Assembly: GCA_014239365.1 (NCBI GenBank)
Contig: JAAZZB010000044.1
Span: forward strand, 62,001-126,000
Origin: Verrucomicrobiia bacterium
GTDB taxonomy: Bacteria > Verrucomicrobiota > Verrucomicrobiia > Limisphaerales > UBA1100
DNA length: 64,000 nucleotides
Direction of reading: 5' to 3'
In this document: positions 1 through 64,000 of the stretch, piece after piece
Position numbering within the stretch: the first letter of the stretch is position 1
How the letters are laid out: the number at the start of each line of letters is the position of its first letter
Notes under the pieces: generated by a model
The model's database searches: none
Seen by the model: the letters and a program-made list of their open reading frames with translations, nothing else
What the model was told of the DNA's origin: nothing
Program-made: the position numbers and the translations under genes

Positions 1-1366
1 ACAAGCCGCCATCGCCCGTGAGGCTTTTGATGAGGCCGATAAGCATTGTGACGCAAAAGCTCAGCTTCGGCCCGAAATCACCGCCGCCTTTGAAGATGTC
101 GATGAAGGTGCCCAGCAACATAATTACGTTTGCGAGAATGATTCCGCCAATCAATAGCTTGATTGATAGGTCGCTTTTCGTGGCCACTTCATGAGAGGAT
201 TTTGTGCGGGTGGTGACAAAACAAACGATGCTCGCAGCGATCTTCAAACCCAGCCCGGCGATCATTGCGAGGCCCATCATAACCGAGCCCTTGAATGCCT
301 TAAATGCGTCGATCAACGGCACTCCTTGTCCTTTCGCGGGCACGAGGCACGACAGCACCAGAAACCCTCCCCCCACCACCGCGATAATATAAGCCGGTAA
401 ATTGGACGGCCGATAATGGCGCGCATAACAACCCATCAACATTGCCGTGAGGCCAATGAAAAAAATGATCGGTTGCCCGTGAAGCATTCCCGATGGGGAA
501 GAGAATGTGGGACGTGCGCCCGTCATAATCAGATTGCCGCCAATCGAGACCATCGAAGAGCCACCCGTGCCCGAGCCAAATGCCGAGGCACCGCTGTTGG
601 AAAATAAAATAATCATCAACACCAAGCTGAAGCCAAGCGCCACGCTACAGCGCACAGGATCCTTGGCCGTCTTGGCCATCGCCGCCAACGTGATGCCCAC
701 GATCAACGGGCCGATCATCGCGATGATGTACTCCGCGCTTTTCCCGCCTCCCAAATCAAAATTCGGAAAATCGATTTTGAACGGGCTGAATATCACCATC
801 GGCAAAACCACCCCCACAATTCCAAGGATGCCGAGCGTCATAAACTGCGTGGATTTTTGAGTCTCCTCATCGTATGCACTGTAGGTTCCCGCGACTGCGG
901 GTTGGGGGACGAAGGTGGCGGCGATTTGGCCGGTGCTGCCGGGGACGACTTGGGGGTAGAGTTCGCCGAGCGGTTTCCAGCCGTCCATGCCTTCGTACCA
1001 CGCGCTGTCGGTGGGCAGGAGCTGGCCGCCTTCGAGATGGATTTTTGCCGTCTCGTATTTATACGGCCCGTGCTTTTCGCCTTCGCGGGTAATGTGCACG
1101 GCGGTGTCCGGCGATGGCCCGGCGGCGGCAGCGGGGGCTTCGGTTGTCGGCGCAGCGGGCGGCGGCGGTGGCTCGGCGGCTTTGGTTTCCTGTTCCTCGG
1201 CGAACAATTCTTCCAATGGTTTCCAGCCATCCGCACCCGCGTGCCACGCCAAGTCGGTGCCCTGAAGCGTGCCCTCGCTTAAATATTGTTTGGCAATATC
1301 CTCCGGATACGGGCCAAATTGTTGGCCTTTGCGGGTGATATGAATTTTTCTGGGCTCGTCTGCCAT
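1..1366 (-). CDS. GYF-domain multi-pass membrane protein (3' end beyond window)
   Basis: The minus-strand frame opens at ATG 1366 and runs off the left edge without a stop, giving 455 visible codons. Two tandem GYF_2-type (DUF4339) modules lie near residues 6-55 and 90-137. Each has a GPY turn and a closing DGWKPL motif (GADGWKPLEEL, GMDGWKPLGEL). A Pro/Ala-rich linker joins them, and about six hydrophobic segments follow from residue ~175. GYF_2 modules in bacteria usually bind peptides or partners on the cytoplasmic side of membrane proteins; the ligand here is unknown. The gene diverges from moeA, 92 bp away. I see no enzymatic motif. The domain call is firm, the function is not. Confidence 0.75.
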   Translation of the reverse strand, partial: MADEPRKIHITRKGQQFGPYPEDIAKQYLSEGTLQGTDLAWHAGADGWKPLEELFAEEQETKAAEPPPPPAAPTTEAPAAAAGPSPDTAVHITREGEKHGPYKYETAKIHLEGGQLLPTDSAWYEGMDGWKPLGELYPQVVPGSTGQIAATFVPQPAVAGTYSAYDEETQKSTQFMTLGILGIVGVVLPMVIFSPFKIDFPNFDLGGGKSAEYIIAMIGPLIVGITLAAMAKTAKDPVRCSVALGFSLVLMIILFSNSGASAFGSGTGGSSMVSIGGNLIMTGARPTFSSPSGMLHGQPIIFFIGLTAMLMGCYARHYRPSNLPAYIIAVVGGGFLVLSCLVPAKGQGVPLIDAFKAFKGSVMMGLAMIAGLGLKIAASIVCFVTTRTKSSHEVATKSDLSIKLLIGGIILANVIMLLGTFIDIFKGGGDFGPKLSFCVTMLIGLIKSLTGDGGL

Positions 1367-1458
1367 ATCAGAAACGTTGCGGACACTACACGGAAACCAC
1401 CCGTTTTTCAATGTATTTGGCGTGACCTTTGCCGAGCAATCCGCCAAGACCAACCGCG

Positions 1459-2640
1459 ATGTACACATTGGAAGAAGCCCGCGCGGAAATGCTGACGCAC
1501 ATCGCGCCGTTGCCAGCGGAAACCATTCCGCTCGCGCAAGCCGCCAACCGTGTGCTTGCCGCTGAAGTGCGGGCGGCGGTTAATCTCCCGCGCTTTGATA
1601 ATTCCGCAATGGATGGCTACGCCGTGCGCGCCGCCGAAGCAAACAAAGGCGCAACGCTGAAGTGCATCGGTGAAGTGCCTGCGGGCAGTTCATTTGAAAA
1701 CGAATTAGGCGCGGGCGAGTGCGTGCGAATTTTTACCGGCTCGCCAATGCCCGCCGGAGCTAATGCCGTGGTGATGCAGGAAGACTCGCGCGTCGACGGC
1801 GACACCATCGAAATCACCGATGGCGCCAAACCCTTCGAGCACGTTCGCTTGCGCGGCGAGGATGTGAAAACCGACGAAGTGATTGGCCGCGCGGGCGAAC
1901 GTTTGCACGCGGGGCGATTGCAATTGCTCGGCAGCGCGGGCGTGGCGGAAGTCAGCGTGCATCGCCAACCCATCGTGGCTGTGCTGGCCACGGGCGATGA
2001 ATTGCGCGAACCCGGCGAAGAGCTTGGCGCGGGTGGCATTCACGAAAGCAACCGACTGGCGCTCGCCGAACTCATCCGCCAATGCGGTGCTGCGCCGCGC
2101 GTGCAACCGCTGGTGCGCGACACGATGGAGGCGACGATGGCGGCACTGCAAACCGCCTTCGCCGAATGCGATGCGGTGGTGACTTCCGGCGGCGTGTCCG
2201 TGGGTGATCACGATTATGTAAAAGCCGCGTTTGAAAAACTGGGTGGCTCACTGGATTTTTGGCGGGTAAACATTAAGCCGGGCAAGCCATTCGTTTTTGG
2301 TCGGCTTGAGGGCAAACCGCTTTTCGGTGTGCCGGGCAATCCGGTTTCGGCGATGGTCACGTTTCTCGTTTTAGCGCGCCCGGCGTTGATGCAGTTGCAG
2401 GGCGCAGCAGATTTGAATTTGCCCGCCCATCCCGGTGTGCTTGCCGATCCGCTGGCCAATCGCGGTGACCGGCGCCATTTTATGCGCGTCCGCGTGGACG
2501 CCAAAGGAACGGTGTGCGCCACCGGCTTGCAAGCTTCGCACGCAGTCAGCTCGCTGGGGGAAGCCAATGGGCTTGTGGATGTGCCGCCGGAAACTAATCT
2601 GGCGGAAGGGGAGAGGGTGGAGGTGTTGAGATTCGCCTAA
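1459..2640 (+). CDS. moeA: molybdopterin molybdenumtransferase MoeA
   Basis: 393 residues, the usual MoeA size. MoeA inserts molybdate into adenylylated molybdopterin in the last step of Mo-cofactor synthesis in the cytoplasm. Visible family motifs are FDNSAMDGYAVRA near residue 45, ATGDEL near 180, SGGVSVGDHDYVK near 245 and GVPGNPVSAMV near 295, followed by a C-terminal domain IV. I chose ATG 1459 over an upstream in-frame TTG at 1429 because homology begins at MYTLEEA. No other moa/mog/mob gene lies in the window, so the pathway is split elsewhere. The downstream 120 bp hold an inverted repeat rather than a clear terminator. Confidence 0.95.
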   Translation: MYTLEEARAEMLTHIAPLPAETIPLAQAANRVLAAEVRAAVNLPRFDNSAMDGYAVRAAEANKGATLKCIGEVPAGSSFENELGAGECVRIFTGSPMPAGANAVVMQEDSRVDGDTIEITDGAKPFEHVRLRGEDVKTDEVIGRAGERLHAGRLQLLGSAGVAEVSVHRQPIVAVLATGDELREPGEELGAGGIHESNRLALAELIRQCGAAPRVQPLVRDTMEATMAALQTAFAECDAVVTSGGVSVGDHDYVKAAFEKLGGSLDFWRVNIKPGKPFVFGRLEGKPLFGVPGNPVSAMVTFLVLARPALMQLQGAADLNLPAHPGVLADPLANRGDRRHFMRVRVDAKGTVCATGLQASHAVSSLGEANGLVDVPPETNLAEGERVEVLRFA

Positions 2641-2646
2641 TTAATT

Positions 2647-2735
2647 CCCAATGACCAAAACCCAATCCCCAAGGAATTCCCAAGCTCCAATGTTCAAAGG
2701 GGCATCGTTGGGTCTTGGTCATTGAGCCTTGGGAT
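2647..2735. repeat. Imperfect long inverted repeat between convergent genes
   Basis: Between the convergent moeA and DUF2339 genes, the left arm around 2647-2666 (CCCAATGACCAAAACCCAA) pairs imperfectly with the right arm around 2708-2726 (TTGGGTCTTGGTCATTG). Further short CCAAGG/CCTTGG pieces lie inside. I recall similar 'ccaatgaccaa' repeats from other PVC genomes, but no second copy is in this window. It may act as a bidirectional terminator, although no T tract follows. Confidence 0.5.
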
Positions 2736-2760
2736 TTTCCTACAGGTATTCTTTCAACTT

Positions 2761-5397
2761 CTACTGATACTTGTGATACAGCCCGCTGAGCACGATTAGG
2801 ATCACGCCCAATCCCATAAAAGTGAGAATGCGTGGGACGCCGTCGAGCTTGCTCCACGCGAGGAAGACGAGATTGGTTGTGGCGGCGAGCATCACGATGA
2901 GGCCGAAGATGCGGTGCGTGCGTTCGGCGGCGTAGAGGCCGAGGCCAATGTAAATACCGGCGAGCAGTCCCCACGTGAGCACGTCCAAATCGCCGGGCAC
3001 CATTCGCGAGGCCCATACCCACAGGCTGAGGTTCATCGCCACAATCAACAGCACGTGCCCGACTTCGGGGATAATATTTTCCGTGTCGCGTTTGCGCGCG
3101 AAATATTGCGCGCCCAACAGCAGGGCAATCGCCAGCCCATCCCACGCCACCGGTTCGTGCCAATGAAAAGCGCAGTGCCAGCCGAACATCATCCATCCGA
3201 GCAACCCAAACGCGGCGCCAACTAAAATGCGTTCGAAACGCGTGCGCCGCGCGTGGGCCATTATATGGCCGATGGCTACGGCGCTGAAGGTGACAAATAA
3301 ATATTCCGGTGCCACAAAACTATACCCCCACGCGAGCACCAACAACCAGCCGAACAGAAAATAAACCGACGTGTTCGCCTTGGCCAATTTGGCGAGCGGA
3401 CTTTGTGGGTCGTCAATCAGCATGCGCGCGTGCAGCAGAAAATGGCTCATCCCCAGCATCGCCAGCGCGGGGATGAGGGAAAGCACGCGATCGGCATCGG
3501 CGCCCATCATTTTGAAGGGCGAAAATAATGCGGCCACCACCAGCCACGCCTGCGCGGCCATCAGCGCGGGCGTCAGCCGCAACATCAACGCGCCCGTGCT
3601 GAGCGCGATGCCGATGACGGGCAGCATCCACAACAGCCGCTCGTCCGCGACAAATTTGATGGCGATGAATAGCCCCACCAAAACCGCCGTGACCTGTCCC
3701 ACCGCGCTGGTGGGCGCGATGTATTTCTCGGCCGATTCGAATCGTTTTCGCAAATTCTCCTGCGAGCGATTGAGTGCCCACGCGTTGGCCAGCAGCAGCA
3801 CGGGCGCGATGAGCGCCAACCCCCAAGTCAGTTCGTTGCCCGGCAAAAAAGTTTGCGGCACTACCATCGCCGCGCCGCCCCACAACTCCAGTTGACCCAC
3901 GCCAAACAATTGCATCGACCGCATCGCCCAACCGAATCCCGTGAACGCCAGCCCCAGCAATGCCAGACACCATGTGGCATTATTGAGGTCGAAATTCAGT
4001 CCGATGCCCAGCGCGATGAGCACGGCCGCCAGCGCCAGCAATTCGTTGGCCAACCCTTTTTCATCCGGCAACTGCCGCCGCAAAAATCCGTGCAGTGCCG
4101 CCAACGCCAAACCATACACCAGCGGGAACACCCAATAATTTCCCCGCATTTCCGGAAGCGCGAGCAGTGTGAATGTGATGAAACAAAAATACGCGATGTT
4201 ATTGATGTGAATGAAGCTGGCGCGCCGGGCGGCACTCATTGTTTCGTGGCGGGTGAGGAGGGCCGCCAGCGTGAAGATGATCCAGTACGCCGTGAGAAAT
4301 CCCGCGCCATTCCAGAACCCCGCGTCAATGCCCGCCGGATGCATAAATCGCCAATAACCAAATCCGGCGAAGGTGGTGACGAGACTCAGAAAAGGAAGGT
4401 TAGCCCAACGATTGCGAATGACAAACACCGTGGCCGCGATGGCAAGCGCCACGTTGGAGAGCAGCGTGAAGCCTACGTGCGCGCCCGTGGCGTCGTGGAT
4501 GAGCGGCACGTACGAGGCATAATACGCGCCGGCAATGGCGAACATTGCCATCACTTCCGAGCGCCTTCGCGTGGCCACTACGACGATAAAAATCGCCCAA
4601 GCCGCAAGCAGCACGCCCGCCAACACGGGGCTTCCGATGAGGCCAAGATACGGGCGCTCCACAAAATAAAGTGCGTACGTGGAAAAATACACGGCGGCAA
4701 AACCGCCGCCGGTCAGCACTTCCGAATAATTTTTTAAAGACTTAAACCGCCGATGCAACCACAGCCCCGCCGTCAGCATTCCAAAGCTGACCGCATATAA
4801 TAGTGACGCATTGATATAAGGGCGCACCGAGTCGCTGATGCCCTCGTAGCCCATTCGCGCGAGATACACCAAGCCGGTGAGCACCATCAACACGCCCAAC
4901 CGCACCAACCACACTTTGCCAATTTGCAATTCAAACGAGCCTTTGTTCGCAGGCGCAACGGGCGCAACAGGAATGGGTTCAATCGCAGGTTGCGGAATGG
5001 GCTCGGGAGCAGGATCAATTTCCGGCAACGTGGGCAGCGGTTTTTTGGGTTGCACCGTCGAAGGAATCGGATCGGGCGTCGGCGAAGGCACGACCGGTGC
5101 GGGCGCTTGTTCCGGGGTTGCCGATGCGGTCGGATCCAAAACCGGTGGTAAATCCGAGAGCTCCGCCTTGGCTGGAACAAATGAGGCGGTTTGGGAAGTT
5201 GTGTGAGAAGGGCCTTCGGTTCCGCCCATTTGCTGGCACAGCCCTTCAATTTGCTGCGCCTGCGCGCGGGTTTGGTTTTCCAAAGTAACCACGCGTTGAC
5301 TCAAATGCCTGACGGAATTCGCGCTCGTAGACCGCGCCGCAATCGCAATCAATCCAACCACCAGCAATACCGTTGAGAAAAAGCACATCCATTCCAT
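2761..5397 (-). CDS. DUF2339 family polytopic membrane protein
   Basis: 878 residues from ATG 5397. An open frame extends further upstream to 5757, but that stretch overlaps the start of metH and shows no homology, so I reject it. An N-terminal hydrophobic helix (LLVVGLIAIAA) is followed by a coiled-coil stretch (residues ~20-45) and a Pro/Ala-rich linker. From residue ~165 there are about 25 hydrophobic segments. The FELQIGKVWLVRLGVLM entry into the membrane domain is typical of DUF2339 (predicted membrane protein, function unknown). It is divergent from metH, with 150 bp between starts, and convergent with moeA. No catalytic residues can be assigned. Confidence 0.85.
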   Translation of the reverse strand: MEWMCFFSTVLLVVGLIAIAARSTSANSVRHLSQRVVTLENQTRAQAQQIEGLCQQMGGTEGPSHTTSQTASFVPAKAELSDLPPVLDPTASATPEQAPAPVVPSPTPDPIPSTVQPKKPLPTLPEIDPAPEPIPQPAIEPIPVAPVAPANKGSFELQIGKVWLVRLGVLMVLTGLVYLARMGYEGISDSVRPYINASLLYAVSFGMLTAGLWLHRRFKSLKNYSEVLTGGGFAAVYFSTYALYFVERPYLGLIGSPVLAGVLLAAWAIFIVVVATRRRSEVMAMFAIAGAYYASYVPLIHDATGAHVGFTLLSNVALAIAATVFVIRNRWANLPFLSLVTTFAGFGYWRFMHPAGIDAGFWNGAGFLTAYWIIFTLAALLTRHETMSAARRASFIHINNIAYFCFITFTLLALPEMRGNYWVFPLVYGLALAALHGFLRRQLPDEKGLANELLALAAVLIALGIGLNFDLNNATWCLALLGLAFTGFGWAMRSMQLFGVGQLELWGGAAMVVPQTFLPGNELTWGLALIAPVLLLANAWALNRSQENLRKRFESAEKYIAPTSAVGQVTAVLVGLFIAIKFVADERLLWMLPVIGIALSTGALMLRLTPALMAAQAWLVVAALFSPFKMMGADADRVLSLIPALAMLGMSHFLLHARMLIDDPQSPLAKLAKANTSVYFLFGWLLVLAWGYSFVAPEYLFVTFSAVAIGHIMAHARRTRFERILVGAAFGLLGWMMFGWHCAFHWHEPVAWDGLAIALLLGAQYFARKRDTENIIPEVGHVLLIVAMNLSLWVWASRMVPGDLDVLTWGLLAGIYIGLGLYAAERTHRIFGLIVMLAATTNLVFLAWSKLDGVPRILTFMGLGVILIVLSGLYHKYQ

Positions 5398-5479
5398 ATC
5401 GCCAGAATACCGTATCGGCTCCATTCGGGGCAAATCGATTCTCGTGCGGCCATCATCGACTGACTCAATACAAAAACAT

Positions 5480-5503
5480 ATCAACGTATCCGGATATGAT
5501 GAT
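5480..5503. promoter_or_regulatory. 24-bp palindrome upstream of metH (candidate operator)
   Basis: The half-sites are ATCAACGTATCC (5480-5491) and GGATATGATGAT (5492-5503), centred on TCCGGA. Twenty of 24 positions are symmetrical. The site ends 45 bp before the metH ATG and just upstream of a possible -35 (TTGACG, 5511-5516). ArsR-family SahR repressors that sense S-adenosylhomocysteine are known to control metH in several Proteobacteria through palindromes. Whether this site belongs to such a regulator is inference. No riboswitch-like structure was recognised in this gap. Confidence 0.55.
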
Positions 5504-5547
5504 TTTACTGTTGACGTTATCAGGTGGCGGGTTAAGCTCTTCGCGGT

Positions 5548-8500
5548 ATGAAAAACTCGCCCATCATCGACGAGCTGCGGGAGCGGTTGGCGTCGCGCAT
5601 CCTGTTTTTGGATGGCGCGATGGGCACGATGGTGCAGCGGCATTCGCTGGAAGAAGCGGACTTTCGCGGGGAACGCTTTGCCGATCATTCGGGCGACTTG
5701 AAGGGCAACAACGATTTGCTGTCGCTCACGCGGCCGGAAATCATTCGCGGCATTCACACGGAATTTCTTGAGGCCGGCAGTGACATCATCGAAACCAATA
5801 CCTTCAGCGCCACGCGCATTGGGATGGCGGATTATTCGTTGGAGGAAGTTGCGCGCGAATTAAACGTCGCAAGCGCAAAGCTCGCACGCGAAGCGGTCGA
5901 GGCCGTGATGGCGAAGGATGCGTCGCGGCGCTGTTACGTGGCCGGCGCGATTGGGCCGACCAATCGCACGGCGTCGCTTTCGCCCGATGTGAACGATCCG
6001 GCGTATCGCGCGGTGACGTTCGATGATCTCGTGGCAACGTACCGCGAGCAGACCGAAGGGCTCATCGAAGGCGGCGTGGATATTTTGCTGCCGGAGACGA
6101 CCTTCGACACGCTGAACCTCAAGGCGGCACTGTTCGCGATTGAACAGGTCTTTGAGGAAACCGGCGAGCGATTGCCGGTGATGGTTTCGGTGACGATCAC
6201 TGATGCCTCCGGTCGCACGCTTTCGGGCCAGACGACCGAGGCGTTTTGGAATTCCATCGCGCACGCGAAGCCTTTTACCGTGGGCATCAACTGCGCGCTC
6301 GGCGCGAAAGAAATGGCGCCGTACATCCGCGAGCTGTCGCGCATTGCGGATACGTTTGTGCATTGCTACCCAAACGCCGGCTTGCCCAATCCGCTCGCGG
6401 AAACCGGCTACGACGAGCGGCCCGTCGATACCGCGGAAGCGTTGCGCGATTTGGCGGAGCAAGGGTTGCTGAATGTCGCGGGCGGTTGCTGTGGCACCAC
6501 GCCGGCGCATTTGAAGGCGATCATCGAATCGCTCACCGACGTGAAGCCGCGCGTGCCGCAAACCCGCAAGGCGACGCTGCGGCTCAGCGGTTTGGAGCCG
6601 CAAGCGATTGGTGATACGCCGGGGCAACTCGCAATGGTCGGCGAACGCACCAACGTGATGGGCTCGCCGAAGTTCAAAAAACTCATCAAAGAAGATGACT
6701 TCGAAGGCGCGCTCGCGCTTGCACGGCAACAAGTGGAAAACGGCGCGAACGTCATCGACATTTGTTTTGACGAAGGCTTGCTCGATGCCGAGGCGTGTAT
6801 GAAACGCTTTTTGAATTTGCTGGGCTCCGATCCGGATATTTCGCGCGTGCCGATTATGGTGGATAGCTCCAAATGGAGCGTGCTTGAGGTGGGCCTGAAA
6901 TGTTTGCAGGGCAAAGGCATCGTAAACTCCATCAGCCTCAAAGGCGGTGAAGAAGAATTCCTGCGCCAAGCCGCGTTGTGCCAGCGTTACGGCGCGGCCG
7001 CGGTGGTGATGGCGTTCGATGAAAAAGGCCAAGCCGCGACGGTCGATGACAAAGTGGCCATCGCCGAACGCGCGTACACACTGCTCACGGAGAAACTAAA
7101 TTTCACCCCGGAGGACATTATTTTTGACCTCAACATCTTGACCGTCGCCACCGGAATGGACGAGCACAACGATTACGCGGTGAACTTCATCGAAGGCGTG
7201 CGCCGCGTAAAAGAAGTGTGCCCCGGCGCGCGCACGAGCGGCGGCGTGAGCAACATTTCGTTTTCATTCCGCGGCAACAACACCGTGCGCGAGGCGATGC
7301 ACTCCGCGTTTTTGTTTCACGCTGTCGAGGCCGGATTGGATATGGGCATCGTGAACGCCGGGATGCTTGAGGTGTACGAGCAAATTGAGCCGGAACTGCT
7401 CGAGCACGTTGAGGATGTTTTGCTCAATCGCCGCGCGGATGCGACGGATCGACTCATTGATTACGCGGAAAAATTCAAGGGCGTTAAAAAAGAACGCGCC
7501 GCCATTGATCAAAAATGGCGGGACGAACCCGTGGCCGCGCGCCTGAGTCACGCGTTGGTGAATGGCATCACGGAATTTATTGAGGCCGATACTGAAGAAG
7601 CGCGCGCTGCTGCCGCGCGGCCGTTGGAGGTCATCGAAGGGCCGCTGATGGACGGGATGAAAGTCGTCGGCAAACTCTTCGGCGCGGGCAAAATGTTTCT
7701 GCCGCAAGTAGTCAAAAGCGCGCGTGTGATGAAAAAGGCCGTGGCTTATCTCACGCCGTTTATGGAAGCGGAAAAGCAAGAGGGCGACGAGGATTCGGCC
7801 AACACGATGGTGATCGCCACCGTGAAGGGCGACGTGCACGACATCGGTAAAAACATCGTGGGCGTCGTGCTCGGCTGCAATGGCTACAAAGTCGTGGACC
7901 TCGGCGTGATGGTGGATTGCGACACAATTTTGAAAGCCGCCGAGGAACACAAAGCCGACATCATCGGAATGAGCGGCCTCATTACGCCTTCGCTCGATGA
8001 AATGATTTTCAACGCCAAAGAAATGCAACGGCGCGGATTGAAAACGCCGCTGCTCATCGGCGGCGCGACCACCAGCAAAATGCATACGGCAGTCAAAATC
8101 GCGCCTTCGTATGAGGGCTCAATCTGCCACGTACTCGACGCCTCGCTGGTGGTCGGCGTGTGCAATGATTTGCTAAGCGAAACTCGTCGCGCGGATTTTC
8201 AGGCGGAACTCGAGGTGGAACACGAACGCTTGCGCGAGAAATTCGCCGGCGGCGATGACGGCCGCAAAGACATCGTGCCGCTTGCCCGAGCACGAGCCGC
8301 CGCGCCGTCCTTCGACTGGGCGACCGAGGAAATTCGCAAACCGGAAATCTTGGGTCTTCAACATTTTGAATCCATCCCGCTGGACGTGTTGGCCACCTAC
8401 ATTGATTGGTCGCCCTACTTTTGGGCGTGGCAATTGCACGGCGTGTACCCGACCATTTTCAACAAACCGGAAGTCGGCACCGAGGCAAAGAAACTGTTTG

Positions 8501-9279
8501 CCGACGGCAAAAAAATGCTCGAGGACATCATCGTCAATCAACGATTTACCTCCCGCGCCGTAGCGGGTTTTTGGCCGGCCAACGCGGTGGGTGATGATGT
8601 AGAAATTTACAGCGATGAAACGCGCGCGGAACAACTCGCCACGTTTTATTTCCTGCGCCAACAGCGACAGAAAAAAGAAGGCCAAATTTGCCGCAGCTTG
8701 TCCGACAACGTCGCCCCCAAAGACAGCGGCCGCATCGATTACTTTGGCGGATTCGCAGTGACGATGGGGCGGGAAGTCGAGGAGTACGCCGCCACCTTCC
8801 GCGATGCGGGCGATGATTACACCGCCATCATCGTGCAATCGCTCGGCGATCGCTTGGCCGAAGCCTCCGCCGAATATCTCCACAAAACCCTGCGCCACCA
8901 ATGCGGCATCGGCCAGAATGAAGGGTTCGCGGCGGAAACCAAACTCGATGAAGAGCAGGCGAAATTTTTGATCAAAGAAAAATACCGCGGCATTCGACCG
9001 GCCGCCGGTTATCCCTCGTGCCCGGATCACAGCGAGAAAGCGACCCTTTGGAAACTGCTCGAAGCGGAGCAACGCACCGGCGCCACGCTCACTACCAGTT
9101 TTGCGATGAAACCCCCTTCGAGCGTGAGCGGGTTTTACTTGAATCACTCGGACGCAAAATATTTTAACCTCGGTCGCCTTGGCGAAGATCAAGTCGCCGA
9201 CTACGCCAAACGCAAAAACATTTCCCAAGCCGAAGCCGAGAAATGGCTCCGGCCGCATTTAGGATATGATGAAGAATAA
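5548..9279 (+). CDS. metH: cobalamin-dependent methionine synthase MetH
   Basis: 1243 residues, close to E. coli MetH (1227). It transfers the methyl of methyltetrahydrofolate via cobalamin to homocysteine. Domains in order: homocysteine-binding barrel (~10-325, zinc-site Cys ~248 and the [12 protein letters not shown] pair ~312); methyltetrahydrofolate-binding barrel (~355-620); cobalamin cap and Rossmann domains (~650-900) with [11 protein letters not shown] at ~761, whose His ligates cobalt; and the reactivation domain, with the AdoMet-binding [14 protein letters not shown] at ~1150. All modules appear complete, so the enzyme should be self-reactivating with flavodoxin. The upstream palindrome probably controls it. 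Its 3' end overlaps the next gene by 14 nt. Confidence 0.98.
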
Positions 9280-10024
9280 AACAAAACGCACCCGCGCATT
9301 CACACTCATCGAGTTACTGGTCGTCATTGCCATCATCGGCATTTTGGCGAGCCTCTTGCTTCCCACTTTGGCTAAGGCCAAACAGCGCGGAATGACCGCC
9401 CAAAGTCGCAACAACCTTTTGCAAATCGGCCAAGCCTCAACGATGTACGAGGACGACCACGACGGCGAGTTGGCGGGCGTGGCCGATTCCACCGGCGTGC
9501 AGTTTTTTGGCCGCTACTTGGGGCCCGGCAAGGCGGTGGATTTTGCCGGCGGCAGCCTCAGCCCCTACGTGGACAACGCCGCGCGCGTTTGGAAAGATCC
9601 CGGTTTCCGTTCGTACAGTCGCCGCGCCAAGGGCCACACGTGCAGCTACGGTTACAATCACCATTATCTAAATAATCTGGAACAATCCGGAAACTGGTGG
9701 GATCCAAATTACAGCTATCAATGGCGCGGCATCGATTCCCAGCAAATGCAACGCCCGGTGGAGACGGTGCTCTTCGGCGATTCCGCCCGCAACTGGATGG
9801 GGCCGCTCGAGGAAAATTGGTTTTGGACGCCCCCCTCCCAAGCGCGCGCGTGGCCCGGCTGGGAAACGGCTTACGCTCATTTTCGCCATCAGGGTCGGTG
9901 CACCATTCTGTGGGGCGATGGCCATGTGGAGGCGTTGTTGCCTTATGACAAGTGGTCGCTCAATCGCCATCACTTAGGCTACATTTGCGGGCTTGATGAC
10001 AAGCATTTCAAACTGGAAAAATAA
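9266..10024 (+). CDS. pseudopilin-like secreted protein with H-X9-DG-type end
   Basis: 252 residues. A class III prepilin signal lies at residues ~10-30 ([20 protein letters not shown]), with the Glu at +5 expected for cleavage and N-methylation by a prepilin peptidase. Near the C-terminus [19 protein letters not shown] fits the H-X9-DG pattern common in the very large pseudopilin families of PVC bacteria. The rest has Trp/Tyr-rich loops. Such proteins are thought to be exported type II-like surface proteins; their individual roles are mostly unknown. The ATG at 9266 lies inside the metH 3' end, suggesting translational coupling. A second ATG at 9269 is equally possible. Confidence 0.85.
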
Positions 10025-10417
10025 ATGAGCCGCACTCAATTAATCATCATCGCCGTGGCTGTGGTTGTCGTCGGAGTGACTGTGTTCACGCGGCCAAAGG
10101 ACAATGAGTTTGCCGATCGCGATGTGGCGCTGGACTCCAAGGAAGCAAAGGCCGCGTTGGCGATTATTGAAAAGCTCGCCGAATCCACCAACCATCTTGC
10201 GGCGAATTTGAGCGCCGAAGCCCCGCCGATGGCGCGCCAGCAGCTCTTGCAACTTTCGCAAACACTCACCCAAGCCGCCAGCGTGAAACTTAAGGAAGTG
10301 TCGTGGCGCGGCGAATATTTGAGTGTTGCGGTGACTTGTTCACCCGCGACGGAGCATTGGTTTTATCTGGCCGAAGATGATGATGGGCAGTTAAAACTCC
10401 TCGGCGTGCAACAATGA
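10025..10417 (+). CDS. hypothetical membrane-anchored protein
   Basis: 130 residues, starting directly after the TAA of the preceding pseudopilin gene. An N-terminal hydrophobic anchor (LIIIAVAVVVVGVTVF, residues 6-21) is followed by a short soluble domain. A helical segment at ~38-88 precedes a predicted beta-rich end (VSWRGEYLSVAVTCS). I do not recognise a family. Its placement between the pseudopilin and a membrane protein with tight spacing suggests one operon downstream of metH. Confidence 0.7.
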   Translation: MSRTQLIIIAVAVVVVGVTVFTRPKDNEFADRDVALDSKEAKAALAIIEKLAESTNHLAANLSAEAPPMARQQLLQLSQTLTQAASVKLKEVSWRGEYLSVAVTCSPATEHWFYLAEDDDGQLKLLGVQQ

Positions 10418-10995
10418 AAACTCCCCGACACATCCCACTACTGCTCGGCTTGCTGGCGCTTTTCACATTGATGCGTTGGCCTGGATTGTTGCCTTGGAAC
10501 TTCAGCCCCGTGTACGCCATTTGTTTTTGCGCGGGAGTTTATTTCAAAGGCCCGCGCGCGTGGCTCGTGCCGGTGGCGTTTATGTTTGTGAGTGATGTGT
10601 TGATGAATTTTTTCCATTGGCGCGGATTGGGGTTTTCAACTTTCACCTCGCATATGTGGGTGACGTACGCGTTGTACCTTGGACTAGCGGCGTTCGGCTG
10701 GTGGATGACTGATAAGGCTCGGCCGACGGCATTGATCGCGGGCGGCGTCCTTGGCGCGTGCGGATTTTTTCTGGTCATCAACTCGTTCGCGTGGTTGAGC
10801 AATCCGGTTTACGCAAAGACGTGGGCGGGATTGGTGCAATCGTTCACCGTTGGCCAAGTGGGTTTTCCGCCACCGATTGTTTTTCTGAAAAACACGATCG
10901 TCTCGGGCGTGTTGTTCACGGCGACGATTGTGTGCGCTGTGAACTTTGCGCGAGCAAGGGAACGTGAGGCGACAGAATTTCAGTTGAAGGCTTGA
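10414..10995 (+). CDS. DUF6580-like small integral membrane protein
   Basis: 193 residues with about six hydrophobic segments, overlapping the previous gene by 4 nt (ATGA). The N-terminal half (ALFTLMRWPGLLPWNFSP, then ALxxGxYF-like and FVSDVLMN motifs) matches my memory of DUF6580/ECF-transporter S-component-like proteins, which often carry an FxPxxAixLf motif and a conserved Asp in the third segment. The substrate is unknown. Its C-terminal tail (RAREREATEFQLKA) is charged and cytoplasmic. A REP-like element starts 1-2 nt after its stop. Confidence 0.65.
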   Translation: MKTPRHIPLLLGLLALFTLMRWPGLLPWNFSPVYAICFCAGVYFKGPRAWLVPVAFMFVSDVLMNFFHWRGLGFSTFTSHMWVTYALYLGLAAFGWWMTDKARPTALIAGGVLGACGFFLVINSFAWLSNPVYAKTWAGLVQSFTVGQVGFPPPIVFLKNTIVSGVLFTATIVCAVNFARAREREATEFQLKA

Positions 10996-10996
10996 G

Positions 10997-11050
10997 GGTA
11001 GTGTGGTTTTTTCGAAACTGCCTTGGCGCGCTCGGAGAGCACACCCTACC
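10997..11050. repeat. REP/BIME-like element, family B copy 1 (54 bp)
   Basis: It begins GGTAG and ends CTACC. Two inner 9-bp stem positions are each closed by a 3-nt loop (TTC, GGA) and separated by TT. It has the same length and layout as the copy at 58908-58961. Stem 1 is partly decayed (wobbles and one mismatch), and stem 2 pairs GGCGCGCTC with GAGCACACC (two mismatches). It fills the gap between a plus-strand gene and glmM exactly; its last base is also the last base of the glmM TAG stop. Confidence 0.75.
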
Positions 11051-12447
11051 TAGTTTTCCCCGATTTGGCTGGCGATGGATTCGCTGATTTTTTTGCTCCA
11101 TTCGTTGAGCTTTGCTTCATCTTTGCCTTCCAGCAATAAACGGATTTTGGGTTCGGTGCCGGAATAGCGCAATAGCACGCGACCGCCGTGGGTTTGGAGG
11201 TCGGCCTCGGCTTCGGCGAGTAGGGCAGGGACGTCTTCCAATTCCTCGATGGGTTTCTTTTCAGTGACGCGGATGTTGGTGAGTTGTTGGGGGAAACGGC
11301 TCCAGCATGTTGCGAGTTCGCTGAGCGGCTTTTGTTTCGCGGCCATGATGCGGAGGATTTGCAGGGCGGCGACGAGGCCGTCGCCGGTGGTGCCGTGGTC
11401 GCCGAAAATGAGGTGGCCGCTTTGTTCGCCGCCGAAGTTGTGGCCGTGCTTCCGCATTTCATCGATGACATTTTTGTCACCCACATCGGTGCGGATGACG
11501 TTGCCGCCAGCAGCTTCGATGGCGGCATCAAGGCCGGCGTTGCTCATCACGGTGGAGACGAGCGTGTTGTTGGCGAGCGATCCTTCGGCGAGCATTTCGA
11601 GTGCGGCGATGGCCATGATGTCGTCACCATCAATGAGCGTGCCGGTTTCGTCGCAGAGAAGTACTCGGTCGGCGTCGCCATCGTGGGCGATGCCGATGTG
11701 GGCGTTATGTTCCTGAACCCAATGGCACATTTGCTCGGGATGCATTGAGCCGCAACCGGCGTTGATGTTGGTTCCGTTGGGGCGGTTGCCGTAAACAATG
11801 ACGTCCGCGCCGAGTTCGCGCAACACGCAGGGGGTGGCTTGGTAGGCAGCGCCGTGGGCGCAGTCGACGACGATGGTGACGCCTTCGAGCGTTTGGCCGC
11901 GCGGGAAACAGCGTTTGGCAAACTCGACGTAACGGCCGAGTGCGTCGTCGATGCGAATGGCTTTGCCGATTTCGTCGGCGGTGGGGCGCACGTCGTCGAT
12001 GTCGCCACTGAAGACTAAGTTTTCGATTTGGGCTTCGATGGCGTCATCGAGTTTGTAGCCGTTGTGGCTGAAAAATTTCAGGCCGTTGTCGTCGTACGGA
12101 TTATGCGAGGCGGTGATGACGATGCCGGCATCGGCGCGCAGACTGTGAGTGATGCGCGCCACGCCGGGCGTGGGCAACGGGCCAATGAAAAGAACATCAA
12201 CGCCCATCGAGAGGATGCCGCTGGCGAGGGCGTTCTCGAGCATATAACCGGAGAGGCGCGTGTCTTTGCCGATGACAATTTGATGGCGGTGGCGGCTGCG
12301 TGATTCGGGGTTGAGATTTTTGAACACGTGCGCGGCTGCGCGACCGAGCTTGAGGGCAGTCTCGGCGGTGACCGGTTCGATGTTGGCGCGTCCGCGCACG
12401 CCGTCGGTTCCGAAAATTTTATTCGTTTGATTCATCGTCGGGCTCAT
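11050..12447 (-). CDS. glmM: phosphoglucosamine mutase GlmM
   Basis: 465 residues. It interconverts glucosamine-6-phosphate and glucosamine-1-phosphate for UDP-GlcNAc, peptidoglycan and LPS synthesis. Motifs: KIFGTDGVRGRAN at the N-terminus, VITASHNPYDDNGLKFFS (phosphoserine loop, Ser near residue 113), AHDGDADRVLLCDETG (metal loop) and RYSGTEPKIRLLLEG (phosphate-binding C-terminal domain). I chose ATG 12447 because GGAG lies 7 nt upstream and it falls inside the preceding gene's end. An open frame continues to 12606 without homology, and ATG 12435 is an alternative. It is third in the cdaA cluster. Confidence 0.95.
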   Translation of the reverse strand: MSPTMNQTNKIFGTDGVRGRANIEPVTAETALKLGRAAAHVFKNLNPESRSRHRHQIVIGKDTRLSGYMLENALASGILSMGVDVLFIGPLPTPGVARITHSLRADAGIVITASHNPYDDNGLKFFSHNGYKLDDAIEAQIENLVFSGDIDDVRPTADEIGKAIRIDDALGRYVEFAKRCFPRGQTLEGVTIVVDCAHGAAYQATPCVLRELGADVIVYGNRPNGTNINAGCGSMHPEQMCHWVQEHNAHIGIAHDGDADRVLLCDETGTLIDGDDIMAIAALEMLAEGSLANNTLVSTVMSNAGLDAAIEAAGGNVIRTDVGDKNVIDEMRKHGHNFGGEQSGHLIFGDHGTTGDGLVAALQILRIMAAKQKPLSELATCWSRFPQQLTNIRVTEKKPIEELEDVPALLAEAEADLQTHGGRVLLRYSGTEPKIRLLLEGKDEAKLNEWSKKISESIASQIGEN

Positions 12448-12670
12448 TGTTTTCTCCGTTGAGTTCGGGATTGGCGAGCGAGGGAGCATTGGTGGTGGGC
12501 GGCTTGGGCGCGGGAGTATTCCCCTCGCGGCCGCGGTTGGTGTAGGAGAGCCCGGCCACGGTAGTGATGATAAACCACACCATGACGGCGATGGCCACGG
12601 AACCAATCTTCCACCAAAACTCGTTGTGGTCGTGATCGCTGCGTTCGGTGCGGTCCGGTTTGTCGGTCAT
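12419..12670 (-). CDS. small single-pass membrane protein between cdaA and glmM
   Basis: 83 residues: a charged N-terminus (TERSDHDHNEFWWK), one transmembrane helix (~24-44, IGSVAIAVMVWFIITTVAGL) and a Pro/Asn/Glu-rich tail of about 38 residues. It overlaps cdaA by 4 nt and the start of glmM by 29 nt, so all three are probably translationally coupled. In Firmicutes this slot is taken by cdaR, a YbbR-domain regulator of CdaA. No YbbR repeat is visible here. A role as a CdaA partner is suggested by position only. I do not recognise a family. Confidence 0.7.
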   Translation of the reverse strand: MTDKPDRTERSDHDHNEFWWKIGSVAIAVMVWFIITTVAGLSYTNRGREGNTPAPKPPTTNAPSLANPELNGENNEPDDESNE

Positions 12671-13578
12671 GAACGATCCTCTGGTCGAAGTTTTTTGTTG
12701 ATGATTTGGCCGAGGGCGCGCAGCGAATCTTTGACGCGCGCGGTGAAGGTGAGTTTCTCCACGGGCGCGGCGTCGGCTTTGAGTTTCTCGGTCAGAAAAT
12801 TCTTGAGCTGTTTCACGGACACGTTGGCGTGCAGCGCGCCGGCGTGGCAGTATGAAATGTCACCGGTTTCTTCGGAGACAATCACGACGATGGCATCGGT
12901 TTCCTCGCTCAACCCAATGGCGGCGCGGTGGCGTGTGCCGAGGGTGCGGTTCACATCCAGCCGGCGCGTGAGCGGGAAAATGCAGGAGGCGTACATGATG
13001 CGATCGGCGCGAATAACGACGCCGCCATCGTGCAGCGGCGAGTTGGGGAAAAAGATGGAGTCGAGCATTTCCGGCGTGAGCGCGCTGTCGAGCAACACGC
13101 CGCTTTGGGTTTCCTGATGAATGTCGACGGTCTGTTCAATGGCCATGATGGCGCCCACGCGATGGCGGGCGAGGCGGTCGGTGGCTTGCACCACGGCGTC
13201 CACATCCAGTGGGCTTTCTTCTTCGGAGGAAAAGAGCGGGAGATTGCCCAGCTCGGCGAGCAGTCGGCGCAGCTCCGGCTGGAAAATAATTAGGATGGCC
13301 ACGGTGGTGAACAGGAACAGTTGTTGCAGCAACCAACTCAGCACTTGCAGCTTGAGCATCGCGATCATTGTGGTGATGCCGATGAGCACGAGGAAGCCAA
13401 CCACCACCGGCCAGCCACGCGAGCGTTGGAGGAGGTTGAACATATAATAAATGCCCACCGCCAGCGCGGCGATTTCCACTACGCCACGGAGAATCCACGT
13501 CCAATCGAGTTTAATCCATTCCCAGATTTCCTCGATGAACGGCGGTAGATTCGCCTGTGCGAGTATGATTGCCTCCAT
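12667..13578 (-). CDS. cdaA: membrane diadenylate cyclase CdaA (c-di-AMP synthase)
   Basis: 303 residues. It condenses two ATP into cyclic di-AMP at the inner membrane. Three hydrophobic helices (~28-100) precede a DisA_N/DAC domain (~110-270). The catalytic motif reads SPLHDGGVVIRAD near residue 185; the family usually has DGA, so Ala to Gly is a mild deviation. The nucleotide motif is RHRAAIGLSEETDA near 218, with GTRH intact. It begins 3 nt after the folP stop and overlaps the next small gene by 4 nt. The cdaA-glmM linkage is widespread and fits c-di-AMP control of cell-wall precursor supply. Confidence 0.93.
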   Translation of the reverse strand: MEAIILAQANLPPFIEEIWEWIKLDWTWILRGVVEIAALAVGIYYMFNLLQRSRGWPVVVGFLVLIGITTMIAMLKLQVLSWLLQQLFLFTTVAILIIFQPELRRLLAELGNLPLFSSEEESPLDVDAVVQATDRLARHRVGAIMAIEQTVDIHQETQSGVLLDSALTPEMLDSIFFPNSPLHDGGVVIRADRIMYASCIFPLTRRLDVNRTLGTRHRAAIGLSEETDAIVVIVSEETGDISYCHAGALHANVSVKQLKNFLTEKLKADAAPVEKLTFTARVKDSLRALGQIINKKLRPEDRS

Positions 13579-13581
13579 AGT

Positions 13582-14412
13582 TTATCCGCCTTCTTCGCTG
13601 CTAACGGCCTCCATTGCGCGCAGGGCTTGTACCGTTTCGCGCACGTCGTGCACGCGCACAATGCCCGCCCCGTCCGCGGCGGCGCGGCAGGCGCAGGCGA
13701 TGCTGCTATCCAGTCGCTCGGTAACCTTACCGCCGAGGAATGATTTGCGCGATGCGCCGACCATCAGCGGCCGCTGGAATCTTGTAAAACGAGTGAGCCT
13801 TTCGAGCAACGCCAAATTATGCCCCGCCGTTTTGCCAAACCCAATTCCGGGATCGAGCGCCACTTGTTCAGCGGGCAATCCGACGGCGGCCATCGCCTCC
13901 AGTCGCTCAGCAAAAAAGGCCTCCACCGTCGCAACCACGTCGTCGTATTCGGGCGCGTTTTGCATTGTTTGCGGCGTGCCCTGCATATGCATGGCGATGT
14001 AGCCCGCGCCGGATTCGGCGGCCACGCGCCACATCGCGTCATCCGCGCGATGGGCGGCGATGTCGTTAATGACACGCGCGCCGGCGGCCACGGCGGCTTT
14101 TGCAACAGCGGGTTTTTGAGTGTCGACGGAAATGAGGGTGTCGGTTTCGCCTACGAGTTTTTTGATGACCGGAATGACGCGGCTCAATTCTTCAGCTTCA
14201 TCCACCGGCGGTGCGCCGGGCCGTGTGGATTCGCCGCCGACGTCCAATAGCTCCGCGCCCCCGGCGGCCAGTTGCAGCGCGTGATCAACGGCGGCATCAG
14301 CGCTTGAAAATTTGCCGCCATCAGAAAATGAATCGGGCGTGACGTTCACGATGCCCATCACCAGCGTGGGGCGGGGGAATTGCCACGTGATGTCACCCGT
14401 TTGCCAAATCAT
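13582..14412 (-). CDS. folP: dihydropteroate synthase FolP
   Basis: 276 residues. It joins p-aminobenzoate to the pterin diphosphate in folate synthesis (cytoplasmic TIM barrel; sulfonamide target). Visible motifs: MGIVNVTPDSFSDGG near residue 20, GGESTRPGA near 60, SVDTQKP near 100, DPGIGFGKTAGHN near 190, GASRKSFLG near 220 and RVHDV near 255. All expected pterin- and phosphate-contact motifs are present. It heads the folP-cdaA-small protein-glmM unit, and its stop is separated from cdaA by 3 nt. The upstream neighbour is a VOC-fold gene on the same strand, 9 nt away, possibly in the same transcript. Confidence 0.96.
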   Translation of the reverse strand: MIWQTGDITWQFPRPTLVMGIVNVTPDSFSDGGKFSSADAAVDHALQLAAGGAELLDVGGESTRPGAPPVDEAEELSRVIPVIKKLVGETDTLISVDTQKPAVAKAAVAAGARVINDIAAHRADDAMWRVAAESGAGYIAMHMQGTPQTMQNAPEYDDVVATVEAFFAERLEAMAAVGLPAEQVALDPGIGFGKTAGHNLALLERLTRFTRFQRPLMVGASRKSFLGGKVTERLDSSIACACRAAADGAGIVRVHDVRETVQALRAMEAVSSEEGG

Positions 14413-14421
14413 TTGGGAAAG

Positions 14422-14829
14422 CTAGTAACCCCCATCGCCGGGGCTGGGGCCGCGCTGGATGACTTCGATTTCGTAGCCCTCGGGCGCGTCGATGAAGGCA
14501 AAGCCGCCGCCGTCGTCTTTGAGGTGCGGGCCGTCAGAATATTCCACGCCGTGCGATTGGATGTGTTTTTCAAACGCGTCAAGGCTGTCGACGAGGAAGG
14601 CGAGGTGGGTGAGGTCTTCCTGCACTTGCACGCCGCCGCTGCTGGGGTACGAGCACAGTTCGATTTCCTCATCGCTGTTGGGCGTGGCGAGAAAAACGAG
14701 CGTGGAGCCGCGCGGCGAAGTGTGCCGACGCGTCTCGGTGAGCCCGAGAATTTCCGTGTAAAACTTCACCGAGCGTTCGAGGTCATCCACGCGGTAACGG
14801 GTGTGCAGCAGTTTGGTGACAATCGGCAT
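14422..14829 (-). CDS. glyoxalase I-like VOC-family protein
   Basis: 135 residues, the size of single-chain glyoxalase I. It probably isomerises the hemithioacetal of methylglyoxal and a thiol. Metal-ligand positions are present: His in LLHTRYRV (~8), Glu in EIELCSY (~62), His in LTHLAFLV (~78) and Glu in YEIEVIQ (~125). The specific motif RVDDLERSVKFYTEILGL matches lactoylglutathione lyase. I chose ATG 14829 because homology starts there; the frame stays open upstream to 15039 with no family similarity. It is divergent from the S9 peptidase, 82 bp between starts. Glyoxalase I is likely, but another VOC lyase cannot be excluded. Confidence 0.85.
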   Translation of the reverse strand: MPIVTKLLHTRYRVDDLERSVKFYTEILGLTETRRHTSPRGSTLVFLATPNSDEEIELCSYPSSGGVQVQEDLTHLAFLVDSLDAFEKHIQSHGVEYSDGPHLKDDGGGFAFIDAPEGYEIEVIQRGPSPGDGGY

Positions 14830-14911
14830 CGGCGGAGCCTCGCAGGAATTGGGCGCGGATGCCAGCCTTTGCGCTTGCCACGGCGCGCGGGCGGGAGAAG
14901 ATGGGCGGCCC

Positions 14912-16909
14912 GTGAAACGATTTTTATATCTGATGATTCTTGCCCAAACCGCGCTGGGTGTGCCGGAGGTTTCCGCGCCCACAAACATTGTGACGCGCGG
15001 CTTTACGGATAAAGAATTTTCCGCCGAACGCGCCGCCAAGCTCGCGCCCTATCTTAAAGTGCGGCCGCTGCGGTTTCAGGATTGGCATCCCACCGCGCAC
15101 GCGATGCTCATCACCCGCCGCCCCGCCCGCGGGCAAGTCACCCAACTGCACGTGGTCAACAAGCCCAACGGCGAGCCGATGGCGTTGACCGATGGCGCCG
15201 AGCCGGTGCGGTCGGCGGCGTATCATCCGAAGGATGGAAACCGCATTTTATTTTTGCGCGATGCCGGCGGCAGCGAAAAGTATCAAGTGTTCCATCTCGA
15301 TGTCGCCGCGAAAAAAACCACGATGCTCACCGACGGCAAACACCGCCACACCGGCGCGCGATGGTCGCCCGATGGTCGGCGCATCGCCTATTTTTCCCCC
15401 AAACGAAACGGGCGCGACAATGATTTGTACACGATGGATCCCACGAAACCCGCCAGCGAAAAGCTCCTCGCCAAACTTCCCGGCGGCGGGTGGTGGATTA
15501 CCGATTGGTCGCCCGATGGTCGACTGTTGTTGGTCATCGAATACCTCTCCATCAACCACAGCAAAATCCACATCATCGATGCGGCCACCGGCGAGCGCTC
15601 GTTGTTTTCGCCCGAGACCAAAGCTAAAGTGAGCCACGGCCTTGCGCGGTTTGATCCGCAAATGCGCGCGGTGTATTACACGTGCGACGAGTCGTTTGAT
15701 TTCCAGCACATCGTGCGCGTGGATTTCAAAGACGGCCGCCGCACGCGCTTCCTCACGGAAATTCGCTGGGACGTCGAGAATCTGAAAATTTCCAAGGACG
15801 GCAAAACGCTGGCGGTGGTGCACAACGAAAGTGGCGTGAGCCGGTTGCGGCTGGTCGATTCGAAAACGCAGCGCGTGTTCTATTCGCCCAAGTTATTTCC
15901 CGGAGTCATTCACTCGGTCAGCTGGCGCGCGGATGGGTTGCTTGCGTTCGACCACGAGTGGGCGCACGCCCCGGGCGAAGTGCACGTGCTTGATCTTTCG
16001 CCGGTGAGCAGCGTGCGCTGGCAATCGGCGGGGCTCGACGGGTTGGATCCGTCCAAACTGCCCATCCCTGTGAGCGGCACATTCACCAGCCGCGACGGCA
16101 CGAAATTTGATGCGTGGTTTTATTACCCCGGAAATTATTTTTATAAAGGCAGGCACGCCCAGTTTTCCCGGCTGCAAGTGTCCGGCGGATTGCCAACGGT
16201 GATTTATTATCACGGCGGGCCCGAAAGCCAATTCCGTCCGCGCTTTATGGGCGGCTACAATTATTTGCCCGGCGAATTAAACGTAGTACTCGTGTGCCCC
16301 AACGTGCGCGGCTCACGCGGGTACGGCAAAAGATTTCTCGCCGCCGACAACGGCGCGAAGCGCCGCGCCGTGATGCTCGATGTGGAAGCTCTCCGCAACG
16401 GCCTCAACGAAATGCCTAACATCGACGGCAATCGACTCGCCGTGATGGGCGGTAGTTATGGCGGTTATATGACGCTCGCCTCGCTCACGCATATGCCCGG
16501 CTTCTTCAAATGCGGTATCGATCGCGTGGGCATTTCCAGCTTTGTTACGTTCCTGAAAAACACCAGCGACTACCGGCGCGATTTGCGCCGCGCGGAATAC
16601 GGCGATGAACGCGATCCAAAAATGCTCAAAGTGCTCGAGGAAATTTCGCCGCTCAATCAAATGCAAAAGCAAATGAAGGAACCGAATTTCCAGTTCAGTC
16701 CGCTGCTCATCGTGCAGGGCGCGAACGACCCCCGCGTGCCCGCCAGCGAAAGCGCCCAAATGGAAGCCGCCCTGCGCGCCAAAGGCCAAACGGTGTGGTA
16801 TCTGCTCGCCAAAGACGAAGGCCATGGCTTTCGCAAAAAGGCCAACCGCGATTTTCAGTACCTCGCCACCATAGAATTTTTCCGAAAGCATTTGCTCGGC
16901 AAAGAGTAG
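14912..16909 (+). CDS. secreted prolyl oligopeptidase/dipeptidyl aminopeptidase-like (S9) peptidase
   Basis: 665 residues from GTG 14912, which gives a short signal sequence (RFLYLMILAQTALGVPEVSA). ATG 14933 is an alternative. A WD40-like PD40 propeller (~60-400) has repeated WSPDGRRI/WSPDGRLL blades. The C-terminal alpha/beta hydrolase carries the S9 triad: Ser in GGSYGGYMTLA (~513), Asp in VQGANDPRVP (~603) and His in DEGHGFRKK (~636). The family cleaves short peptides or acyl-amino acids outside the cytoplasm. The gene stands alone on the plus strand before the aldolase gene (21 bp gap). Substrate specificity cannot be read from the sequence. Confidence 0.92.
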   Translation: MKRFLYLMILAQTALGVPEVSAPTNIVTRGFTDKEFSAERAAKLAPYLKVRPLRFQDWHPTAHAMLITRRPARGQVTQLHVVNKPNGEPMALTDGAEPVRSAAYHPKDGNRILFLRDAGGSEKYQVFHLDVAAKKTTMLTDGKHRHTGARWSPDGRRIAYFSPKRNGRDNDLYTMDPTKPASEKLLAKLPGGGWWITDWSPDGRLLLVIEYLSINHSKIHIIDAATGERSLFSPETKAKVSHGLARFDPQMRAVYYTCDESFDFQHIVRVDFKDGRRTRFLTEIRWDVENLKISKDGKTLAVVHNESGVSRLRLVDSKTQRVFYSPKLFPGVIHSVSWRADGLLAFDHEWAHAPGEVHVLDLSPVSSVRWQSAGLDGLDPSKLPIPVSGTFTSRDGTKFDAWFYYPGNYFYKGRHAQFSRLQVSGGLPTVIYYHGGPESQFRPRFMGGYNYLPGELNVVLVCPNVRGSRGYGKRFLAADNGAKRRAVMLDVEALRNGLNEMPNIDGNRLAVMGGSYGGYMTLASLTHMPGFFKCGIDRVGISSFVTFLKNTSDYRRDLRRAEYGDERDPKMLKVLEEISPLNQMQKQMKEPNFQFSPLLIVQGANDPRVPASESAQMEAALRAKGQTVWYLLAKDEGHGFRKKANRDFQYLATIEFFRKHLLGKE

Positions 16910-16930
16910 TCCTTCACGTACAACGCGCCG

Positions 16931-18019
16931 ATGAAACGCGTGCGTCATTTTGCCAGCGACAATAATTCCGGCATCTGCCCCGAAGCCTGGGCCGCATTGG
17001 AGGAAGCCAACCACGGACACGCCTCCGGCTACGGCGAGGATAAGTGGACTCAAAAAGCCTGCCGACTCATTCGCGATTTATTCGAGACGGACTGTGAAGT
17101 ATTTTTTGTGTTCACCGGTTCCGCCGCCAACGCGCTCGGGCTTGCGTCGGTTTGCCGTAGTTATCATTCCATCATTTGCCACGAGACGTCCCACGTGCAA
17201 AACGACGAATGCGGCGGGCCGGAATTTTTCAGCGGCGGTGCCAAAGTGCAAACACTGCCCGGCAAGGACGGCCGACTCACACCCGACGCGATCCTCGCTG
17301 CGGCTGCGTCCAGGCGCGATCTGCATTTTCCCAAGAGCGGCGCACTGAGCCTCACGCAATCCACCGAGCTGGGCACAGTGTATTCGCCCGCGCAAATCAA
17401 GGCCAACTGTCGCGCGGCAAAAAAGGCCGGATTAAAAACTCATATGGACGGAGCTCGTTTTTCCAATGCCGTTGCCAGCCTTGGCGTGCTTCCCAAGGAC
17501 ATCACTTGGAAAGTCGGCGTGGACATACTCAGTTTCGGTCTCACCAAAAACGGCACGCACGCCGGCGAGGCGCTGATTTTTTTCGACAAAACTCTCGCGC
17601 GTGAATTTGATTGGCAAAACAAACAGGCCGCACAACTCGCCAGCAAAATGCGTTTCCTCGCCGCGCCGTGGGTGGGAATGCTCAAGGACGGCGCGTGGCT
17701 GCGGCACGCTGCGCACGCCAATAAAATGGCCGCCCGCCTGGCGCGCGCGCTAAAAAAAATTAAGGGCGTTGAACTACTCATGCCGCGCCAAGCCAACGGC
17801 GTGTTTGTGGAATTGCCATTACCGGTGATCGACGCGCTGCACACGCGCGGCTGGCATTTTTACACCTTCATCGGCGAAAGCGGCGCGCGCCTAATGTGCT
17901 CGTGGGATACCACACAAGAAGACGTGGACGACTTCGCCGCCGACTTAACGGAACTGATGGCCAACCGCAAAAACTTAAAAACCAAACCCGCCAAGGGGCA
18001 GGGGCGAAAGCCGCATTAG
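16931..18019 (+). CDS. threonine aldolase-like PLP-dependent lyase
   Basis: 362 residues. Fold-type I beta-eliminating lyase family. HFASDNNSGICPEAW and NHGHASGYGED at the N-terminus match the low-specificity threonine aldolases that cleave threonine or allo-threonine to glycine and acetaldehyde. Other motifs are VFTGSAANALGL (~60), HETSHVQNDECGGPEF, THMDGARFSNAVASLG (PLP Asp) and SFGLTKNGTHAGEAL (~200), where the Lys should form the internal aldimine. The family usually reads FGGTKNG, so this is a conservative variant. It starts 21 bp after the peptidase stop. A REP-like pair follows its stop by 15 bp. Confidence 0.88.
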   Translation: MKRVRHFASDNNSGICPEAWAALEEANHGHASGYGEDKWTQKACRLIRDLFETDCEVFFVFTGSAANALGLASVCRSYHSIICHETSHVQNDECGGPEFFSGGAKVQTLPGKDGRLTPDAILAAAASRRDLHFPKSGALSLTQSTELGTVYSPAQIKANCRAAKKAGLKTHMDGARFSNAVASLGVLPKDITWKVGVDILSFGLTKNGTHAGEALIFFDKTLAREFDWQNKQAAQLASKMRFLAAPWVGMLKDGAWLRHAAHANKMAARLARALKKIKGVELLMPRQANGVFVELPLPVIDALHTRGWHFYTFIGESGARLMCSWDTTQEDVDDFAADLTELMANRKNLKTKPAKGQGRKPH

Positions 18020-18033
18020 ATTTTGGGTTTAAT

Positions 18034-18083
18034 GGTAGGGACGCGCTGTGCGCGTCCACGGACACGCGCAGCGTGTCCCTACC
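18034..18083. repeat. REP/BIME-like element, family A copy 1 (50 bp)
   Basis: Terminal GGTAG and CTACC can pair. Inside are two perfect 8-bp hairpins with 3-nt loops: GGACGCGC/GCGCGTCC (loop TGT) and GGACACGC/GCGTGTCC (loop GCA), joined by AC. The copy at 44342-44391 has the same length and layout with compensatory stem changes. GTAG next to a hairpin is the hallmark of REP sequences recognised by RAYT (TnpA-REP) enzymes. The two halves point outwards as in a BIME. It lies between two convergent genes. Confidence 0.8.
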
Positions 18084-18097
18084 GAAAAGAAAACCAA

Positions 18098-18120
18098 CCC
18101 GGGCCATCGGCCCGGGCTAC
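18098..18120 (-). repeat. Solitary REP-like hairpin with GTAG foot
   Basis: On the minus strand it reads GTAG followed by a perfect 8-bp hairpin CCCGGGCC/GGCCCGGG with a 3-nt loop. It sits 14 bp from the family A pair and 6 bp beyond the stop of the chagasin-domain gene transcribed towards it. Its stem sequence differs from families A and B, but the GTAG foot and 3-nt loop are the same. Confidence 0.65.
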
Positions 18121-18126
18121 ATTGGG

Positions 18127-20487
18127 TTACCGTTGCACTTTCGGTTTGCCGAAGAGCATTCCGTAAACTTCGCGCGGGGTGCGGCGTTCGCCTTTGCGTT
18201 CGTCGAACCACGGGCTGCCGCCGAGGAAGACGCGGCCGGCGGGGATTTTCATTCCGGCTTTTACCCATGCTTCAAATGAGGGCTTGCCTGTCGCCGCGCT
18301 TTGTTTGAGGTCAGCCAATTGACCGGCCACGAGGATGAATCGATTGGCGGCTTCCTGTGGGCCGGCGGCGGGATTGCTTTTGGGGAGCTTGGAACCGGTG
18401 GGCAGGGTGAACACGCATTGGTGATCGCCGCAGGTGAGGGTGTAAACGTGCGGATTCGCGCCATGAAATTTTCCCATCCGCGCGGGGAGTTTTTGCACGT
18501 TGGCGGTTTTTAATGTCTCGGCCAGCGTTTTGATTTGTGCGGCGGTGAGTTGGCCGCGCTGCGAGGCGGCGCGCACTTGTTGATTGATAAATTGGCGGCG
18601 CGTCCACGAGCCATCGACATCAACTGTGGTAATCCAGCCGGTGAACCCAACGAAGCCGCCTTGGGCGTCCTTGAGCGTAACCTTCGCGGGCAACGCACCC
18701 GCAGCCACGGGCTTGGTTCCGCCGGCTTTCAAGTCAGCCAATTCTTTTTCCAGCTTGGCAAGCTTGGCTTGGAATTTGATCAAGCCCTCACGCGTGAAGC
18801 GCGCGCGTTTGGCGAAGTCTTTCATCTTCGCGATTTCTGTTTCCAACTCGGCAATGCGCGCGGCGGCCGGTTTCGGTTTGGTGAGTCCATTCGGGGTCAC
18901 CACCACGTTGATCGTTATTTTTTTCGCGGCGGGTTTCTTTTCAAAAACCCGTTTGTATTCCAGCACGATAGTACCCTTGCCCGCTTGGAGGGTTGTGAAA
19001 CTGGCCGTGGACATACCGGGCGCGCCCAGCGCGGGGCCGCTTCGGCGGTGTTCGATTTTGCCGGTCAACTTTAACACCTCCGATTTCGTGGCGTTGTTCC
19101 AAGTAAACCCGGTGGTGGGATTGCCCGGCAATTTGAAGCCCAGCTTTTCGCCTTGTTTTACGGTGATCGTGCGGCCGTTGTCGGCAAACCCAAGATGCAG
19201 ATTGTGCGGTTGAAAACGGCAATGGGCACAATCGCCCGCCGGTTGTTCGCGATTGGGAGTGGGGGCGGGACGCCCCACAACGCGCGGGGGCGGCGGGATC
19301 AGTCGATTGGGAGCCGGTGCTTGTAAGCCCAGAACGATGGGAGGCCGTGGCACGGGCCGAATCTGGATGACGCCGTTTTTTTTCTTCGCGTCCTTGTCGA
19401 GGTTTTGCTGAATCCAATTTCGCAATGTGCCGCTGCCGCGTCCGTAGCCGCCGGGGAGCTGGCGCAAGTCACGCGTTTGCCGTAAGGGCGGCGCGCCCCA
19501 GTGGGCGGGGAAGGGTTTGCCGTTGGGCGCTTTGAAAACTTGTTTCGGCTTCGCACCCGCCTTGCCGGCGAGGGTGATATTGCCGAGGGCCACGCCATTG
19601 CGCGGGGCGTCATCGGCAATGCGGCGGTCCCGGATGAAACAGGAAGTCAACAAGCCTTGTTTGTCCGTGCGCACGTAGCGGACCTCGTGCGGCGGCAATG
19701 CCTTGGCGGCAATGGCGGCGGCGGTTTTGTAAATTTCGTCGAGCGTTTTGGCCGGTGCACCTTTTTTGTTTTTGCCGACAGTCTGTTCATTTTCAATGAA
19801 CCCACCGGGGCCAAAGCCGGGTTTGGTGCCGGGAGGCGGCGGGGGTTGTCGGCGATTGAATGACTCGTAAATCCGCCCCACCACTTTATTGTTTTTCACA
19901 ATAATCGTGGTCGTGTGGCCGAAGCCGAACGCGCTGGAAAAACCGACGGTGTACTGGTAGTTGCCGCCGCATTTGACTTTTGCTTTGGCCCACGCATCGA
20001 GCGCGGCCTTCACCTTGGCGATGTCGGCGGGGTTCTCCTTGGGCGCGTTGGGAGCGGGAGCGACCGGATCCGGCTTGGGAGCGGGGCCGGGGTGCGGTTT
20101 GATTTTTCCGCGATTGGAATTTTTGGCATCGAGGTCGAGATTCTTTTGAATCCAGCGAGCCAACGTGCTGCTGCCACGGCCATAGCCGCCGGGAAGCGGA
20201 CGAAGGTCTTTGGTTTGCAAACGCGGCGGCGCGCCCCAATGTTTTGGGAACGCTTTGCGTCCGGCGGGCTTGGCAACGGGTTTTTCGCAAGCCTCACAAT
20301 GGCCGGTTTTGGTGCTGCATTTTTTGCAGAGTTTAAACGCACCGCTGCTGGTGTGGTTTTCGCATTTCGTGCATTTGCCAATGCTGGAGATGAACGCTTG
20401 TTTGCTGCACTTGGGGCAGAGCGCGGCCCAAGCGTTGAATGTAAACACCGCCAAAATGACGGCGAGGAGCAGGTTAGTTTTTTTCAT
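18127..20487 (-). CDS. secreted multidomain protein with Cys-pair segment, duplicated novel domain and chagasin (I42) domain
   Basis: 786 residues from ATG 20487; a TTG at 20502 is in frame but less likely. In order: signal peptide (~1-21); a segment with four CxxC pairs resembling zinc ribbons (~22-70); a ~48-residue unit HWGAPPxxQTxDLRxLPGGYGRGS (~79-126); a globular region resembling DUF6174 (~150-305); a second copy of the unit (~320-370); Pro-rich linkers; a chagasin-like domain (~435-530) with NPTTGFTW, GAPGMSTASF and EYKRVF at the three inhibitory-loop positions; a coiled coil (~545-590); and an unassigned end. I42 proteins inhibit papain-like cysteine proteases. The start overlaps the VIT/vWA gene by 14 nt. 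The overall architecture is unfamiliar to me. Confidence 0.75.
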   Translation of the reverse strand: MKKTNLLLAVILAVFTFNAWAALCPKCSKQAFISSIGKCTKCENHTSSGAFKLCKKCSTKTGHCEACEKPVAKPAGRKAFPKHWGAPPRLQTKDLRPLPGGYGRGSSTLARWIQKNLDLDAKNSNRGKIKPHPGPAPKPDPVAPAPNAPKENPADIAKVKAALDAWAKAKVKCGGNYQYTVGFSSAFGFGHTTTIIVKNNKVVGRIYESFNRRQPPPPPGTKPGFGPGGFIENEQTVGKNKKGAPAKTLDEIYKTAAAIAAKALPPHEVRYVRTDKQGLLTSCFIRDRRIADDAPRNGVALGNITLAGKAGAKPKQVFKAPNGKPFPAHWGAPPLRQTRDLRQLPGGYGRGSGTLRNWIQQNLDKDAKKKNGVIQIRPVPRPPIVLGLQAPAPNRLIPPPPRVVGRPAPTPNREQPAGDCAHCRFQPHNLHLGFADNGRTITVKQGEKLGFKLPGNPTTGFTWNNATKSEVLKLTGKIEHRRSGPALGAPGMSTASFTTLQAGKGTIVLEYKRVFEKKPAAKKITINVVVTPNGLTKPKPAAARIAELETEIAKMKDFAKRARFTREGLIKFQAKLAKLEKELADLKAGGTKPVAAGALPAKVTLKDAQGGFVGFTGWITTVDVDGSWTRRQFINQQVRAASQRGQLTAAQIKTLAETLKTANVQKLPARMGKFHGANPHVYTLTCGDHQCVFTLPTGSKLPKSNPAAGPQEAANRFILVAGQLADLKQSAATGKPSFEAWVKAGMKIPAGRVFLGGSPWFDERKGERRTPREVYGMLFGKPKVQR

Positions 20488-22867
20488 TTTTGGTGTCTTC
20501 AAAGATTTCGTAGATGGTTCCGTTCAGCACGAACTGAACATTGCGGCCGAGGGCCAGCCATTGGGAGGCTTTGGGTTCTTTGGTGAGCAGCGCGAAGTAG
20601 GCGTCGCTGTTGAACTCGATGCGGTTGCGTTTGGCCTTGGCGGCTTCGGCGGTTTGCACGGTACTGTCCACCCAGGTGCGTTCGTTCTGCGTGAAGTTTT
20701 TGCCGGCGGCATAGCGCATCGGCTGCGATACCGTGCGGGTTTTGCCACGTTGCCCATTAGCGCCACGGCGGCCGGGTGCATAAAACTGCGTGCCGCTGCC
20801 CAGCCCCGGCGCGGTGGCTGCGGGAATGCCGCCCGCTGCGCCTTCGCCACGGAACCCAAAGTTGGCCTGTTGCGCTTCGCGATTGCTTTGAGCGCTGGCG
20901 GCGTAGCTCTTGGCTTCTTTCAACAGTTTGTTGGCGCGGGCACTGCCGACGGCTTGGTTGCCGCTTTTGTCTGCCTTAAATGCATCGTACTGAGCCTTCG
21001 CTTGGGCGAGCACATCGCGGTCGGCCTCGAAGTTGCGCAGCGTGCGTTGGGCGACGGGCACGCCGCGTTGTTTTTCGTCCTCGATGATGAGGTACGCGGT
21101 GTACGGCGTCACGATGCCGTACTGGCGCGCGAGTTGGGTGACCTCGTCTTTGATTTCTTTGTTCTCGCCGTGCAGCCGAATTTCATCGAGCAAAAAGCCG
21201 ACGCGTCGCGTGGCCCAAAGGCGCGGGATGAATGAATGATCCGCGTGCGCGGGGAAGGTCACCGGAAATTCAAACTGCGTTTTCTTGCCGGCCAACGTGC
21301 CTTCGAGCAGTACGTCGCCCTTGCCTTTGCCTTTGTAACGGCCAACAAGCACGAGCTCTTCGCCTTTAAACAAATCGGGCAGCGGGTTGGGGTAAAGCTT
21401 GCTGACGCGAATGCCGTTGGGAAATTTCAGCTTGGGATTGGCCAGCACGGGCTCTTTGATTTTTGTGTAAAAACTGGAGACCTTCACTTCGATGTCTTCG
21501 TTGGGCGTCACGTAAGTGGAACTGGCACGGGTTTCCTCGGTGATTTTATCGAGCAAATGCGCGTTCACATCCGTGCCGATGCCGAAGCAAAACACGCGGC
21601 TTTTGCCGGCGGCGGCGTCGACGTTCTTCACGATTTGGCCTTCGCCGGTGATGCCGATGGTGGGGCGGCCGTCGGTGAGGAAAATCACGAGGAAGGGCCG
21701 GTCGCTTTTCTCCGGCTTGAGGTCAAGCGCCTCGATGAGTGCGGCGTTGATGGCGGTGCCGCCGATGGGCTTGAGATCGCGAATGAAATCGAGCGCTTGT
21801 TTGCGATTGCCGGAGCTGGCTTTTTTGAGGCCGCCAAAGAGCGAATCGGTTTCAGTGGAGAACCGCACAACCTCGAAGCGGTCGCCGTCATTCAAATTCG
21901 CCACGCAAAACTGGAATGCTTTTTTCGCTTGCTCCAGTTTGTTGCCGGCCATGGAGCCGGAAGTATCGATGACAAACGCGATGTCTTTTTCGGTGGCCTT
22001 GCCTTTCGCGGCATCCACGCCCGGCGCGGCGAGCATCAGGAAGTAGCCCTCATTGCCTTCGCGATGGGCGATGATGTTCACGTTGATGTCCTTTTGCTTG
22101 GGCGAATAGTAGAGGGAAAAGTTGCTGTTGGGCCGCACGCCTTTGCCTTTGAATGCGATGGCCGCTTTTTTTGAGCCCGTGCGTTTCACTTCCACATCGT
22201 GCGTGGGTGAGTAGATTGCTTTCACGGGCACTTTGGAATTCAACTGCACGTTGATGGAAAGATCCTGAATCGGTTTGGCGGAATACTTGCCGGTGCTCAG
22301 CGGAAACGTGTAGCCCACAAGGCCGGCGTCATTTTTCAACACCTGATTGTAAGTGAGCTTGATGCGTTTGGTGCCGTGCGCCTCGAACGGGAAAATGCGC
22401 ACCTTGAACAAATCCTGCTCCGCAAATTCCAGTAGCGCGGGGTCTTTCATCGAGCGCACGATGTCGGTGTAAATCTTGCGCGCCTTTTTGGCGTCCAGCA
22501 ATTCGGCTTTCTGCAGTTTGCCGTTGATCTCCATTTGGAATTTTTCGATGGCCGCACCCTTGGGCACCGGAAACAAAAACGTGCCTTCCTGCCGGCGCGG
22601 ATTGGGATTGTAAAAAACCTGCTCCACCGTGGTGTGGGCGATTTGGTTTTCGATTTTCACATCCACCTTCTGCGAGCGCAGTTCCAGCGGCGCAAACACC
22701 GGATGCGGAATCGGCCGAGGCCAAGGTCGTGGCGGCATAATAATCGGCGGACGCGGATGCGGTAAAATACGCACATCGTGGCAAATAATCAGCCCGCCCG
22801 CGTGGGATTGAAAAGAAGGCGCCAAGGCCACAAGGGCCAACAAGGAAGCAAACAGCATTTTTCTCAT
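20474..22867 (-). CDS. VIT and vWA domain secreted protein (inter-alpha-trypsin-inhibitor heavy-chain-like)
   Basis: 797 residues from ATG 22867 (TTG 22885 rejected). Signal peptide ~1-24, then a Pro/Arg-rich stretch. VIT domain ~65-190 (IENQIAHTTVEQVFYNP, EGTFLFPVPKGA). vWA domain ~290-470 with a complete MIDAS: DTSGS, the Thr in GGTAINAAL and the Asp in LTDGRPT. A C-terminal helical and Gly-rich tail is shared by many PVC members of this family. It is presumably periplasmic or surface-bound and binds a partner through Mg2+. It is the first gene of a two-gene unit with the chagasin-domain protein and diverges from the FG-GAP gene, 100 bp between starts. Confidence 0.92.
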   Translation of the reverse strand: MRKMLFASLLALVALAPSFQSHAGGLIICHDVRILPHPRPPIIMPPRPWPRPIPHPVFAPLELRSQKVDVKIENQIAHTTVEQVFYNPNPRRQEGTFLFPVPKGAAIEKFQMEINGKLQKAELLDAKKARKIYTDIVRSMKDPALLEFAEQDLFKVRIFPFEAHGTKRIKLTYNQVLKNDAGLVGYTFPLSTGKYSAKPIQDLSINVQLNSKVPVKAIYSPTHDVEVKRTGSKKAAIAFKGKGVRPNSNFSLYYSPKQKDINVNIIAHREGNEGYFLMLAAPGVDAAKGKATEKDIAFVIDTSGSMAGNKLEQAKKAFQFCVANLNDGDRFEVVRFSTETDSLFGGLKKASSGNRKQALDFIRDLKPIGGTAINAALIEALDLKPEKSDRPFLVIFLTDGRPTIGITGEGQIVKNVDAAAGKSRVFCFGIGTDVNAHLLDKITEETRASSTYVTPNEDIEVKVSSFYTKIKEPVLANPKLKFPNGIRVSKLYPNPLPDLFKGEELVLVGRYKGKGKGDVLLEGTLAGKKTQFEFPVTFPAHADHSFIPRLWATRRVGFLLDEIRLHGENKEIKDEVTQLARQYGIVTPYTAYLIIEDEKQRGVPVAQRTLRNFEADRDVLAQAKAQYDAFKADKSGNQAVGSARANKLLKEAKSYAASAQSNREAQQANFGFRGEGAAGGIPAATAPGLGSGTQFYAPGRRGANGQRGKTRTVSQPMRYAAGKNFTQNERTWVDSTVQTAEAAKAKRNRIEFNSDAYFALLTKEPKASQWLALGRNVQFVLNGTIYEIFEDTKNEKN

Positions 22868-22967
22868 AGGTAGTAGACGTTTCAAGGGGCCAAAATACTC
22901 CCTTTTCCTGCTGTGTCACGTCTTTTGACCGCTTGACCCTGCTCGACTGTCGTCACACACTCTGCCC

Positions 22968-24290
22968 ATGCACAAGCACTTCATCCTTGCCGCCGCTTTT
23001 TTGTCCATTTCTCTTTCCGCCACGCACGCCGCCGAATACAAAATCCACTCGTGGAAAAAGCTCCATCTCACCCCGCACTTTTGGGCCGAGGGCGCGCACT
23101 TTGGGGATTTTGATAAGGACGGCAAAACCGATGTCGTCGTTGGCCCCTATTGGTACGCCGGCCCGAGCTTCAAAAAACGCCACACACTATATAGTGACAC
23201 CCAATCCTTTGAGCTGACGAAGGACGGCAAGAAAACCAAAATCTCTGGATTCACCGGCGAGCTCAGCGGCAAGAACGGTTACGCAAATAATTTCCTGACC
23301 TACACTTATGACTTCAATTCCGACGGCTGGAAAGACGTCCTCGTCTTCGGCTGGCCCGGCAAGGAAACGATTTGGTACGAGAACCCCAAAAATAAAAAGA
23401 CCAAATCTGGTTTGTGGAAAGCCCACATCATTTTCAAAATCACCGATGGCGAATCGCCCGCGCTCAAAGACGTCACCGGCGATGGCCGCCCCGAACTGCT
23501 CGCCTTCCAAAACGGCCACCTCGGCTACGGCGAAGCCGATTGGAAAAATCCCGCCGCCGAATGGAAATTCGTCCCCATCTCGCCCAAAGGAAAATACCAA
23601 CGCTACACCCACGGCTACGGCGCTGGCGACGTCAACGGCGATGGCCGCGCCGACATCCTCGAGAAAGATGGCTGGTGGGAGCAGCCCAAAAAAGTCACTG
23701 GCCAACCGTGGCGTTTCCACAAAGTCCCCTTCAGCCTCCTGCGCGGCGGCGCACAAATGTACACCTACGACGTCAACGGCGATGGCCGCAACGACGTCAT
23801 CACCAGTTGGGACGGCCACGGCTACGGCCTCGCGTGGTATGAAAACCAAGGCACGCAAAAAAACGGCTCCGTGAAATTCACCGAGCACGTCATCATCAAC
23901 AGCGAGCCCAAACAAAACCCATTCGGCGTTAAGTTCAGCCAACTCAACGCCATCGAACTCGCCGACATCGACGGCGACGGCCTCCTCGACATCATCACCG
24001 GCAAACGCTTCTGGGCTCACGGCCCCAAAGGCGACGCCGAGCCCGGAGCCCCCGCCGTCCTCTATTGGTTCCAGCTCACCCGCACCGCCGCCGGCCGCGT
24101 CGAATACATCCCCCACCTCATCGACAACAACTCCGGCGTCGGCACCCAAGTCACCGTAGCCGATGTGAATGGCGACAAGCTCCCCGACATCATCGTCGGC
24201 AACAAAAAAGGCGCCTTCGTTCATCTGCACTCGGTCAAGAAGGTCAGCAAAAAGAAGTGGCAAGCGACGCAGCCCAAGCGGATTCATTAA
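22968..24290 (+). CDS. secreted FG-GAP/VCBS repeat protein
   Basis: 440 residues. Signal peptide ~1-22 (ILAAAFLSISLSATHAAE). At least five calcium-loop repeats of the FG-GAP type: GDFDKDGKTDVVVG, DVNGDGRADIL, DVNGDGRNDVIT, DIDGDGLLDIITG and DVNGDKLPDIIVG, together implying a seven-bladed propeller. In PVC bacteria such proteins often sit beside sulfatases and PVC-type dehydrogenases, as here, and are thought to bind glycans or partners outside the cell. No catalytic motif is seen. It is followed after 10 bp by the PQQ-propeller lipoprotein gene. Confidence 0.9.
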   Translation: MHKHFILAAAFLSISLSATHAAEYKIHSWKKLHLTPHFWAEGAHFGDFDKDGKTDVVVGPYWYAGPSFKKRHTLYSDTQSFELTKDGKKTKISGFTGELSGKNGYANNFLTYTYDFNSDGWKDVLVFGWPGKETIWYENPKNKKTKSGLWKAHIIFKITDGESPALKDVTGDGRPELLAFQNGHLGYGEADWKNPAAEWKFVPISPKGKYQRYTHGYGAGDVNGDGRADILEKDGWWEQPKKVTGQPWRFHKVPFSLLRGGAQMYTYDVNGDGRNDVITSWDGHGYGLAWYENQGTQKNGSVKFTEHVIINSEPKQNPFGVKFSQLNAIELADIDGDGLLDIITGKRFWAHGPKGDAEPGAPAVLYWFQLTRTAAGRVEYIPHLIDNNSGVGTQVTVADVNGDKLPDIIVGNKKGAFVHLHSVKKVSKKKWQATQPKRIH

Positions 24291-24300
24291 GGAGTAATCA

Positions 24301-25452
24301 ATGAAACCCACTTTTATAGCTTTGTTGGCTTTGTGTTTGTGTCTTGCTGGCTGCGGGAAGAAGGAACAGGCTAAAACACCGACAATAGACCCTAGCAAAC
24401 ACGAAAGGTTTCTTTGGGCGTTTGAAACAGGTGGTGGTGTTTACTCCCCCGCCATCGGTTCTGATGGCACGATTTACTTCGGGTCAAAGGACAAAAAGCT
24501 CTATGCCATCAATGGCAAGAGTGGGGTCAAGCTATGGGAATTTGAAACGGGAAGTGATACGGGCTCCTCCCCCGCCATTGGACCAGATGGCACGGTTTAC
24601 GTTGGGTCAGGTTATCCGTTCAAGCTCTATGCCATTAATGGCAAGAGTGGGGTCAAGCTATGGGAATTTCTCTTTGAGGGCTACGTAGGAGTGAGTGGAA
24701 TCACACTTGGTTCAGATGAAACCATTTACTTAACTAGGGGGAATAAAATTGAGGCAATCGATGGTAATACGAGAGAAAGAAAATGGACAGTTAATAAAGG
24801 AGGCAGGCTCTCTATTGGGACGGATGGAGCCATTTATTTTCACGCTAGTGATTTTTATTCATTGGATGGAAAAACCGGAGATGTGAAATGGAAGCTCAAA
24901 GAGAGAGGCGCTGATGCTCGACCACCTGCCATTGGTGCCGATGGGACTGTTTATGTTTCGTTTTTCCACGGCGAATTATATGCCATTGACGGTAATACCG
25001 GGGCTAAGAAGTGGAAGTTTGACTACGGAACTTATCCCGGAGGATGTGCCATTGGTGTGGATGACACCGTTTATATTCCGTATGGTAATGAAAGAAAACT
25101 GTATGCACTGGACGGCAAGACTGGGGCAAAAAAATGGGAGTTCATATGGAGGAAAGACGGTTTCGACTCATATGTCAGTGTGCCTGCTATTGGAGATGAT
25201 GGAACCGTGTATTTTGGAACAGAGGACAATAAGCTCTACGCCGTAGACGGAAAAACGGGAACCAAGAAATGGGAATTTGAAACAGGGGGTAGCGTTTCCT
25301 CGCCGGTTATCGGAGACGATGGCACCCTTTATATTGCGTCAGGAGATAAAAAGGTCTACGCCATTAAAACCGACTCCAAAGGCCCCGCCAAAAGCCCGTG
25401 GCCCATGCGTGGGCAAAATGCCCAACACACTGGTCGGGTGATGAAGAAATAA
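24301..25452 (+). CDS. PQQ-like beta-propeller lipoprotein
   Basis: 383 residues. Lipoprotein signal with lipobox LAGC (Cys ~19). About seven ~40-residue blades carry the PQQ-repeat signature: GTVYVGS-like strands, KLYAIDGKTG turns and KKWEFETG ends. It is BamB-like in fold but probably not BamB. A clear ribosome site (GGAG, 7 nt before ATG) is present. It sits between the FG-GAP and sulfatase genes on the same strand. Codon use is visibly more A/T-rich than its neighbours (many AAA, GAA, GGA, ATT codons), which suggests acquisition or a different evolutionary history. Partner or substrate unknown. Confidence 0.88.
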   Translation: MKPTFIALLALCLCLAGCGKKEQAKTPTIDPSKHERFLWAFETGGGVYSPAIGSDGTIYFGSKDKKLYAINGKSGVKLWEFETGSDTGSSPAIGPDGTVYVGSGYPFKLYAINGKSGVKLWEFLFEGYVGVSGITLGSDETIYLTRGNKIEAIDGNTRERKWTVNKGGRLSIGTDGAIYFHASDFYSLDGKTGDVKWKLKERGADARPPAIGADGTVYVSFFHGELYAIDGNTGAKKWKFDYGTYPGGCAIGVDDTVYIPYGNERKLYALDGKTGAKKWEFIWRKDGFDSYVSVPAIGDDGTVYFGTEDNKLYAVDGKTGTKKWEFETGGSVSSPVIGDDGTLYIASGDKKVYAIKTDSKGPAKSPWPMRGQNAQHTGRVMKK

Positions 25453-25458
25453 TTAAGC

Positions 25459-26841
25459 ATGAAAAAACAAATCCTATTTGCCTTCACAGCGCTACTGCTC
25501 GCCTTGCCCTCAGCGCAGGCCGCCAAGCCCAATTTCATCGTCGTTTTCTGTGATGATCTTGGCTACGGCGATATTGGGCCATTCGGCTCCACGAAACACG
25601 CCACGCCGGTATTGGACAAGATGGCCAAGGAAGGCATGAAGCTCACCGACTTCTATTCCACCTGCCCAGTCTGCACACCCTCGCGTTCCAGCCTCATGAC
25701 CGGCTGTTATCCGCGCCGCGTGAATATGCACGTGGATGAAAAGAACCTGTGCGTGCTCTTCCCCGCCGCTCGCAAGGGCCTTAACCCCAGCGAGATCACC
25801 GTGGCCGAGGTGCTAAAGGAGCAGGGCTACGCCACCATGTGCATCGGCAAATGGCATCTGGGCGATCACCCCGATTTCATGCCCACTTCTCAAGGCTTCG
25901 ATCATTACTTTGGCATCCCCTACAGCAACGACATGAACCGCAAACAGGTGCCGTTGCCTTTGGTACGCGATCTTGAGGTAATTGAGGATAGCGTGCAGCG
26001 CGATACCACCATCACCACGCAGTACACCGAAGAAGCGGTAAAATTCATCAAGGCCAACAGCAAAAAGCCATTCTTCCTCTACCTACCGCACACCGCCGTG
26101 CATCTGCCGTTAGTACCCGGAAACAAATTCAAGGGCACCAGCAAGGACGGCCCCTACGGCGATTGGGTGCAGGAGATCGACTGGTCCATGGGCGAACTCT
26201 TCAAGACACTGAAAGCCGAAGGCATTGATGAAAATACGTTTGTCCTTTTCACCTCCGATAACGGTTCCTTCCGCGAGAAGCAAGGCAGCAACCTCCCTCT
26301 GCGTGGACGCAAGGGCCGCACTGATGAAGGCGGCATGCGCGTTCCCTGCGTAGTGCGTTGGCCCGGCAAAATCCCCGCCGGCACCAGCAGTGGCGCACTC
26401 ACCAGCACACTCGACATCCTGCCCACCCTCGCCGCAATCTCTGGAGGCAAAACACCCACCGACCGTATCATCGACGGCAAAAACATCTGGCCCATCCTCA
26501 GCGGTAAATCTAAGGCCCACCCGCGTGAGGCCTACTACTATTACCAGATGGACCAGTTACAGGCTGTGCGCTCCGGCGACTGGAAACTTTTTGTCGCCAT
26601 GGACTCCAAGAAACGCAACTGGGGCAAACCCGAAGGCAAAAAGGAACTCAAACTTTTCAACCTCACCAAGGACATTCACGAGGACAACGACGTGGCTGCC
26701 GCCAACCCTAATGTGGTGAAGCAACTCCTTGCTCATGCCGAGGCCGCCCGTACAGACTTAGGTGACACAAACCGTCCCGGCAAAGGTCAACGTAAAGCCG
26801 GCTGGGTTGATGAAGCTTCGCCTCGTTTACTCAAGAAGTAA
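25459..26841 (+). CDS. secreted sulfatase (arylsulfatase family, S1)
   Basis: 460 residues with signal peptide ~1-21. NFIVVFCDDLGYGDIG carries the metal-binding Asp pair. CTPSRSSLMTG (Cys ~72) is the C-x-P-S-R motif in which Cys becomes formylglycine. GKWHLG and FTSDNGSFREKQG supply further active-site residues. It removes sulfate esters from a glycan or aryl substrate in the periplasm or outside; maturation needs an FGE or anSME enzyme not seen in this window. The stop overlaps the ATG of the dehydrogenase gene (TAATG), so the two are coupled. The natural substrate cannot be predicted. Confidence 0.95.
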   Translation: MKKQILFAFTALLLALPSAQAAKPNFIVVFCDDLGYGDIGPFGSTKHATPVLDKMAKEGMKLTDFYSTCPVCTPSRSSLMTGCYPRRVNMHVDEKNLCVLFPAARKGLNPSEITVAEVLKEQGYATMCIGKWHLGDHPDFMPTSQGFDHYFGIPYSNDMNRKQVPLPLVRDLEVIEDSVQRDTTITTQYTEEAVKFIKANSKKPFFLYLPHTAVHLPLVPGNKFKGTSKDGPYGDWVQEIDWSMGELFKTLKAEGIDENTFVLFTSDNGSFREKQGSNLPLRGRKGRTDEGGMRVPCVVRWPGKIPAGTSSGALTSTLDILPTLAAISGGKTPTDRIIDGKNIWPILSGKSKAHPREAYYYYQMDQLQAVRSGDWKLFVAMDSKKRNWGKPEGKKELKLFNLTKDIHEDNDVAAANPNVVKQLLAHAEAARTDLGDTNRPGKGQRKAGWVDEASPRLLKK

Positions 26842-28673
26842 TGAAGCAACTTACTATCGGATTTCTACTTACTGTTTTTTGCACTCCTCATCTTTGGGGT
26901 GCCAAGAAGAATGCGCAACCGGTCGTCGAGAAACCCTTCCCTCCATTGGAAGCGGCTAAAACGATGCAGGTGCCCAAGGGATTCAACGTGACCCTTTTTG
27001 CCGGTGAACCGGATATTAAGCAGCCGATTGGTTTCTGTATTGATGACCGCGGACGACTGTGGGTGGCGGAGGCTAATAATTATCCGGACAAAAAAGGGGG
27101 GAAGAAGGACCACATCATTATTCTTGAGGATACGGATGGGGATGGGCGGCATGATAAGCGGATTGTTTTTTATGATAAGCTCGAGTACGTGAGCGGGATT
27201 GAGGTGGGGTTCGGCGGGGTGTGGGTGATGTCGTTGCCGAATTTTTATTTTATTCCGGATAAAGATTATGACGGCGTGCCAGATGGGGAGCCCATCGTTT
27301 TGCTGGATGGGTTTGGTACGCACGCCAATGCGCACAACATCGCCAACGGTTTCGCGTGGGGGCCGGATGGGTGGTTGTACGGCACTCACGGGGTTACGAA
27401 CTGGTCGTTGCTGGGCAAGCCGGGGACGCCGAAGGAAAAGCGGCGGCGGTTCGAGGGCGGCGTTTGGCGTTATCATCCGGTGCGGCATGTTTGGGAGTCG
27501 TTCGCCATTGGCACGACTAATCCGTGGGGCATTGACTGGAACGAGTTCGGCCACGCGTTTGTTTGTAACTGTGTGAACCCGCATTTGTTTCACATCATTC
27601 AGGGCGCGCACTATGAGCCCGCGCGCAATCGGCCGACGGGGCGGTTTGCCTACGAGCGCATCCCGACCATTGCCGATCATTTGCATTTCACGAATACGAA
27701 AACCATTCGCGCGGGCATTGGCACGCCGGAGGAGGACAAAGCCGGCGGCGGCCACGCGCACAGCGGCACGATGATTTATCTGGGCGACAATTGGCCGGCC
27801 AAATATCGCGGTGATGTTTTCATGAACAACATCCACGGCCGCCGCATCAACCACGATCGCCTCGCGCGCAAGGGCAGCGGCTACACCGCCATGCACGCGC
27901 CGGATGTAATGCGCGCGCGCGACCCGTGGTTCGTGGGCGTCACCCTTGCGTACGGCCCCGACGGCGGCGTGTACGTCAGCGACTTTTCCGATACCGGCGA
28001 ATGCCATCACACCCGCAACACCCAAAAACACACTGGCCGCATTTACAAAATCACGTTTGGCAAACCGAAGCCGTGGAAAGGGGATGTTGGGAAGTTAAAA
28101 ATTTCTGAATTGGTGAAAATGCAGTCGCATCCCAATGCATGGTTCTCCCGCCACGCGCGGCGCGTGTTGCAGGAGCGTGCCAACCAAGCGCTTGGCCAAG
28201 CGGAACTCCTTCGCATGCTAAAGACGAGCGGCGACATCAGGTTGCGGTTGCGTGCGTTGTGGGCGCTGCACTGCACGGGTGGCCTGAAAGCCAAGCGCCT
28301 GACCGGCCTGCTTCGAGACGAGGACGAATACCTCCGCGCTTGGGCAATACAGTTGCTTTGCGAAAACAGGCGTCCAAGTGGCAACGTTCGCAATGAACTC
28401 GTCCGCTTGGCCAAGGCCGACGAGTCGCCGCTCGTGAGGCTATACCTCGCCAGCGCGATGCAGCGTTTGCCGGTGGTCCAACGTGTGCCCGTGCTTGCAG
28501 CACTACTCGCTCACGCCGAGGATGCGAAGGATCAAAACCTCCCACTAATGTACTGGTACGCAACCGAGCCGGTGGTGGCGGCGGACAAGAAAGCGGCGTT
28601 GCAATTGCTCAGCGTTTGCAAAATCCCAAAGGTGCGCCAGTTCATCACCCGCCGAATGGCGACGAAGGAGTGA
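26841..28673 (+). CDS. PVC-type membrane-bound dehydrogenase, catalytic propeller part
   Basis: 610 residues with signal peptide ~1-20. It matches the PVC-type dehydrogenase N-terminal family (PQQ/sorbosone dehydrogenase-like propeller): PKGFNVTLFAGEPDIKQP, DDRGRLWVAEANNYP, EDTDGDGRHDKRIVFYD, ANGFAWGPDGWLYGTHG, GTTNPWGIDWNEFGHAF, HAHSGTMIYLGDNWP and YVSDFSDTGECHHTRN. A helical HEAT-like tail follows from ~420. In many PVC proteins this propeller continues into HEAT repeats and a C-terminal c-haem domain. Here the chain stops after the helical part, and the haem domain is a separate gene beyond a toxin-antitoxin pair. Likely a secreted sugar or alcohol dehydrogenase. Confidence 0.9.
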   Translation: MKQLTIGFLLTVFCTPHLWGAKKNAQPVVEKPFPPLEAAKTMQVPKGFNVTLFAGEPDIKQPIGFCIDDRGRLWVAEANNYPDKKGGKKDHIIILEDTDGDGRHDKRIVFYDKLEYVSGIEVGFGGVWVMSLPNFYFIPDKDYDGVPDGEPIVLLDGFGTHANAHNIANGFAWGPDGWLYGTHGVTNWSLLGKPGTPKEKRRRFEGGVWRYHPVRHVWESFAIGTTNPWGIDWNEFGHAFVCNCVNPHLFHIIQGAHYEPARNRPTGRFAYERIPTIADHLHFTNTKTIRAGIGTPEEDKAGGGHAHSGTMIYLGDNWPAKYRGDVFMNNIHGRRINHDRLARKGSGYTAMHAPDVMRARDPWFVGVTLAYGPDGGVYVSDFSDTGECHHTRNTQKHTGRIYKITFGKPKPWKGDVGKLKISELVKMQSHPNAWFSRHARRVLQERANQALGQAELLRMLKTSGDIRLRLRALWALHCTGGLKAKRLTGLLRDEDEYLRAWAIQLLCENRRPSGNVRNELVRLAKADESPLVRLYLASAMQRLPVVQRVPVLAALLAHAEDAKDQNLPLMYWYATEPVVAADKKAALQLLSVCKIPKVRQFITRRMATKE

Positions 28674-28715
28674 ATGGGCCTTGCGCTTCTGGCGGGATTC
28701 TGTAGGCTTTTGGAT

Positions 28716-28931
28716 ATGACCGACAAAGAGGAAATTCTGGAAATTATTCAGCGGGCACCGGACGAAATTTCGATGGAGGAAATTTTGGAAACCTTGAAAG
28801 TGCTGAGTGCCCTGAAAGAAGCTGAGCGGGATTCAGAGCAGGGCAACGTGGTGCCGCACGAAGAAGTCAAAGAAATGGTGCCGCAATGGATTGCCGAGTT
28901 CTCTGGACAGAAAGAGCACTCCAAGACCTGA
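28716..28931 (+). CDS. antitoxin of ParE/RelE-type module
   Basis: 71 residues from ATG 28716 (an in-frame ATG at 28674 adds an unlikely hydrophobic leader). Small and acidic: a helical N-terminal part (TDKEEILEIIQRAPDEIS), then EEILETLKVLSALKEAE and a C-terminal tail (VKEMVPQWIAEF). The toxin gene starts 46 nt before its end, in another frame. It is probably an antitoxin by position and size; I do not recognise a defined DNA-binding fold. It lies between the two parts of a PVC-type dehydrogenase system. Confidence 0.7.
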   Translation: MTDKEEILEIIQRAPDEISMEEILETLKVLSALKEAERDSEQGNVVPHEEVKEMVPQWIAEFSGQKEHSKT

Positions 28932-29182
28932 ACGAGGTTTTGGCGTTCATCGCTGAGGGCGATCCGTTAGCGGCGGAACGGTTGGGGACTCGGATGCTCA
29001 ATCAAGTCCGGATGCTTGAACTGCAGCCTGAAATTGGAAAGTTTGTGAAACCCCATCCTCGTGGTGAATACCGTCGGCTTGTCCAAGGCAACTACCTGAT
29101 TTACTACAAGCATCTACCCGATAATCAACGTGTGGAAATCGCCCACATTTGGCACGGCGCGCGTCGTCCACCATTGATTTAA
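28886..29182 (+). CDS. ParE/RelE-superfamily toxin
   Basis: 98 residues. RVLWTERALQDLNEVLAFIAE at the N-terminus, then the EIGKFVKPHPRGEYRRLVQGNYLIYY core and the IAHIWHGARRP end are characteristic of ParE-like toxins (gyrase poisons) rather than of ribosome-dependent RelE with catalytic Lys/Arg/Tyr sets. ATG 28886 overlaps the antitoxin by 46 nt. Its TAA overlaps the ATG of the downstream cytochrome gene by 1 nt (TAATG), so translation of the cytochrome may depend on reading the toxin. Confidence 0.88.
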   Translation: MDCRVLWTERALQDLNEVLAFIAEGDPLAAERLGTRMLNQVRMLELQPEIGKFVKPHPRGEYRRLVQGNYLIYYKHLPDNQRVEIAHIWHGARRPPLI

Positions 29183-30381
29183 TGAGAATGCAAAAACTGA
29201 TTATTGTAATCTTCAGTCTATTAATGTGTGTTCCCGCGCGCGCGCAGGATGCCGAGGCATTGGCGGCGTTGGTGGGGGTTTTGAAAGAATCGGAGGATGC
29301 GGGGTTTCAACTGGATATTCTCAAGGGCATTTCTGCTGCGTTGAAGGGGCAGCGGGATATCAAGCCACCGAAGGGTTGGGACGCGGTGGCGGCGCGCTTG
29401 GCCAAGAGTCCGAACGCGGAAGTGCGGCAGTTGGCGCGATCGCTCTCGCTGACGTTTGGCAGCAAGGCGGCGTTGGATGCGTTGCGCGCGGTGTTGGTGG
29501 ATGGACGTGCGAAGTTGCCGGAGCGACGGAAGGCGTTGGCGGCGTTGCTGGCGGCGAGGGATGCGAAGTTGCCGGAGGTGTTGCGTGGGTTGTTGGGAGA
29601 GAAGGATTTACGGCGAGAGGCGTTGCGGGGGTTGGGGGCGTTTGAGGATGCGAAGACGGCTCCGGCGATTTTGAAAATTTTTGCGAAGCTGGACACTGCG
29701 GGCCAACGCGACGCGCTGACGACCTTGGCCTCGCGCGTGAGTTTTGCGAAGGCGCTGATGGCGGCGGTGGGGCGCGACGCAGTGAAGGCGAATGAGTTGC
29801 CGGCGGATATCGTGCGGCAGTTGCGCGCGCATGGTGTGAAGGAAATCAACGCGACGCTCGACAAGGTTTGGGGCGTGAGCCGTTCCACACCGGCGGCGAA
29901 GCTCGCGGAGATTGCGAAGTACAAAAAACTGCTCGAGGCGAAGGTGAATCGGCCGGACAACTTGCCGCGCGGGCGGGCGCTTTACCAACGTACCTGCGCG
30001 CAGTGCCATAAGCTGTACGGCGAAGGCGGCGAGATTGGGCCGGATATCACGGGCTCCAACCGCAACAACCTCGATTATCTGCTGACCAATATGATTGATC
30101 CGAACGCGGAGATTCCCAATGACTATCGTACGACGATTCTGCGCACAAAAGACAACCGCGTTTTGGTCGGCGTCATCCGCCGTAGCGAAGGGCAATCCGT
30201 CACCATCGCCACGCCGGCCGAAGTGGTGACCGTGGCCAAGCGCGATGTGGCCGCGATTGACCCACAGAATTTTTCGATGATGCCCGAAGGCCTCGTGCTG
30301 GCGCTGAAGGAAGATGAGTTGCGCGATCTTGTGGCGTATCTGCGTGGCAGTCGGCAGGTGGCTTTACCGCCGAAACCATAA
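29182..30381 (+). CDS. PVC-type c-haem protein (HEAT repeats plus cytochrome c)
   Basis: 399 residues from ATG 29182; ATG 29188 is possible. Signal peptide ~1-22 (LIIVIFSLLMCVPARAQ). Ala/Leu-rich helical repeats ~25-250. The C-terminal PVC-type haem domain contains CAQCHKLYGEGGEIGPDITG (~272), the single CxxCH haem site with the GPDLTGS-like loop, a Met-bearing end (FSMMPEGL) and DLVAYL. It should accept electrons from the dehydrogenase encoded at 26841-28673. In other PVC genomes the two parts are usually one polypeptide or adjacent. Codons are unusually G-rich in 29450-29650. Confidence 0.9.
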   Translation: MRMQKLIIVIFSLLMCVPARAQDAEALAALVGVLKESEDAGFQLDILKGISAALKGQRDIKPPKGWDAVAARLAKSPNAEVRQLARSLSLTFGSKAALDALRAVLVDGRAKLPERRKALAALLAARDAKLPEVLRGLLGEKDLRREALRGLGAFEDAKTAPAILKIFAKLDTAGQRDALTTLASRVSFAKALMAAVGRDAVKANELPADIVRQLRAHGVKEINATLDKVWGVSRSTPAAKLAEIAKYKKLLEAKVNRPDNLPRGRALYQRTCAQCHKLYGEGGEIGPDITGSNRNNLDYLLTNMIDPNAEIPNDYRTTILRTKDNRVLVGVIRRSEGQSVTIATPAEVVTVAKRDVAAIDPQNFSMMPEGLVLALKEDELRDLVAYLRGSRQVALPPKP

Positions 30382-30405
30382 ATTGAACAATGATGGGCAG
30401 GATGT

Positions 30406-30813
30406 TCAGGATTTATTTCCTGAAATCATTTCGAGAAATTCGCGCGGCGTGATAATGGGGATGCCTTCGTGTTTTTTTAAGACGAGCAAATCTTTGTCGC
30501 CGGTGACGAGGACATCCGCCTTGCCTTCGATCGCTGCCGATAAAACCCAGTCGTCATCGGGATCGCGCGAAATGGGTTGAGGGAGTTCTGGTGATTGGAC
30601 TATCTCGCAATCATCTTTGAGCGTGCGAATGATTTCCTTCGTGTGTGATTTGGTTTGGTTGGCTTTGCGAGGAAGGACGTCGGCTAACTCCACGAGAATA
30701 TGCGGCGAGGTGATGAGTTGTTCCTCCTGGAGGCAGTGTTCGTAAATCGCATGGCAAACACCGTGCGCAGTGAAGGCGGCGAAGAGGACGTTGGTGTCCA
30801 GCAATACCCTCAC
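30406..30813 (-). CDS. PIN-domain toxin
   Basis: 135 residues. PIN-fold ribonuclease with the acidic residues of a metal-dependent active site: Asp in LLDTNVLFAAF (~6), Glu in LVELADVL (~42), Asp in DPDDDWVLSAA (~88) and Asp in LVTGDKDLL (~106). The pattern matches the COG1569 'putative toxin' PIN group more than classical VapC. It probably cleaves RNA, tRNA in related toxins. The start overlaps the RHH antitoxin stop by 4 nt. It is convergent with the cytochrome gene, 24 bp apart. Confidence 0.88.
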   Translation of the reverse strand: MRVLLDTNVLFAAFTAHGVCHAIYEHCLQEEQLITSPHILVELADVLPRKANQTKSHTKEIIRTLKDDCEIVQSPELPQPISRDPDDDWVLSAAIEGKADVLVTGDKDLLVLKKHEGIPIITPREFLEMISGNKS

Positions 30814-31028
30814 GTGAGCTTGGCGAAGGCGTCCTCGTCGGTGAAAATGCCGGCGGCTTGGGCGCGGGGCAGTGCTTTTTCGCGCAGGGCGCGGAATCGA
30901 TCCACCGCCAGTTGGCGGCGTAAAGATTCCTGAATGATTTCACTCCGGCCTTTGCCGGTGCGTTTCATGTGTTTTTGCAACTTCCGGCTGAGTTCCGGCG
31001 GCAAACTAATGGATACCGTCTCACGCAT
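30810..31028 (-). CDS. ribbon-helix-helix antitoxin
   Basis: 72 residues. ETVSISLPPELSRKLQKHMK followed by GKGRSEIIQESLRRQLA is a textbook ribbon-helix-helix DNA-binding domain (beta strand, then two helices). The acidic tail (AAGIFTDEDAFAKLT) should wrap the PIN toxin. The gene precedes the toxin with a 4-nt overlap. A perfect inverted repeat lies 3-21 bp upstream of the ATG, fitting autorepression. It is 34 bp downstream of transaldolase on the same strand but probably has its own promoter. Confidence 0.9.
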   Translation of the reverse strand: MRETVSISLPPELSRKLQKHMKRTGKGRSEIIQESLRRQLAVDRFRALREKALPRAQAAGIFTDEDAFAKLT

Positions 31029-31030
31029 GC

Positions 31031-31049
31031 TGTGTTACAATATAACACA
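31031..31049. promoter_or_regulatory. Operator of the RHH/PIN toxin-antitoxin pair
   Basis: The perfect inverted repeat TGTGTTA-5 nt-TAACACA lies immediately upstream of the antitoxin ATG (31028, minus strand). It is strikingly AT-rich against its surroundings. RHH antitoxins bind such short palindromes, so autoregulation is likely. With the site touching the start codon, the transcript may have a very short leader. Confidence 0.7.
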
Positions 31050-31062
31050 ATCCCGTCGGGCG

Positions 31063-32010
31063 TCAAGCGGGATGCAGTTGCAATTTGTCGGCGAGGAATT
31101 CTTCTAGTTTTACGGTGTCGGCGGCGAAGCGGCGGATGCCTTCGGCTAGTTTTTCGGTGGCGCAGGGGTCTTCGTTTAGTGCCCAGCGGAAGGTGGTTTC
31201 GTTGAGGGAGATTTTTTCGGCGTCACTGGCGTTGGCGGTTTCCTCGGTGAGTTTGCGGGGGAGGTCGCCTTCGGTGGCTTGGAGTTCTTCGAGGAGGTTG
31301 GGGCTGATGGTGAGTAGATCGCAGCCGGCGAGTTCGGTGATTTCGCCAGTGTTGCGGAAGCTGGCGCCCATCACTTCGGTGGCGTAATCGAATTTTTTGT
31401 AGTAGTTGTAAATGGCAGTGACCGATTGCACGCCGGGATCATCGGCGGGGGCGTAGTCGTTGCCGGTCTTGGCTTTGTGCCAATCCATGATGCGGCCGAC
31501 AAATGGGGAGATGAGCTGCACGCCGGCCTCGGCGCAGGCGACGGCTTGGGGGAAACTGAAGAGGAGCGTGAGGTTACAGTGGATGCCTTCTTTTTCCAAC
31601 TCCTCGGCGGCGCGGATGCCTTCCCACGTGGCGGCGATTTTGATGAGGATGCGGTTGCGATCGATGCCATTCTTTTCGTAACGCGCGATGAGCGAGCGCG
31701 CTTTGGCGAGCGTGGCCTCGGTGTCGAAGCTGAGGCGCGCGTCCACTTCGGTGCTCACGCGGCCGGGCACAATTTTCAAAATCTCGAGGCCAAAAAACAC
31801 CGCAAGCTTGTCCAGCGCATCTTCCATATTTTCGGCTTCGGCGGTGACTTTGCCGAGCAACTCCGCGTACTCGGGCATTTGCGCGGCTTTGAGAATGAGG
31901 CTGGGATTGGTGGTGGCGTCCTGCGGGGTATAGGCGCGGATGGATTCAAAATCGCCGGTGTCGGCGACGATGGTCGTGCACTGCCGCAACGAATCGAGAT
32001 GACTGCTCAT
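31063..32010 (-). CDS. tal: transaldolase (TalB type)
   Basis: 315 residues from ATG 32010; the frame is open to 32061 without homology. It transfers a dihydroxyacetone unit between sugar phosphates in the non-oxidative pentose phosphate pathway. Motifs: [18 protein letters not shown] (~33), [14 protein letters not shown] (~100), [18 protein letters not shown] (Schiff-base Lys ~130) and [13 protein letters not shown] (~180). Length and motifs match the E. coli TalB class rather than the short fructose-6-phosphate aldolase group. It is divergent from the 32139 gene (128 bp between starts) and stands 34 bp before the RHH/PIN pair. Confidence 0.96.
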
Positions 32011-32138
32011 GGGCTGATTAAACCATATCGCTTCCGCGCCGACAAGCGGCGGTGTAACCATTCTTTTTACCCTGCGTATTCAGAGGAAAATCACAGAAAA
32101 CGTGTTGCCTTTCAACCCTCACCCCCTACACTAACCTC

Positions 32139-33128
32139 ATGCGAATCTCATTTCTGCTGTTCACCCTTTTACTTTCACCTGCCGCATTTGCTGCGAACGC
32201 CGCGCCGCTTTCCGCCGCCATGCCGAATGGGGCGGTGGGTTACGTGGAAATCAATGGCCTCGGCCAGCGCCTTATTCAGTTGCGCGACTCGGCGTATTAC
32301 GCGGACGCCCTGGACTCGCCCCAATTCAAACAGGCCATGAAACAGCCGCAGTACAAACAATATTCTGCTGGCCGAAAAATTGCGGAGGCGTACCTCGGCA
32401 TGAATCTTTGGACTGCGGCAGACAAACTTTTTGGTGAAATCGCGCTGGGCGTTTATCCGAAAGCCGATGTGAAACAACCGGACTTAGCGGTGATGATTCG
32501 CGTGACAGATCCCGCCGCGTGGGCGCACGTGCGCGAACGGCTCGAGCCACTCATCACGCTGGCCAAGGAAAAAGTGAAACGCGAAACCCGCGGCGAATTG
32601 GAGCTGCTCACTCTTGATGGCAAAGACGGCAAAGCATTCATCGCCCTTCACAAAAATTGGATCGCCGCCGCCAGCACCGCTGCGTTGCTCGATCAATCCA
32701 TCGCCGGTTTGCGTGGCGATGCGAAGGCCACCGTGGCACAAAACCCCGCCTTCAAAAAAATGGAACGCGATATGGGCGCCAAACATTTTGTGCGCGCTTG
32801 GACGGACCTCGGCTACTTCCGCAAGCTCGCGGGCAAGCGCTTCAGTCTGCCGGAAAAATATGATGACGGTTTTGTGTCGCTTATGTTTTCCGGCATCATC
32901 GAGTTGGCGATGCAAAGCGATTACATCGGGCTCACACTCGATGCCGATAAGACCGGCCTCAAACTCGCTGCCGGAATCGAGGGCGATCCCAAGACGTTAG
33001 GCGAAAAGTTCGGATGGTTTTTTTCCAAGCCCGGCACGCCCGGCACGCGCGATGTGCCCACCGTGCCCGGGCTGATGGGCGGCCTTTCCATCCATCGCAA
33101 CCTCGGCGGGTGGTATGGCAAACGCTAA
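32139..33128 (+). CDS. secreted protein, N-terminal part, ended by an in-frame TAA
   Basis: 329 residues with signal peptide ~1-22 (RISFLLFTLLLSPAAFA). The soluble part is reminiscent of DUF3352-like proteins (AMPNGAVGYVEINGLGQ, GEIALGVYPKADVKQPDLAVMIRV). It ends HRNLGGWYGKR, then TAA at 33126-33128. Reading the same frame through this stop continues straight into the next open frame (33135-33866), so the natural protein is probably ~575 residues. The downstream DUF1800 and DUF1501 genes follow in the same direction. In other PVC genomes a large hypothetical often leads this pair. The product is unassigned. Confidence 0.6.
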   Translation: MRISFLLFTLLLSPAAFAANAAPLSAAMPNGAVGYVEINGLGQRLIQLRDSAYYADALDSPQFKQAMKQPQYKQYSAGRKIAEAYLGMNLWTAADKLFGEIALGVYPKADVKQPDLAVMIRVTDPAAWAHVRERLEPLITLAKEKVKRETRGELELLTLDGKDGKAFIALHKNWIAAASTAALLDQSIAGLRGDAKATVAQNPAFKKMERDMGAKHFVRAWTDLGYFRKLAGKRFSLPEKYDDGFVSLMFSGIIELAMQSDYIGLTLDADKTGLKLAAGIEGDPKTLGEKFGWFFSKPGTPGTRDVPTVPGLMGGLSIHRNLGGWYGKR

Positions 33129-33134
33129 GATTTA

Positions 33135-33866
33135 ATGGAGGAACGCCTGCAAGCGGGCTTCGACAAATTCGAGGGCGACATCGGCAATCTCTTTCCCGGG
33201 CGCGACATCGGCGAGGACATTATGCCCGCGTTTGGTTCCACCGTCACCTTCCTCGCGGCCAAGCAATCGTTCAAACATTTCAAAGGCGAACCGGGCATCA
33301 AGCTTCCCGGCTTTGCATTGCTCTTTGATCTCAATCGCCCGGCGGATGGCAATCTCTTCCAGCTCGTGTTCCAAACCATCGTCACAATCACCAACTTCGC
33401 CGGTGCGGAGCAAGGCGGGCGCGAGCCTTCGGTGATGACCGCCGTGGTGCACGAAGGCGTCGCCATCAACACCATCCAATATCTTCGCCCGCCGCAAGCC
33501 GAGCGCCTCGATCTTGCGTACAACTTTATGCCGTGCGCCGCCACGGTGAATGGGCGCTTTGTGTTTTGCACTTCGCTGGAGCTTTTGAAATCGTTGGTGA
33601 CGGAATTGAAAAAACCGCAGGACCTCAAGCGTGTGAATCGCAATTTCAATTTCGAACTGCACCCGCCCGCGTTGGCCGGTTTGGTGGCGATCAACCGTCG
33701 CACGCTCGTAGCCAAAAATATCCAAACCGGCAAACCCGCCGAACAAGCGCGCGCCGAAATTCAGTTGGCCGAGCGCTTATTAAAGGCAATTGAAATTTTG
33801 CGCTTCAGCACTAGCGTGAAAGACAAGGGATTCCAAATTCAACTCGAAGGCAAATGGGCCGAATAA
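33135..33866 (+). CDS. C-terminal part of the same interrupted protein
   Basis: 243 residues in the same frame as the preceding fragment, two codons after its TAA. It has no signal peptide or ribosome site of its own; an ATG at 33135 could allow reinitiation. The segment (EERLQAGFDKFEGDIGNLF, then FLAAKQSFKHF, FVFCTSLELLKSLVTELKK) reads as a continuation of the N-terminal part. It overlaps the DUF1800 start by 13 nt. Either the gene is a fresh pseudogene, the stop is a sequencing error, or the stop is read through. Confidence 0.5.
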   Translation: MEERLQAGFDKFEGDIGNLFPGRDIGEDIMPAFGSTVTFLAAKQSFKHFKGEPGIKLPGFALLFDLNRPADGNLFQLVFQTIVTITNFAGAEQGGREPSVMTAVVHEGVAINTIQYLRPPQAERLDLAYNFMPCAATVNGRFVFCTSLELLKSLVTELKKPQDLKRVNRNFNFELHPPALAGLVAINRRTLVAKNIQTGKPAEQARAEIQLAERLLKAIEILRFSTSVKDKGFQIQLEGKWAE

Positions 33867-35119
33867 ATAAACCGACCGGCATCCTCGCCCCGCACGACGC
33901 GCGCAAATGGACGCGGCGCGACGCCACGCATTTGCTGTGGCGCACCCAATTCGGTGCCACCGCTCCCGAGGTGATCGCTGCCCAAAAGGCTGGCTTAGCC
34001 AAGACGCTGGAACGACTGCTCACGCCGCAAAAAGAAACGGCGAATTTTGCGGACACCGAATCGCTACTGCGCGAGGCCGCGCACGACACCGGTGCGGTGG
34101 GCGATCTTCAGGCGTGGTGGCTGCATCGGATGCATTACACCGCCAATCCGCTCACGGAAAAACTCACGCTCTTTTGGCACAACCATTTTGCCACTTCATT
34201 TTCCAAAGTGCAAAGCGTGCCGCATATGACCGCGCAGAACGACCGCTTCCGCGCCGAAGCACTCGGCAGCTTCCGTACGTTGCTGCACGCGATGGCGAAG
34301 GATGTGGCGATGCTTATTTGGCTGGACAGCAACGCCAACCGCAAGCGCCACGCGAATGAAAATTTCGCGCGCGAGGTGATGGAACTCTTCAGCCTCGGCG
34401 AAGGCAATTACACCGAGGACGATATCAAACAAGCCGCGCGCGCCTTCACCGGCTGGCACGTGCGCGACGATAAATTTTGGTTCAACACGCGCCAACACGA
34501 TGTCACAAACAAATCGTTGTTCGGCAAAACCGCCAACCTCAACGGCGGCGATGTGATCGATCTTTGCCTCGCGCACAAAGCGTGCGCGCGATTCATCGCC
34601 TTCAAGTTGCTGCGGGCGTTCGTGCTCGATCAACCCACCGAGGCGCACATCACCGCGCTGGCCGCGCGTTTGCGAGCGCACGATTTTGCGATGCAGCCGG
34701 TGATGCGCGAGCTGTTGGGATCCAAATTATTTTTCAGTGCCGCTGCGCGTCACGCGCGTATTAAAGAACCGCTGGAACTCACGTTGGGCGCGTGTCGCGC
34801 GTTGGGGGTTCGGCCCAATTTGCAGGCGGTCAATCGCGTGTCCGGACAGCTAGGCCAATCGGTTTTCGAGCCGCCCACGGTAAAAGGCTGGGAAGGCGGT
34901 CGCTTGTGGATTACTTCGGCTTCGCTGTTGCAACGCAATAATTTTGCGATGTCACTCTTGGGCGGACAAATGGGCCAAGTAGCCGAGCCGAAAAAGAGCC
35001 GTGATTATTATCGCGAGCTGTTGCTTTCGCGCGAAGTGCGCGGAATGGAAAATGCAAAAGACGCGCAGAAAAAACTGATTCACCTAATGATGACGCTGCC
35101 GGAATTTCAACTCACCTAA
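33854..35119 (+). CDS. DUF1800 family protein
   Basis: 421 residues. WTRRDATHLLWRTQFGATAPEV at the N-terminus, WWLHRMHYTANPLTEKLTLFWHNHFATS (~95-120), NENFAREVMELFSLGEGNYTEDDIKQAARAFTGW (~170-205) and VKGWEGGRLWITS (~335) are DUF1800 signatures. The family is almost always followed by a DUF1501 gene, as here (4-bp gap), and the pair is abundant in PVC bacteria and other polysaccharide users. The biochemical role is unknown. No signal peptide is apparent. The start lies 13 nt inside the preceding frame, so expression may depend on that gene being translated to its end. Confidence 0.92.
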   Translation: MGRINKPTGILAPHDARKWTRRDATHLLWRTQFGATAPEVIAAQKAGLAKTLERLLTPQKETANFADTESLLREAAHDTGAVGDLQAWWLHRMHYTANPLTEKLTLFWHNHFATSFSKVQSVPHMTAQNDRFRAEALGSFRTLLHAMAKDVAMLIWLDSNANRKRHANENFAREVMELFSLGEGNYTEDDIKQAARAFTGWHVRDDKFWFNTRQHDVTNKSLFGKTANLNGGDVIDLCLAHKACARFIAFKLLRAFVLDQPTEAHITALAARLRAHDFAMQPVMRELLGSKLFFSAAARHARIKEPLELTLGACRALGVRPNLQAVNRVSGQLGQSVFEPPTVKGWEGGRLWITSASLLQRNNFAMSLLGGQMGQVAEPKKSRDYYRELLLSREVRGMENAKDAQKKLIHLMMTLPEFQLT

Positions 35120-35123
35120 AACA

Positions 35124-36362
35124 ATGAACACACGCCGCACTTTTTTGAAAACAATGGGAGCGATGGGCGCCTCCGGCTTGGTGGCTTTGGGCACTCGACC
35201 GCATCCGGTGTTCGCACGCGCGGCCGATGGGGGCAAGGCGAATCCCGATGGACGCATCCTCGTGCTGGTGCAACTCGCCGGTGGCAATGATGGCCTCAAC
35301 ACGGTGGTGCCGTTTGAGGAAGATAATTATCGCAAGCTGCGCCCAAGCCTCGGCATCGGCAAAGGCGCGGCGCTCAAACTCGAGGGCGCGCTTGGGCTGC
35401 ATCCGCAAATGCAGGGCTTCAAGGAATTGTTCGATGACGGCGCGCTGGGCATCGCTCAGGGCATTGGTTATCCGAATCCGAACCGCTCGCATTTTCGCAG
35501 TATGGATATTTGGCACACGGCCAAACCGGGCATCGAAGACAAGCGCGACGGCTGGCTCGGTCGCGCGTTTGATCACGTGCAAGGCGGGCTGGACGGCAAA
35601 GTCCCGGCGGTGGCGTTGGGCACGGATCGGTTGCCGTTGAGTTTGGTTTCCACAAAATTCACCGTGCCCACGGTGCGTAGTCTGCGCGATTATCAATTGC
35701 AACTGCGCGGCACCAAAGCCGAACAAGCCGCACACCGCGCGCGGATGCGCCAACTGGCCGACGGCGGCAGCGCGGGCAACAGCGATTTGGATTTCCTGCG
35801 ACGCACGGCCACCACGGCGCTGGATACTTCGGCGAAAATTGCCGAAGTGATATCCGATTACAAACCGGCCAAGCCCTATCCGCAAAACGGCCTCGGCCAA
35901 CGCCTCAAGAGCGTGGCGCAACTCATCACGGCGGATCTCGGCGCGAGGGTTTATTTTGTGTCGCTCGGCGGCTTCGATACACACGCCGAACAGGAAGGCG
36001 CACACGCGGGATTGATGCAGGAACTCTCTTCCGCGTTGGCCGCGTTTCACGCGGATCTCAAAGGACACGGCCTGTCCAAGCGCGTACTCACGGCCACGTT
36101 TTCGGAATTTGGCCGACGCGTAAAAGAAAACGGCAGCCTCGGCACCGACCACGGCGCCGCGGGCCCAATGTTTTTAATCGGCGACGCAGTGAAAGGTGGC
36201 GTGCACGGAAAGCACCCGAGCCTCACCGATCTCGACCAAGGCGATCTCAAACACCACACCGATTTCCGAAGCGTGTACACCACGCTATTAGAAGATTGGC
36301 TCGATTGGCCCGCCAAAGCCGCCGTGGGCGGCAAGTTCGCGAAGCTGAAATTATTGGCGTAA
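35124..36362 (+). CDS. DUF1501 family protein with Tat-like signal
   Basis: 412 residues. The N-terminus NTRRTFLKTMGAMGASGLVALG is a twin-arginine-type signal (RRTFLK), so folded export is likely. LVLVQLAGGNDGLNTVVPFEED (~50-72), NPNRSHFRSMDIWHTA (~118) and VYFVSLGGFDTHAEQEGAH (~277-295) are DUF1501 motifs. TDHGAAGPMFLIGDAVKGG (~345) resembles the metal site of the sulfatase/alkaline phosphatase superfamily, to which DUF1501 is distantly related. It forms a pair with DUF1800. Substrate unknown. Confidence 0.92.
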   Translation: MNTRRTFLKTMGAMGASGLVALGTRPHPVFARAADGGKANPDGRILVLVQLAGGNDGLNTVVPFEEDNYRKLRPSLGIGKGAALKLEGALGLHPQMQGFKELFDDGALGIAQGIGYPNPNRSHFRSMDIWHTAKPGIEDKRDGWLGRAFDHVQGGLDGKVPAVALGTDRLPLSLVSTKFTVPTVRSLRDYQLQLRGTKAEQAAHRARMRQLADGGSAGNSDLDFLRRTATTALDTSAKIAEVISDYKPAKPYPQNGLGQRLKSVAQLITADLGARVYFVSLGGFDTHAEQEGAHAGLMQELSSALAAFHADLKGHGLSKRVLTATFSEFGRRVKENGSLGTDHGAAGPMFLIGDAVKGGVHGKHPSLTDLDQGDLKHHTDFRSVYTTLLEDWLDWPAKAAVGGKFAKLKLLA

Positions 36363-36390
36363 ATTGTGCGGGCGGTGGCGAATCAAGCCG

Positions 36391-37137
36391 TTATTTCTTT
36401 TTTCCGCCGCTGGATTTTTTGTAGGCTTCGATGGCTTTTTCCAAGCGCGCTTGGGCGGCTTCGTATTCTTTTTTGGCGGCGGCGAGTTCCGCAGCAGCTT
36501 TCGGAGAGCCGGGGTATTTCTTGATAAGGTAAAAACCTGTTTGCCTGCCTTTTTTGGCGGCTGATTTAGCGAGAGTAGCTTCAGCGAGGGCTTTCTGTTT
36601 GTTGGCGACCATATATTTGAAGAGTTCCGGCGCGCTCATCAGCTTCGTTTGAGCAACGATCAGATTGTGTTCCTTTTTGCTTATTGGCTTCTTTTGGGCA
36701 GCAGCCTTTTTCTTGGCGGCGAGCTTGAGGTATTCTGCTTTGCTTATTGGCTTTTTTGCCGAGGGCTTTTTTTGGCCTGCTTTTTTCTTTGCGGCTTCAG
36801 CGGCGGCTTTCTTTTTGGCGGCGGCCCGTTTGAGGTATTCCTCTTTGCTTATTGGCTTTTTGGTGGAAGGTTTTTTCACCGAAGGCTTTTTCTTGGCTTC
36901 GAGCGTGGTGCGGCGTTTGGCGATTTCGGCTTTTTTTGCCTCGATTTGTTTGCGCTTGAGCGCGAGGTATTGTTTTCGTAGCACACCTTGTTTGGTGTAA
37001 AGTTCGCTTAAATCTTTCCGGACAGCAGCGATTTTGGCGTCGTATCCGGCGATGCGTTTTTTGAGGTCGTCTTCCTTGCCATCGGCAAACAAGCTGGTGG
37101 CGAGGCACAGGGTGAGGGTGGTGATGAGTGTTATCAT
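36391..37137 (-). CDS. secreted Lys/Ala-rich coiled-coil repeat protein
   Basis: 248 residues. Signal peptide ~1-18. A coiled coil (~20-75) leads into three imperfect copies of a Lys-rich unit, KKPISKEEYLKRAAAKKKAA, KKPISKAEYLKLAAKKKAA and KKPISKKEHN (~92-160). After that comes a helical TPR-like end (TGFYLIKKYPGSPKAAAELAAAKKEYEAAQ). Very high positive charge suggests binding to nucleic acid, LPS or peptidoglycan outside the cell, but that is inference. No family recognised. It is convergent with DUF1501 (28 bp). Confidence 0.7.
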   Translation of the reverse strand: MITLITTLTLCLATSLFADGKEDDLKKRIAGYDAKIAAVRKDLSELYTKQGVLRKQYLALKRKQIEAKKAEIAKRRTTLEAKKKPSVKKPSTKKPISKEEYLKRAAAKKKAAAEAAKKKAGQKKPSAKKPISKAEYLKLAAKKKAAAQKKPISKKEHNLIVAQTKLMSAPELFKYMVANKQKALAEATLAKSAAKKGRQTGFYLIKKYPGSPKAAAELAAAKKEYEAAQARLEKAIEAYKKSSGGKKK

Positions 37138-37221
37138 AATATCAAATGGACGTCAAATCTGACAGGTCATTCAATTTTGTCAAACTCCTTCGATTCCTTG
37201 GGCGCGTGCAGAAAGCCGCCA

Positions 37222-37260
37222 ACAAAAAAACCCGCCGGACCGGTGGTCCGACGGGCTACC
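37222..37260 (-). terminator. Rho-independent terminator that is also a GTAG-footed REP-like hairpin
   Basis: On the minus strand GTAG (37259-37256) is followed by arms CCCGTCGGACC (37255-37245) and GGTCCGGCGGG (37241-37231), 11 bp with one mismatch and a 3-nt loop. Seven Ts then follow. It lies downstream of the 38413-37380 minus-strand genes and should end their transcript. Its GTAG foot and 3-nt loop match the REP-like elements elsewhere in the window. A second inverted repeat (GTTCAGCCCCC/GGGGGTGAAC, 37267-37303) lies between it and the gene. Confidence 0.75.
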
Positions 37261-37379
37261 CAACCTGTTCAGCCCCCTAATGCTCCTCCATACGGGGGTG
37301 AACATCTGTATAGACGACAATGGGCGCCGGAAGTTTCATTTTTCCCGAAATCGTTGTTACCGGCGACGATGGAGGCAAT

Positions 37380-37943
37380 TTACTTTTCGTGCTCTTCGTC
37401 CGGGGCGAGCAGTTTTTCTGCGATGGCCTTGGCTTGTGCTTTTTGTTCGTCGGTCATATTTGGCGGGAACTGCTGAAGTGCCCGCTTGGCGTCGGGTTGG
37501 CCATTGGCGGCGGCGAAATGTACCCACACGTAGCCTTCCACAAATTTGCCGGCATCGAGCAGATTGAACCCGTATTGCACCTGCACGGCGGCGAGCTTTT
37601 CGTGTTTCCAGGCGAGGCGTTTGCCGGTGGCATCCCAACTGCGCCGCACGGCGAGCTGGCCTTGATGGAAAAGAAATTCGGTTTTCAACTCCCCGTTGGT
37701 GTGCCAAACGCGTTGGGAAATTTTTTTGCCGTCATTGTAAACATTCTCCGCGCTATTGGTTCCGCTCGGATATTTGTGGGTGAGTATGCCGGAATATAAA
37801 TTGGACGTGCCGGTGGCGTACCACATCCCGTCGCGTTCCTCGATGGGGCCGGTGGGCTTGGGGTTCGGCGCGGCTTCCTCCCCGCGATTGTAGGCGGCGA
37901 CGAACAGAAGCACCACGGATGACAGCGCGCGCCGAAGGTTCAC
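37380..37943 (-). CDS. secreted protein with MORN/YwqK-like repeats
   Basis: 187 residues from GTG 37943, whose GTGA overlaps the previous gene's stop by 4 nt. Signal peptide ~1-20. YSGILTHKYPSGTNSAENVYNDGKK and VWHTNGELKTEFLFHQGQL (~50-100) are MORN_2/YwqK-type beta hairpins. A C-terminal helical part (YGFNLLDAGKFVEGYVWVHFAAANG) resembles a Sel1-like repeat. Such proteins often bind partners or membranes; some relatives are immunity-like proteins. Function not assignable. Followed by a terminator. Confidence 0.75.
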   Translation of the reverse strand: MNLRRALSSVVLLFVAAYNRGEEAAPNPKPTGPIEERDGMWYATGTSNLYSGILTHKYPSGTNSAENVYNDGKKISQRVWHTNGELKTEFLFHQGQLAVRRSWDATGKRLAWKHEKLAAVQVQYGFNLLDAGKFVEGYVWVHFAAANGQPDAKRALQQFPPNMTDEQKAQAKAIAEKLLAPDEEHEK

Positions 37944-38413
37944 GGCTGGATGAATCCCGTCATTCGCGGTGCGGGTACGCGACCATAAAAAAGTGGCGCG
38001 TGCGGTTGCACGGGATTGCCCGCAGGATCCACGCGAGTGATGGTGACTCGCGGCGCGAAGTAGCCGTACGATGTTTGGTTAAACTGCGCGCGATTCCGGA
38101 ACAGCCCGCCCACAAACGGCGCGCGGCCAAGGAACGGCACGTTCTGATTGTTGAACGTATGCAACTGGCGCGCATAACTGCCAGCGGTCATCGGCACGCC
38201 ATTCGCGGCGAGGTATTGCGTGTTGATCGCCACTCTCGAAGGGCCGTAGCCCGGCTGCGCAAATTGCCAGTTCCCGTTGAGCCCCAGATGAATGGTACCG
38301 TTGGGCTGCACATAAGGCAGCACAGTGAGGTTTGCGCTGGAATATTGCGCGGCAGCGTGGTCGGCACCGAGAAGGGCGAGGCCGAGAATGAGCGTACGTG
38401 TCATACCGTTCAT
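37940..38413 (-). CDS. hypothetical secreted protein
   Basis: 157 residues from ATG 38413; ATG 38404 is equally possible. The open frame extends to 38569 over the divergent esterase start, which I reject. Signal peptide TRTLILGLALLGADHAAAQ, then a Gly/Asn/Pro-rich beta-type sequence with repeated LGLNGNWQFAQPGYGPSR-like stretches. There are no Cys residues and no family I recognise. It is translationally coupled to the MORN/YwqK-like gene and divergent from the CE15-like esterase (79 bp between starts). Confidence 0.65.
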   Translation of the reverse strand: MNGMTRTLILGLALLGADHAAAQYSSANLTVLPYVQPNGTIHLGLNGNWQFAQPGYGPSRVAINTQYLAANGVPMTAGSYARQLHTFNNQNVPFLGRAPFVGGLFRNRAQFNQTSYGYFAPRVTITRVDPAGNPVQPHAPLFYGRVPAPRMTGFIQP

Positions 38414-38492
38414 AGGGATAATGTGCACCCGAAGCGCCTTTTGCGCAAGCTTGCGTATTGCGTGTGGGAAATTTTTTGGCCAGACTGGCGCA

Positions 38493-39776
38493 ATGAATTT
38501 CACGCCAAGGCTGGCCATCGGCCTGTTTGTTTCTATGAGCACTCTCATCGCCCAACCTAAAGGATTCAATTACGACGAGGCAAAGGTGCCCGAGTTTACG
38601 TTGCCCGATTCCCTTGTGATGGCCGATGGCGCGCCGGTGAAAACGGTGAAGGCTTGGGAAAGCAAACGTCGGCCTGAAATTTTGGAGTTGTTCAAAAAAG
38701 AAATGTACGGCCGCGCGCCGGGCAAGCCCGCGAAGCTAAGTTACTTTGTGCTCACGCATCACAAAAACGTGCTCGGCGGTAAGGCCGATCGCAAACAAGT
38801 GGAGGTGCGCTTCGCCGGAACAGGCAAGGGACCGCGAATGACGATGCTCATTTATCTGCCCGCAAAATCAAAAGGCCCCGTGCCGACGTTTCTCACACTG
38901 AACTTTCGCGGCAACCACACCATCCATCCGGATCCCGCCATCCGCCTAACGCCCTCGTGGGTGCGCGGCAAGGTGAAAGGCGAAACCAAAAACAATCGCG
39001 CCACCGAAAATGGCCGCGGCCTTGCGAAGAGCCGTTGGCCGGTTGAAACCATCCTCGCGCGCGGGTACGCGCTCGCCACCATTTATTATGGCGACATCGA
39101 TCCGGATTTTGATGACGGCTGGAAAAACGGCGTGCACGCGTTGTACCCCCAAACCAAAAAACGCAAACCCGACGCGTGGGGCAGCGTCGCCACGTGGGCG
39201 TGGGGGCTGAGCCGCGCGATGGATTATTTGGAAACCGACCGCGAGATCGATCACCAACGCGTCGCGGTGATGGGCCATTCGCGCCTCGGCAAAACTTCCC
39301 TCTGGGCTGGCGCGGCGGATCCGCGTTTTGCGTTGGTCATTTCCAACGACTCCGGCTGCGGCGGCGCGGCCCTTTCGCGCCGTGCCTTCGGCGAAACCGT
39401 CCAGCGCATCAACACCTCATTCCCGCATTGGTTCTGCGGCAACTTCGCCAAATACAACGCCAACGAAAACGCCTGCCCCATCGATCAGCATCAGCTCATC
39501 GCGCTGATGGCCCCGCGCCCCGTGTACATCGCCAGCGCCGCCGCCGATCGCTGGGCCGACCCCAAAGGCGAATTCCTCGCCGGCCTTCACGCGAATCCGG
39601 TTTATCAATTGTATGGCTTGCGGGGTTTGCCCGCCAAATCCCATCCGCCCTTGGACACCCCATCCATGGGCACCATCGGCTATCACATCCGCACCGGCCG
39701 GCACGATGTTACGGATTTTGATTGGGCAGCGTATCTGAAATTTGCCGATAAACACCTCAATCCCCGCAAAAAATGA
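38493..39776 (+). CDS. CE15-like glucuronoyl esterase
   Basis: 427 residues from ATG 38493, giving a clean signal peptide (NFTPRLAIGLFVSMSTLIAQ). The alpha/beta hydrolase has the CE15 nucleophile motif GHSRLGKTSLWAGAADPRF (Ser ~255) and the downstream NDSGCGGAALSRR. WFCGNFAKY, PRPVYIASAAADRWADPKGEF (acid region ~345) and RTGRHDVTDFDW (His ~410) are also family hallmarks. CE15 enzymes cleave ester links between glucuronic acid and lignin or other alcohols. It fits the polysaccharide-degrading setting of sulfatases and GH16. The longer frame from 38325 has no signal sequence and is rejected. Confidence 0.9.
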   Translation: MNFTPRLAIGLFVSMSTLIAQPKGFNYDEAKVPEFTLPDSLVMADGAPVKTVKAWESKRRPEILELFKKEMYGRAPGKPAKLSYFVLTHHKNVLGGKADRKQVEVRFAGTGKGPRMTMLIYLPAKSKGPVPTFLTLNFRGNHTIHPDPAIRLTPSWVRGKVKGETKNNRATENGRGLAKSRWPVETILARGYALATIYYGDIDPDFDDGWKNGVHALYPQTKKRKPDAWGSVATWAWGLSRAMDYLETDREIDHQRVAVMGHSRLGKTSLWAGAADPRFALVISNDSGCGGAALSRRAFGETVQRINTSFPHWFCGNFAKYNANENACPIDQHQLIALMAPRPVYIASAAADRWADPKGEFLAGLHANPVYQLYGLRGLPAKSHPPLDTPSMGTIGYHIRTGRHDVTDFDWAAYLKFADKHLNPRKK

Positions 39777-39873
39777 TTATTCACAGAAAAAATATCATTT
39801 TGGGAACGCTTTCATTGCATTGCTTTAAGTAACCGAAACGTCTAAAATACGTCAGACAAGACAGAACAACCCA

Positions 39874-40869
39874 ATGCACATGTTTAAAAACTTACTTTTA
39901 ACCGTCGGACTGACGGCGATGATGTTGCCTGCGGCCGATTTGGCTCCGTGGGAAAAAACCGCGCCGGAGTCCATCGAGGATCTCCTCGCCATCCAAGGCA
40001 AAGTTCAGACGATGCTGAAAGATGCCATGGCCGCGACGGTCACCCTGCAAATGGGGGGCTCCTCCGGCAGCGGCGTGATCATCAGCGACGACGGCCTCGT
40101 GCTCACCGCCGGGCACGTCTCCGGCACGCCCGGGCGCAAGGTCACCGTGATCCTTGCCGATGGCCGCAAGTTTGAAGGCAAAGCCCTCGGCAAAAACAAA
40201 GCCGACGCCGGCATGGTGCAAATCCTCAAGCCGAAAGATTTGCCCACCTCGCATTACGAGACACACAAAACCAATCTCCCCAAAGTCGGCCAATGGGTCG
40301 TGTCCGTCGGCAACCCCGGCGGCTTGGACGCCAAGCGCGGCGCGGTGGTTCGCCTTGGCCGCATCATCTTCTCGCGCCCGGCTACCCTCCGCAGCGATTG
40401 CAAATTGCTCGGCGGCGATTCCGGTGGGCCGCTGTTTAATCTCGATGGCACGGTCATCGGCATTCACAGCCGTATCTCCGGCGAGCCGGATCAGAATTAC
40501 CACGTCTCCATGCCCGCCTTCCACAGCGATTGGAAAAACCTCAGCGACCCCTCGCTGCCCGGATTTCTTGGAGTCACGGCTGTGGATTACAAAAAAGACG
40601 GCGTCGAAGGTGCCGAGCTTGAAATCGTGCGCGACAATTCCCCCGCTAAAAAAGCCGGCTTAAAAGTGGGCGACATCATCATCAAAGTAAGCGACAAAGA
40701 CGTGAAAGCTTCGCGAGACCTCACCACCCTCATCGGCAAACTCCGCCCCGGCGCCAAAACCAAACTCACTTTATTGCGCGACAAAAAAGAAATGGAAATC
40801 GAAGTCACCCTCGGCAGCCGCCCCGCAGCTGCTCCCAAGTTGCCCTTTGGTTTTCCGCCTCGTAAATAG
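39874..40869 (+). CDS. secreted HtrA-like serine protease with one PDZ domain
   Basis: 331 residues. Signal peptide ~1-20 (ATG 39874, or 39880). Trypsin domain ~45-220 with the complete triad: His in VLTAGHVSG (~88), Asp in KADAGMVQI (~111) and Ser in LLGGDSGGPLFN (~184). PDZ domain ~230-315 (GFLGVTAVDY, NSPAKKAGLKVGDIIIKVSDKDV). This is the DegP/DegS plan of periplasmic quality-control proteases. It is followed 26 bp downstream by a degenerate relative on the same strand, perhaps a regulatory pair. Confidence 0.93.
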   Translation: MHMFKNLLLTVGLTAMMLPAADLAPWEKTAPESIEDLLAIQGKVQTMLKDAMAATVTLQMGGSSGSGVIISDDGLVLTAGHVSGTPGRKVTVILADGRKFEGKALGKNKADAGMVQILKPKDLPTSHYETHKTNLPKVGQWVVSVGNPGGLDAKRGAVVRLGRIIFSRPATLRSDCKLLGGDSGGPLFNLDGTVIGIHSRISGEPDQNYHVSMPAFHSDWKNLSDPSLPGFLGVTAVDYKKDGVEGAELEIVRDNSPAKKAGLKVGDIIIKVSDKDVKASRDLTTLIGKLRPGAKTKLTLLRDKKEMEIEVTLGSRPAAAPKLPFGFPPRK

Positions 40870-40895
40870 TGCAAGCAACCTAAACTAATTTAACC

Positions 40896-41621
40896 ATGAA
40901 AAAATTGCTCATCCTGTTTCTTGCCCTCGGCGCACTGAATGCACCGGCCGCCTCCAGCCTTCCCTCAGCCCTGCGCACCGATGGCAAAACCGTGGTCGCC
41001 GCTTTTAGCGACGTGGAAAAAATTGCGCGCAGTTGCACGGTCCGAATCATCTACGGCACTGGCTACAAAGTTGCGGTCGGCACGCTCGTGAATGATCAAG
41101 GATTAGTGGTCACTAAACACAGCGAACTTGATACCGCCAAATCCGGCGGCACGCTGCGCATCGCGTTGCCCGGCGCCGAACGGTACAACCGCGGCAAAAT
41201 CGTCGCTCACGACAGCGCCACGGATCTGGTGTTCATCACCACGGATTTGACTCAAAAACCAGATTACAAATGGGCCGAGACCGATGAGATCGCCCCCGCC
41301 ACTTGGGTTGTCGCCGGCGTGGCCGGTTCCGCAACACGCCCCTACGTGCGTGCCGGAATCACCAGCGCCACGGCCCGCGCCATCCCCAAAGCGGGCGCAG
41401 TGATCGGAATTTTGATGGGCACTGCGGTGAAAGATAAAAAAGGCGTGCCCGTGCGCACCGTGACTCCCAAGGGCCCGTCCGAAAAAGCCGGCATGAAAAA
41501 CGGCGACGTCATTCTTTCCATCGAAGGCAAGGCCGTGAATTCCACCGAAGAGCTGAAAAAAGCCGTGGGCAAACATGACGCAGGCGAAACCATCACCGTG
41601 GTTGTGCAGCGGAAGGACTAA
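40896..41621 (+). CDS. inactive trypsin-like/PDZ protein, N-terminal part, ended by an in-frame TAA
   Basis: 241 residues with signal peptide ~1-19. The trypsin N-lobe (~30-130) has lost the normal catalytic surroundings: GLVVTKHSELD stands where TAGH is expected, while the Asp strand SATDLVFITTD is kept. PDZ domain ~165-241 (GVPVRTVTPKGPSEKAGMKNGDVILSIEGK). It ends VVVQRKD, then TAA at 41619-41621, in the middle of the last PDZ strand. The frame continues beyond it with QKTLKIKLG, exactly what the PDZ strand needs. So this is probably one ~345-residue protein interrupted once. Confidence 0.65.
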   Translation: MKKLLILFLALGALNAPAASSLPSALRTDGKTVVAAFSDVEKIARSCTVRIIYGTGYKVAVGTLVNDQGLVVTKHSELDTAKSGGTLRIALPGAERYNRGKIVAHDSATDLVFITTDLTQKPDYKWAETDEIAPATWVVAGVAGSATRPYVRAGITSATARAIPKAGAVIGILMGTAVKDKKGVPVRTVTPKGPSEKAGMKNGDVILSIEGKAVNSTEELKKAVGKHDAGETITVVVQRKD

Positions 41622-41657
41622 CAGAAGACGCTGAAAATTAAGCTCGGCTACCGAGAG

Positions 41658-41933
41658 TTGGTGTTTGCCAGTATGAAATCACGCAACGACAAACTCAGCG
41701 GCAAAGTCAGCGTGCGGCGGACCGGTTTTGAAAAAATCATCCAACACGAGGTCACCCTCGCCCCTTCCGAAATGGGCGGGCCCTTGCTGGATCTCAAAGG
41801 ACGCTTGCTCGGCATCAACATCGCCCGGCGCAATCGCGTGGAATTTTTCGCGCTCCCCGCTAGCGTCGTGCAACGGGTGATCAAAGCTAAATCCGCCGAA
41901 ATCGCAAAGGCTACGGCTGAGAAAACTGAGTAG
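41658..41933 (+). CDS. C-terminal part of the interrupted PDZ/trypsin-like protein
   Basis: Same frame as 40896-41621, twelve codons after its TAA; the first possible start is TTG 41658. The segment LSGKVSVRRTGFEKIIQHEV, then APSEMGGPLLDLKGRLLGINIAR and FFALPASVVQRVI is the C-lobe of a trypsin domain. Met stands in the nucleophile position (SEMGGPL for GDSGGPL). With the upstream part the order is N-lobe, PDZ, C-lobe, so the PDZ is nested inside a dead protease. It may act as a binding partner of the active HtrA-like protease next door. Confidence 0.5.
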   Translation: MVFASMKSRNDKLSGKVSVRRTGFEKIIQHEVTLAPSEMGGPLLDLKGRLLGINIARRNRVEFFALPASVVQRVIKAKSAEIAKATAEKTE

Positions 41934-41939
41934 CCCTCC

Positions 41940-42003
41940 GTGCTGCCGGCATCTTGCCGGCAGAAGTTGCGCCCCCGACCTGCCGGCAAGATGCCGGCAG
42001 CAC
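41940..42003. repeat. Mirror hairpin element, family C copy 1 (64 bp)
   Basis: Perfect 24-bp inverted arms (left arm 41940-41963, right arm 41980-42003) flank a 16-nt centre. Each arm is itself a hairpin CTGCCGGCA/TGCCGGCAG with a 3-nt loop, bounded by GTG or CAC. It sits between two convergent genes, 2 nt from the stop of the minus-strand gene. The second copy is at 47262-47324. Confidence 0.85.
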
Positions 42004-42005
42004 AT

Positions 42006-43499
42006 TCACTTCCCCTTCGGCAAATCCACCGGCGTGTATTGCCAGGTGAGATCGCCTTGTTTCCAGTCGTGGTTGACTTTGTCATCACGGAAAACCAGCT
42101 TGCCGCCGTCATCCTTCTGATTCCACCCCACGCCGTGCAGGCGATATCGATCCTTGACGCGCGCGTACGCATAGGGTTTGCCCGTAAACGGATCGTGCGG
42201 CGTGCGCGCCTTAAGTTTCGCCAATTTGGCCGGATAACTGTCGTGTTCCAGCCGATGCAATTCAAGTAAACACGCAATGCGCGCGTGATCCACTGCCGCC
42301 TGCCCGCTGCCTGTGCGAATGCCCACCTGCCCCACAGCGGGCAACAACATACCGGGTAAAAGGTTATACGGATTGGGATCGCGGCCCAAACCCTCGATGT
42401 GCTTTTCAAATGCCGCCGCCACTGTCGGCTGGATGCGGCGCGCCTTGGCGTCCACGATGCGCTGTGTAAATTTAATGTGCGCAAAATTGAGATTCATTTG
42501 GTTTTGGTACAACCAACCGCTGGGAGTCACGTTCAATGCGGCAAAAATATTTTTCCCATCGCCTAAAAATTCCGCCCACATTCTCCGTTCATCCGGTTTT
42601 TGGGCGCGCAAATTGTCAATCCACAGGTTGGCCAATTCGCGTTCGCCTAGCATTGCACGGTGCTGGCCGTCGAGCAGATCAGTATCGGCCAGCAATTGCT
42701 CCAGCGCGCCGAGTTGCGCGGCGTTCCATTTTCGGCTGCCGATGCCTTCCCAAACCGGTTGCATGGCCTGATCCAGCAGAGCAATCCGCACTAAATGAGA
42801 AATTAGAAACGGCTCGTCCTGGATGGAATTGGCAAGAAACAAACTCATCCGCACATCGGCGAACGCAGCAACGGCATCGTCCTTGGCCAAATGCGCCAGC
42901 GCGCGCAGCGTGTAGCCGCGGCCGACATTTCGCAGCACAGTCAAGTGCGGCAGCAGCGCGGCAAAGGTGGCCTCGTAATCAACATCGAACCGGCATCGCG
43001 GGCGGTCTTTCGCGGCCTTGGTAAGTTCGGCAAAATCAGCCTCGTGTTTTTTGAGCGCAAAGAGAATATCATCCGCGGGCTGTCCTGCTTTGGCTGGACT
43101 TGGCCAATCCTTTTGGTCTCGGAAATATTTCTGCCACGCTGCGAGATCAATCGTTCGACCCGTTTTCCATCGAACCAAATCCGGCTTGTCACCTTCCAGC
43201 TTCATCAGGCGTTCGACGCGCAGCGGGGTCTTCTTTTTGCCCGATTCCAATTCTTTGAATGCCAGCTCCCGATTGTCATCAAACAACGCCTTGAGCATCG
43301 GCGTGTGGGCAAAATTCTTTTCCGTGGGCACAGGTTTGGGCACAATTTGTTTGTAATCGAACACTTCGCCTTTGGCTTCCCAATCTTTTTTGAATTTTTC
43401 CCAAGCGGCCTTGCCCCGTAGATTTTCACCCGCATAAATCAGGATGGCTAATCCCACGAATCCGGTGATGCTAAGGCCCATTGTTTTCGTGCTGCTCAT
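42006..43499 (-). CDS. hypothetical membrane-anchored helical protein
   Basis: 497 residues. One N-terminal transmembrane helix (~8-24, LSITGFVGLAILIYAG), then a mainly helical extracytoplasmic domain. GYTLRALAHLAKDDAVAAFADVRMSLFLANSI (~190-225) looks like a helical repeat. The C-terminal part ARIACLLELHRLEHDSYPAKLAKL followed by DPFTGKPYAYARVKDRYRLHGVGWNQKDDGG resembles a pattern I know from many hypothetical PVC proteins and type II pseudopilin-like tails. No family name can be given. Divergent from the 43588 gene, 88 bp between starts. Confidence 0.75.
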   Translation of the reverse strand: MSSTKTMGLSITGFVGLAILIYAGENLRGKAAWEKFKKDWEAKGEVFDYKQIVPKPVPTEKNFAHTPMLKALFDDNRELAFKELESGKKKTPLRVERLMKLEGDKPDLVRWKTGRTIDLAAWQKYFRDQKDWPSPAKAGQPADDILFALKKHEADFAELTKAAKDRPRCRFDVDYEATFAALLPHLTVLRNVGRGYTLRALAHLAKDDAVAAFADVRMSLFLANSIQDEPFLISHLVRIALLDQAMQPVWEGIGSRKWNAAQLGALEQLLADTDLLDGQHRAMLGERELANLWIDNLRAQKPDERRMWAEFLGDGKNIFAALNVTPSGWLYQNQMNLNFAHIKFTQRIVDAKARRIQPTVAAAFEKHIEGLGRDPNPYNLLPGMLLPAVGQVGIRTGSGQAAVDHARIACLLELHRLEHDSYPAKLAKLKARTPHDPFTGKPYAYARVKDRYRLHGVGWNQKDDGGKLVFRDDKVNHDWKQGDLTWQYTPVDLPKGK

Positions 43500-43587
43500 A
43501 GTGTTAACCTACGCCGTTCACCTCAAATTGCAAGCGGTTCATTAATTTGAGCATCGCAGTTGAAAAATGCGTCCAATGTTCCACGCT

Positions 43588-44346
43588 ATGAAAACCATCC
43601 TCTTCCTTTGCCTCACGGGATCGCTCGCGATCGCCGCACCCAAACATCCGCTTACCAAGCTGGAATTGCAACAAGCCAAAGAACGCGCCGAGATGTTGGC
43701 CACGCATCACGCCGAGCTACAGCAATTGCTAAAGCGGCAAATCGCCGCCGTCACAAAACTGCGCCAAAAATATTTGAAGGCCGGTGATGCCCAAAGTGCC
43801 GCCGCCGCCGCGAAGGTTTTGGCGGAGCTGCGCCGCAATACGGATTTTCAACCGGCTCAAGCGAAGAAAAAATTATTCGTCGAGGCCATCGTGGATGCCA
43901 AGCCGGCGGCGGTGAAGATGATGCTGCTCAAGCCCACGCGTTTGGTGGAAGCCGAGAGTGTTGAGAAAGCGGAGAATACGGAGAAAGGCCGATGGGCGCG
44001 TGTGCCTAATGCGCTGCTCGGCGCGAGTATTTATGCCACGCCCCGCACGGGCGCTAATGGCATCGCGGATTTTACGGTGACAAAAACCGGCCAGATTTAT
44101 CTCGCGCTGAATTACGATTACCAAGGCAACGGCAGCGGCGGCTGGACGGAGGAGCGCTGGATGGCGGCGGACTTTATGGCCGCCGGTTGGGCGCAAGTGC
44201 GCGACGCGCAAATGGTGGCGTGGAATAATCGAACGTATTCGGTGTTTACCCGCAAAGTGGAGAAGGGGGAAAAATTCAGATTACGCTGCAACAAATACGA
44301 GCCGCCTTTTGTGATTCTTCTCGATGGCGGCAAAGCGGCAAGGTAG
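43588..44346 (+). CDS. hypothetical secreted protein; stop codon lies in a REP-like element
   Basis: 252 residues from ATG 43588 (the frame opens at 43567). Signal peptide KTILFLCLTGSLAIAAP, an extended coiled coil ~25-95 (KLELQQAKERAEMLATHHAE) and a beta-rich end ~125-250 with IYLALNYDYQGNGSGGW and RKVEKGEKFRLRCNKYEPPFVILL, perhaps a carbohydrate- or partner-binding fold. Not recognised. Its TAG stop (44344-44346) is the TAG of the GGTAG terminus of the family A element, so insertion of the element may have set the present C-terminus. Confidence 0.75.
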   Translation: MKTILFLCLTGSLAIAAPKHPLTKLELQQAKERAEMLATHHAELQQLLKRQIAAVTKLRQKYLKAGDAQSAAAAAKVLAELRRNTDFQPAQAKKKLFVEAIVDAKPAAVKMMLLKPTRLVEAESVEKAENTEKGRWARVPNALLGASIYATPRTGANGIADFTVTKTGQIYLALNYDYQGNGSGGWTEERWMAADFMAAGWAQVRDAQMVAWNNRTYSVFTRKVEKGEKFRLRCNKYEPPFVILLDGGKAAR

Positions 44347-44391
44347 GGACATGCTGCGCATGTCCATGGACGCGCGCAGCGCGTCCCTACC
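44342..44391. repeat. REP/BIME-like element, family A copy 2 (50 bp)
   Basis: The same 50-bp plan as 18034-18083: GGTAG, 8-bp hairpin with loop TGC (GGACATGC/GCATGTCC), AT, 8-bp hairpin with loop GCA (GGACGCGC/GCGCGTCC), CTACC. Both stems are perfect although two stem bases differ from copy 1 in each hairpin, so the changes are compensatory. The left end supplies the stop codon of the plus-strand gene, and the right end is 5 bp from the stop of the minus-strand gene. Confidence 0.85.
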
Positions 44392-44396
44392 GAGTA

Positions 44397-45953
44397 TCAT
44401 CGCTCTGCGGGGATGATCAACGATCGTAAGTCGAGCGTGGTGGCACCATTCCGGATGATCATTTGTGGCGCGGGGGTTTCGGTGGCGGTATTTAGAAACA
44501 CCTCGGCACCGGAAAAGCTCGAATGACCTGATACCGGCTCAAACATCATACCGGCTGGAGCCTCACCAAGGGGTTCGCTCATCGGTGAAAATGAATAGAC
44601 CACTCCTGAATCGAAGTTGGTTCCTAAGTTGCCCTGCTTTTTCCAAGGATTACTCTTGGGATCGATTTGGTAGTTGAGTCGTTTTTCCACGTAATCGAGT
44701 TGGCGCTTGAGCTGGGCGTTGGTGATGTTGTGCCGCACGGAATCAATGAGCGCCTTGCGTTTGGTGGCGGTTTCTTTGTCGGCGTTATAGTACATGCTGT
44801 TGAGGGCTTTGTACTGGTCGGTGTAATAGACTTTGCGGGAATCAGTTTCGGTCATCGGTTGGTTCATAATATCGCGAAACATTTGGTCGGCTTGCGGGTG
44901 TTGGCCGGTGAAGCGCATTACGTAGCCGATGAGTGAGGCGCGGTAGTTTTTATTGAGCCGCTCATCGTTCAAGGCGTGGGCGAGAAGAGGCACGGATTTT
45001 TCCTTGAGGACGGTGTTGAGATAGTTGAGGGCTTGTTGGTTGAGGCGGCCGTTGTCGGTGATGAGCAGTTCCTGCGCGTGCTTGGCAAAAGTGGCGTCAC
45101 GATGGCGGGCGAGGATGGCGTACAGTTGAGTCTCGTGTTGTTGGTCGCGGGCGGCTTCCTCAGAGGGATTGAGCAGAAGATCGTGGGCGACTTTGAGGGC
45201 GAGATCGGTGTATTGGTCGGGGGCGATTTCCGCCAGAAGATAATCAAGAAACGCCGCCTCGCCGCCGATCGTGGCCATGGCCAGCGAATCGGCCAGTAGT
45301 TTTTCAGAAACGGTGCCGCCGGTTTGGGCGACTACTTGGAAGAGCCCCATCCGCAGCGTGGGCGGCACAAGATAGCCCGTGCCGGGCGAGCCGAGTGAAC
45401 TGGAATAGTAAGTGTAAGTGCGCTTGATGGGCGTGGTGGTTTGCGTCTCGGTTTTTTTCGCCGCGTTTTGGTTTTGGCCATTGATGCGGATGGTGAGGTT
45501 CTGGTTGTTGCTGCGCTGCCAGTTGGTGATGTAATTGCGGTTCTGCGTGTAGGTGCGGCCGAAGGAAAGGTCTTCGCCGCTGGCAATAAAATCGCGAATG
45601 GCCGGCAGCGCTTTGGGGCCGAGATCGGTGAGGGTTTCAAAATGATGCACCGCGTGGCGTAGCTCGGTGAAGCGTTGCTTGCTGTTCGGATCCACTTTAA
45701 GCAATTGCTGCAGCACCTCGGCGGGATTCACTTCCACGGTGACCGTCTCGGTGAGGGTGATCACTTCCGGATTATTGGCGGCGGCGCGGGCGCGTTGGGT
45801 GGTGGAACGCAGTTCGCCGGCATTTTCGGCAAGCGTGGTTTCATTAGCGCGGCGTTCGCTGCTGAGTTTTTGGTCGTAATGGCTGGAGGTGAGCAGCCAA
45901 GCGGCGATGGCGCCGAGGGTCATTGAGAGGCAGATTCCGGTTGCGGCTTTCAT
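44397..45953 (-). CDS. hypothetical helical protein, last gene of the macroglobulin operon
   Basis: 518 residues. One N-terminal anchor or signal (~4-24, TGICLSMTLGAIAAWLLTSS), a coiled coil (~27-60), then alpha-helical HEAT-like repeats ~75-420. A Gln/Asn/Thr-rich loop (~150-185) interrupts them. The last ~80 residues (FDSGVVYSFSPMSEPLGEAP onward) look extended. It starts 9 nt after the DUF4139 stop. No family recognised. Position suggests an accessory scaffold for the operon's large envelope protein. Confidence 0.75.
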   Translation of the reverse strand: MKAATGICLSMTLGAIAAWLLTSSHYDQKLSSERRANETTLAENAGELRSTTQRARAAANNPEVITLTETVTVEVNPAEVLQQLLKVDPNSKQRFTELRHAVHHFETLTDLGPKALPAIRDFIASGEDLSFGRTYTQNRNYITNWQRSNNQNLTIRINGQNQNAAKKTETQTTTPIKRTYTYYSSSLGSPGTGYLVPPTLRMGLFQVVAQTGGTVSEKLLADSLAMATIGGEAAFLDYLLAEIAPDQYTDLALKVAHDLLLNPSEEAARDQQHETQLYAILARHRDATFAKHAQELLITDNGRLNQQALNYLNTVLKEKSVPLLAHALNDERLNKNYRASLIGYVMRFTGQHPQADQMFRDIMNQPMTETDSRKVYYTDQYKALNSMYYNADKETATKRKALIDSVRHNITNAQLKRQLDYVEKRLNYQIDPKSNPWKKQGNLGTNFDSGVVYSFSPMSEPLGEAPAGMMFEPVSGHSSFSGAEVFLNTATETPAPQMIIRNGATTLDLRSLIIPAER

Positions 45954-45962
45954 AATTTTTCC

Positions 45963-47345
45963 TTACTTGCGAACGCTCGTCCCGTGGCGGGTGGTCAACT
46001 CATATTGGACTGTCCGTCGTTCGTTCGGCTTCAAAGCTAACACAAATTTTATCTTTTTGGCATCCACTTTTTCAAACTTTTCTTCCGTGGCTAAATCCCA
46101 ATCGCCACTAAAATTGCGGCGGATATCGACTGTCACCGGAATGCTCTTGGAATTTTGCAGCTCGATTTCCCAAGTCGCCTTCGTTGTCCAGCCGGTGACG
46201 TTGCCGTTCTTGTCAAAGCGGATGTCTTCCTTTTTCCAGTCCATCAACTTCGGCTCGATGCGAACTTCGGCGTCATTGCCCAGTTGCATTTCCACTTCTT
46301 CATCGACGGGAATGTACTTCACCGCCGTGCGACCGACGAAGTTGTAAAGGTTATCCTTCGTCACCGATCGAAACGCCATCACCGTGCCATCGGGCAAAGG
46401 CTCGGTGCCGAGCTTGCTGTCTTTGTCGTTTTTGAATTTATAAAACCGAATCACCGCCGCGCCGTAGCGTTCCTTTTCGTATTTGTAATAACTGGTGATC
46501 GGCACCTCGGCGGCTTTGAATGAGGGCAGGCGTTTGCTCCAGCCATTGGCAATGGTGTCGCGGCCTTCGACGGTGTAGAGAAAATATTCGCCCACGGCTT
46601 CCTTCACCACTTCCTTGGCTTTTTGGCTGGCTTTGCCATCCATTTCTTTAAAGAATTTCTGTCGGGACAAGCGATCTCTTTCTTCACCGGGTTTATCCGC
46701 CGGAATGTTCAAATTTAATTTTCCCGAACTCGGCCGCGACAAATTCACAATGCTCTCCACCAACCGAACCACCCCGACCATCAACCGAATTTGCGCATCC
46801 GGATAATCTTCGCCACTGCGATTTGTGACGCGGACATTTCCAGCGAATGTCATTTGATTTTCGTTCGCGTTGGCTTCGCAAACATAATCCGCCGCCCACG
46901 CAATGCCGCTGGTGAAATACCGAATCTCCACCTTCACTTCGCCGGCGACTTCGCTATTGATGTTCCACTCTAAAGTATTGGTGACACGCGGCGGGAAGCG
47001 CACATCGAGCACTTCAATTTGATCGGCCTTTTGCAGTGGCCGAAACTCCACACTCGTGGGGTCAATGAGTGTGTTCGCCCACGAAAACTCTAAACGGTTC
47101 GAGCCTTTCTTGAAAGTTAACGTGCGTGTTTCTTTGACCAACGTGAGGTCCACGCTGTTATAGATCGTCAACTGCACTGAGTCGCGGCCCGGAAGGCTGG
47201 TGACGTTGATGCGGGCTTGGGCGGTGAAGGCGATGAGGAAAATGCCGAGGAGGGCGCTTATGTGCTGCCGGCATCTTGCCGGCAGGAGTTGCGTGCGGAT
47301 CTGCCGGCAAGATGCCGGCAGCACATTAAAGCTACTTCGTTGCAT
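45963..47345 (-). CDS. DUF4139 domain secreted protein with repeat-inserted signal peptide
   Basis: 460 residues from ATG 47345, which overlaps the previous stop by 14 nt. Residues 8-28 (VLPASCRQIRTQ plus LLPARCRQH) are exactly the translation of the family C element at 47262-47324. Without them the N-terminus would read MQRSSFN joined to ISALLGIFLIAFTAQA, a normal signal peptide. The mature part is DUF4139-like: VQLTIYNSVDLTLVKETRTL, EFRPLQKADQIEVLDVRFPP, NTLEWNINSEVAGEVKVEIRYF and the GNVTGWTTKATWEIELQNSK beta-sandwich end. It is closely related to its upstream neighbour. The family is secreted and of unknown activity. Confidence 0.85.
   Translation of the reverse strand: MQRSSFNVLPASCRQIRTQLLPARCRQHISALLGIFLIAFTAQARINVTSLPGRDSVQLTIYNSVDLTLVKETRTLTFKKGSNRLEFSWANTLIDPTSVEFRPLQKADQIEVLDVRFPPRVTNTLEWNINSEVAGEVKVEIRYFTSGIAWAADYVCEANANENQMTFAGNVRVTNRSGEDYPDAQIRLMVGVVRLVESIVNLSRPSSGKLNLNIPADKPGEERDRLSRQKFFKEMDGKASQKAKEVVKEAVGEYFLYTVEGRDTIANGWSKRLPSFKAAEVPITSYYKYEKERYGAAVIRFYKFKNDKDSKLGTEPLPDGTVMAFRSVTKDNLYNFVGRTAVKYIPVDEEVEMQLGNDAEVRIEPKLMDWKKEDIRFDKNGNVTGWTTKATWEIELQNSKSIPVTVDIRRNFSGDWDLATEEKFEKVDAKKIKFVLALKPNERRTVQYELTTRHGTSVRK
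47262..47324. repeat. Mirror hairpin element, family C copy 2 (63 bp) inside a coding region
   Basis: Arms of 24 bp (47262-47285 and 47301-47324) are identical to the copy at 41940-42003; only the centre differs (15 nt instead of 16). At 63 bp it equals 21 codons, so it keeps the DUF4139 gene in frame. It lies between codon 7 and the hydrophobic core of that gene's signal peptide. Confidence 0.88.
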
Positions 47346-48660
47346 TAGTTCCTAGGCGGGTGGTGAGGGTGTAGTTGAGGGTTCGCTTTTCGCCGGGGTT
47401 GAGTTGGAGGACGAACTTGATTTTTTTGGCGTCGATCTTTTCGAACTTGTCTTCAGTGGCTACTTCCCAATCGCCACCGAAATTGCGGCGGATGTCGAGG
47501 GTGACGGGGATGGATTTGGAGTTTTGCAGCTCAATTTTCCAAGTGGCTTTGGTGGTCCAACCGTTGACGTTGCCGTTTTTGTCGAAACGGATGGCGTCTT
47601 TTTGCCAGTTCATTAACTTCGGCGCGATGCGGACTTCGGCGTCGTTGCCCAGTTGCATTTCTACTTCTTCATCGATGGGGATGTACTTTACCGCTGTGCG
47701 GCCGACGAAGTTGTAGAGGTTATCTTGGGTGACCGTTCGGAAGGCCATCACGGCGCCGTCAGGGAGGGGCTCTTTGCCGAGTTTGCTTTTTTCGTCGTTC
47801 TTGAATTTATAGAACCGCATCACCGCTGCGCCGTAGCGTTCTTTTTCGTATTTGTAATAACTGACGATTGGCACCTCGGCGGTGTTGAATGAAGGGAGCC
47901 GCTTGCTCCAGCCATTGGCAATCGTGTCGCGTCCGCCAACGGTGTAGAGAAAATATTCGCCAAGGGCTTCTTTGGCGACGCCGCCGTTGCGTTTGCGTTC
48001 GTCTTCGTTGCGGTCGCTAAGTTTTTCAGTTCGTCCGAACAGTGATTTATAGGCGTAATGATTTTTGGCCGCGTCGCGTCTGGGTTGGTTGGCGCCGCCT
48101 TGTTGGGCGAGATTGATGATGCTCTCGACGAGCCGAATGACGCCGACGACCAATCGGATTTGAGCCTTCGGATAATCTTCGCCGGAGTTGTTGGTGATGA
48201 TGACGTTGCCGGCGAAGCGCATTTGGTTTTCGTTGGCGTTGGCTTCGCAAACGTAATCGGCGGCCCACGTGATGCCGCTGGTGAAGTAGCGAATCTCAAC
48301 TTCCACTTCGCCGGCAATTTCGCTGCGGATGTTCCACTCAAGCGTGTTCGTGACACGCGGCGGGAAACGAACGTCGAGGATGTCAATTTGATCGGCCTTT
48401 TGCAGTGGGCGAAACTCGACGCTCGTGGGATCGATCAATGTTCCGGCCCACGAAAACTCCAGCCGATTGGTGCCTTTCTTGAAGGTGAGCGTGCGTGTTT
48501 CTTTGACGAGCGTGAGGTCGGCGCTGTTATAGATAGTGAGCTGAACCGAGTCGCGCCCCGGAAGGCTGGTCACGTTGATGCGGGCGGAAACCACGGTAGC
48601 CGCAAGCAATCCTAAATAAATCAATCCACGCATTCCGAGTTGGACGGGGTTTTTTGTCAC
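47332..48660 (-). CDS. DUF4139 domain secreted protein
   Basis: 442 residues from GTG 48660, one base after the macroglobulin stop. ATG 48633 (signal RGLIYLGLLAATVVSA) is a good alternative start. The mature sequence starts ARINVTSLPGRDSVQLTIYN and is nearly identical to the downstream paralogue over the first ~130 residues and over the C-terminal half. The middle differs (QQGGANQPRRDAAKNHYAYK here). DUF4139 proteins are secreted beta-rich proteins, some once called mucoidy-inhibitor-like. It probably works with the macroglobulin-like protein; that is inference from operon position. Confidence 0.85.
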   Translation of the reverse strand: MTKNPVQLGMRGLIYLGLLAATVVSARINVTSLPGRDSVQLTIYNSADLTLVKETRTLTFKKGTNRLEFSWAGTLIDPTSVEFRPLQKADQIDILDVRFPPRVTNTLEWNIRSEIAGEVEVEIRYFTSGITWAADYVCEANANENQMRFAGNVIITNNSGEDYPKAQIRLVVGVIRLVESIINLAQQGGANQPRRDAAKNHYAYKSLFGRTEKLSDRNEDERKRNGGVAKEALGEYFLYTVGGRDTIANGWSKRLPSFNTAEVPIVSYYKYEKERYGAAVMRFYKFKNDEKSKLGKEPLPDGAVMAFRTVTQDNLYNFVGRTAVKYIPIDEEVEMQLGNDAEVRIAPKLMNWQKDAIRFDKNGNVNGWTTKATWKIELQNSKSIPVTLDIRRNFGGDWEVATEDKFEKIDAKKIKFVLQLNPGEKRTLNYTLTTRLGTNATK

Positions 48661-48661
48661 T

Positions 48662-51600
48662 TTACTTCACTTGTTGGATTTGCACGCCTCGGTTGCTGCC
48701 GCGGCGGAAGGTGTCGTAGCCTTTCCAGTTGCCGCGTTGGATGATGCCGTTTTGGTTTTGGAGGTTTTGCTGATAGTTAAGCCCCTCTTTTTTGGCGGCG
48801 GGTTTGGGGCGGGATTGACCGCCGGTGGGGCGGGCGTTGCCGAGCGGTTTTTTGCCGCGATAAAAGGCGTAGCGGTTTTGGTCGTCGCGGGCAATGACGG
48901 TGGCGGTGCCGTTGAGGCCGTCGCCGACGAAGATGCCGCGCAGATCAGTTTCGCCTTCTTTGAAGGCGCTGTCGCTGCTGCCGATGGCTTTGACGTGGAC
49001 GCCAGCCACGTATTTTTTGGCGACCATATCGCGGACGTTGGCGCGGATGCGACCGCTCACGACGTCCTCCTGCACTTCGACTTTGAGCGGCGTGACGAGC
49101 ACGAGCGCGCTGGTGAAGAGATCGTCACCACGACAGATGACCAAATACGCGCCGTCTTTTTTCACGGCGAGCTTGGCGATTTTTTCTTTGTCGATGTAAT
49201 CCTTGCCGTCGCCAAGGGCCACGGTGGTTTCGAGCAGCGGCGCGATGCCGGCGAGGCTGACTTGCGTGATCTTGGAGAGATTCTTTTCGCGCAAATAAAG
49301 TTTCATCAAGTCCACGCGGTACACCTGCAGATAGGCCTCCTTGATGTTGCGATACTTGAGGGCGAGCTCGACGGGCTTGCCGGGGCGGAAGATGTTAACC
49401 TCTTCGAGTTGGATGCGTTTTTCCTCAAAATAATCGATGGCCTGTTTGGCGTCGGGATACTGCGCCTTCACCTTGGCGTACCACTCGATGGCCTTGGCGG
49501 CATCGCCTTCGGCGTGGTGGATTTGGCCAATAATATATTCTGCAAAACTCTTGTCCTTGCTTTTGCCGATGGCCACGGGCTCGGCGGCCTTGAGGGCGTT
49601 GGCGTGGTTGTGTTTCCAAAAATGGCCGAGCGCGATCATATATTGATAGCCGCTGGCGAATTCACTGTTCGGAAAACGCTCGGTGAATTGCCCGCAGGTT
49701 TTGATGACTAAATCGTATTGCTTCAAATCCAGCAACGCGTTGGCCATCGAAAATGCGGCGTCATCGGCCAACGGATTTTCCGGATGCAACGTCATAAAAC
49801 TTTGCAGCAGACGAATTGTCTCGCGTAGCATCGCGATGCGTTCGGGCTTGCGCTCGGCTTGGCGCACCGGTTTGCCGCCGCGCATAATGGCGACGTTGCG
49901 TTCCTGCGCGGCGAGCTGATGCGCGGTGGGCGCTTTGAGATAGAGCGCTTGGCTGATGGAAAAAAACATGCTGCCGGCTTCGGCAGTATCGGGATATTCA
50001 CGCCAGAGATCTTCCTGATAATCGATGGAGCCGAGGAACTGCCCTTCATCCTCGAGCACGGCGCTGACGTTGACGTCGTTGATGAAGCTCGCATCGATGG
50101 TGGCGCGGAAGACGAGATACGCGCGCTCGAATTCGCCCAAGTCGCGATAGGCGCGGCCGACGATCAGGATTTTATCAAACGGAATTTCCAAGGTCGGATA
50201 CCGCTCGCGCAGCACCTCAAACACCTCGATCACTTGCGCGGCGTCGTAGCGGTCTTTGCTCGTGTAAATCCACAGCAACATCCGGCACACATTTTGTTCA
50301 GAGTAGCCCCGGTTTTTCTTTCGCAACGCGGCGAGATGTTTCAGCGCCTCGGCGTAATTACCATCGGCGAAATTCAAACTGCCGAGCTTGAGCCGTTCCG
50401 CGTCGTTGAGCGTGTACACATCGTCGGAAGCTTCGTCCGGCGCGAGCACCGTGAGCGTGGCCGCGCTGCCGATGCGCATCCGGCTGGTGTTCACCGCATC
50501 GCGGATCACCGTGGGCAAGGCGCGATACTCGCCACTCGCATAGCCGATGAGTTGATAGCTAAAATCATTCGCCGAGTGGCCGGTTGGGAAATACATTGTG
50601 ATTTTGTTTCCATCAATTTCGTGATGCTTGTGGCTGCCGCTGAGCGAGCCGTCCACGAGCATCATTCCGGCCGGCAGATATTCTTCCACCACTTTGTAGC
50701 CGCGAAAATCGCGTGAGGATGAGTAGTGCGTGAGATCCACATTCACGCGCACGCGCTGGCCGATTTCAATGTGCTTCACCTGCGTGCTGCTGTTTACGCC
50801 GATGGATTTGCCGCGATACTCCAGCGGCATATGATAATACCGACGCGAGCCGACAGCCGGATACGTCCACGATTTGGGGTCCGCCAGATTTTTGGAAAAG
50901 CCGCGCAGCGAAACCGCGTAGGCAAATTCGCCGCGGCCGTTCAGGCGGAAGTCCACCGAATTTTCGCCATCGGCCAAAAGCTCCGTGGGCACCGCGAGCG
51001 ACACGCTTTGGCTGTTGCCCTTTACTTTGAGCGTTTCAAATTGCTTGCCGTTCACCAAAATTGTCAGCTCATAATCGTCCTCGGCGAATTTCCCTTTTGC
51101 GTAAAACTCCGCCAACGCGGCCACCGCCGTGCCGCGCGCTTTGGCGGCGGCGAAGCCGTATGCACCGCGGCGGTTCAGCAAATAATCAACGAGCCCCTGA
51201 ATTTCATTGGCCGCCGGACGCGCCCGCATAAACGCCAACGCGGCGAGCGCGGTGGTTTCGGTTTCCTCGCTGGTCCACGTGTTGTTGCGCACGCCGATGC
51301 AGTTGAGCAGCGTTTTGTTGCCGACCTTGGTCGACGCCAGTTTTTGGGCCAACACATCGAGCAATTCACCGGCGAATTCTTTGCGATCCAAATTCACAAA
51401 CGCCAGCGCCGTGTACGCCAGCGCGGGGGCGCTCAGCGTGTTCCGCTCGCGGTGAAGCCGATTGGCGTGCGCAAATTCCGCCGCTTTGTTGACCGATAAC
51501 GCGTGGAGCAAAACCGCTTTCGCATCGTTATCGCGCGCGCCGAGCCGCGTGAATTGCGTGCGCAAAAAATTCTGCGCCTTCGTAATCGTCGCCGCGTGGA

Positions 51601-54600
51601 CGGGGATGCCCGCCTTGCGCGCCTCGCACAGCGCCCAAAACGACGTCGCCGTGACGCCCCAATGCGAGCCCGCGCCGCGACTGCGCCACACCCAGCCGCC
51701 GTCGCGTTCCTGGCTCACCACCAGCGAACCGGTCAACGTGCGGATGCGATTGCCCAGTCGGTTGAGTTCCGTGGGGTTCGCCTTGGCTTTGCGCGCAAAC
51801 TCCAGCGCGCTCACCGCCGCCAACAAATCGCTTCCCGTAAAGCCGCCAATGCGCGGCGGCGGGGTGATCCAATAACGCCGATTGCCGCCGCCTTTGGCCC
51901 ACGGCGTGATGGCGTTGCCGAGCGCCATATCGATGACCGATTGTTTCATACTCGGTCCCACGGTAATCGTCATCCACTGCGATCCATCGCGGCGATTGGC
52001 CGGCAGCGCCACCTTTGCCGTGGCATCGCCTTTGGCCACGCCGCCCTGTTGCGCGGCAAACTCCAGCCCCCACGGGCGCACGGGATACGTGCGTGCCAAT
52101 GTGTCCGCGTGGTCTTCGCCGGCGGTGGCGGTGAGTTCCAATCGCACTGTGGCAGCGAGCGGAATCTTGATGGCCTCGAGCAGCACTTCCGCGCCGTTTT
52201 GTTTGGTGACTTTTACGGTGGCCTTGCGCTCGGCCAGCACTTGGTCAAACGCCTCGCCGCCGAGCAACCGCAGCGTGAGCATCACGTCGCCTTCGTAGTC
52301 GGTGAGATTATGCACGCGGCCGAGCACGCGCAGCGAGTCGCCCTCCTGCAATCGTGCGGGCGCTTTGAGGCTCACGAAAAAATCCTGTCGCGTGATCACC
52401 TTCGCCGTCGCTTGGCCGACGAGTGTTTGCACCGTCACCCCGCGCGCGGTGAGCCGCCATTCGCTGGCGCTGCTCGGCAGCGTGAATTTTACCGTGGCGT
52501 TGCCTTTGGCATCCGTCACCACCGCCGGCAGCCAATGCCCCGCACCGGCCATCTCGCGCCGGATGACGGGATCCACTGCCTCGCCGGCCACATCGCCGTC
52601 CCCATTTAAATCCCCCAAACGGCCGCCAAAGAAATCGTTGTTCTTAACGCGATCCAAACCGAATGCGCGACTGTGCCGCCCCGCTGCAGCTTTGGGAGCG
52701 GGGAAGAAGCCGGAAGGGTTTGTGCCTTTTTCGCCGCCCTTACCAGCCATCCCGCCCATCCCACCTTGAGCATTTCCAAAGCCGCCGCCTGCGCCGGGAG
52801 TTAAATTCAAGGTGTTTGGCATTCCTGGAATTATTCCTGTATACCTACGGGGAAGGTATACTCCCTCAGCCAATTCCTCCATCTCCCGCTTCAACTGCGG
52901 GCGGCCGAGGGCCAGTTGTTGTTCCTGCAGTTGCTTAGTGGCGGCGGTGAGTTGTTTGCGCTCTTTGTCTTTGCGCTCGAGGCGTGCGGCTTCGTCGAGC
53001 AATTCCTTGAGCACTTTGCGGGTGACCGCGGTGTACTCAAACCCGGCGGAGCTGTGGATGTGGAAATCCGATTTGCGCGTGGCATCCTTTTGGAAAAAAT
53101 CGCGGATGGCCGGTGTGCCATCGCCGTACAGCGCGTAGAGCGCCTCATCCACCAACGCAAGGCTCAGCTCGCCTACGACGGGTTTGCCGAGTTGATCGGT
53201 GACGGTGATTTCCACCTCGGCTTCGGCGGCGGGGTCGTAGATTTTTTGTTTGGGTTTCACGGTCACATTAAGTTGGCGTTCCACGCGAAAACTACGCTGC
53301 GCCACGCGCAGTTCGCGTCCGTCCATTGCGGTGACGCACGCGGTGAAGTTTGGGAAGTGCACGTGATCCACATCGAGATCGAGATTGTTGAATCCTTTTT
53401 TCAACGGCACCACGCGGTGTTCAATAATGGAATCGCCTTCAAAGGTAAGCAGCGCAAGGCCGCCATCGAGCCGCGAGTGGAGGCGCAGCTTGGCGGCGGC
53501 GCCGACTTGCAGCGTGTCGGTATCGGCAAAGAAGCGCAGCTTGGTGGCATCTTCATCATCGGAAATGCGCACGACGCCCTCGGCGGTGACGGCCTGTTCA
53601 AAGCGATCTTCGCCCGCCACGCGTAGTACGTAGATGCCGCCTTTCTTGAGCGTCAACCGCACGGTGCCTTTGCCGGTCTTGGGATCGGTGGTGACTTTGT
53701 GTTCTTCGAGGGTGGTTTCCTCCACGCGTTGAGCGATGGCCGGTCGGCTGGGCAACGCGTTAATAATGGGATTGGGCTTGGCGATTTGGCGTTGCAAAAC
53801 AATCAGCGTGAGTGCTTTGCCAACCGGTTTGCCGTCAGGCGCTTGGGTGGTGACGGTGACATCGAAGGGCTCGCCCGCGAGCATCAGCGGTTGGCTTGGG
53901 GCGACGGTGGCGGTGAAGCCTTCGCGCGCGAGGAAGGCGTTGTGGACGCTCGAAACATTTTCGCCATCAATGGAAACCGTGAAGCGCAGCGTCGTCCCGG
54001 CTTGGCCGCCGGTGGTGTCGTACTTCACTTTCAGTTCGCCGGTGGCATCGGTTTTGGCGATGAGATGCCGGCCGTCGGGGAGGTAGTAGCTGATGGTTTT
54101 GTCCGCCACGGGTTGGCCCCAATAATACTCGGCTTTGATGGTAAGCTCGGCGGTTTCGCCCCGGAAATACACGGAGCGATCGGTCTCGAGTTTGAGGCGG
54201 ATTTTTTCGAGCTGAAATTTCTGCACGACAAAGGTGCTGGAATAGGCTTTGGCCGGATTGGATTTTTCGCGCGCGGTGAGGGTGTAATTGCCGAGCGCGG
54301 CGCGGTCATCGAGCCGCAGTTGCGAGTGGAATGTGCCGAACTTGCCGAGCTTCTGTTCGGTTTCCCAAATCAAACGACCGGCCGCATCCTTGACGGACAC
54401 GAGATACACTTTGCCCTCGGGCGCGGTGTACGCGCCATCGTTCACATCGCGAATGATGCCGCGCAGTTTGATGGCCTCGCCGGGCTGATACGCCGGGCGA
54501 TCGGTATACAGATACCCCTTCGCCGCGAGGCTCGTGCCGAACCGCAGCCCCGTGAGGCCGATGAGATTCGCCGCCACGTGGCCGTCGGCAATCGCAAACA

Positions 54601-56836
54601 CGCGGAGGTTGCCGTTGGCTTTGAGCTCTTTGTATTTGCCGCGAAACACGCCGTCCTTTTTTGTGGTGCCGGTGGCGAAGACTTTTTTGCCATCGCTGAA
54701 GAGCACCTTCACATCGGCAGCCGGTTTGCCGGTGCGCCGGTTTTCCACAAACACCAACGCTTCGGTGCGGGAGCTTTTGAGAATCAAATCCAAATCACTG
54801 CGGATCACCAACGTGGTGGCCTCGAAATCGTTGTCGCTAATGTTAATCAAACACACGCCCGATTTATTTTTCGCGAAGGGCACGTCAATCGATTGCTCGC
54901 TCGGGCGGTAATCGGCGTAGTCGGCGATCTCCACTTCCCACGTTTTGTCCGGCTCGATGAGCGCGATGTCGAGGTGATCGATGTTGCCGATGGCGTGCGT
55001 CTTGCGGAAGTACGCCTCGAGGTCGAGGAAGTATTGCTTCACCGTTACCTTTTTGATATTGCGCGAACTGAGCTTCACCGTCGCCGCTTCACTCGTGCGA
55101 AACTTGCTTTCAGTTTGCAACACCAACGAAGGCTTCGTCATCAACGCCACACGCGCGCGCGCGCTGCCGGCTTTGCTGCCCCATGTCAGCTTGCGATACG
55201 CCGCCAACGCGGCCGTGAGGTCGCCCAGTTTTTCTTCGTAAATCAATCCAATGCGATAGAGCGCCACCGAGCTTTCCTCCGTGCCCGGATATTTGCTGAC
55301 CAACCGCTGCCACTCCGCGATGGCTTTGCGGTACGCATCCTTCACCGCGTTCTCTTTGCCATCCGCATCCTCGAGATCCACGGCGGCTTGATACGCGATC
55401 TGGCCGAACAAAAATAAAATCCGCGCCGCGCGGCTGTCCAACGGGTTGGCCGTTAGAAACGCCTCAAACAATTTGCGCGCCTTCGCATAGTCCTTTGCTT
55501 CCACCGCATCCATCGCCACTTGATATTGGCCGTCGATAATGCCGCGCTGGCAGTTCGCCCACTGCGGGCCGTCGGGATATTTGTTGATGTAACTTTGGAA
55601 TGCCGCCGAGGCTTCCTTGTATTTCTTTTGGCCAAAGCGAATTTGCGCCACTTGATGCAGCGCCTCTTTTTCCCACGTATCCTGCAGCTTCGCCGGCGTG
55701 CCGCCATTGACGGGGATCGTCGCCGTCAACGCATCGCCCGCGGGGAGCTTGTGATTTTTCTTCGCGATAAAATCATTGTACGCCGCAATCGCGTCATCCG
55801 AACGACCCACACGATGGTACACCTGCGCGATCCACCACGCGGCATAAACCGAGCGCGGATCGTCGGTGTGCTGCTCAAGAAAATCGCGCGCCGACTTAAT
55901 GCCCGGCTCCAGTTCGTGCGCGGAGGAATTTGGCAAACGATACGTATTGATGATCGACCAACGCGAATCGGCGACCAATTTTGCCTGCGCGTCATCGGCC
56001 TTTTGCGCGGTGATGAGCTTCAGCAAATCCTCCAGGTTCACGCGACCCACCGCCAGTTGATTCGCCTTCAACTGCGCCTCCGCCAAATGAAACCGCGCCG
56101 CCAGCGGATGCTTGCCCGCGGCGGCTGGGTTTTCCTTTTTCATTCCACTCGCCCGCGCCGCGCTGCCCACCGGCCCCATCCAGTCCGGATCAAACTCCAC
56201 CAAGTACGCGCGGAAATCCGTGATCGCCTGTGCCGGATTATTTGCCTGCTGAATCGCACGCGCTTTTTTGAACATCACCGCATCGCGCAAGTCGCGCCCG
56301 ATTTCCATCGCCAACGCTTTTTTGTATAAATTGTACGCCTTACCAAAATTCGGCGGCGGCGCCTTGAGATCATCCTTGCCCGGCTTCTTCGCCAACGCAT
56401 CGGCAAAATGAATAATCACACTCGCCACATCCTGCTTGCGCGCCGCCGAAAGCAACCGCGCCGCTTCTGTTTCATAAATCGCCTCCGCACTTTTGTAATC
56501 GCGCTTTTGCACAAATGCATTTGCCTTGAGAAACCGCCCCTTGTGCAGCCAAACCGATTTCGGATGATGCTCCGCCAACCGCCCCAACGTGCCGATGCAA
56601 TCGTCGTAAAGCTTCCCGTGATATTGCGCCAACGCCTTGAGATACCGCGCCTCATCCGCGCGCTTCCCCTTGGCGGCCACCGCCTTATCCAACGCCGCCA
56701 CCGCCGCCGGATAATCCTTCGCCCGCAACGCCGCTTGGCCCGCTTGCAAATTGGGATCCACCTTGGGTGCTTTGGGCACTTTCGGAGCCGCCCCCGCAGA
56801 CGCAAACCACGCGGAACAAATGAGAGAGAGAAACAA
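48662..56836 (-). CDS. giant TPR/alpha-2-macroglobulin-family protein
   Basis: About 2,720 residues. TPR-like repeats ~25-570; MG-type beta domains ~590-1320 including DRPAYQPGEAIKLRGIIRDV (~780); a Gly-rich loop (~1345, GAGGGFGNAQGGMGGMAG) at the bait-region position; a calcium-type loop DLNGDGDVAGE (~1408); the A2M core SEWRLTARGVTVQTLVG (~1465); an alpha-helical thioester-like domain (~1640-1930) with no CxEQ thioester; then MG-like and TPR repeats (~2120-2480) and a polar tail. Such proteins trap attacking proteases in the periplasm. The only in-frame start is TTG 56836. ATG 56852 begins an ideal signal peptide one dinucleotide out of frame. First gene of a four-gene operon. Confidence 0.88.
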   Translation of the reverse strand: MFLSLICSAWFASAGAAPKVPKAPKVDPNLQAGQAALRAKDYPAAVAALDKAVAAKGKRADEARYLKALAQYHGKLYDDCIGTLGRLAEHHPKSVWLHKGRFLKANAFVQKRDYKSAEAIYETEAARLLSAARKQDVASVIIHFADALAKKPGKDDLKAPPPNFGKAYNLYKKALAMEIGRDLRDAVMFKKARAIQQANNPAQAITDFRAYLVEFDPDWMGPVGSAARASGMKKENPAAAGKHPLAARFHLAEAQLKANQLAVGRVNLEDLLKLITAQKADDAQAKLVADSRWSIINTYRLPNSSAHELEPGIKSARDFLEQHTDDPRSVYAAWWIAQVYHRVGRSDDAIAAYNDFIAKKNHKLPAGDALTATIPVNGGTPAKLQDTWEKEALHQVAQIRFGQKKYKEASAAFQSYINKYPDGPQWANCQRGIIDGQYQVAMDAVEAKDYAKARKLFEAFLTANPLDSRAARILFLFGQIAYQAAVDLEDADGKENAVKDAYRKAIAEWQRLVSKYPGTEESSVALYRIGLIYEEKLGDLTAALAAYRKLTWGSKAGSARARVALMTKPSLVLQTESKFRTSEAATVKLSSRNIKKVTVKQYFLDLEAYFRKTHAIGNIDHLDIALIEPDKTWEVEIADYADYRPSEQSIDVPFAKNKSGVCLINISDNDFEATTLVIRSDLDLILKSSRTEALVFVENRRTGKPAADVKVLFSDGKKVFATGTTKKDGVFRGKYKELKANGNLRVFAIADGHVAANLIGLTGLRFGTSLAAKGYLYTDRPAYQPGEAIKLRGIIRDVNDGAYTAPEGKVYLVSVKDAAGRLIWETEQKLGKFGTFHSQLRLDDRAALGNYTLTAREKSNPAKAYSSTFVVQKFQLEKIRLKLETDRSVYFRGETAELTIKAEYYWGQPVADKTISYYLPDGRHLIAKTDATGELKVKYDTTGGQAGTTLRFTVSIDGENVSSVHNAFLAREGFTATVAPSQPLMLAGEPFDVTVTTQAPDGKPVGKALTLIVLQRQIAKPNPIINALPSRPAIAQRVEETTLEEHKVTTDPKTGKGTVRLTLKKGGIYVLRVAGEDRFEQAVTAEGVVRISDDEDATKLRFFADTDTLQVGAAAKLRLHSRLDGGLALLTFEGDSIIEHRVVPLKKGFNNLDLDVDHVHFPNFTACVTAMDGRELRVAQRSFRVERQLNVTVKPKQKIYDPAAEAEVEITVTDQLGKPVVGELSLALVDEALYALYGDGTPAIRDFFQKDATRKSDFHIHSSAGFEYTAVTRKVLKELLDEAARLERKDKERKQLTAATKQLQEQQLALGRPQLKREMEELAEGVYLPRRYTGIIPGMPNTLNLTPGAGGGFGNAQGGMGGMAGKGGEKGTNPSGFFPAPKAAAGRHSRAFGLDRVKNNDFFGGRLGDLNGDGDVAGEAVDPVIRREMAGAGHWLPAVVTDAKGNATVKFTLPSSASEWRLTARGVTVQTLVGQATAKVITRQDFFVSLKAPARLQEGDSLRVLGRVHNLTDYEGDVMLTLRLLGGEAFDQVLAERKATVKVTKQNGAEVLLEAIKIPLAATVRLELTATAGEDHADTLARTYPVRPWGLEFAAQQGGVAKGDATAKVALPANRRDGSQWMTITVGPSMKQSVIDMALGNAITPWAKGGGNRRYWITPPPRIGGFTGSDLLAAVSALEFARKAKANPTELNRLGNRIRTLTGSLVVSQERDGGWVWRSRGAGSHWGVTATSFWALCEARKAGIPVHAATITKAQNFLRTQFTRLGARDNDAKAVLLHALSVNKAAEFAHANRLHRERNTLSAPALAYTALAFVNLDRKEFAGELLDVLAQKLASTKVGNKTLLNCIGVRNNTWTSEETETTALAALAFMRARPAANEIQGLVDYLLNRRGAYGFAAAKARGTAVAALAEFYAKGKFAEDDYELTILVNGKQFETLKVKGNSQSVSLAVPTELLADGENSVDFRLNGRGEFAYAVSLRGFSKNLADPKSWTYPAVGSRRYYHMPLEYRGKSIGVNSSTQVKHIEIGQRVRVNVDLTHYSSSRDFRGYKVVEEYLPAGMMLVDGSLSGSHKHHEIDGNKITMYFPTGHSANDFSYQLIGYASGEYRALPTVIRDAVNTSRMRIGSAATLTVLAPDEASDDVYTLNDAERLKLGSLNFADGNYAEALKHLAALRKKNRGYSEQNVCRMLLWIYTSKDRYDAAQVIEVFEVLRERYPTLEIPFDKILIVGRAYRDLGEFERAYLVFRATIDASFINDVNVSAVLEDEGQFLGSIDYQEDLWREYPDTAEAGSMFFSISQALYLKAPTAHQLAAQERNVAIMRGGKPVRQAERKPERIAMLRETIRLLQSFMTLHPENPLADDAAFSMANALLDLKQYDLVIKTCGQFTERFPNSEFASGYQYMIALGHFWKHNHANALKAAEPVAIGKSKDKSFAEYIIGQIHHAEGDAAKAIEWYAKVKAQYPDAKQAIDYFEEKRIQLEEVNIFRPGKPVELALKYRNIKEAYLQVYRVDLMKLYLREKNLSKITQVSLAGIAPLLETTVALGDGKDYIDKEKIAKLAVKKDGAYLVICRGDDLFTSALVLVTPLKVEVQEDVVSGRIRANVRDMVAKKYVAGVHVKAIGSSDSAFKEGETDLRGIFVGDGLNGTATVIARDDQNRYAFYRGKKPLGNARPTGGQSRPKPAAKKEGLNYQQNLQNQNGIIQRGNWKGYDTFRRGSNRGVQIQQVK
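56822..56831. repeat. (GA)5 dinucleotide tract in the macroglobulin signal region
   Basis: Five GA units on the plus strand, read as (TC)5 on the coding strand between ATG 56852 and the open frame. A sixth unit would join ATG 56852 to the downstream frame and give an MKTLHLVSLSLICSAWF signal peptide. The tract could therefore switch expression by slippage, or mark an assembly error. Confidence 0.55.
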
Positions 56837-56852
56837 GATGCAGTGTCTTCAT

Positions 56853-57126
56853 AATTTGAATAAGTCTGTGATGCCTTTGACCGGAAACGTCCGTCCACAC
56901 TCCGCCCGAAACCCGCCCGTGGCAATCATTTGATATCAACGGGCCCAATGGAAAACCCGTACAAATTGGACGGAATCAAGCCACCAATACCCCCGAGGGT
57001 TAACCGCAGATTACGCAGATGCGCGCAGATAAACCAAATTTGAAATCTGCGTCAATTAGCGCAATCTGCGGTTAAAAATGGTTTGCCGCAAAACCGACCC
57101 CACCTCAACTTGACGCCTTGCGGCAA
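56853..57126. other. Intergenic upstream of the macroglobulin operon
   Basis: Holds the likely promoter of the minus-strand operon and the palindrome at 57000-57075. No gene is supported; the small frames here lack homology or ribosome sites. The remainder, up to the desaturase start, is the antitoxin remnant described separately. Confidence 0.5.
57000..57075. repeat. 76-bp imperfect palindrome
   Basis: Arms begin TTAACCGCAGATT (57000-57012) and end AATCTGCGGTTAA (57063-57075), with further GCAGAT/ATCTGC pairing inside and a loop of about 14 nt. Its sequence is unlike the GGTAG/CTACC and CTGCCGGCA families. It could fold into one long hairpin; there is no T tract for a terminator. Confidence 0.65.
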
Positions 57127-57217
57127 GTGTGACACGGTGTGACACGTGAAGACCATTTCCATGCTCGCACCGGCCACTGGGTGTGTTATGCCGTTTCTCA
57201 ATTCCCTCGATAGATGA
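57127..57217 (+). pseudogene. Remnant of a Phd-type antitoxin gene with its operator
   Basis: Positions 57127-57145 repeat the double GTGTGACAC operator found before the intact antitoxin at 58197. It is followed by GTGAAGACCATTTCC and then GCTCGCACCGGCCACTGGGT, matching the antitoxin's first ~60 bases apart from a 13-nt deletion that breaks the frame. The frame from GTG 57146 ends after 23 codons. It is a decayed duplicate, separated from the intact one by the desaturase gene. Confidence 0.75.
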
Positions 57218-57228
57218 CCTCCTGAGTC

Positions 57229-58164
57229 ATGCACTCTCACCAACAAGCGCAACGTTCGACACTTGATGTTCAATGGCGTGATTTGGTGCAAATAACTCCG
57301 ACAGAGAAAGCCATCGAGCTGTCGCTTCCGATTCCATGGCTGTTTGGCTCACTGTGTGCGTATCACTTCGGATATTTTGGGATTGGAGCGGTGTGTTCGT
57401 TTTTCTTTTTTCTGACCGGATTGCGCTTGTCACACGGTGCCCAACATTATTCGCTCGGAATACCAAGACGCCTGCAGGACGGCGTATTGTTTGGCCTGAG
57501 TATGTTGATGCTCGCGTGCATGCACGCCCTGCAGACGTCGCACATGCACCATCACCGACATTGTTTGGAGGACGACGATGCGGAAGGCTCAACCGCCCGA
57601 TTGAGTTGGTGGCAAGCCATTTTGGCGGGGCCAAAATTTATTTGGGGACTGCATGCCACGGCTTGGCGCTTGGGCTCAGGTTTGCAGCGACGTTGGATCG
57701 TCGTCGAGTTGGCGGCGATCATAGCGGTTCTTGTCTGGGCATTTACTTCTCCAGATTTACTCGCCCTTCGGTGTCACGTGGCGGCGATGATCTTTGGCGA
57801 ATGTTTGGCCGGATTTTTCGCGGTATGGACGGTACATCAAGGCTGTGAGGCTCACACCATCGTTGCGCGCACCCAGCGCGGCCGTTGGGTAAACCGCCTC
57901 TTTTACAGCATGTTTTATCACGCAGAACATCATCTTTTTCCGTTGGTTCCATCTTGTCATTTAAGCGAACTTTCTGAACGGATCGACAAAGCTACCTTAG
58001 TCTACACAACGCGTCAGGTTATCCAGTTTCGCCAAATCCAAACTCTACAGCCAAAGGCGGCTAGCACTGTGCTTGCAAACGAGCGCTCACACAAACTTGC
58101 CCGCAGACATTCGGCAGTGGAGCCGAGCCGGATGGTGAAGGCCGGCAATGCCTCCGGCCATTGA
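57229..58164 (+). CDS. membrane fatty-acid desaturase-like protein
   Basis: 311 residues with about four hydrophobic segments. The three histidine boxes of membrane di-iron desaturases are visible: HGAQH (~70), HMHHHRH (~104) and HAEHHLFP (~230), the last with the usual following LFP. The family introduces double bonds (or hydroxylates) in lipid acyl chains or carotenoids using O2. The gene sits alone between two copies of an antitoxin promoter, and its codon use is less GC-biased than its neighbours. That suggests arrival as a cassette. Exact substrate unknown. The C-terminal ~40 residues are polar. Confidence 0.85.
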   Translation: MHSHQQAQRSTLDVQWRDLVQITPTEKAIELSLPIPWLFGSLCAYHFGYFGIGAVCSFFFFLTGLRLSHGAQHYSLGIPRRLQDGVLFGLSMLMLACMHALQTSHMHHHRHCLEDDDAEGSTARLSWWQAILAGPKFIWGLHATAWRLGSGLQRRWIVVELAAIIAVLVWAFTSPDLLALRCHVAAMIFGECLAGFFAVWTVHQGCEAHTIVARTQRGRWVNRLFYSMFYHAEHHLFPLVPSCHLSELSERIDKATLVYTTRQVIQFRQIQTLQPKAASTVLANERSHKLARRHSAVEPSRMVKAGNASGH

Positions 58165-58177
58165 CACCCCGCCGAGG

Positions 58178-58196
58178 GTGTGACACGGTGTGACAC
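58178..58196. promoter_or_regulatory. Double operator of the Phd/VapC pair
   Basis: Two direct copies of the quasi-palindrome GTGTGACAC, spaced by one base, end exactly at the antitoxin ATG (58197). The same double site occurs at 57127-57145. Phd-type antitoxins bind such short paired palindromes to repress their own operon. With no room for a ribosome site, the message may be leaderless. Confidence 0.65.
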
Positions 58197-58454
58197 ATGA
58201 AGACCATTTCTATCCGCGAACTCCACGCCCGCACCGGCCACTGGGTCCGCCACGCCGCCGCCAACGGCGGAGTGACCGTGACCGACAACGGCACGCCGGT
58301 GGCGACGATTGAGGGAAATAAAAAGCCCGAAGGAAAAAAAGGCAATAAATTCGCCAACCGCAAGCTGCTGCCGGAATATCGGCGCATTATGAATAAGCTC
58401 ATCGGCGGCACAGATAGCACACAGATCATTTCCGAAGACCGCGACCGGTTATGA
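58197..58454 (+). CDS. Phd/YefM-family antitoxin
   Basis: 85 residues. KTISIRELHARTGHWVRHAA and VTVTDNGTPVATIEG form the Phd/YefM fold (beta strand, helix, beta hairpin). A Lys-rich linker and the toxin-binding tail (LPEYRRIMNKLIGGTDSTQIISEDRDRL) follow. The last 4 nt overlap the toxin start (ATGA). It is probably autoregulated through the double GTGTGACAC site touching its ATG. A truncated copy of its 5' end lies upstream of the desaturase gene. Confidence 0.9.
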   Translation: MKTISIRELHARTGHWVRHAAANGGVTVTDNGTPVATIEGNKKPEGKKGNKFANRKLLPEYRRIMNKLIGGTDSTQIISEDRDRL

Positions 58455-58882
58455 TATATTTCGACACCGCCTACTTGGCAAGATTCTATCTTTGCGAATC
58501 GGGCACCGAAGCCGTGCGCAAGCTTGCCGAGTCGGCCGATGGTGTTGCCAGTTGTGAATTAATCCGCTTGGAGATGGCCGCCGTATTCCACCGGAAACTG
58601 CGCGAAGGTTCCCTAAGCAAATCCATTTACAACGCCAATCGAAAACAATTCAAACAGGATTGTGAATCCGGTGTTTGGACACTCTTCCCAATCTCGCCGG
58701 GCCTAATCGAAACAACGGTGGAAAAAATTGGCGAGTTGCCCCCAACCGTTTTCCTCCGCGCCGGCGACGCCCTCCACCTCGCTACCGCCGCCGAGCAGGG
58801 CTTCAAGGAAATCTATTCCAACGACCGCCACCTGCTCGCAGCAGCAAAGCATTTTGGATTGAAGGGTGTGGATGTTATTTGA
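58451..58882 (+). CDS. VapC-like PIN-domain toxin
   Basis: 143 residues. Acidic PIN residues: Asp in MIYFDTAYLARFYL (~5), Glu in ELIRLEMAAVFHR (~43), Asp in LRAGDALHLATAAE (~101) and Asp in IYSNDRHLLAAAKHFG (~122). The layout is that of VapC RNases. It is paired with the Phd-type antitoxin through a 4-nt overlap. This is the third toxin-antitoxin pair of the window and the second with a PIN toxin; the two PIN proteins are not close relatives. Confidence 0.92.
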   Translation: MIYFDTAYLARFYLCESGTEAVRKLAESADGVASCELIRLEMAAVFHRKLREGSLSKSIYNANRKQFKQDCESGVWTLFPISPGLIETTVEKIGELPPTVFLRAGDALHLATAAEQGFKEIYSNDRHLLAAAKHFGLKGVDVI

Positions 58883-58907
58883 CCCACAGAGGTGCCGAGA
58901 ATGAAAT

Positions 58908-58961
58908 GGTAGGGCGGTTTCTCCGAAACCGCCTTGGCGCGCTCGGAGAGCACGCCCTACC
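58908..58961. repeat. REP/BIME-like element, family B copy 2 (54 bp)
   Basis: GGTAG, perfect 9-bp hairpin GGCGGTTTC/GAAACCGCC with loop TCC, TT, hairpin GGCGCGCTC/GAGCACGCC (one mismatch) with loop GGA, CTACC. This is the better-preserved partner of 10997-11050. It lies between the convergent vapC-like and aldolase genes. Confidence 0.85.
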
Positions 58962-59048
58962 TTGGGCCCGGCATTAGTTCAATATGGATGAATTGGATAC
59001 ACTGGATTTTTATCCTGAATATCCTGCCCATCTGTGTCCAGAATTGGT

Positions 59049-61277
59049 TTACCGCAAAAACGCTTCGTGCAAGCCGCCGTCTACGCTGATGACTTGGCCG
59101 CAGGTTTTGTTGAGGCGTTTGGTTAATAGAAGATAAAACGCTTCGGCTTGGTCTTCGGGGGTGATGGGGTCGTTGGTAAGGGTGCGGCTGGCGTAGAATT
59201 TGGCTAGCTTGGCGCGCAAGGTGTCGTCGCTGTCTTTGGCGCTGTATTTGATTTTGTATTTTGCGAGGGAACCGATGACTCGATCGCGCGGGAACATGCT
59301 GCTGCCTTGGACTACGGTGGCGGGGGCCACGGCGTTGACGCGGACGATGGGGGCGAGCTCGATGGCGAGCTCGCGGACGAGATGGTTGGCGGCAGCCTTG
59401 GAGGTGTCGTAGGCGATGCTGCCGGGTTTGGCGACGACGGCGTTGGCGCTGGTGGTGAGGATGAGGTTGCCGGCAAGGCCTTGTTCGCGCCACGTGTTGG
59501 CGGCTTCGTCGGCGACGATGTAACTGCCCTTGACGTTGACGCCGAAGGTGAAATCCCATTTGTCATCGGGGATGTGGCCGGTGGTGTCGCTTGGCCAAAA
59601 GACACCGGCGGTGACGCAGATGCTATCGAACCCGCCGTAGGCGAGCGCGACGTCATCGAGCATCGCGCGGACGCTTGCGCGGTCGGTGATGTTGCAGGCG
59701 AGGCCGAGTGCGGGGCCGCAGTTGCTGATGCCGCTACCGGCGACGCCGATGCCCACGCCGTATTGATCGGTAATTTCCTTGGCGGTGGCTTGGGCGGCGG
59801 CGAGGTTCATATCCACGCAAACGACGTGCGCGCCATCGCGCACCACACGATGAGCCACCTCGCGGCCGATGCCGCTCCCGGCACCGATGACGACAATGAC
59901 TTGCCGCGCGAGCTCACTCTCGGCGGGCATCCGCTGCAGCTTGGCTTCCTCAAGCGCCCAGTATTCGATGTCGAACGCTTCCTGTTGCGGCAGCGCGATG
60001 TATTTATCAATCGCCTCCGCGCCGCGCATCACTTCCACGGCGCAGTTATAAAACTCCGCGGTGACGCGGCTTTCGCTTTTGTTTTTGCCCCACGCGATCA
60101 TGCCGCAACCGGGGATGAGCATCACCGTCGGGTTCGCATCGCGCATGGCGGGTGAGCCGGGGCGCTTGCAGTTTTTGTAATACGTGGCGTAATCTTTTTT
60201 GTATTGCTTGAGACCGGCGATGATATTTTTCTTGAGCGTCGTCACAAAGCGCTCAACCCAATCGCCGCTGAAATCGCGATTCTTGTGCGCGGCGAGCGGC
60301 ACGTAGAGCGGCTTGATTTTTGTGCGCAGAAAATGATCCGGACAACTCGTGCCCAGTTCCGCAAGGCGACCGGCGTCTTTGCTGTTCACAAACCGCAGAA
60401 TCGTGGCGTCGTCCTGAATGGTTCCGATGAAGCGCTTCTGTTGGCTCACCTGCCCGCGCAGCCACGGCAGCAGTTTGGCGAACACCTGCCGCCGCACTTT
60501 CTCCGGCAACGCGAGATGTTTTTGGCCGCCAAAGGCTTTTTTGTCGCCGCCTTTTTTGCGATACGCCTTCTCGATGTACGCGGATGCTTTTTCGATTAAA
60601 TCGAGCGAAAGTTTGTAGCACTTTTTTTCATCGTCATCCCAGTTGATCAGCCCGTGCTGGCCGAGCATCACGCCTTTGGCGTTCGGATGTTTTTGGGTAA
60701 TCGCCTGCAGCTCCAAGCCCAGCTCAAAGCCCGGGCGCAGCCACGGCGTCCAAATAATGTCATCGCCATAAACCGCCTTCGTGATGCGCTTGGAATTTTT
60801 CGAGGCACAAATCGCGATGGGCGCATTGGGGTGCGTGTGGTCCACGTGCTTGGCAGGCACAAACGAATGCAGCGGCGTATCGATGGACGACGCGCGCGGG
60901 TTGAGGTTGAACGTACAGTGCGGGTACATCCCCACCATCTCATCCTCGGCGGGCGACTTGGGCCCGCGCTTTTTCTTGCCCGCGTAAACCCCCTGCAACG
61001 CAATGAGCTTCTCCTGATAGAGCGACGCGAAATTTTCTTTTTTGGATGTCCGCAAATCGCCGCCCGAGCCCTTCACCCAAAGCACCTCCACCGCTTCGCC
61101 CGTGAGCGGGTCGGTTTCGATGAGCTTGCTGGAAGTATTCCCGCCGCCGGTATTCGTAATCCGCTGATCGCTCCCCAGCAAATTCGAGCGATAAATCAAC
61201 CGCTCCGCTGCATCTAAGCCCTTGACCTCACTGCCTTTCCAGAGGTCGTTCACATACTTGTATTTAGTCTTAGCCAT
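59049..61277 (-). CDS. bifunctional rhamnulose-1-phosphate aldolase/short-chain dehydrogenase
   Basis: 742 residues. The N-terminal class II aldolase domain (~1-430) has DQRITNTGGGNTSSKL, WVKGSGGDLRTSKKENFASL, the zinc ligands of HVDHTHPNAPIA (~180) and GQHGLINWDDDEKKC. The C-terminal SDR domain (~470-742) has the NAD motif VIGAGSGIGREVAHRV and the catalytic YDTSKAAANH, ending EDQAEAFYLLLTKRLNKTCG. The fusion cleaves rhamnulose-1-phosphate to DHAP and lactaldehyde and should oxidise the aldehyde, completing rhamnose or related deoxysugar use. It fits the degradation of sulfated rhamnose-containing glycans implied by the sulfatases. No rhaA/rhaB or regulator is nearby. Confidence 0.93.
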   Translation of the reverse strand: MAKTKYKYVNDLWKGSEVKGLDAAERLIYRSNLLGSDQRITNTGGGNTSSKLIETDPLTGEAVEVLWVKGSGGDLRTSKKENFASLYQEKLIALQGVYAGKKKRGPKSPAEDEMVGMYPHCTFNLNPRASSIDTPLHSFVPAKHVDHTHPNAPIAICASKNSKRITKAVYGDDIIWTPWLRPGFELGLELQAITQKHPNAKGVMLGQHGLINWDDDEKKCYKLSLDLIEKASAYIEKAYRKKGGDKKAFGGQKHLALPEKVRRQVFAKLLPWLRGQVSQQKRFIGTIQDDATILRFVNSKDAGRLAELGTSCPDHFLRTKIKPLYVPLAAHKNRDFSGDWVERFVTTLKKNIIAGLKQYKKDYATYYKNCKRPGSPAMRDANPTVMLIPGCGMIAWGKNKSESRVTAEFYNCAVEVMRGAEAIDKYIALPQQEAFDIEYWALEEAKLQRMPAESELARQVIVVIGAGSGIGREVAHRVVRDGAHVVCVDMNLAAAQATAKEITDQYGVGIGVAGSGISNCGPALGLACNITDRASVRAMLDDVALAYGGFDSICVTAGVFWPSDTTGHIPDDKWDFTFGVNVKGSYIVADEAANTWREQGLAGNLILTTSANAVVAKPGSIAYDTSKAAANHLVRELAIELAPIVRVNAVAPATVVQGSSMFPRDRVIGSLAKYKIKYSAKDSDDTLRAKLAKFYASRTLTNDPITPEDQAEAFYLLLTKRLNKTCGQVISVDGGLHEAFLR

Positions 61278-61439
61278 AAAAATTCACCTTCACAAAAAAA
61301 ATCGGAGCGCCCTTTCTCGGTCAAAACGGGCTTGGGTTCAAGATTATTGCTTGAATGAGGAAAGGGAGATGATGCACGTCCAGAACAGCGTGGCATCAGT
61401 CCTTGAGTAGACGTAGCGGGGTGAGTAGGCTGCGCGGCA

Positions 61440-61508
61440 ATGAAAATGAAAACAGCCCCCATAACTTTGCCGCTGTGCCTGTTTGCGGCTCAAGCTGCAG
61501 GTGATTGA
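61440..61508 (+). other. 22-codon micro-ORF with signal-peptide-like sequence
   Basis: ATG 61440 to TGA 61506-61508 encodes KMKTAPITLPLCLFAAQAAGD after the initiator. It is basic, then hydrophobic with an AQA-type cleavage site, like a bare signal peptide. It ends directly at the ATG of the release-factor-like gene. It could be a relic of a secreted-protein gene or a leader peptide. Weakly supported. Confidence 0.25.
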
Positions 61509-61856
61509 ATGATTTCCATTCCCGAATCCAATGCGGACCTGTTAAAGCAATGCGATATCCATACATTTCGCGCTTCGGCAAAAGGCGGCCAGCACGTCAA
61601 TAAAACCGAGAGCGCGGTGCGGATCACGCACCGGAAAACAAAAATCGTTGTGATCTGTCAGGATGAGCGCAGTCAGTACCGCAACAAGCAAATTGCATTT
61701 TCCCGGCTCCGGAAAAAACTGGAAGCGTTAAACAAAAAACGAAAAAAAAGAATCCCAACCCGAGCCACCAGAGCCTCCAAAGAAAGACGGCTCAAAGCCA
61801 AAAAAAATCAATCCACAAAAAAGGACTTCCGCAAAAGGCTTTTAGGGGAGGAATAA
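61509..61856 (+). CDS. release-factor-like ribosome rescue protein (ArfB type)
   Basis: 115 residues. The RF-1 domain carries [20 protein letters not shown] with the catalytic GGQ (~26-28) that hydrolyses peptidyl-tRNA. There is no codon-recognition domain. The Lys/Arg-rich C-terminal tail ([20 protein letters not shown] and on) matches ArfB/YaeJ-type factors, whose tail enters the empty mRNA channel of stalled ribosomes. Some proteins of this size are annotated as RF-H or 'peptide chain release factor-like', so the exact subgroup is open. Stands alone between divergently and co-oriented catabolic genes. Confidence 0.88.
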
Positions 61857-62004
61857 ACCAATCGGCAAGCAACAAAGAAGAGGGGGCTTATGAAGGGACG
61901 AATATTGCATGCCCCTTGATGATGTCTTTCATTGGCTCGTAGTCAGGAGTTTTTTGGGGAAAAATCAGTTGTTCCCCATGAAGCGGCCGATTACAATTTT
62001 CCGC

Positions 62005-62802
62005 ATGAGAATTTACTTCTGCATCCTGCTACTTTGCCTGAATTCAATTACAGCCATCTCGGCTGAGAAATGGAAATTAGTGTGGTCCGATGAATTCAAT
62101 GGCAAGCAACTCGATTACTCGAAATGGGGCGTGGAAGAAAATGCATTCGGAGGCGGCAATCACGAATTGCAAATTTACACCGATCGCAAAAAAAATGTTC
62201 GCGTGGAAAACGGGCGGCTGATCATTGAAGCACACAAAGACAACGCGCAGATTGCCGGGACCCAACGGCAGTTTTCTTCGGGGCGCATCCGCACCAAGCA
62301 CCGCGGTGATTGGTGCTATGGCAAATTCGAAATCCGCGCCAAGCTGCCCGCCGGTCAAGGCCTTTGGCCCGCTATTTGGATGCTGCCCACCAACGACATA
62401 TTTGGTTCTTGGGCGGCCAGTGGCGAGATTGATATCATGGAATTTCGTGGCCACGAACCGAATACCCATCACGGCACACTTCATTTCGGTGGCTTGTGGC
62501 CGAATAACCGGCAATCCACCGGCAAGCTCAAATTGGCGGAAGGAAACTTCACAGATGTCTTTCGCACCTTCGGTATCGAGTGGGAAGCCGGAGAAATTCG
62601 CTGGTATCTGGACGGCAAGCTCTGGCAAACAAAACAGAAATGGGACACCGTGGGCGGGAAGTTCCCTGCGCCCTTTACTGAGCCATTTCACCTCGTGTTG
62701 AATCTTGCAGTAGGGGGAAAATTCCCAGGGAATCCTAATGCTCAGACGTCATTTCCGTCTAAAATGGAAGTGGATTGGGTACGCGTGTATCAGCGGAAAT
62801 AG
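62005..62802 (+). CDS. secreted GH16 endo-glucanase (laminarinase-like)
   Basis: 265 residues from ATG 62005, which gives signal RIYFCILLLCLNSITAISA; ATG 61978 is possible. KLVWSDEFNGKQLDYSKWGVE and NHELQIYTDRKKNVRVENGRL at the N-terminus, GKFEIRAKLPAGQGLWPAIWML (~110) and the catalytic SGEIDIMEFRGHEP (Glu pair ~145-150) are GH16 beta-1,3-glucanase motifs. The C-terminal PFHLVLNLAVGGKFPG and MEVDWVRVYQ complete the jelly roll. It cleaves beta-1,3(-1,4)-glucans such as laminarin or possibly sulfated galactans. No carbohydrate-binding module is present. Confidence 0.95.
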   Translation: MRIYFCILLLCLNSITAISAEKWKLVWSDEFNGKQLDYSKWGVEENAFGGGNHELQIYTDRKKNVRVENGRLIIEAHKDNAQIAGTQRQFSSGRIRTKHRGDWCYGKFEIRAKLPAGQGLWPAIWMLPTNDIFGSWAASGEIDIMEFRGHEPNTHHGTLHFGGLWPNNRQSTGKLKLAEGNFTDVFRTFGIEWEAGEIRWYLDGKLWQTKQKWDTVGGKFPAPFTEPFHLVLNLAVGGKFPGNPNAQTSFPSKMEVDWVRVYQRK

Positions 62803-62931
62803 TTTCAATATTCCTGATGGATTGAAGCTGGGAACTTCAACATCACCGATGCTCGTACGGGGCTGATTGGGCAGGCGATTCAAATGAAACTTATCTTGAT
62901 GGCGGTGGGTTTGGCTGGGAGGCTTGCCCAC

Positions 62932-64000
62932 GTGAATCGGATTATTTGTTTACTTGTTTTGGCCGGGTTGGCTTTGGATGGCGCGGCGCAGATTCGGCGG
63001 CCGAATGTGGTGTTTGTGTTGGCCGACGACTTGGGCTGGGCGGAGCTGGGGTGTTATGGGAACCGATTTAACGAGACGCCGAATCTGGATCGATTGGCGA
63101 AGGAGGGGATGCGGTTTACGCAGGCGTATGCGGCGGCGCCGGTGTGTTCGCCGTATCGGGCGGCGTTGCTCACGGGGCAACATCCGGCGATGGTGGGCAT
63201 CATTGATTATCTGCGGCCGAATTCCTCCAACGCACTGCCGGTCAGCCAAGTGACGTTGCCGGAGATTTTGTCGAAGCACGAGTACGCCACGGGCATGGTG
63301 GGCAAGTGGCATCTCACGGGCTACAAACATCACGGGGCGGAATTCGAACTGCGGCCCACGGACCATGGCTTTGGCTGGAACACGGGCAGCGAGCTGAAGG
63401 GCGTGGGGAATGGGGCGAACTTTTTCCCGTACGTGTTTCGCACACAGCCGATCTCGTGGGTCGACCTGCCGAAGAATCGTTTGGGCAAGGGTGAGTATTT
63501 GACGGACCGGCTAAATCTGGAGGCGGTGGAATTCATCGAGCGAAATAAGGACAAATCATTCTTTCTCTTCCTCAGTCATTACGCGCCGCACACGATTCTC
63601 AATGGCCGGCAAGATCTGGTGGAGAAATATCGTCGCAAGCACAAGCCGGGGCCGAGCGGGCGTGAGCGGTGTTATCTGTGTGAGGACGCCGGACTGAAGA
63701 GCGATGCCGGGCATCACTGGGCCACGCATCACAATCCACACTTGGCCGCGATGTTGGAGAGCGTTGATGACGGCGTTGGGATGATCGATCGCAAGCTGCG
63801 CGAGTTGGGGATTCATCGGGACACGATCTTCATTTTTAGCAGCGACAACGGCGGCGAGGTGAACGTGACATCGAACGCGCCGTTGCGTGGTGGCAAGAGC
63901 CAGCTGTATGAGGGCGGCATTCGGGTGCCGTTGATTGTGCGCTGGCCGAATGGCGCTGTGCCCGCCGGGCGCACTTCATCGCAACCGGTGGTGAATCATG
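62932..64000 (+). CDS. secreted sulfatase (3' end beyond window)
   Basis: At least 356 residues, open at the right edge. I chose GTG 62932 because GGGAGG lies 9 nt upstream and a normal signal peptide follows (NRIICLLVLAGLALDGAAQ). ATG 62884 is in frame upstream. NVVFVLADDLGWAELGCYG holds the metal Asp pair. CSPYRAALLTG (Cys ~72) is the formylglycine motif, with Tyr in place of the usual Ser. GMVGKWHLTGYKHHG and IFSSDNGGEVN follow. An insertion around CYLCEDAG (~250) adds two Cys. It is probably an exo- or endo-acting carbohydrate sulfatase, distinct from the 25459 sulfatase. Confidence 0.92.
   Translation, partial: MNRIICLLVLAGLALDGAAQIRRPNVVFVLADDLGWAELGCYGNRFNETPNLDRLAKEGMRFTQAYAAAPVCSPYRAALLTGQHPAMVGIIDYLRPNSSNALPVSQVTLPEILSKHEYATGMVGKWHLTGYKHHGAEFELRPTDHGFGWNTGSELKGVGNGANFFPYVFRTQPISWVDLPKNRLGKGEYLTDRLNLEAVEFIERNKDKSFFLFLSHYAPHTILNGRQDLVEKYRRKHKPGPSGRERCYLCEDAGLKSDAGHHWATHHNPHLAAMLESVDDGVGMIDRKLRELGIHRDTIFIFSSDNGGEVNVTSNAPLRGGKSQLYEGGIRVPLIVRWPNGAVPAGRTSSQPVVNH

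Follow-up and report, generated by a model that had tools for sequence, protein, structure and literature searches.

The 50-bp sequence at 18034-18083 of the window, by which we mean the whole 64-kb stretch of DNA analysed, raises the question of whether two abutting hairpins between GGTAG and CTACC ends constitute a mobile repeat and, if so, which enzyme moves it. The feet of this element (GGTAG, 18034-18038; CTACC, 18079-18083) enclose a first hairpin (stem 18039-18046, loop 18047-18049, stem 18050-18057), a linker at 18058-18059 and a second hairpin (stem 18060-18067, loop 18068-18070, stem 18071-18078). It is a heterodimer, GGACGCGC / GGACACGC, and is flanked by two genes that converge on it, ending at 18019 (+) and 18127 (-). 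A second member of the same family, family A, occupies 44342-44391 (50 bp; GGACATGC / GGACGCGC) and is inverted relative to the first. The TAG in its left foot (44344-44346) serves as the stop codon of the plus-strand gene 43567-44346, and the minus-strand gene on its other side ends at 44397. Family B is represented by two 54-bp elements. The one at 58908-58961 has feet at 58908-58912 and 58957-58961, stems 58913-58921/58925-58933 and 58936-58944/58948-58956, loops at 58922-58924 and 58945-58947 and a linker at 58934-58935; its second stem includes one non-standard pair that is common to most B copies. The other, at 10997-11050 in the convergent gap between a plus-strand gene ending at 10995 and a minus-strand gene ending at 11050, has decayed, and pairing is lost in its left hairpin. 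No strand is assigned to any of the four. The original prediction gave all of them GGTAG...CTACC ends, 3-nt loops and a 2-nt linker, a plan confirmed at the coordinates given, with the 10997 copy degenerate. Its generalization that every hairpin has a 3-nt loop did not survive the wider sample: family-A loops are also 4 nt long, and 23 of 44 copies measure 51 bp.

Other repeats share the window. A lone REP from a different family (GTAGCCCGGGCC-GATG..GCCCGGG) lies on the minus strand at 18098-18120, 14 bp from the 18034 element. This CCCGGGCC REP family has 95 perfect copies in the genome and flanks a RAYT gene on contig C58; it occurs within 150 bp of 12 of 45 A copies versus 2 of 30 B copies. 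A double-hairpin repeat without a GTAG foot, GTGCTGCCGGCATCTTGCCGGCAG...CTGCCGGCAAGATGCCGGCAGCAC, is present at 41940-42006 and 47262-47327, and the latter copy matches many places in same-genus genomes. The window genes 45979-47345 and 47332-48660 are adjacent tandem paralogues with 75-80% DNA identity over 300-nt blocks.

Pattern searches of the genome that contains the window (G000; 3.3 Mb in 89 contigs, a draft of 93.6% estimated completeness) revealed about a hundred copies, a positive outcome for the genome-wide check that the original prediction had named. The pattern GGTAGGGN{10,38}CCCTACC occurred at 51 sites versus 4 for a reversed-pattern control, and GGTAGGGCN{16,46}GCCCTACC at 46 sites versus 1, the two sets overlapping slightly. 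Perfect family-A half-REPs numbered 101, mostly in head-to-head inverted pairs. Like GTAG REPs, the halves are short palindromes with an unpaired GTAG at one end, numerous and mainly extragenic; like the constituents of REPINs and BIMEs, they occur more often as doublets than as singlets. Units are 48-55 bp long, and 39 of 44 family-A copies are heterodimers that combine a GGACGCGC stem with either a GGACACGC or a GGACATGC stem. Of six same-genus relatives, four carry family A, which was not detected in any of the 33 other genomes searched.

Folding of single copies left a choice between two local hairpins and one long hairpin. As single-stranded DNA, the 18034, 44342 and 58908 elements folded far more stably than their shuffled sequences (z values of -6.9, -4.7 and -4.4, respectively), whereas the decayed 10997 copy gave -0.15 and did not form the two hairpins. 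The best DNA fold of the 18034 element is one long hairpin, as is the best RNA fold of all four window copies. Since single-copy folding is not decisive, we relied on covariation among the copies to choose. Among 44 family-A copies, local stems placed Watson-Crick pairs at 683 of 704 positions, compared to 588 of 704 for the long hairpin, and in 16 distinct 50-bp A copies the paired cells amounted to 98.2% (local) versus 91.5% (long), with one covarying pair. The 21 B/C copies, which include a third family, C, were 94.0% paired with 26 both-side changes under the local model and 77.0% paired with 9 under the long hairpin, where the cells count sequences and not independent events. Shuffling afforded a mean of 6.0 both-side changes, with none of 500 shuffles as high as 26, and the two-hairpin covariation also exceeded that of slid registers. 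By this comparison of copies, the conserved design is two local hairpins, clearly so in B/C and modestly in A. The expected excess of compensatory changes is thus present and is strongest in B/C. The original prediction had drawn part of its case from family A, citing two changed positions per stem on both arms, but that count was inflated, mostly because the 18034 and 44342 elements are oppositely oriented. Once the latter is reverse-complemented, the two differ in a single compensatory pair (C-G to T-A in one of the stems), a base of the linker and a base of a loop.

A mobile repeat of this kind would be expected to have a RAYT partner according to the original prediction, and such Y1 genes are indeed present. 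Searching the genus with NF047646 (REP-associated tyrosine transposase; curated cut-off 80 bits) returned matches on G000 contigs C58 (two genes), C72 and C75, and on contigs C49 and C37 of the sister genome G004. RAYT-A (C75:3988-4371) has a family-A element on either side (C75:3898-3948 and 4461-4511), RAYT-C (C72) sits between C-type elements, and RAYT-B (G004 C49) adjoins a complete family-B element and a partial one. A RAYT beside its own repeat family is therefore found for A at C75 and for C at C72, and for B only in G004 C49; none adjoining B elements was found in G000, a draft of 93.6% estimated completeness. RAYT-B and RAYT-C scored 90.3 and 87.5 bits, above the cut-off, and have open reading frames that are 56% identical to each other. 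RAYT-A, at 67.6 bits, fell below it and carries an in-frame TAA some twelve codons short of the expected end, although it retains the HLH motif and the tyrosine region. A histidine-x-histidine motif and the conserved tyrosine are found in all three proteins. The TAA near the end of RAYT-A means that family A may no longer be active in G000. No RAYT was found at E <= 0.001 in the relatives G005 and G006, despite family-A elements there.

Other Y1 genes were considered as partners and rejected. The C58 match (118.6 bits) was set aside as a mobiliser of family A, given that one C58 RAYT is flanked by its own, different REPIN of roughly 97 bp and that the C75 gene matches better. The other RAYT-like gene on C58 (L025, C58:41256-41633) and that on G004 C37 (L024) are flanked by GGACTCGCRAGCTCGTCCCTCC hairpins without GTAG, an arrangement like the TIRtrons of Di Nocera et al. 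(2013, PMC3733652). Three further Y1 genes in G000 (L016 on C81, L017 at C17:47783 and L018 on C3) match NF033573, the IS200 family, and each lies between its own inverted hairpin repeats; these hairpins differ and have no GGTAG, and the three genes were rejected as partners. IS200/IS605 enzymes are nonetheless a related Y1 transposase family. Beyond the genus, 230 of the 293 genomes representing the order contained RAYT matches. An automated scan of 80 named loci with RAYT relatives, mostly from Verrucomicrobiota MAGs, detected a compact GTAG dimer (linker of 5 nt or less) at 6 loci and a spaced dimer at 21 others; the remaining 53 had neither. Linkers of the GTAG dimers beside these relatives, from Verrucomicrobiota and neighbouring groups, ranged from 2 to 76 nt, and linker length therefore varies widely inside one enzyme clade.

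Comparison with same-genus relatives revealed orthologous gaps both with and without elements. The gap of the 10997 element is empty in G002, G005 and G006 and holds a half copy in G004; that of the 18034 element is empty in G005; and that of the 44342 element is empty in G004, where the foot position reads GGTAA. Two further sites are also unoccupied in relatives, C7:86473 in G002 and G005, and C19:19994 in G002 and G003. Conversely, the 58908 element is common to G000 and G004 at the same site, and those at C7:82422 and C19:34432 are common to several relatives. Most insertion points could not be placed exactly, as the gaps without an element are short intergenic stretches that have diverged. 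These site differences show gain or loss between species, either of which the comparison alone would allow, and it is from such presence and absence that we infer mobility. A 4.2-kb segment of G000 (C19:34432-38735; L103 15033-19335) is bounded by two B elements, and matches join straight across it in G005, G001 and G002, as recombination between elements would give.

The elements are concentrated at gene 3′-ends. With genes called by a simple codon-usage caller and not by curated annotation, 63 of 82 elements fell between two called genes and 8 overlapped one. The 63 classifiable elements comprised 29 between convergent, 30 between same-direction and 4 between divergent genes, while convergent gaps make up 7 of 43 in the window. 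Seventeen genes end exactly at a foot TAG and none runs past a foot. RAYT genes at L021, L023 and L140 likewise stop at a TAG within a GTAG foot, whether that of a neighbouring repeat or a remnant foot. At C19:19994, the occupied G004 site reads TTTGGTAG and the empty G002 site TTTGGTGA, with a GGTGA stop at the foot position. Together with the GGTAA noted above, these two cases suggest that the foot may replace a pre-existing stop codon. We tentatively consider, as an idea that is rather more likely wrong than right, that elements insert at GGT(A/G) stop contexts and convert TAA or TGA into the foot TAG, leaving the protein almost unchanged. Selection against frame-breaking insertions would also yield the 17-to-0 pattern.

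Two explanations would do without mobility. The elements might be bidirectional transcription terminators or mRNA 3′-end stabilisers kept for their function, as the excess in convergent gaps, the scarcity between divergent genes and the long stable hairpin formed by RNA copies would lead one to expect. Their flanks do not bear this out: T accounts for only 19-35% at each of 12 flanking positions, and at least four T among the first six positions were seen in just 10 of 164 flanks. Classical intrinsic terminators, which pair a GC-rich hairpin with a T run, were rejected on this basis. Family-wide identity, the embedding of RAYT genes and absence from orthologous gaps would also be unexpected of resident terminators, and we regard this explanation as very unlikely, though the elements may have a secondary effect on transcripts. 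Even less credible, and in our judgement close to dismissible, is a structured non-coding RNA family or cis-regulatory RNA element. The hairpins do covary, but no Rfam family reached the gathering score anywhere in the window, the palindromic element has equivalent strands, and copies lie downstream of genes in either orientation as well as flanking RAYT genes.

A stronger contender grants that RAYTs once spread these repeats and holds that they are now inert in G000, moving only by recombination or gene conversion. The in-frame TAA of RAYT-A fits this account, as do the many A copies retained by G005 with no RAYT match, the B sites common to several species, the decay of the 10997 copy and the absence from three relatives of the 4.2-kb segment between two B elements. 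Against it, many copies are near-identical, occupancy varies among sister species, and the frames of RAYT-B and RAYT-C are open. We consider such fossil repeats possible, if on balance somewhat unlikely.

Overall, the elements are very probably non-autonomous miniature transposons of the REPIN or minimal BIME type, worked by each family's own RAYT, an assignment that draws on sequence comparison and on analogy with characterized enzymes. The support in hand consists of copy number, the two-hairpin design, embedded RAYTs, empty orthologous sites and concentration at gene 3′-ends. Most likely the elements depend on dedicated RAYTs encoded in G000 or in the genome of a sister species. The central proposal of the original prediction, that two REPs form a minimal BIME moved by a RAYT/TnpA-REP Y1 enzyme, is accordingly well supported by the copies, the flanked RAYTs and the compensatory changes. 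Mechanistically, the element would be a head-to-head dimer of two GTAG-type REPs whose spacer has shrunk to about 2 nt. By analogy with TnpA-REP, each half would present, in single-stranded DNA, GTAG and a hairpin of 8-9 bp closed by a loop of 3-4 nt. The family's RAYT, a putative Y1 HUH single-strand nuclease, would read foot and hairpin, nick alongside and then join the element to a new single-stranded site.

The arrangement mirrors several known systems. GTAG repeats have been sorted into 24 families (Di Nocera et al. 2013, PMC3733652), and the GTAG-17 HH dimers of Opitutus terrae have partners only 1-2 bp apart (PMC3733652). The original prediction knew of no description of this exact form; these O. 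terrae dimers are one. They share with the present elements an outer GTAG foot, two short-loop hairpins, a 1-2 bp spacer and the same broad bacterial group, whereas the species and RAYTs differ; the comparison covers the layout as described. For GTAG REPs generally, heterodimers are preferred, sites lie between convergent or unidirectional genes with a 3′-end location, TAG feet provide stop codons, and the repeats lie on both sides of RAYT genes (PMC3733652). REPINs were defined in Pseudomonas fluorescens SBW25 (Bertels and Rainey 2011, PMC3116915), where an inverted REP doublet is likewise the replicating unit and each group lies beside its own RAYT. The invariant 16-mers of SBW25 REPINs, however, are 71 or 110 bp apart (PMC3116915), farther than the whole unit length here. 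TnpA-REP, a Y1 HUH enzyme, recognises GTAG and a hairpin, and in S. maltophilia the REP consists of a 16-nt palindrome, perfect but for an interruption of 3 nt, straight after GTAG (PMC8266576), a layout that the family-A half reproduces. The biochemistry of BIMEs and TnpA-REP is known from E. coli, S. maltophilia and Marinomonas, in contrast to the present elements, which are known from sequence; BIME linkers are also variable and longer than those described here. The elements fit the REPIN kind in every tested feature except the below-cut-off score of RAYT-A, and A, B and C are new families of an already described kind, the comparison with GTAG-17 being by description only.

Outside Proteobacteria, these families provide a REPIN system that is compact and well populated and has almost lost its spacer. 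All three are related, and each can be paired with a RAYT. The span of linker lengths among RAYT relatives could be used to find the smallest amount of DNA on which a REPIN can work. Should the stop-codon pattern be a product of target choice, the reported supply of TAG stops by GTAG REPs would be explained, and insertion at stop codons would be a built-in way of living in a gene-dense genome.

Follow-up and report, generated by a model that had tools for sequence, protein, structure and literature searches.

A non-autonomous, palindromic mobile element of the REPIN type, built from two inverted REP hairpins, lies in frame within the signal peptide of a DUF4139 gene in a Verrucomicrobiia genome. 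The site is best explained (probability about 0.87) by entry of the element into the 5' end of the downstream DUF4139 gene in frame, where it was kept as not fatally harmful. The gene is located in a 64,000-nucleotide stretch of contig JAAZZB010000044.1 (positions 62,001 to 126,000), which is called the window here. In this one genome, at least five independent in-frame insertions range from a signal peptide to the sole isoleucyl-tRNA synthetase, with uninterrupted orthologues as controls. In-frame intragenic REPs are already documented in Rickettsia, Opitutus, and others, and the phenomenon is known. New here are the family, whose ends depart from the GTAG and CGTC tags, the site in a signal peptide, and the clean empty sites, which are needed in close relatives for testing the consequences of mobile DNA turning into part of a protein. 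The element is clearly a fresh example of a known, little-studied class of protein-tagging selfish DNA.

The palindromic element and its family

The element occupies positions 47262-47324 on the reverse strand (codons 8-28 of the DUF4139 gene) and is composed of a left arm (47262-47285), a 15-nt spacer (47286-47300), and a right arm (47301-47324). On the forward strand it reads GTGCTGCCGGCATCTTGCCGGCAG, 15 nt, and CTGCCGGCAAGATGCCGGCAGCAC. The full perfect inverted repeat covers 47260-47326 with 26-nt arms, taking in the AT/AT beside the GTG...CAC termini. With arms of 24-26 nt that are 100% complementary, a DNA fold z of -10.5, and an RNA fold z of -9.9 (region -68.8 kcal/mol), the palindrome is far outside chance expectation in arm complementarity, copy number, and fold z. 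The position, 63-bp length, frame, and residues given by the first-pass annotation were all exact, as was its length of 64 bp for the other copy of the family in the window (41940-42003), whose flanking predicted ORFs are 3-6 bp away.

The genome containing the window (3.3 Mb, 89 contigs, 94% complete, contamination estimate 1.15%) is probably a metagenome assembly and harbours about 40 such places. In the stretches around the matches, 39 full copies were recognised, always with the left arm followed by the right arm. Each consists of a pair of inverted 24-bp REP arms separated by a spacer of 12-30 nt and measures 60-78 bp overall; across the copies the arms are near-invariant and the spacers variable. 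The commonly seen spacer lengths are 16 nt (17 copies), 15 nt (seven), 26 nt (five), and 27 nt (five). The centre of the window element, one base shorter than that of the 64-bp copy, does keep the reading frame as had been proposed. However, there is no sign that the 15-nt spacer arose here as a frame rescue, because it is a recurrent length class (7/39), with some of these seven copies intergenic. Read outwards, the ends follow CAC-(A/G)-T-T-A with declining conservation, and an outer end NGTG, with N mostly T or C, stands straight before the stem in all copies.

The exact REPIN pattern occurs 20 times in this genome, as against zero for a control pattern; one congener has it once, and the other 291 genomes searched of the order lack it. 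In the GTDB contig collection, where records of the same genome were possibly excluded, it was found in two records, both of them Verrucomicrobiota MAGs. Diverged members of the family are present in 6/6 other genomes of the genus. By a simple codon-usage ORF scan, the majority of the 39 copies are intergenic, many of them abutting stop codons, often one base off. Some copies extend C-termini, namely those of HemA, LipA, and an RsmD-like gene with its convergent neighbour; the HemA domains were confirmed by search, and the names LipA and RsmD-like come from sequence reading alone. The REPIN-encoded tail VLPASCRENPTIPSADNMPTAQN and its variants form the HemA C-terminus in several species of the genus (L047, L152, L167, L176, L191), and this REP-derived tail is old and fixed, being common to several congeners. 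Additionally, one protein in five congeners (L150, L165, L179, L184, L192) ends in ...KLITE-FSAGKMPA(A/T)(H/R), a C-terminus derived from a single REP. ORF overlaps upstream of dapA-, fabG-, Gfo/Idh-like, and other genes were rejected as coding insertions, a normal start downstream of the element being plausible.

Insertions inside conserved genes

The DUF4139 gene carrying the insert (gene 2; 45963-47345, reverse strand; ATG at 47345-47343) encodes 460 aa and matches Pfam DUF4139 with E=5e-13. It overlaps by 14 bp with an upstream tandem paralogue (gene 1; 47332-48660, reverse strand), whose true start is likely near 48633, MRGLIYLGLLAATVVSA. The 63-bp insert encodes VLPASCRQIRTQLLPARCRQH, and the hydrophobic core with the predicted c-region, ISALLGIFLIAFTAQA, follows in codons 29-44 (47214-47261, reverse strand). 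The element landed past the n-region and ahead of the hydrophobic core, so that neither the start codon nor the core and cleavage region was disrupted. A comparison with relatives had been suggested, and an empty site was indeed found in a congener (G005, contig C20), where the tandem, the ATG, and the 14-bp gene overlap are all conserved but the insert is missing. This site reads MQRSSF-ILVLLLAFSAQARINV, also given as MQRSSF-ILVLLLAFSAQA. The exact insertion point in DUF4139 and a target duplication are not readable because the core beside the element has diverged from that of G005.

The proposed lengthening of the n-region is likewise borne out by the sequences, with 28 residues now ahead of the hydrophobic core. 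The core begins at residue 29, versus residue 4-5 in related DUF4139 proteins, and the n-region charge is +5 versus +1 or +2. Counted to the A of the conserved ARIN, there are 44 residues in the window protein and 17-19 in the related DUF4139 proteins compared. In the gene 2 reading, the only in-frame starts before residue 57 are ATG1 and GTG8, and none lies between the element and the hydrophobic core. Initiation downstream of the element would therefore cost the signal peptide, since GTG8 is followed by no further start until codon 57. Translation may be affected, because the mRNA can form a long, very stable hairpin from about 20 nt past the ATG. Judging from sequence, the protein with its insert would be made and exported, and a 28-residue, net +5 n-region should be accepted by the Sec pathway. 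Here nature provides a direct test of how much extra length and charge an n-region tolerates before export is lost.

The insertion into a signal peptide, as first described, is real, but signal peptides are not special targets in this genome. Five independent copies fall within conserved coding sequences or close to their N-terminus (DUF4139, AcnA, IleS, MqnC, and MqnA); the AcnA, IleS, and MqnC copies are unambiguously internal and the MqnA copy is at the N-terminus. In these last four genes, the insert is absent from every relative where the site is alignable. The IleS insert SAAGILPAEDSPESAGKMPAAQ, with AAGILPAEDSPESAGK as a predicted insert-derived peptide, stands between ...MQRKELTRP and WRADIYLEGSDQHRGW, and the AcnA insert RAAGILPAESETTAGKMPAAL between ...LAQGILSK and YFPDTLVGTDSHTTM. 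Similarly, RAAGILPADSEAHSGHERSAGKMPAAH in MqnC separates ...RRQQEES from CAFTAFIAWTF, and RAAGILPAESSTSENPTPAGKMPAAH in MqnA separates MSETRAN from KRIGSVPYLN. The MqnC site is occupied by an unrelated loop in three relatives that belong to other genera of the family. Compared with the empty sites, the filled junctions have some bases extra or missing, and no clear target duplication was seen in this comparison.

Apart from the insert, the host genes look intact. IleS, AcnA, and MqnC score 850, 1008, and 436 against curated cut-offs of 621, 945, and 428, respectively, and MqnA matches its own Pfam family. IleS is the sole isoleucyl-tRNA synthetase in the genome and shares 89-93% identity with its congeners. 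An AlphaFold model of IleS with the insert, built from 11 sequences, has a mean pLDDT of 51.5 and is not usable. Within the genus, IleS (L062, which is G000:C27 of this genome; L110, L111, L113, L117-L119) has KIAKS instead of KMSKS and, after it, an unusual stretch, a feature common to the congeners.

All six frames of the REPIN arms are free of stop codons, so survival of a gene after an internal insertion probably hinges mainly on a net length that is a multiple of three. The length bias supports this, with spacers divisible by three in 5/5 independent coding copies versus 9/33 others (Fisher p = 0.004, resting on five cases and on the author's own coding or non-coding call for each copy). 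The four cytoplasmic enzymes use the frame AAGILPA...AGKMPAA and the signal peptide uses VLPASCRQ...LPARCRQH, a difference that is only suggestive with so few cases. It has been considered whether the lineage was shaped for coding compatibility, with arms open in six frames, frame-keeping spacers (12, 15, 27, and 30 nt), and genes colonised as a translated peptide module; this appears unlikely. If true, such a lineage would provide raw material for protein evolution, including in essential enzymes and an export signal.

Origin of the insertion and alternative explanations

A second DUF4139 tandem on contig C24 of the same genome carries this insertion too, differing at a single base (62/63 identical, same spacer). 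Segment 47171-47970 of the window, which contains the 3' half of gene 1, the junction, the REPIN, and the 5' end of gene 2, is 92-99% identical to C24 by sliding identity, its limits being approximate. Identity between the window contig (C17) and C24 is at this level over about 800 bp round the junction, versus roughly 50-90% in most other parts, and a second short patch reaches 96%. Because identity is high round the junction but falls off in several other parts, recombination between two DUF4139 loci very probably produced the window copy. The simplest reading of these sequences would be one REPIN insertion at a C24-type tandem, after which the junction was copied into the window locus. The insertion had been called recent, which holds for the element family; the window copy itself very probably came by recombination together with about 800 bp of flank. 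In G006, only one DUF4139 gene is present at the locus linked to a large alpha-2-macroglobulin-like gene; it starts like window gene 1 and ends like window gene 2, and the DUF4139 start in G004 is of the same type. The window DUF4139 genes (45963-48660) make up a recombinant tandem, the corresponding G006 locus being single-gene.

As has been proposed for REPINs, the element would move in single-stranded, folded form, and a Y1-type (HUH) transposase presumably acts on it in trans. Most of its landing sites are intergenic, and many are immediately next to a stop codon. At the DUF4139 locus, the junction carrying the insert would later have been copied into the window by recombination between the two loci, a step that the flanking identity strongly supports. 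The insert peptide presumably has no function.

The insert may instead be a 5' regulatory or mRNA-stability hairpin, with translation beginning inside or after it, at GTG8 or later. Such a role has been put forward for some N-terminal REPs of other species. The hairpin close behind the ATG is indeed very stable, GTG8 could serve as a start, and Di Nocera et al. (2013, PMC3733652) caution that many N-terminal REPs may fall beyond the real coding region. However, ATG1 and the 14-bp overlap are kept in the empty-site relative, any start after GTG8 would delete the signal peptide, and the element lies beyond doubt in the interior of AcnA, IleS, and MqnC; this explanation is accordingly regarded as improbable. 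Co-option of the peptide is more doubtful still. Here, the longer, positive, cysteine-bearing n-region or the hairpin would alter export rate or expression and be under selection, in line with the rise in charge from +1 to +5 and the retention of the insert in both tandem loci with a single nucleotide difference. Sharing via a recombination tract, however, means that this retention was not independent; insertions in unrelated proteins point to neutrality, and the insert is absent from the sole relative where the orthologous junction was seen.

The identical insertion point in C17 and C24 could also reflect two independent insertions through site-specific targeting of the junction. This is very improbable against the near-identity of the two elements and their shared spacer, the 92-99% flank identity over about 800 bp, and the single-gene state of the alpha-2-macroglobulin-linked locus in G006. 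Least probable of all is an assembly or binning artefact, which could be imagined because repeats complicate assembly, the sequence is split into 89 contigs, and strain mixture is conceivable in a probable metagenome assembly. Against it, the contamination estimate is low, the same junction occurs in both loci, the window copy is inside a 335-kb contig and the junction was assembled separately on C24. Furthermore, the copies differ in spacers and flanks, and relatives hold diverged family members. In-frame entry of a REPIN, tolerated rather than selected, is thus the preferred explanation.

Relation to known systems and other repeats of the genome

The definition of REPINs, as extragenic doublets, comes from Pseudomonas (Bertels and Rainey 2011, PMC3116915). 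Like these, the present family has an inverted REP pair forming a single hairpin, a spacer less conserved than the arms, high-copy dispersal over many contigs, and a predominantly extragenic location. Unlike the known ones, which are extragenic and RAYT-tied, several copies here are intragenic and in frame, and no RAYT flanked by the same REP was found in this genome of about 94% completeness. None of its four Y1_Tnp genes has this REP within 1.5 kb, and the Y1_Tnp genes in two relatives have other flanking sequences. The missing RAYT lowers the case for full REPIN-RAYT membership and current mobility; the structural likeness is unaffected. A transposase locus can be lost, as PMC3733652 points out.

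The same article describes intragenic REPs encoding 20-30 aa, among them cases from tRNA synthetases and from the verrucomicrobium Opitutus terrae. The REPs treated there, of the two large GTAG and CGTC super-families, resemble the present family in REP dimers coding for 20-30 aa within ORFs, tRNA synthetases included, in many copies near gene 3' ends, in termini supplying stop codons, and in head-head dimers. They differ in their ends, which are NGTG here and correspond neither to an unpaired GTAG, GYRG, GTMG, or GTGG terminus nor to a CGTC terminus. No signal-peptide case was found in portions of its main text, and searches of the literature for such a case or for the present family returned nothing relevant. 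Rickettsia palindromic elements (RPEs) are in-frame palindromic repeats in unrelated protein genes and are regarded as selfish (Ogata et al. 2000, 2002; reviewed in PMC10969869). By their description there, they are alike in inserting in frame into many unrelated proteins, as seen here in DUF4139, AcnA, IleS, MqnC, and MqnA with empty sites in relatives. In contrast, RPEs are about 150 bp, compared with 60-78 bp and a typical REPIN architecture here.

Other palindromes are also present. At least some Y1_Tnp genes of this genome carry their own palindromes, one of which is a clear GTAG-type REP pair. The REP at window position 18098 matches the GTAGCCCGGGCC palindromes flanking a Y1 transposase gene on contig C58 (L034, G000:C58:5292-8573), which is likely a RAYT with its own REP family. 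A second palindromic family of 50 nt, GGTAGGGACGCGC...GTCCCTACC with GTAG-like ends, occurs at 18034-18083 and 44342-44391 and looks like another REPIN family. A third dispersed family is represented by a 55-nt repeat, GGTAG(T/G)G(T/C)GGTTT...CGAAAC, at 10997-11051 and 58908-58962, with 89% identity between the two copies.
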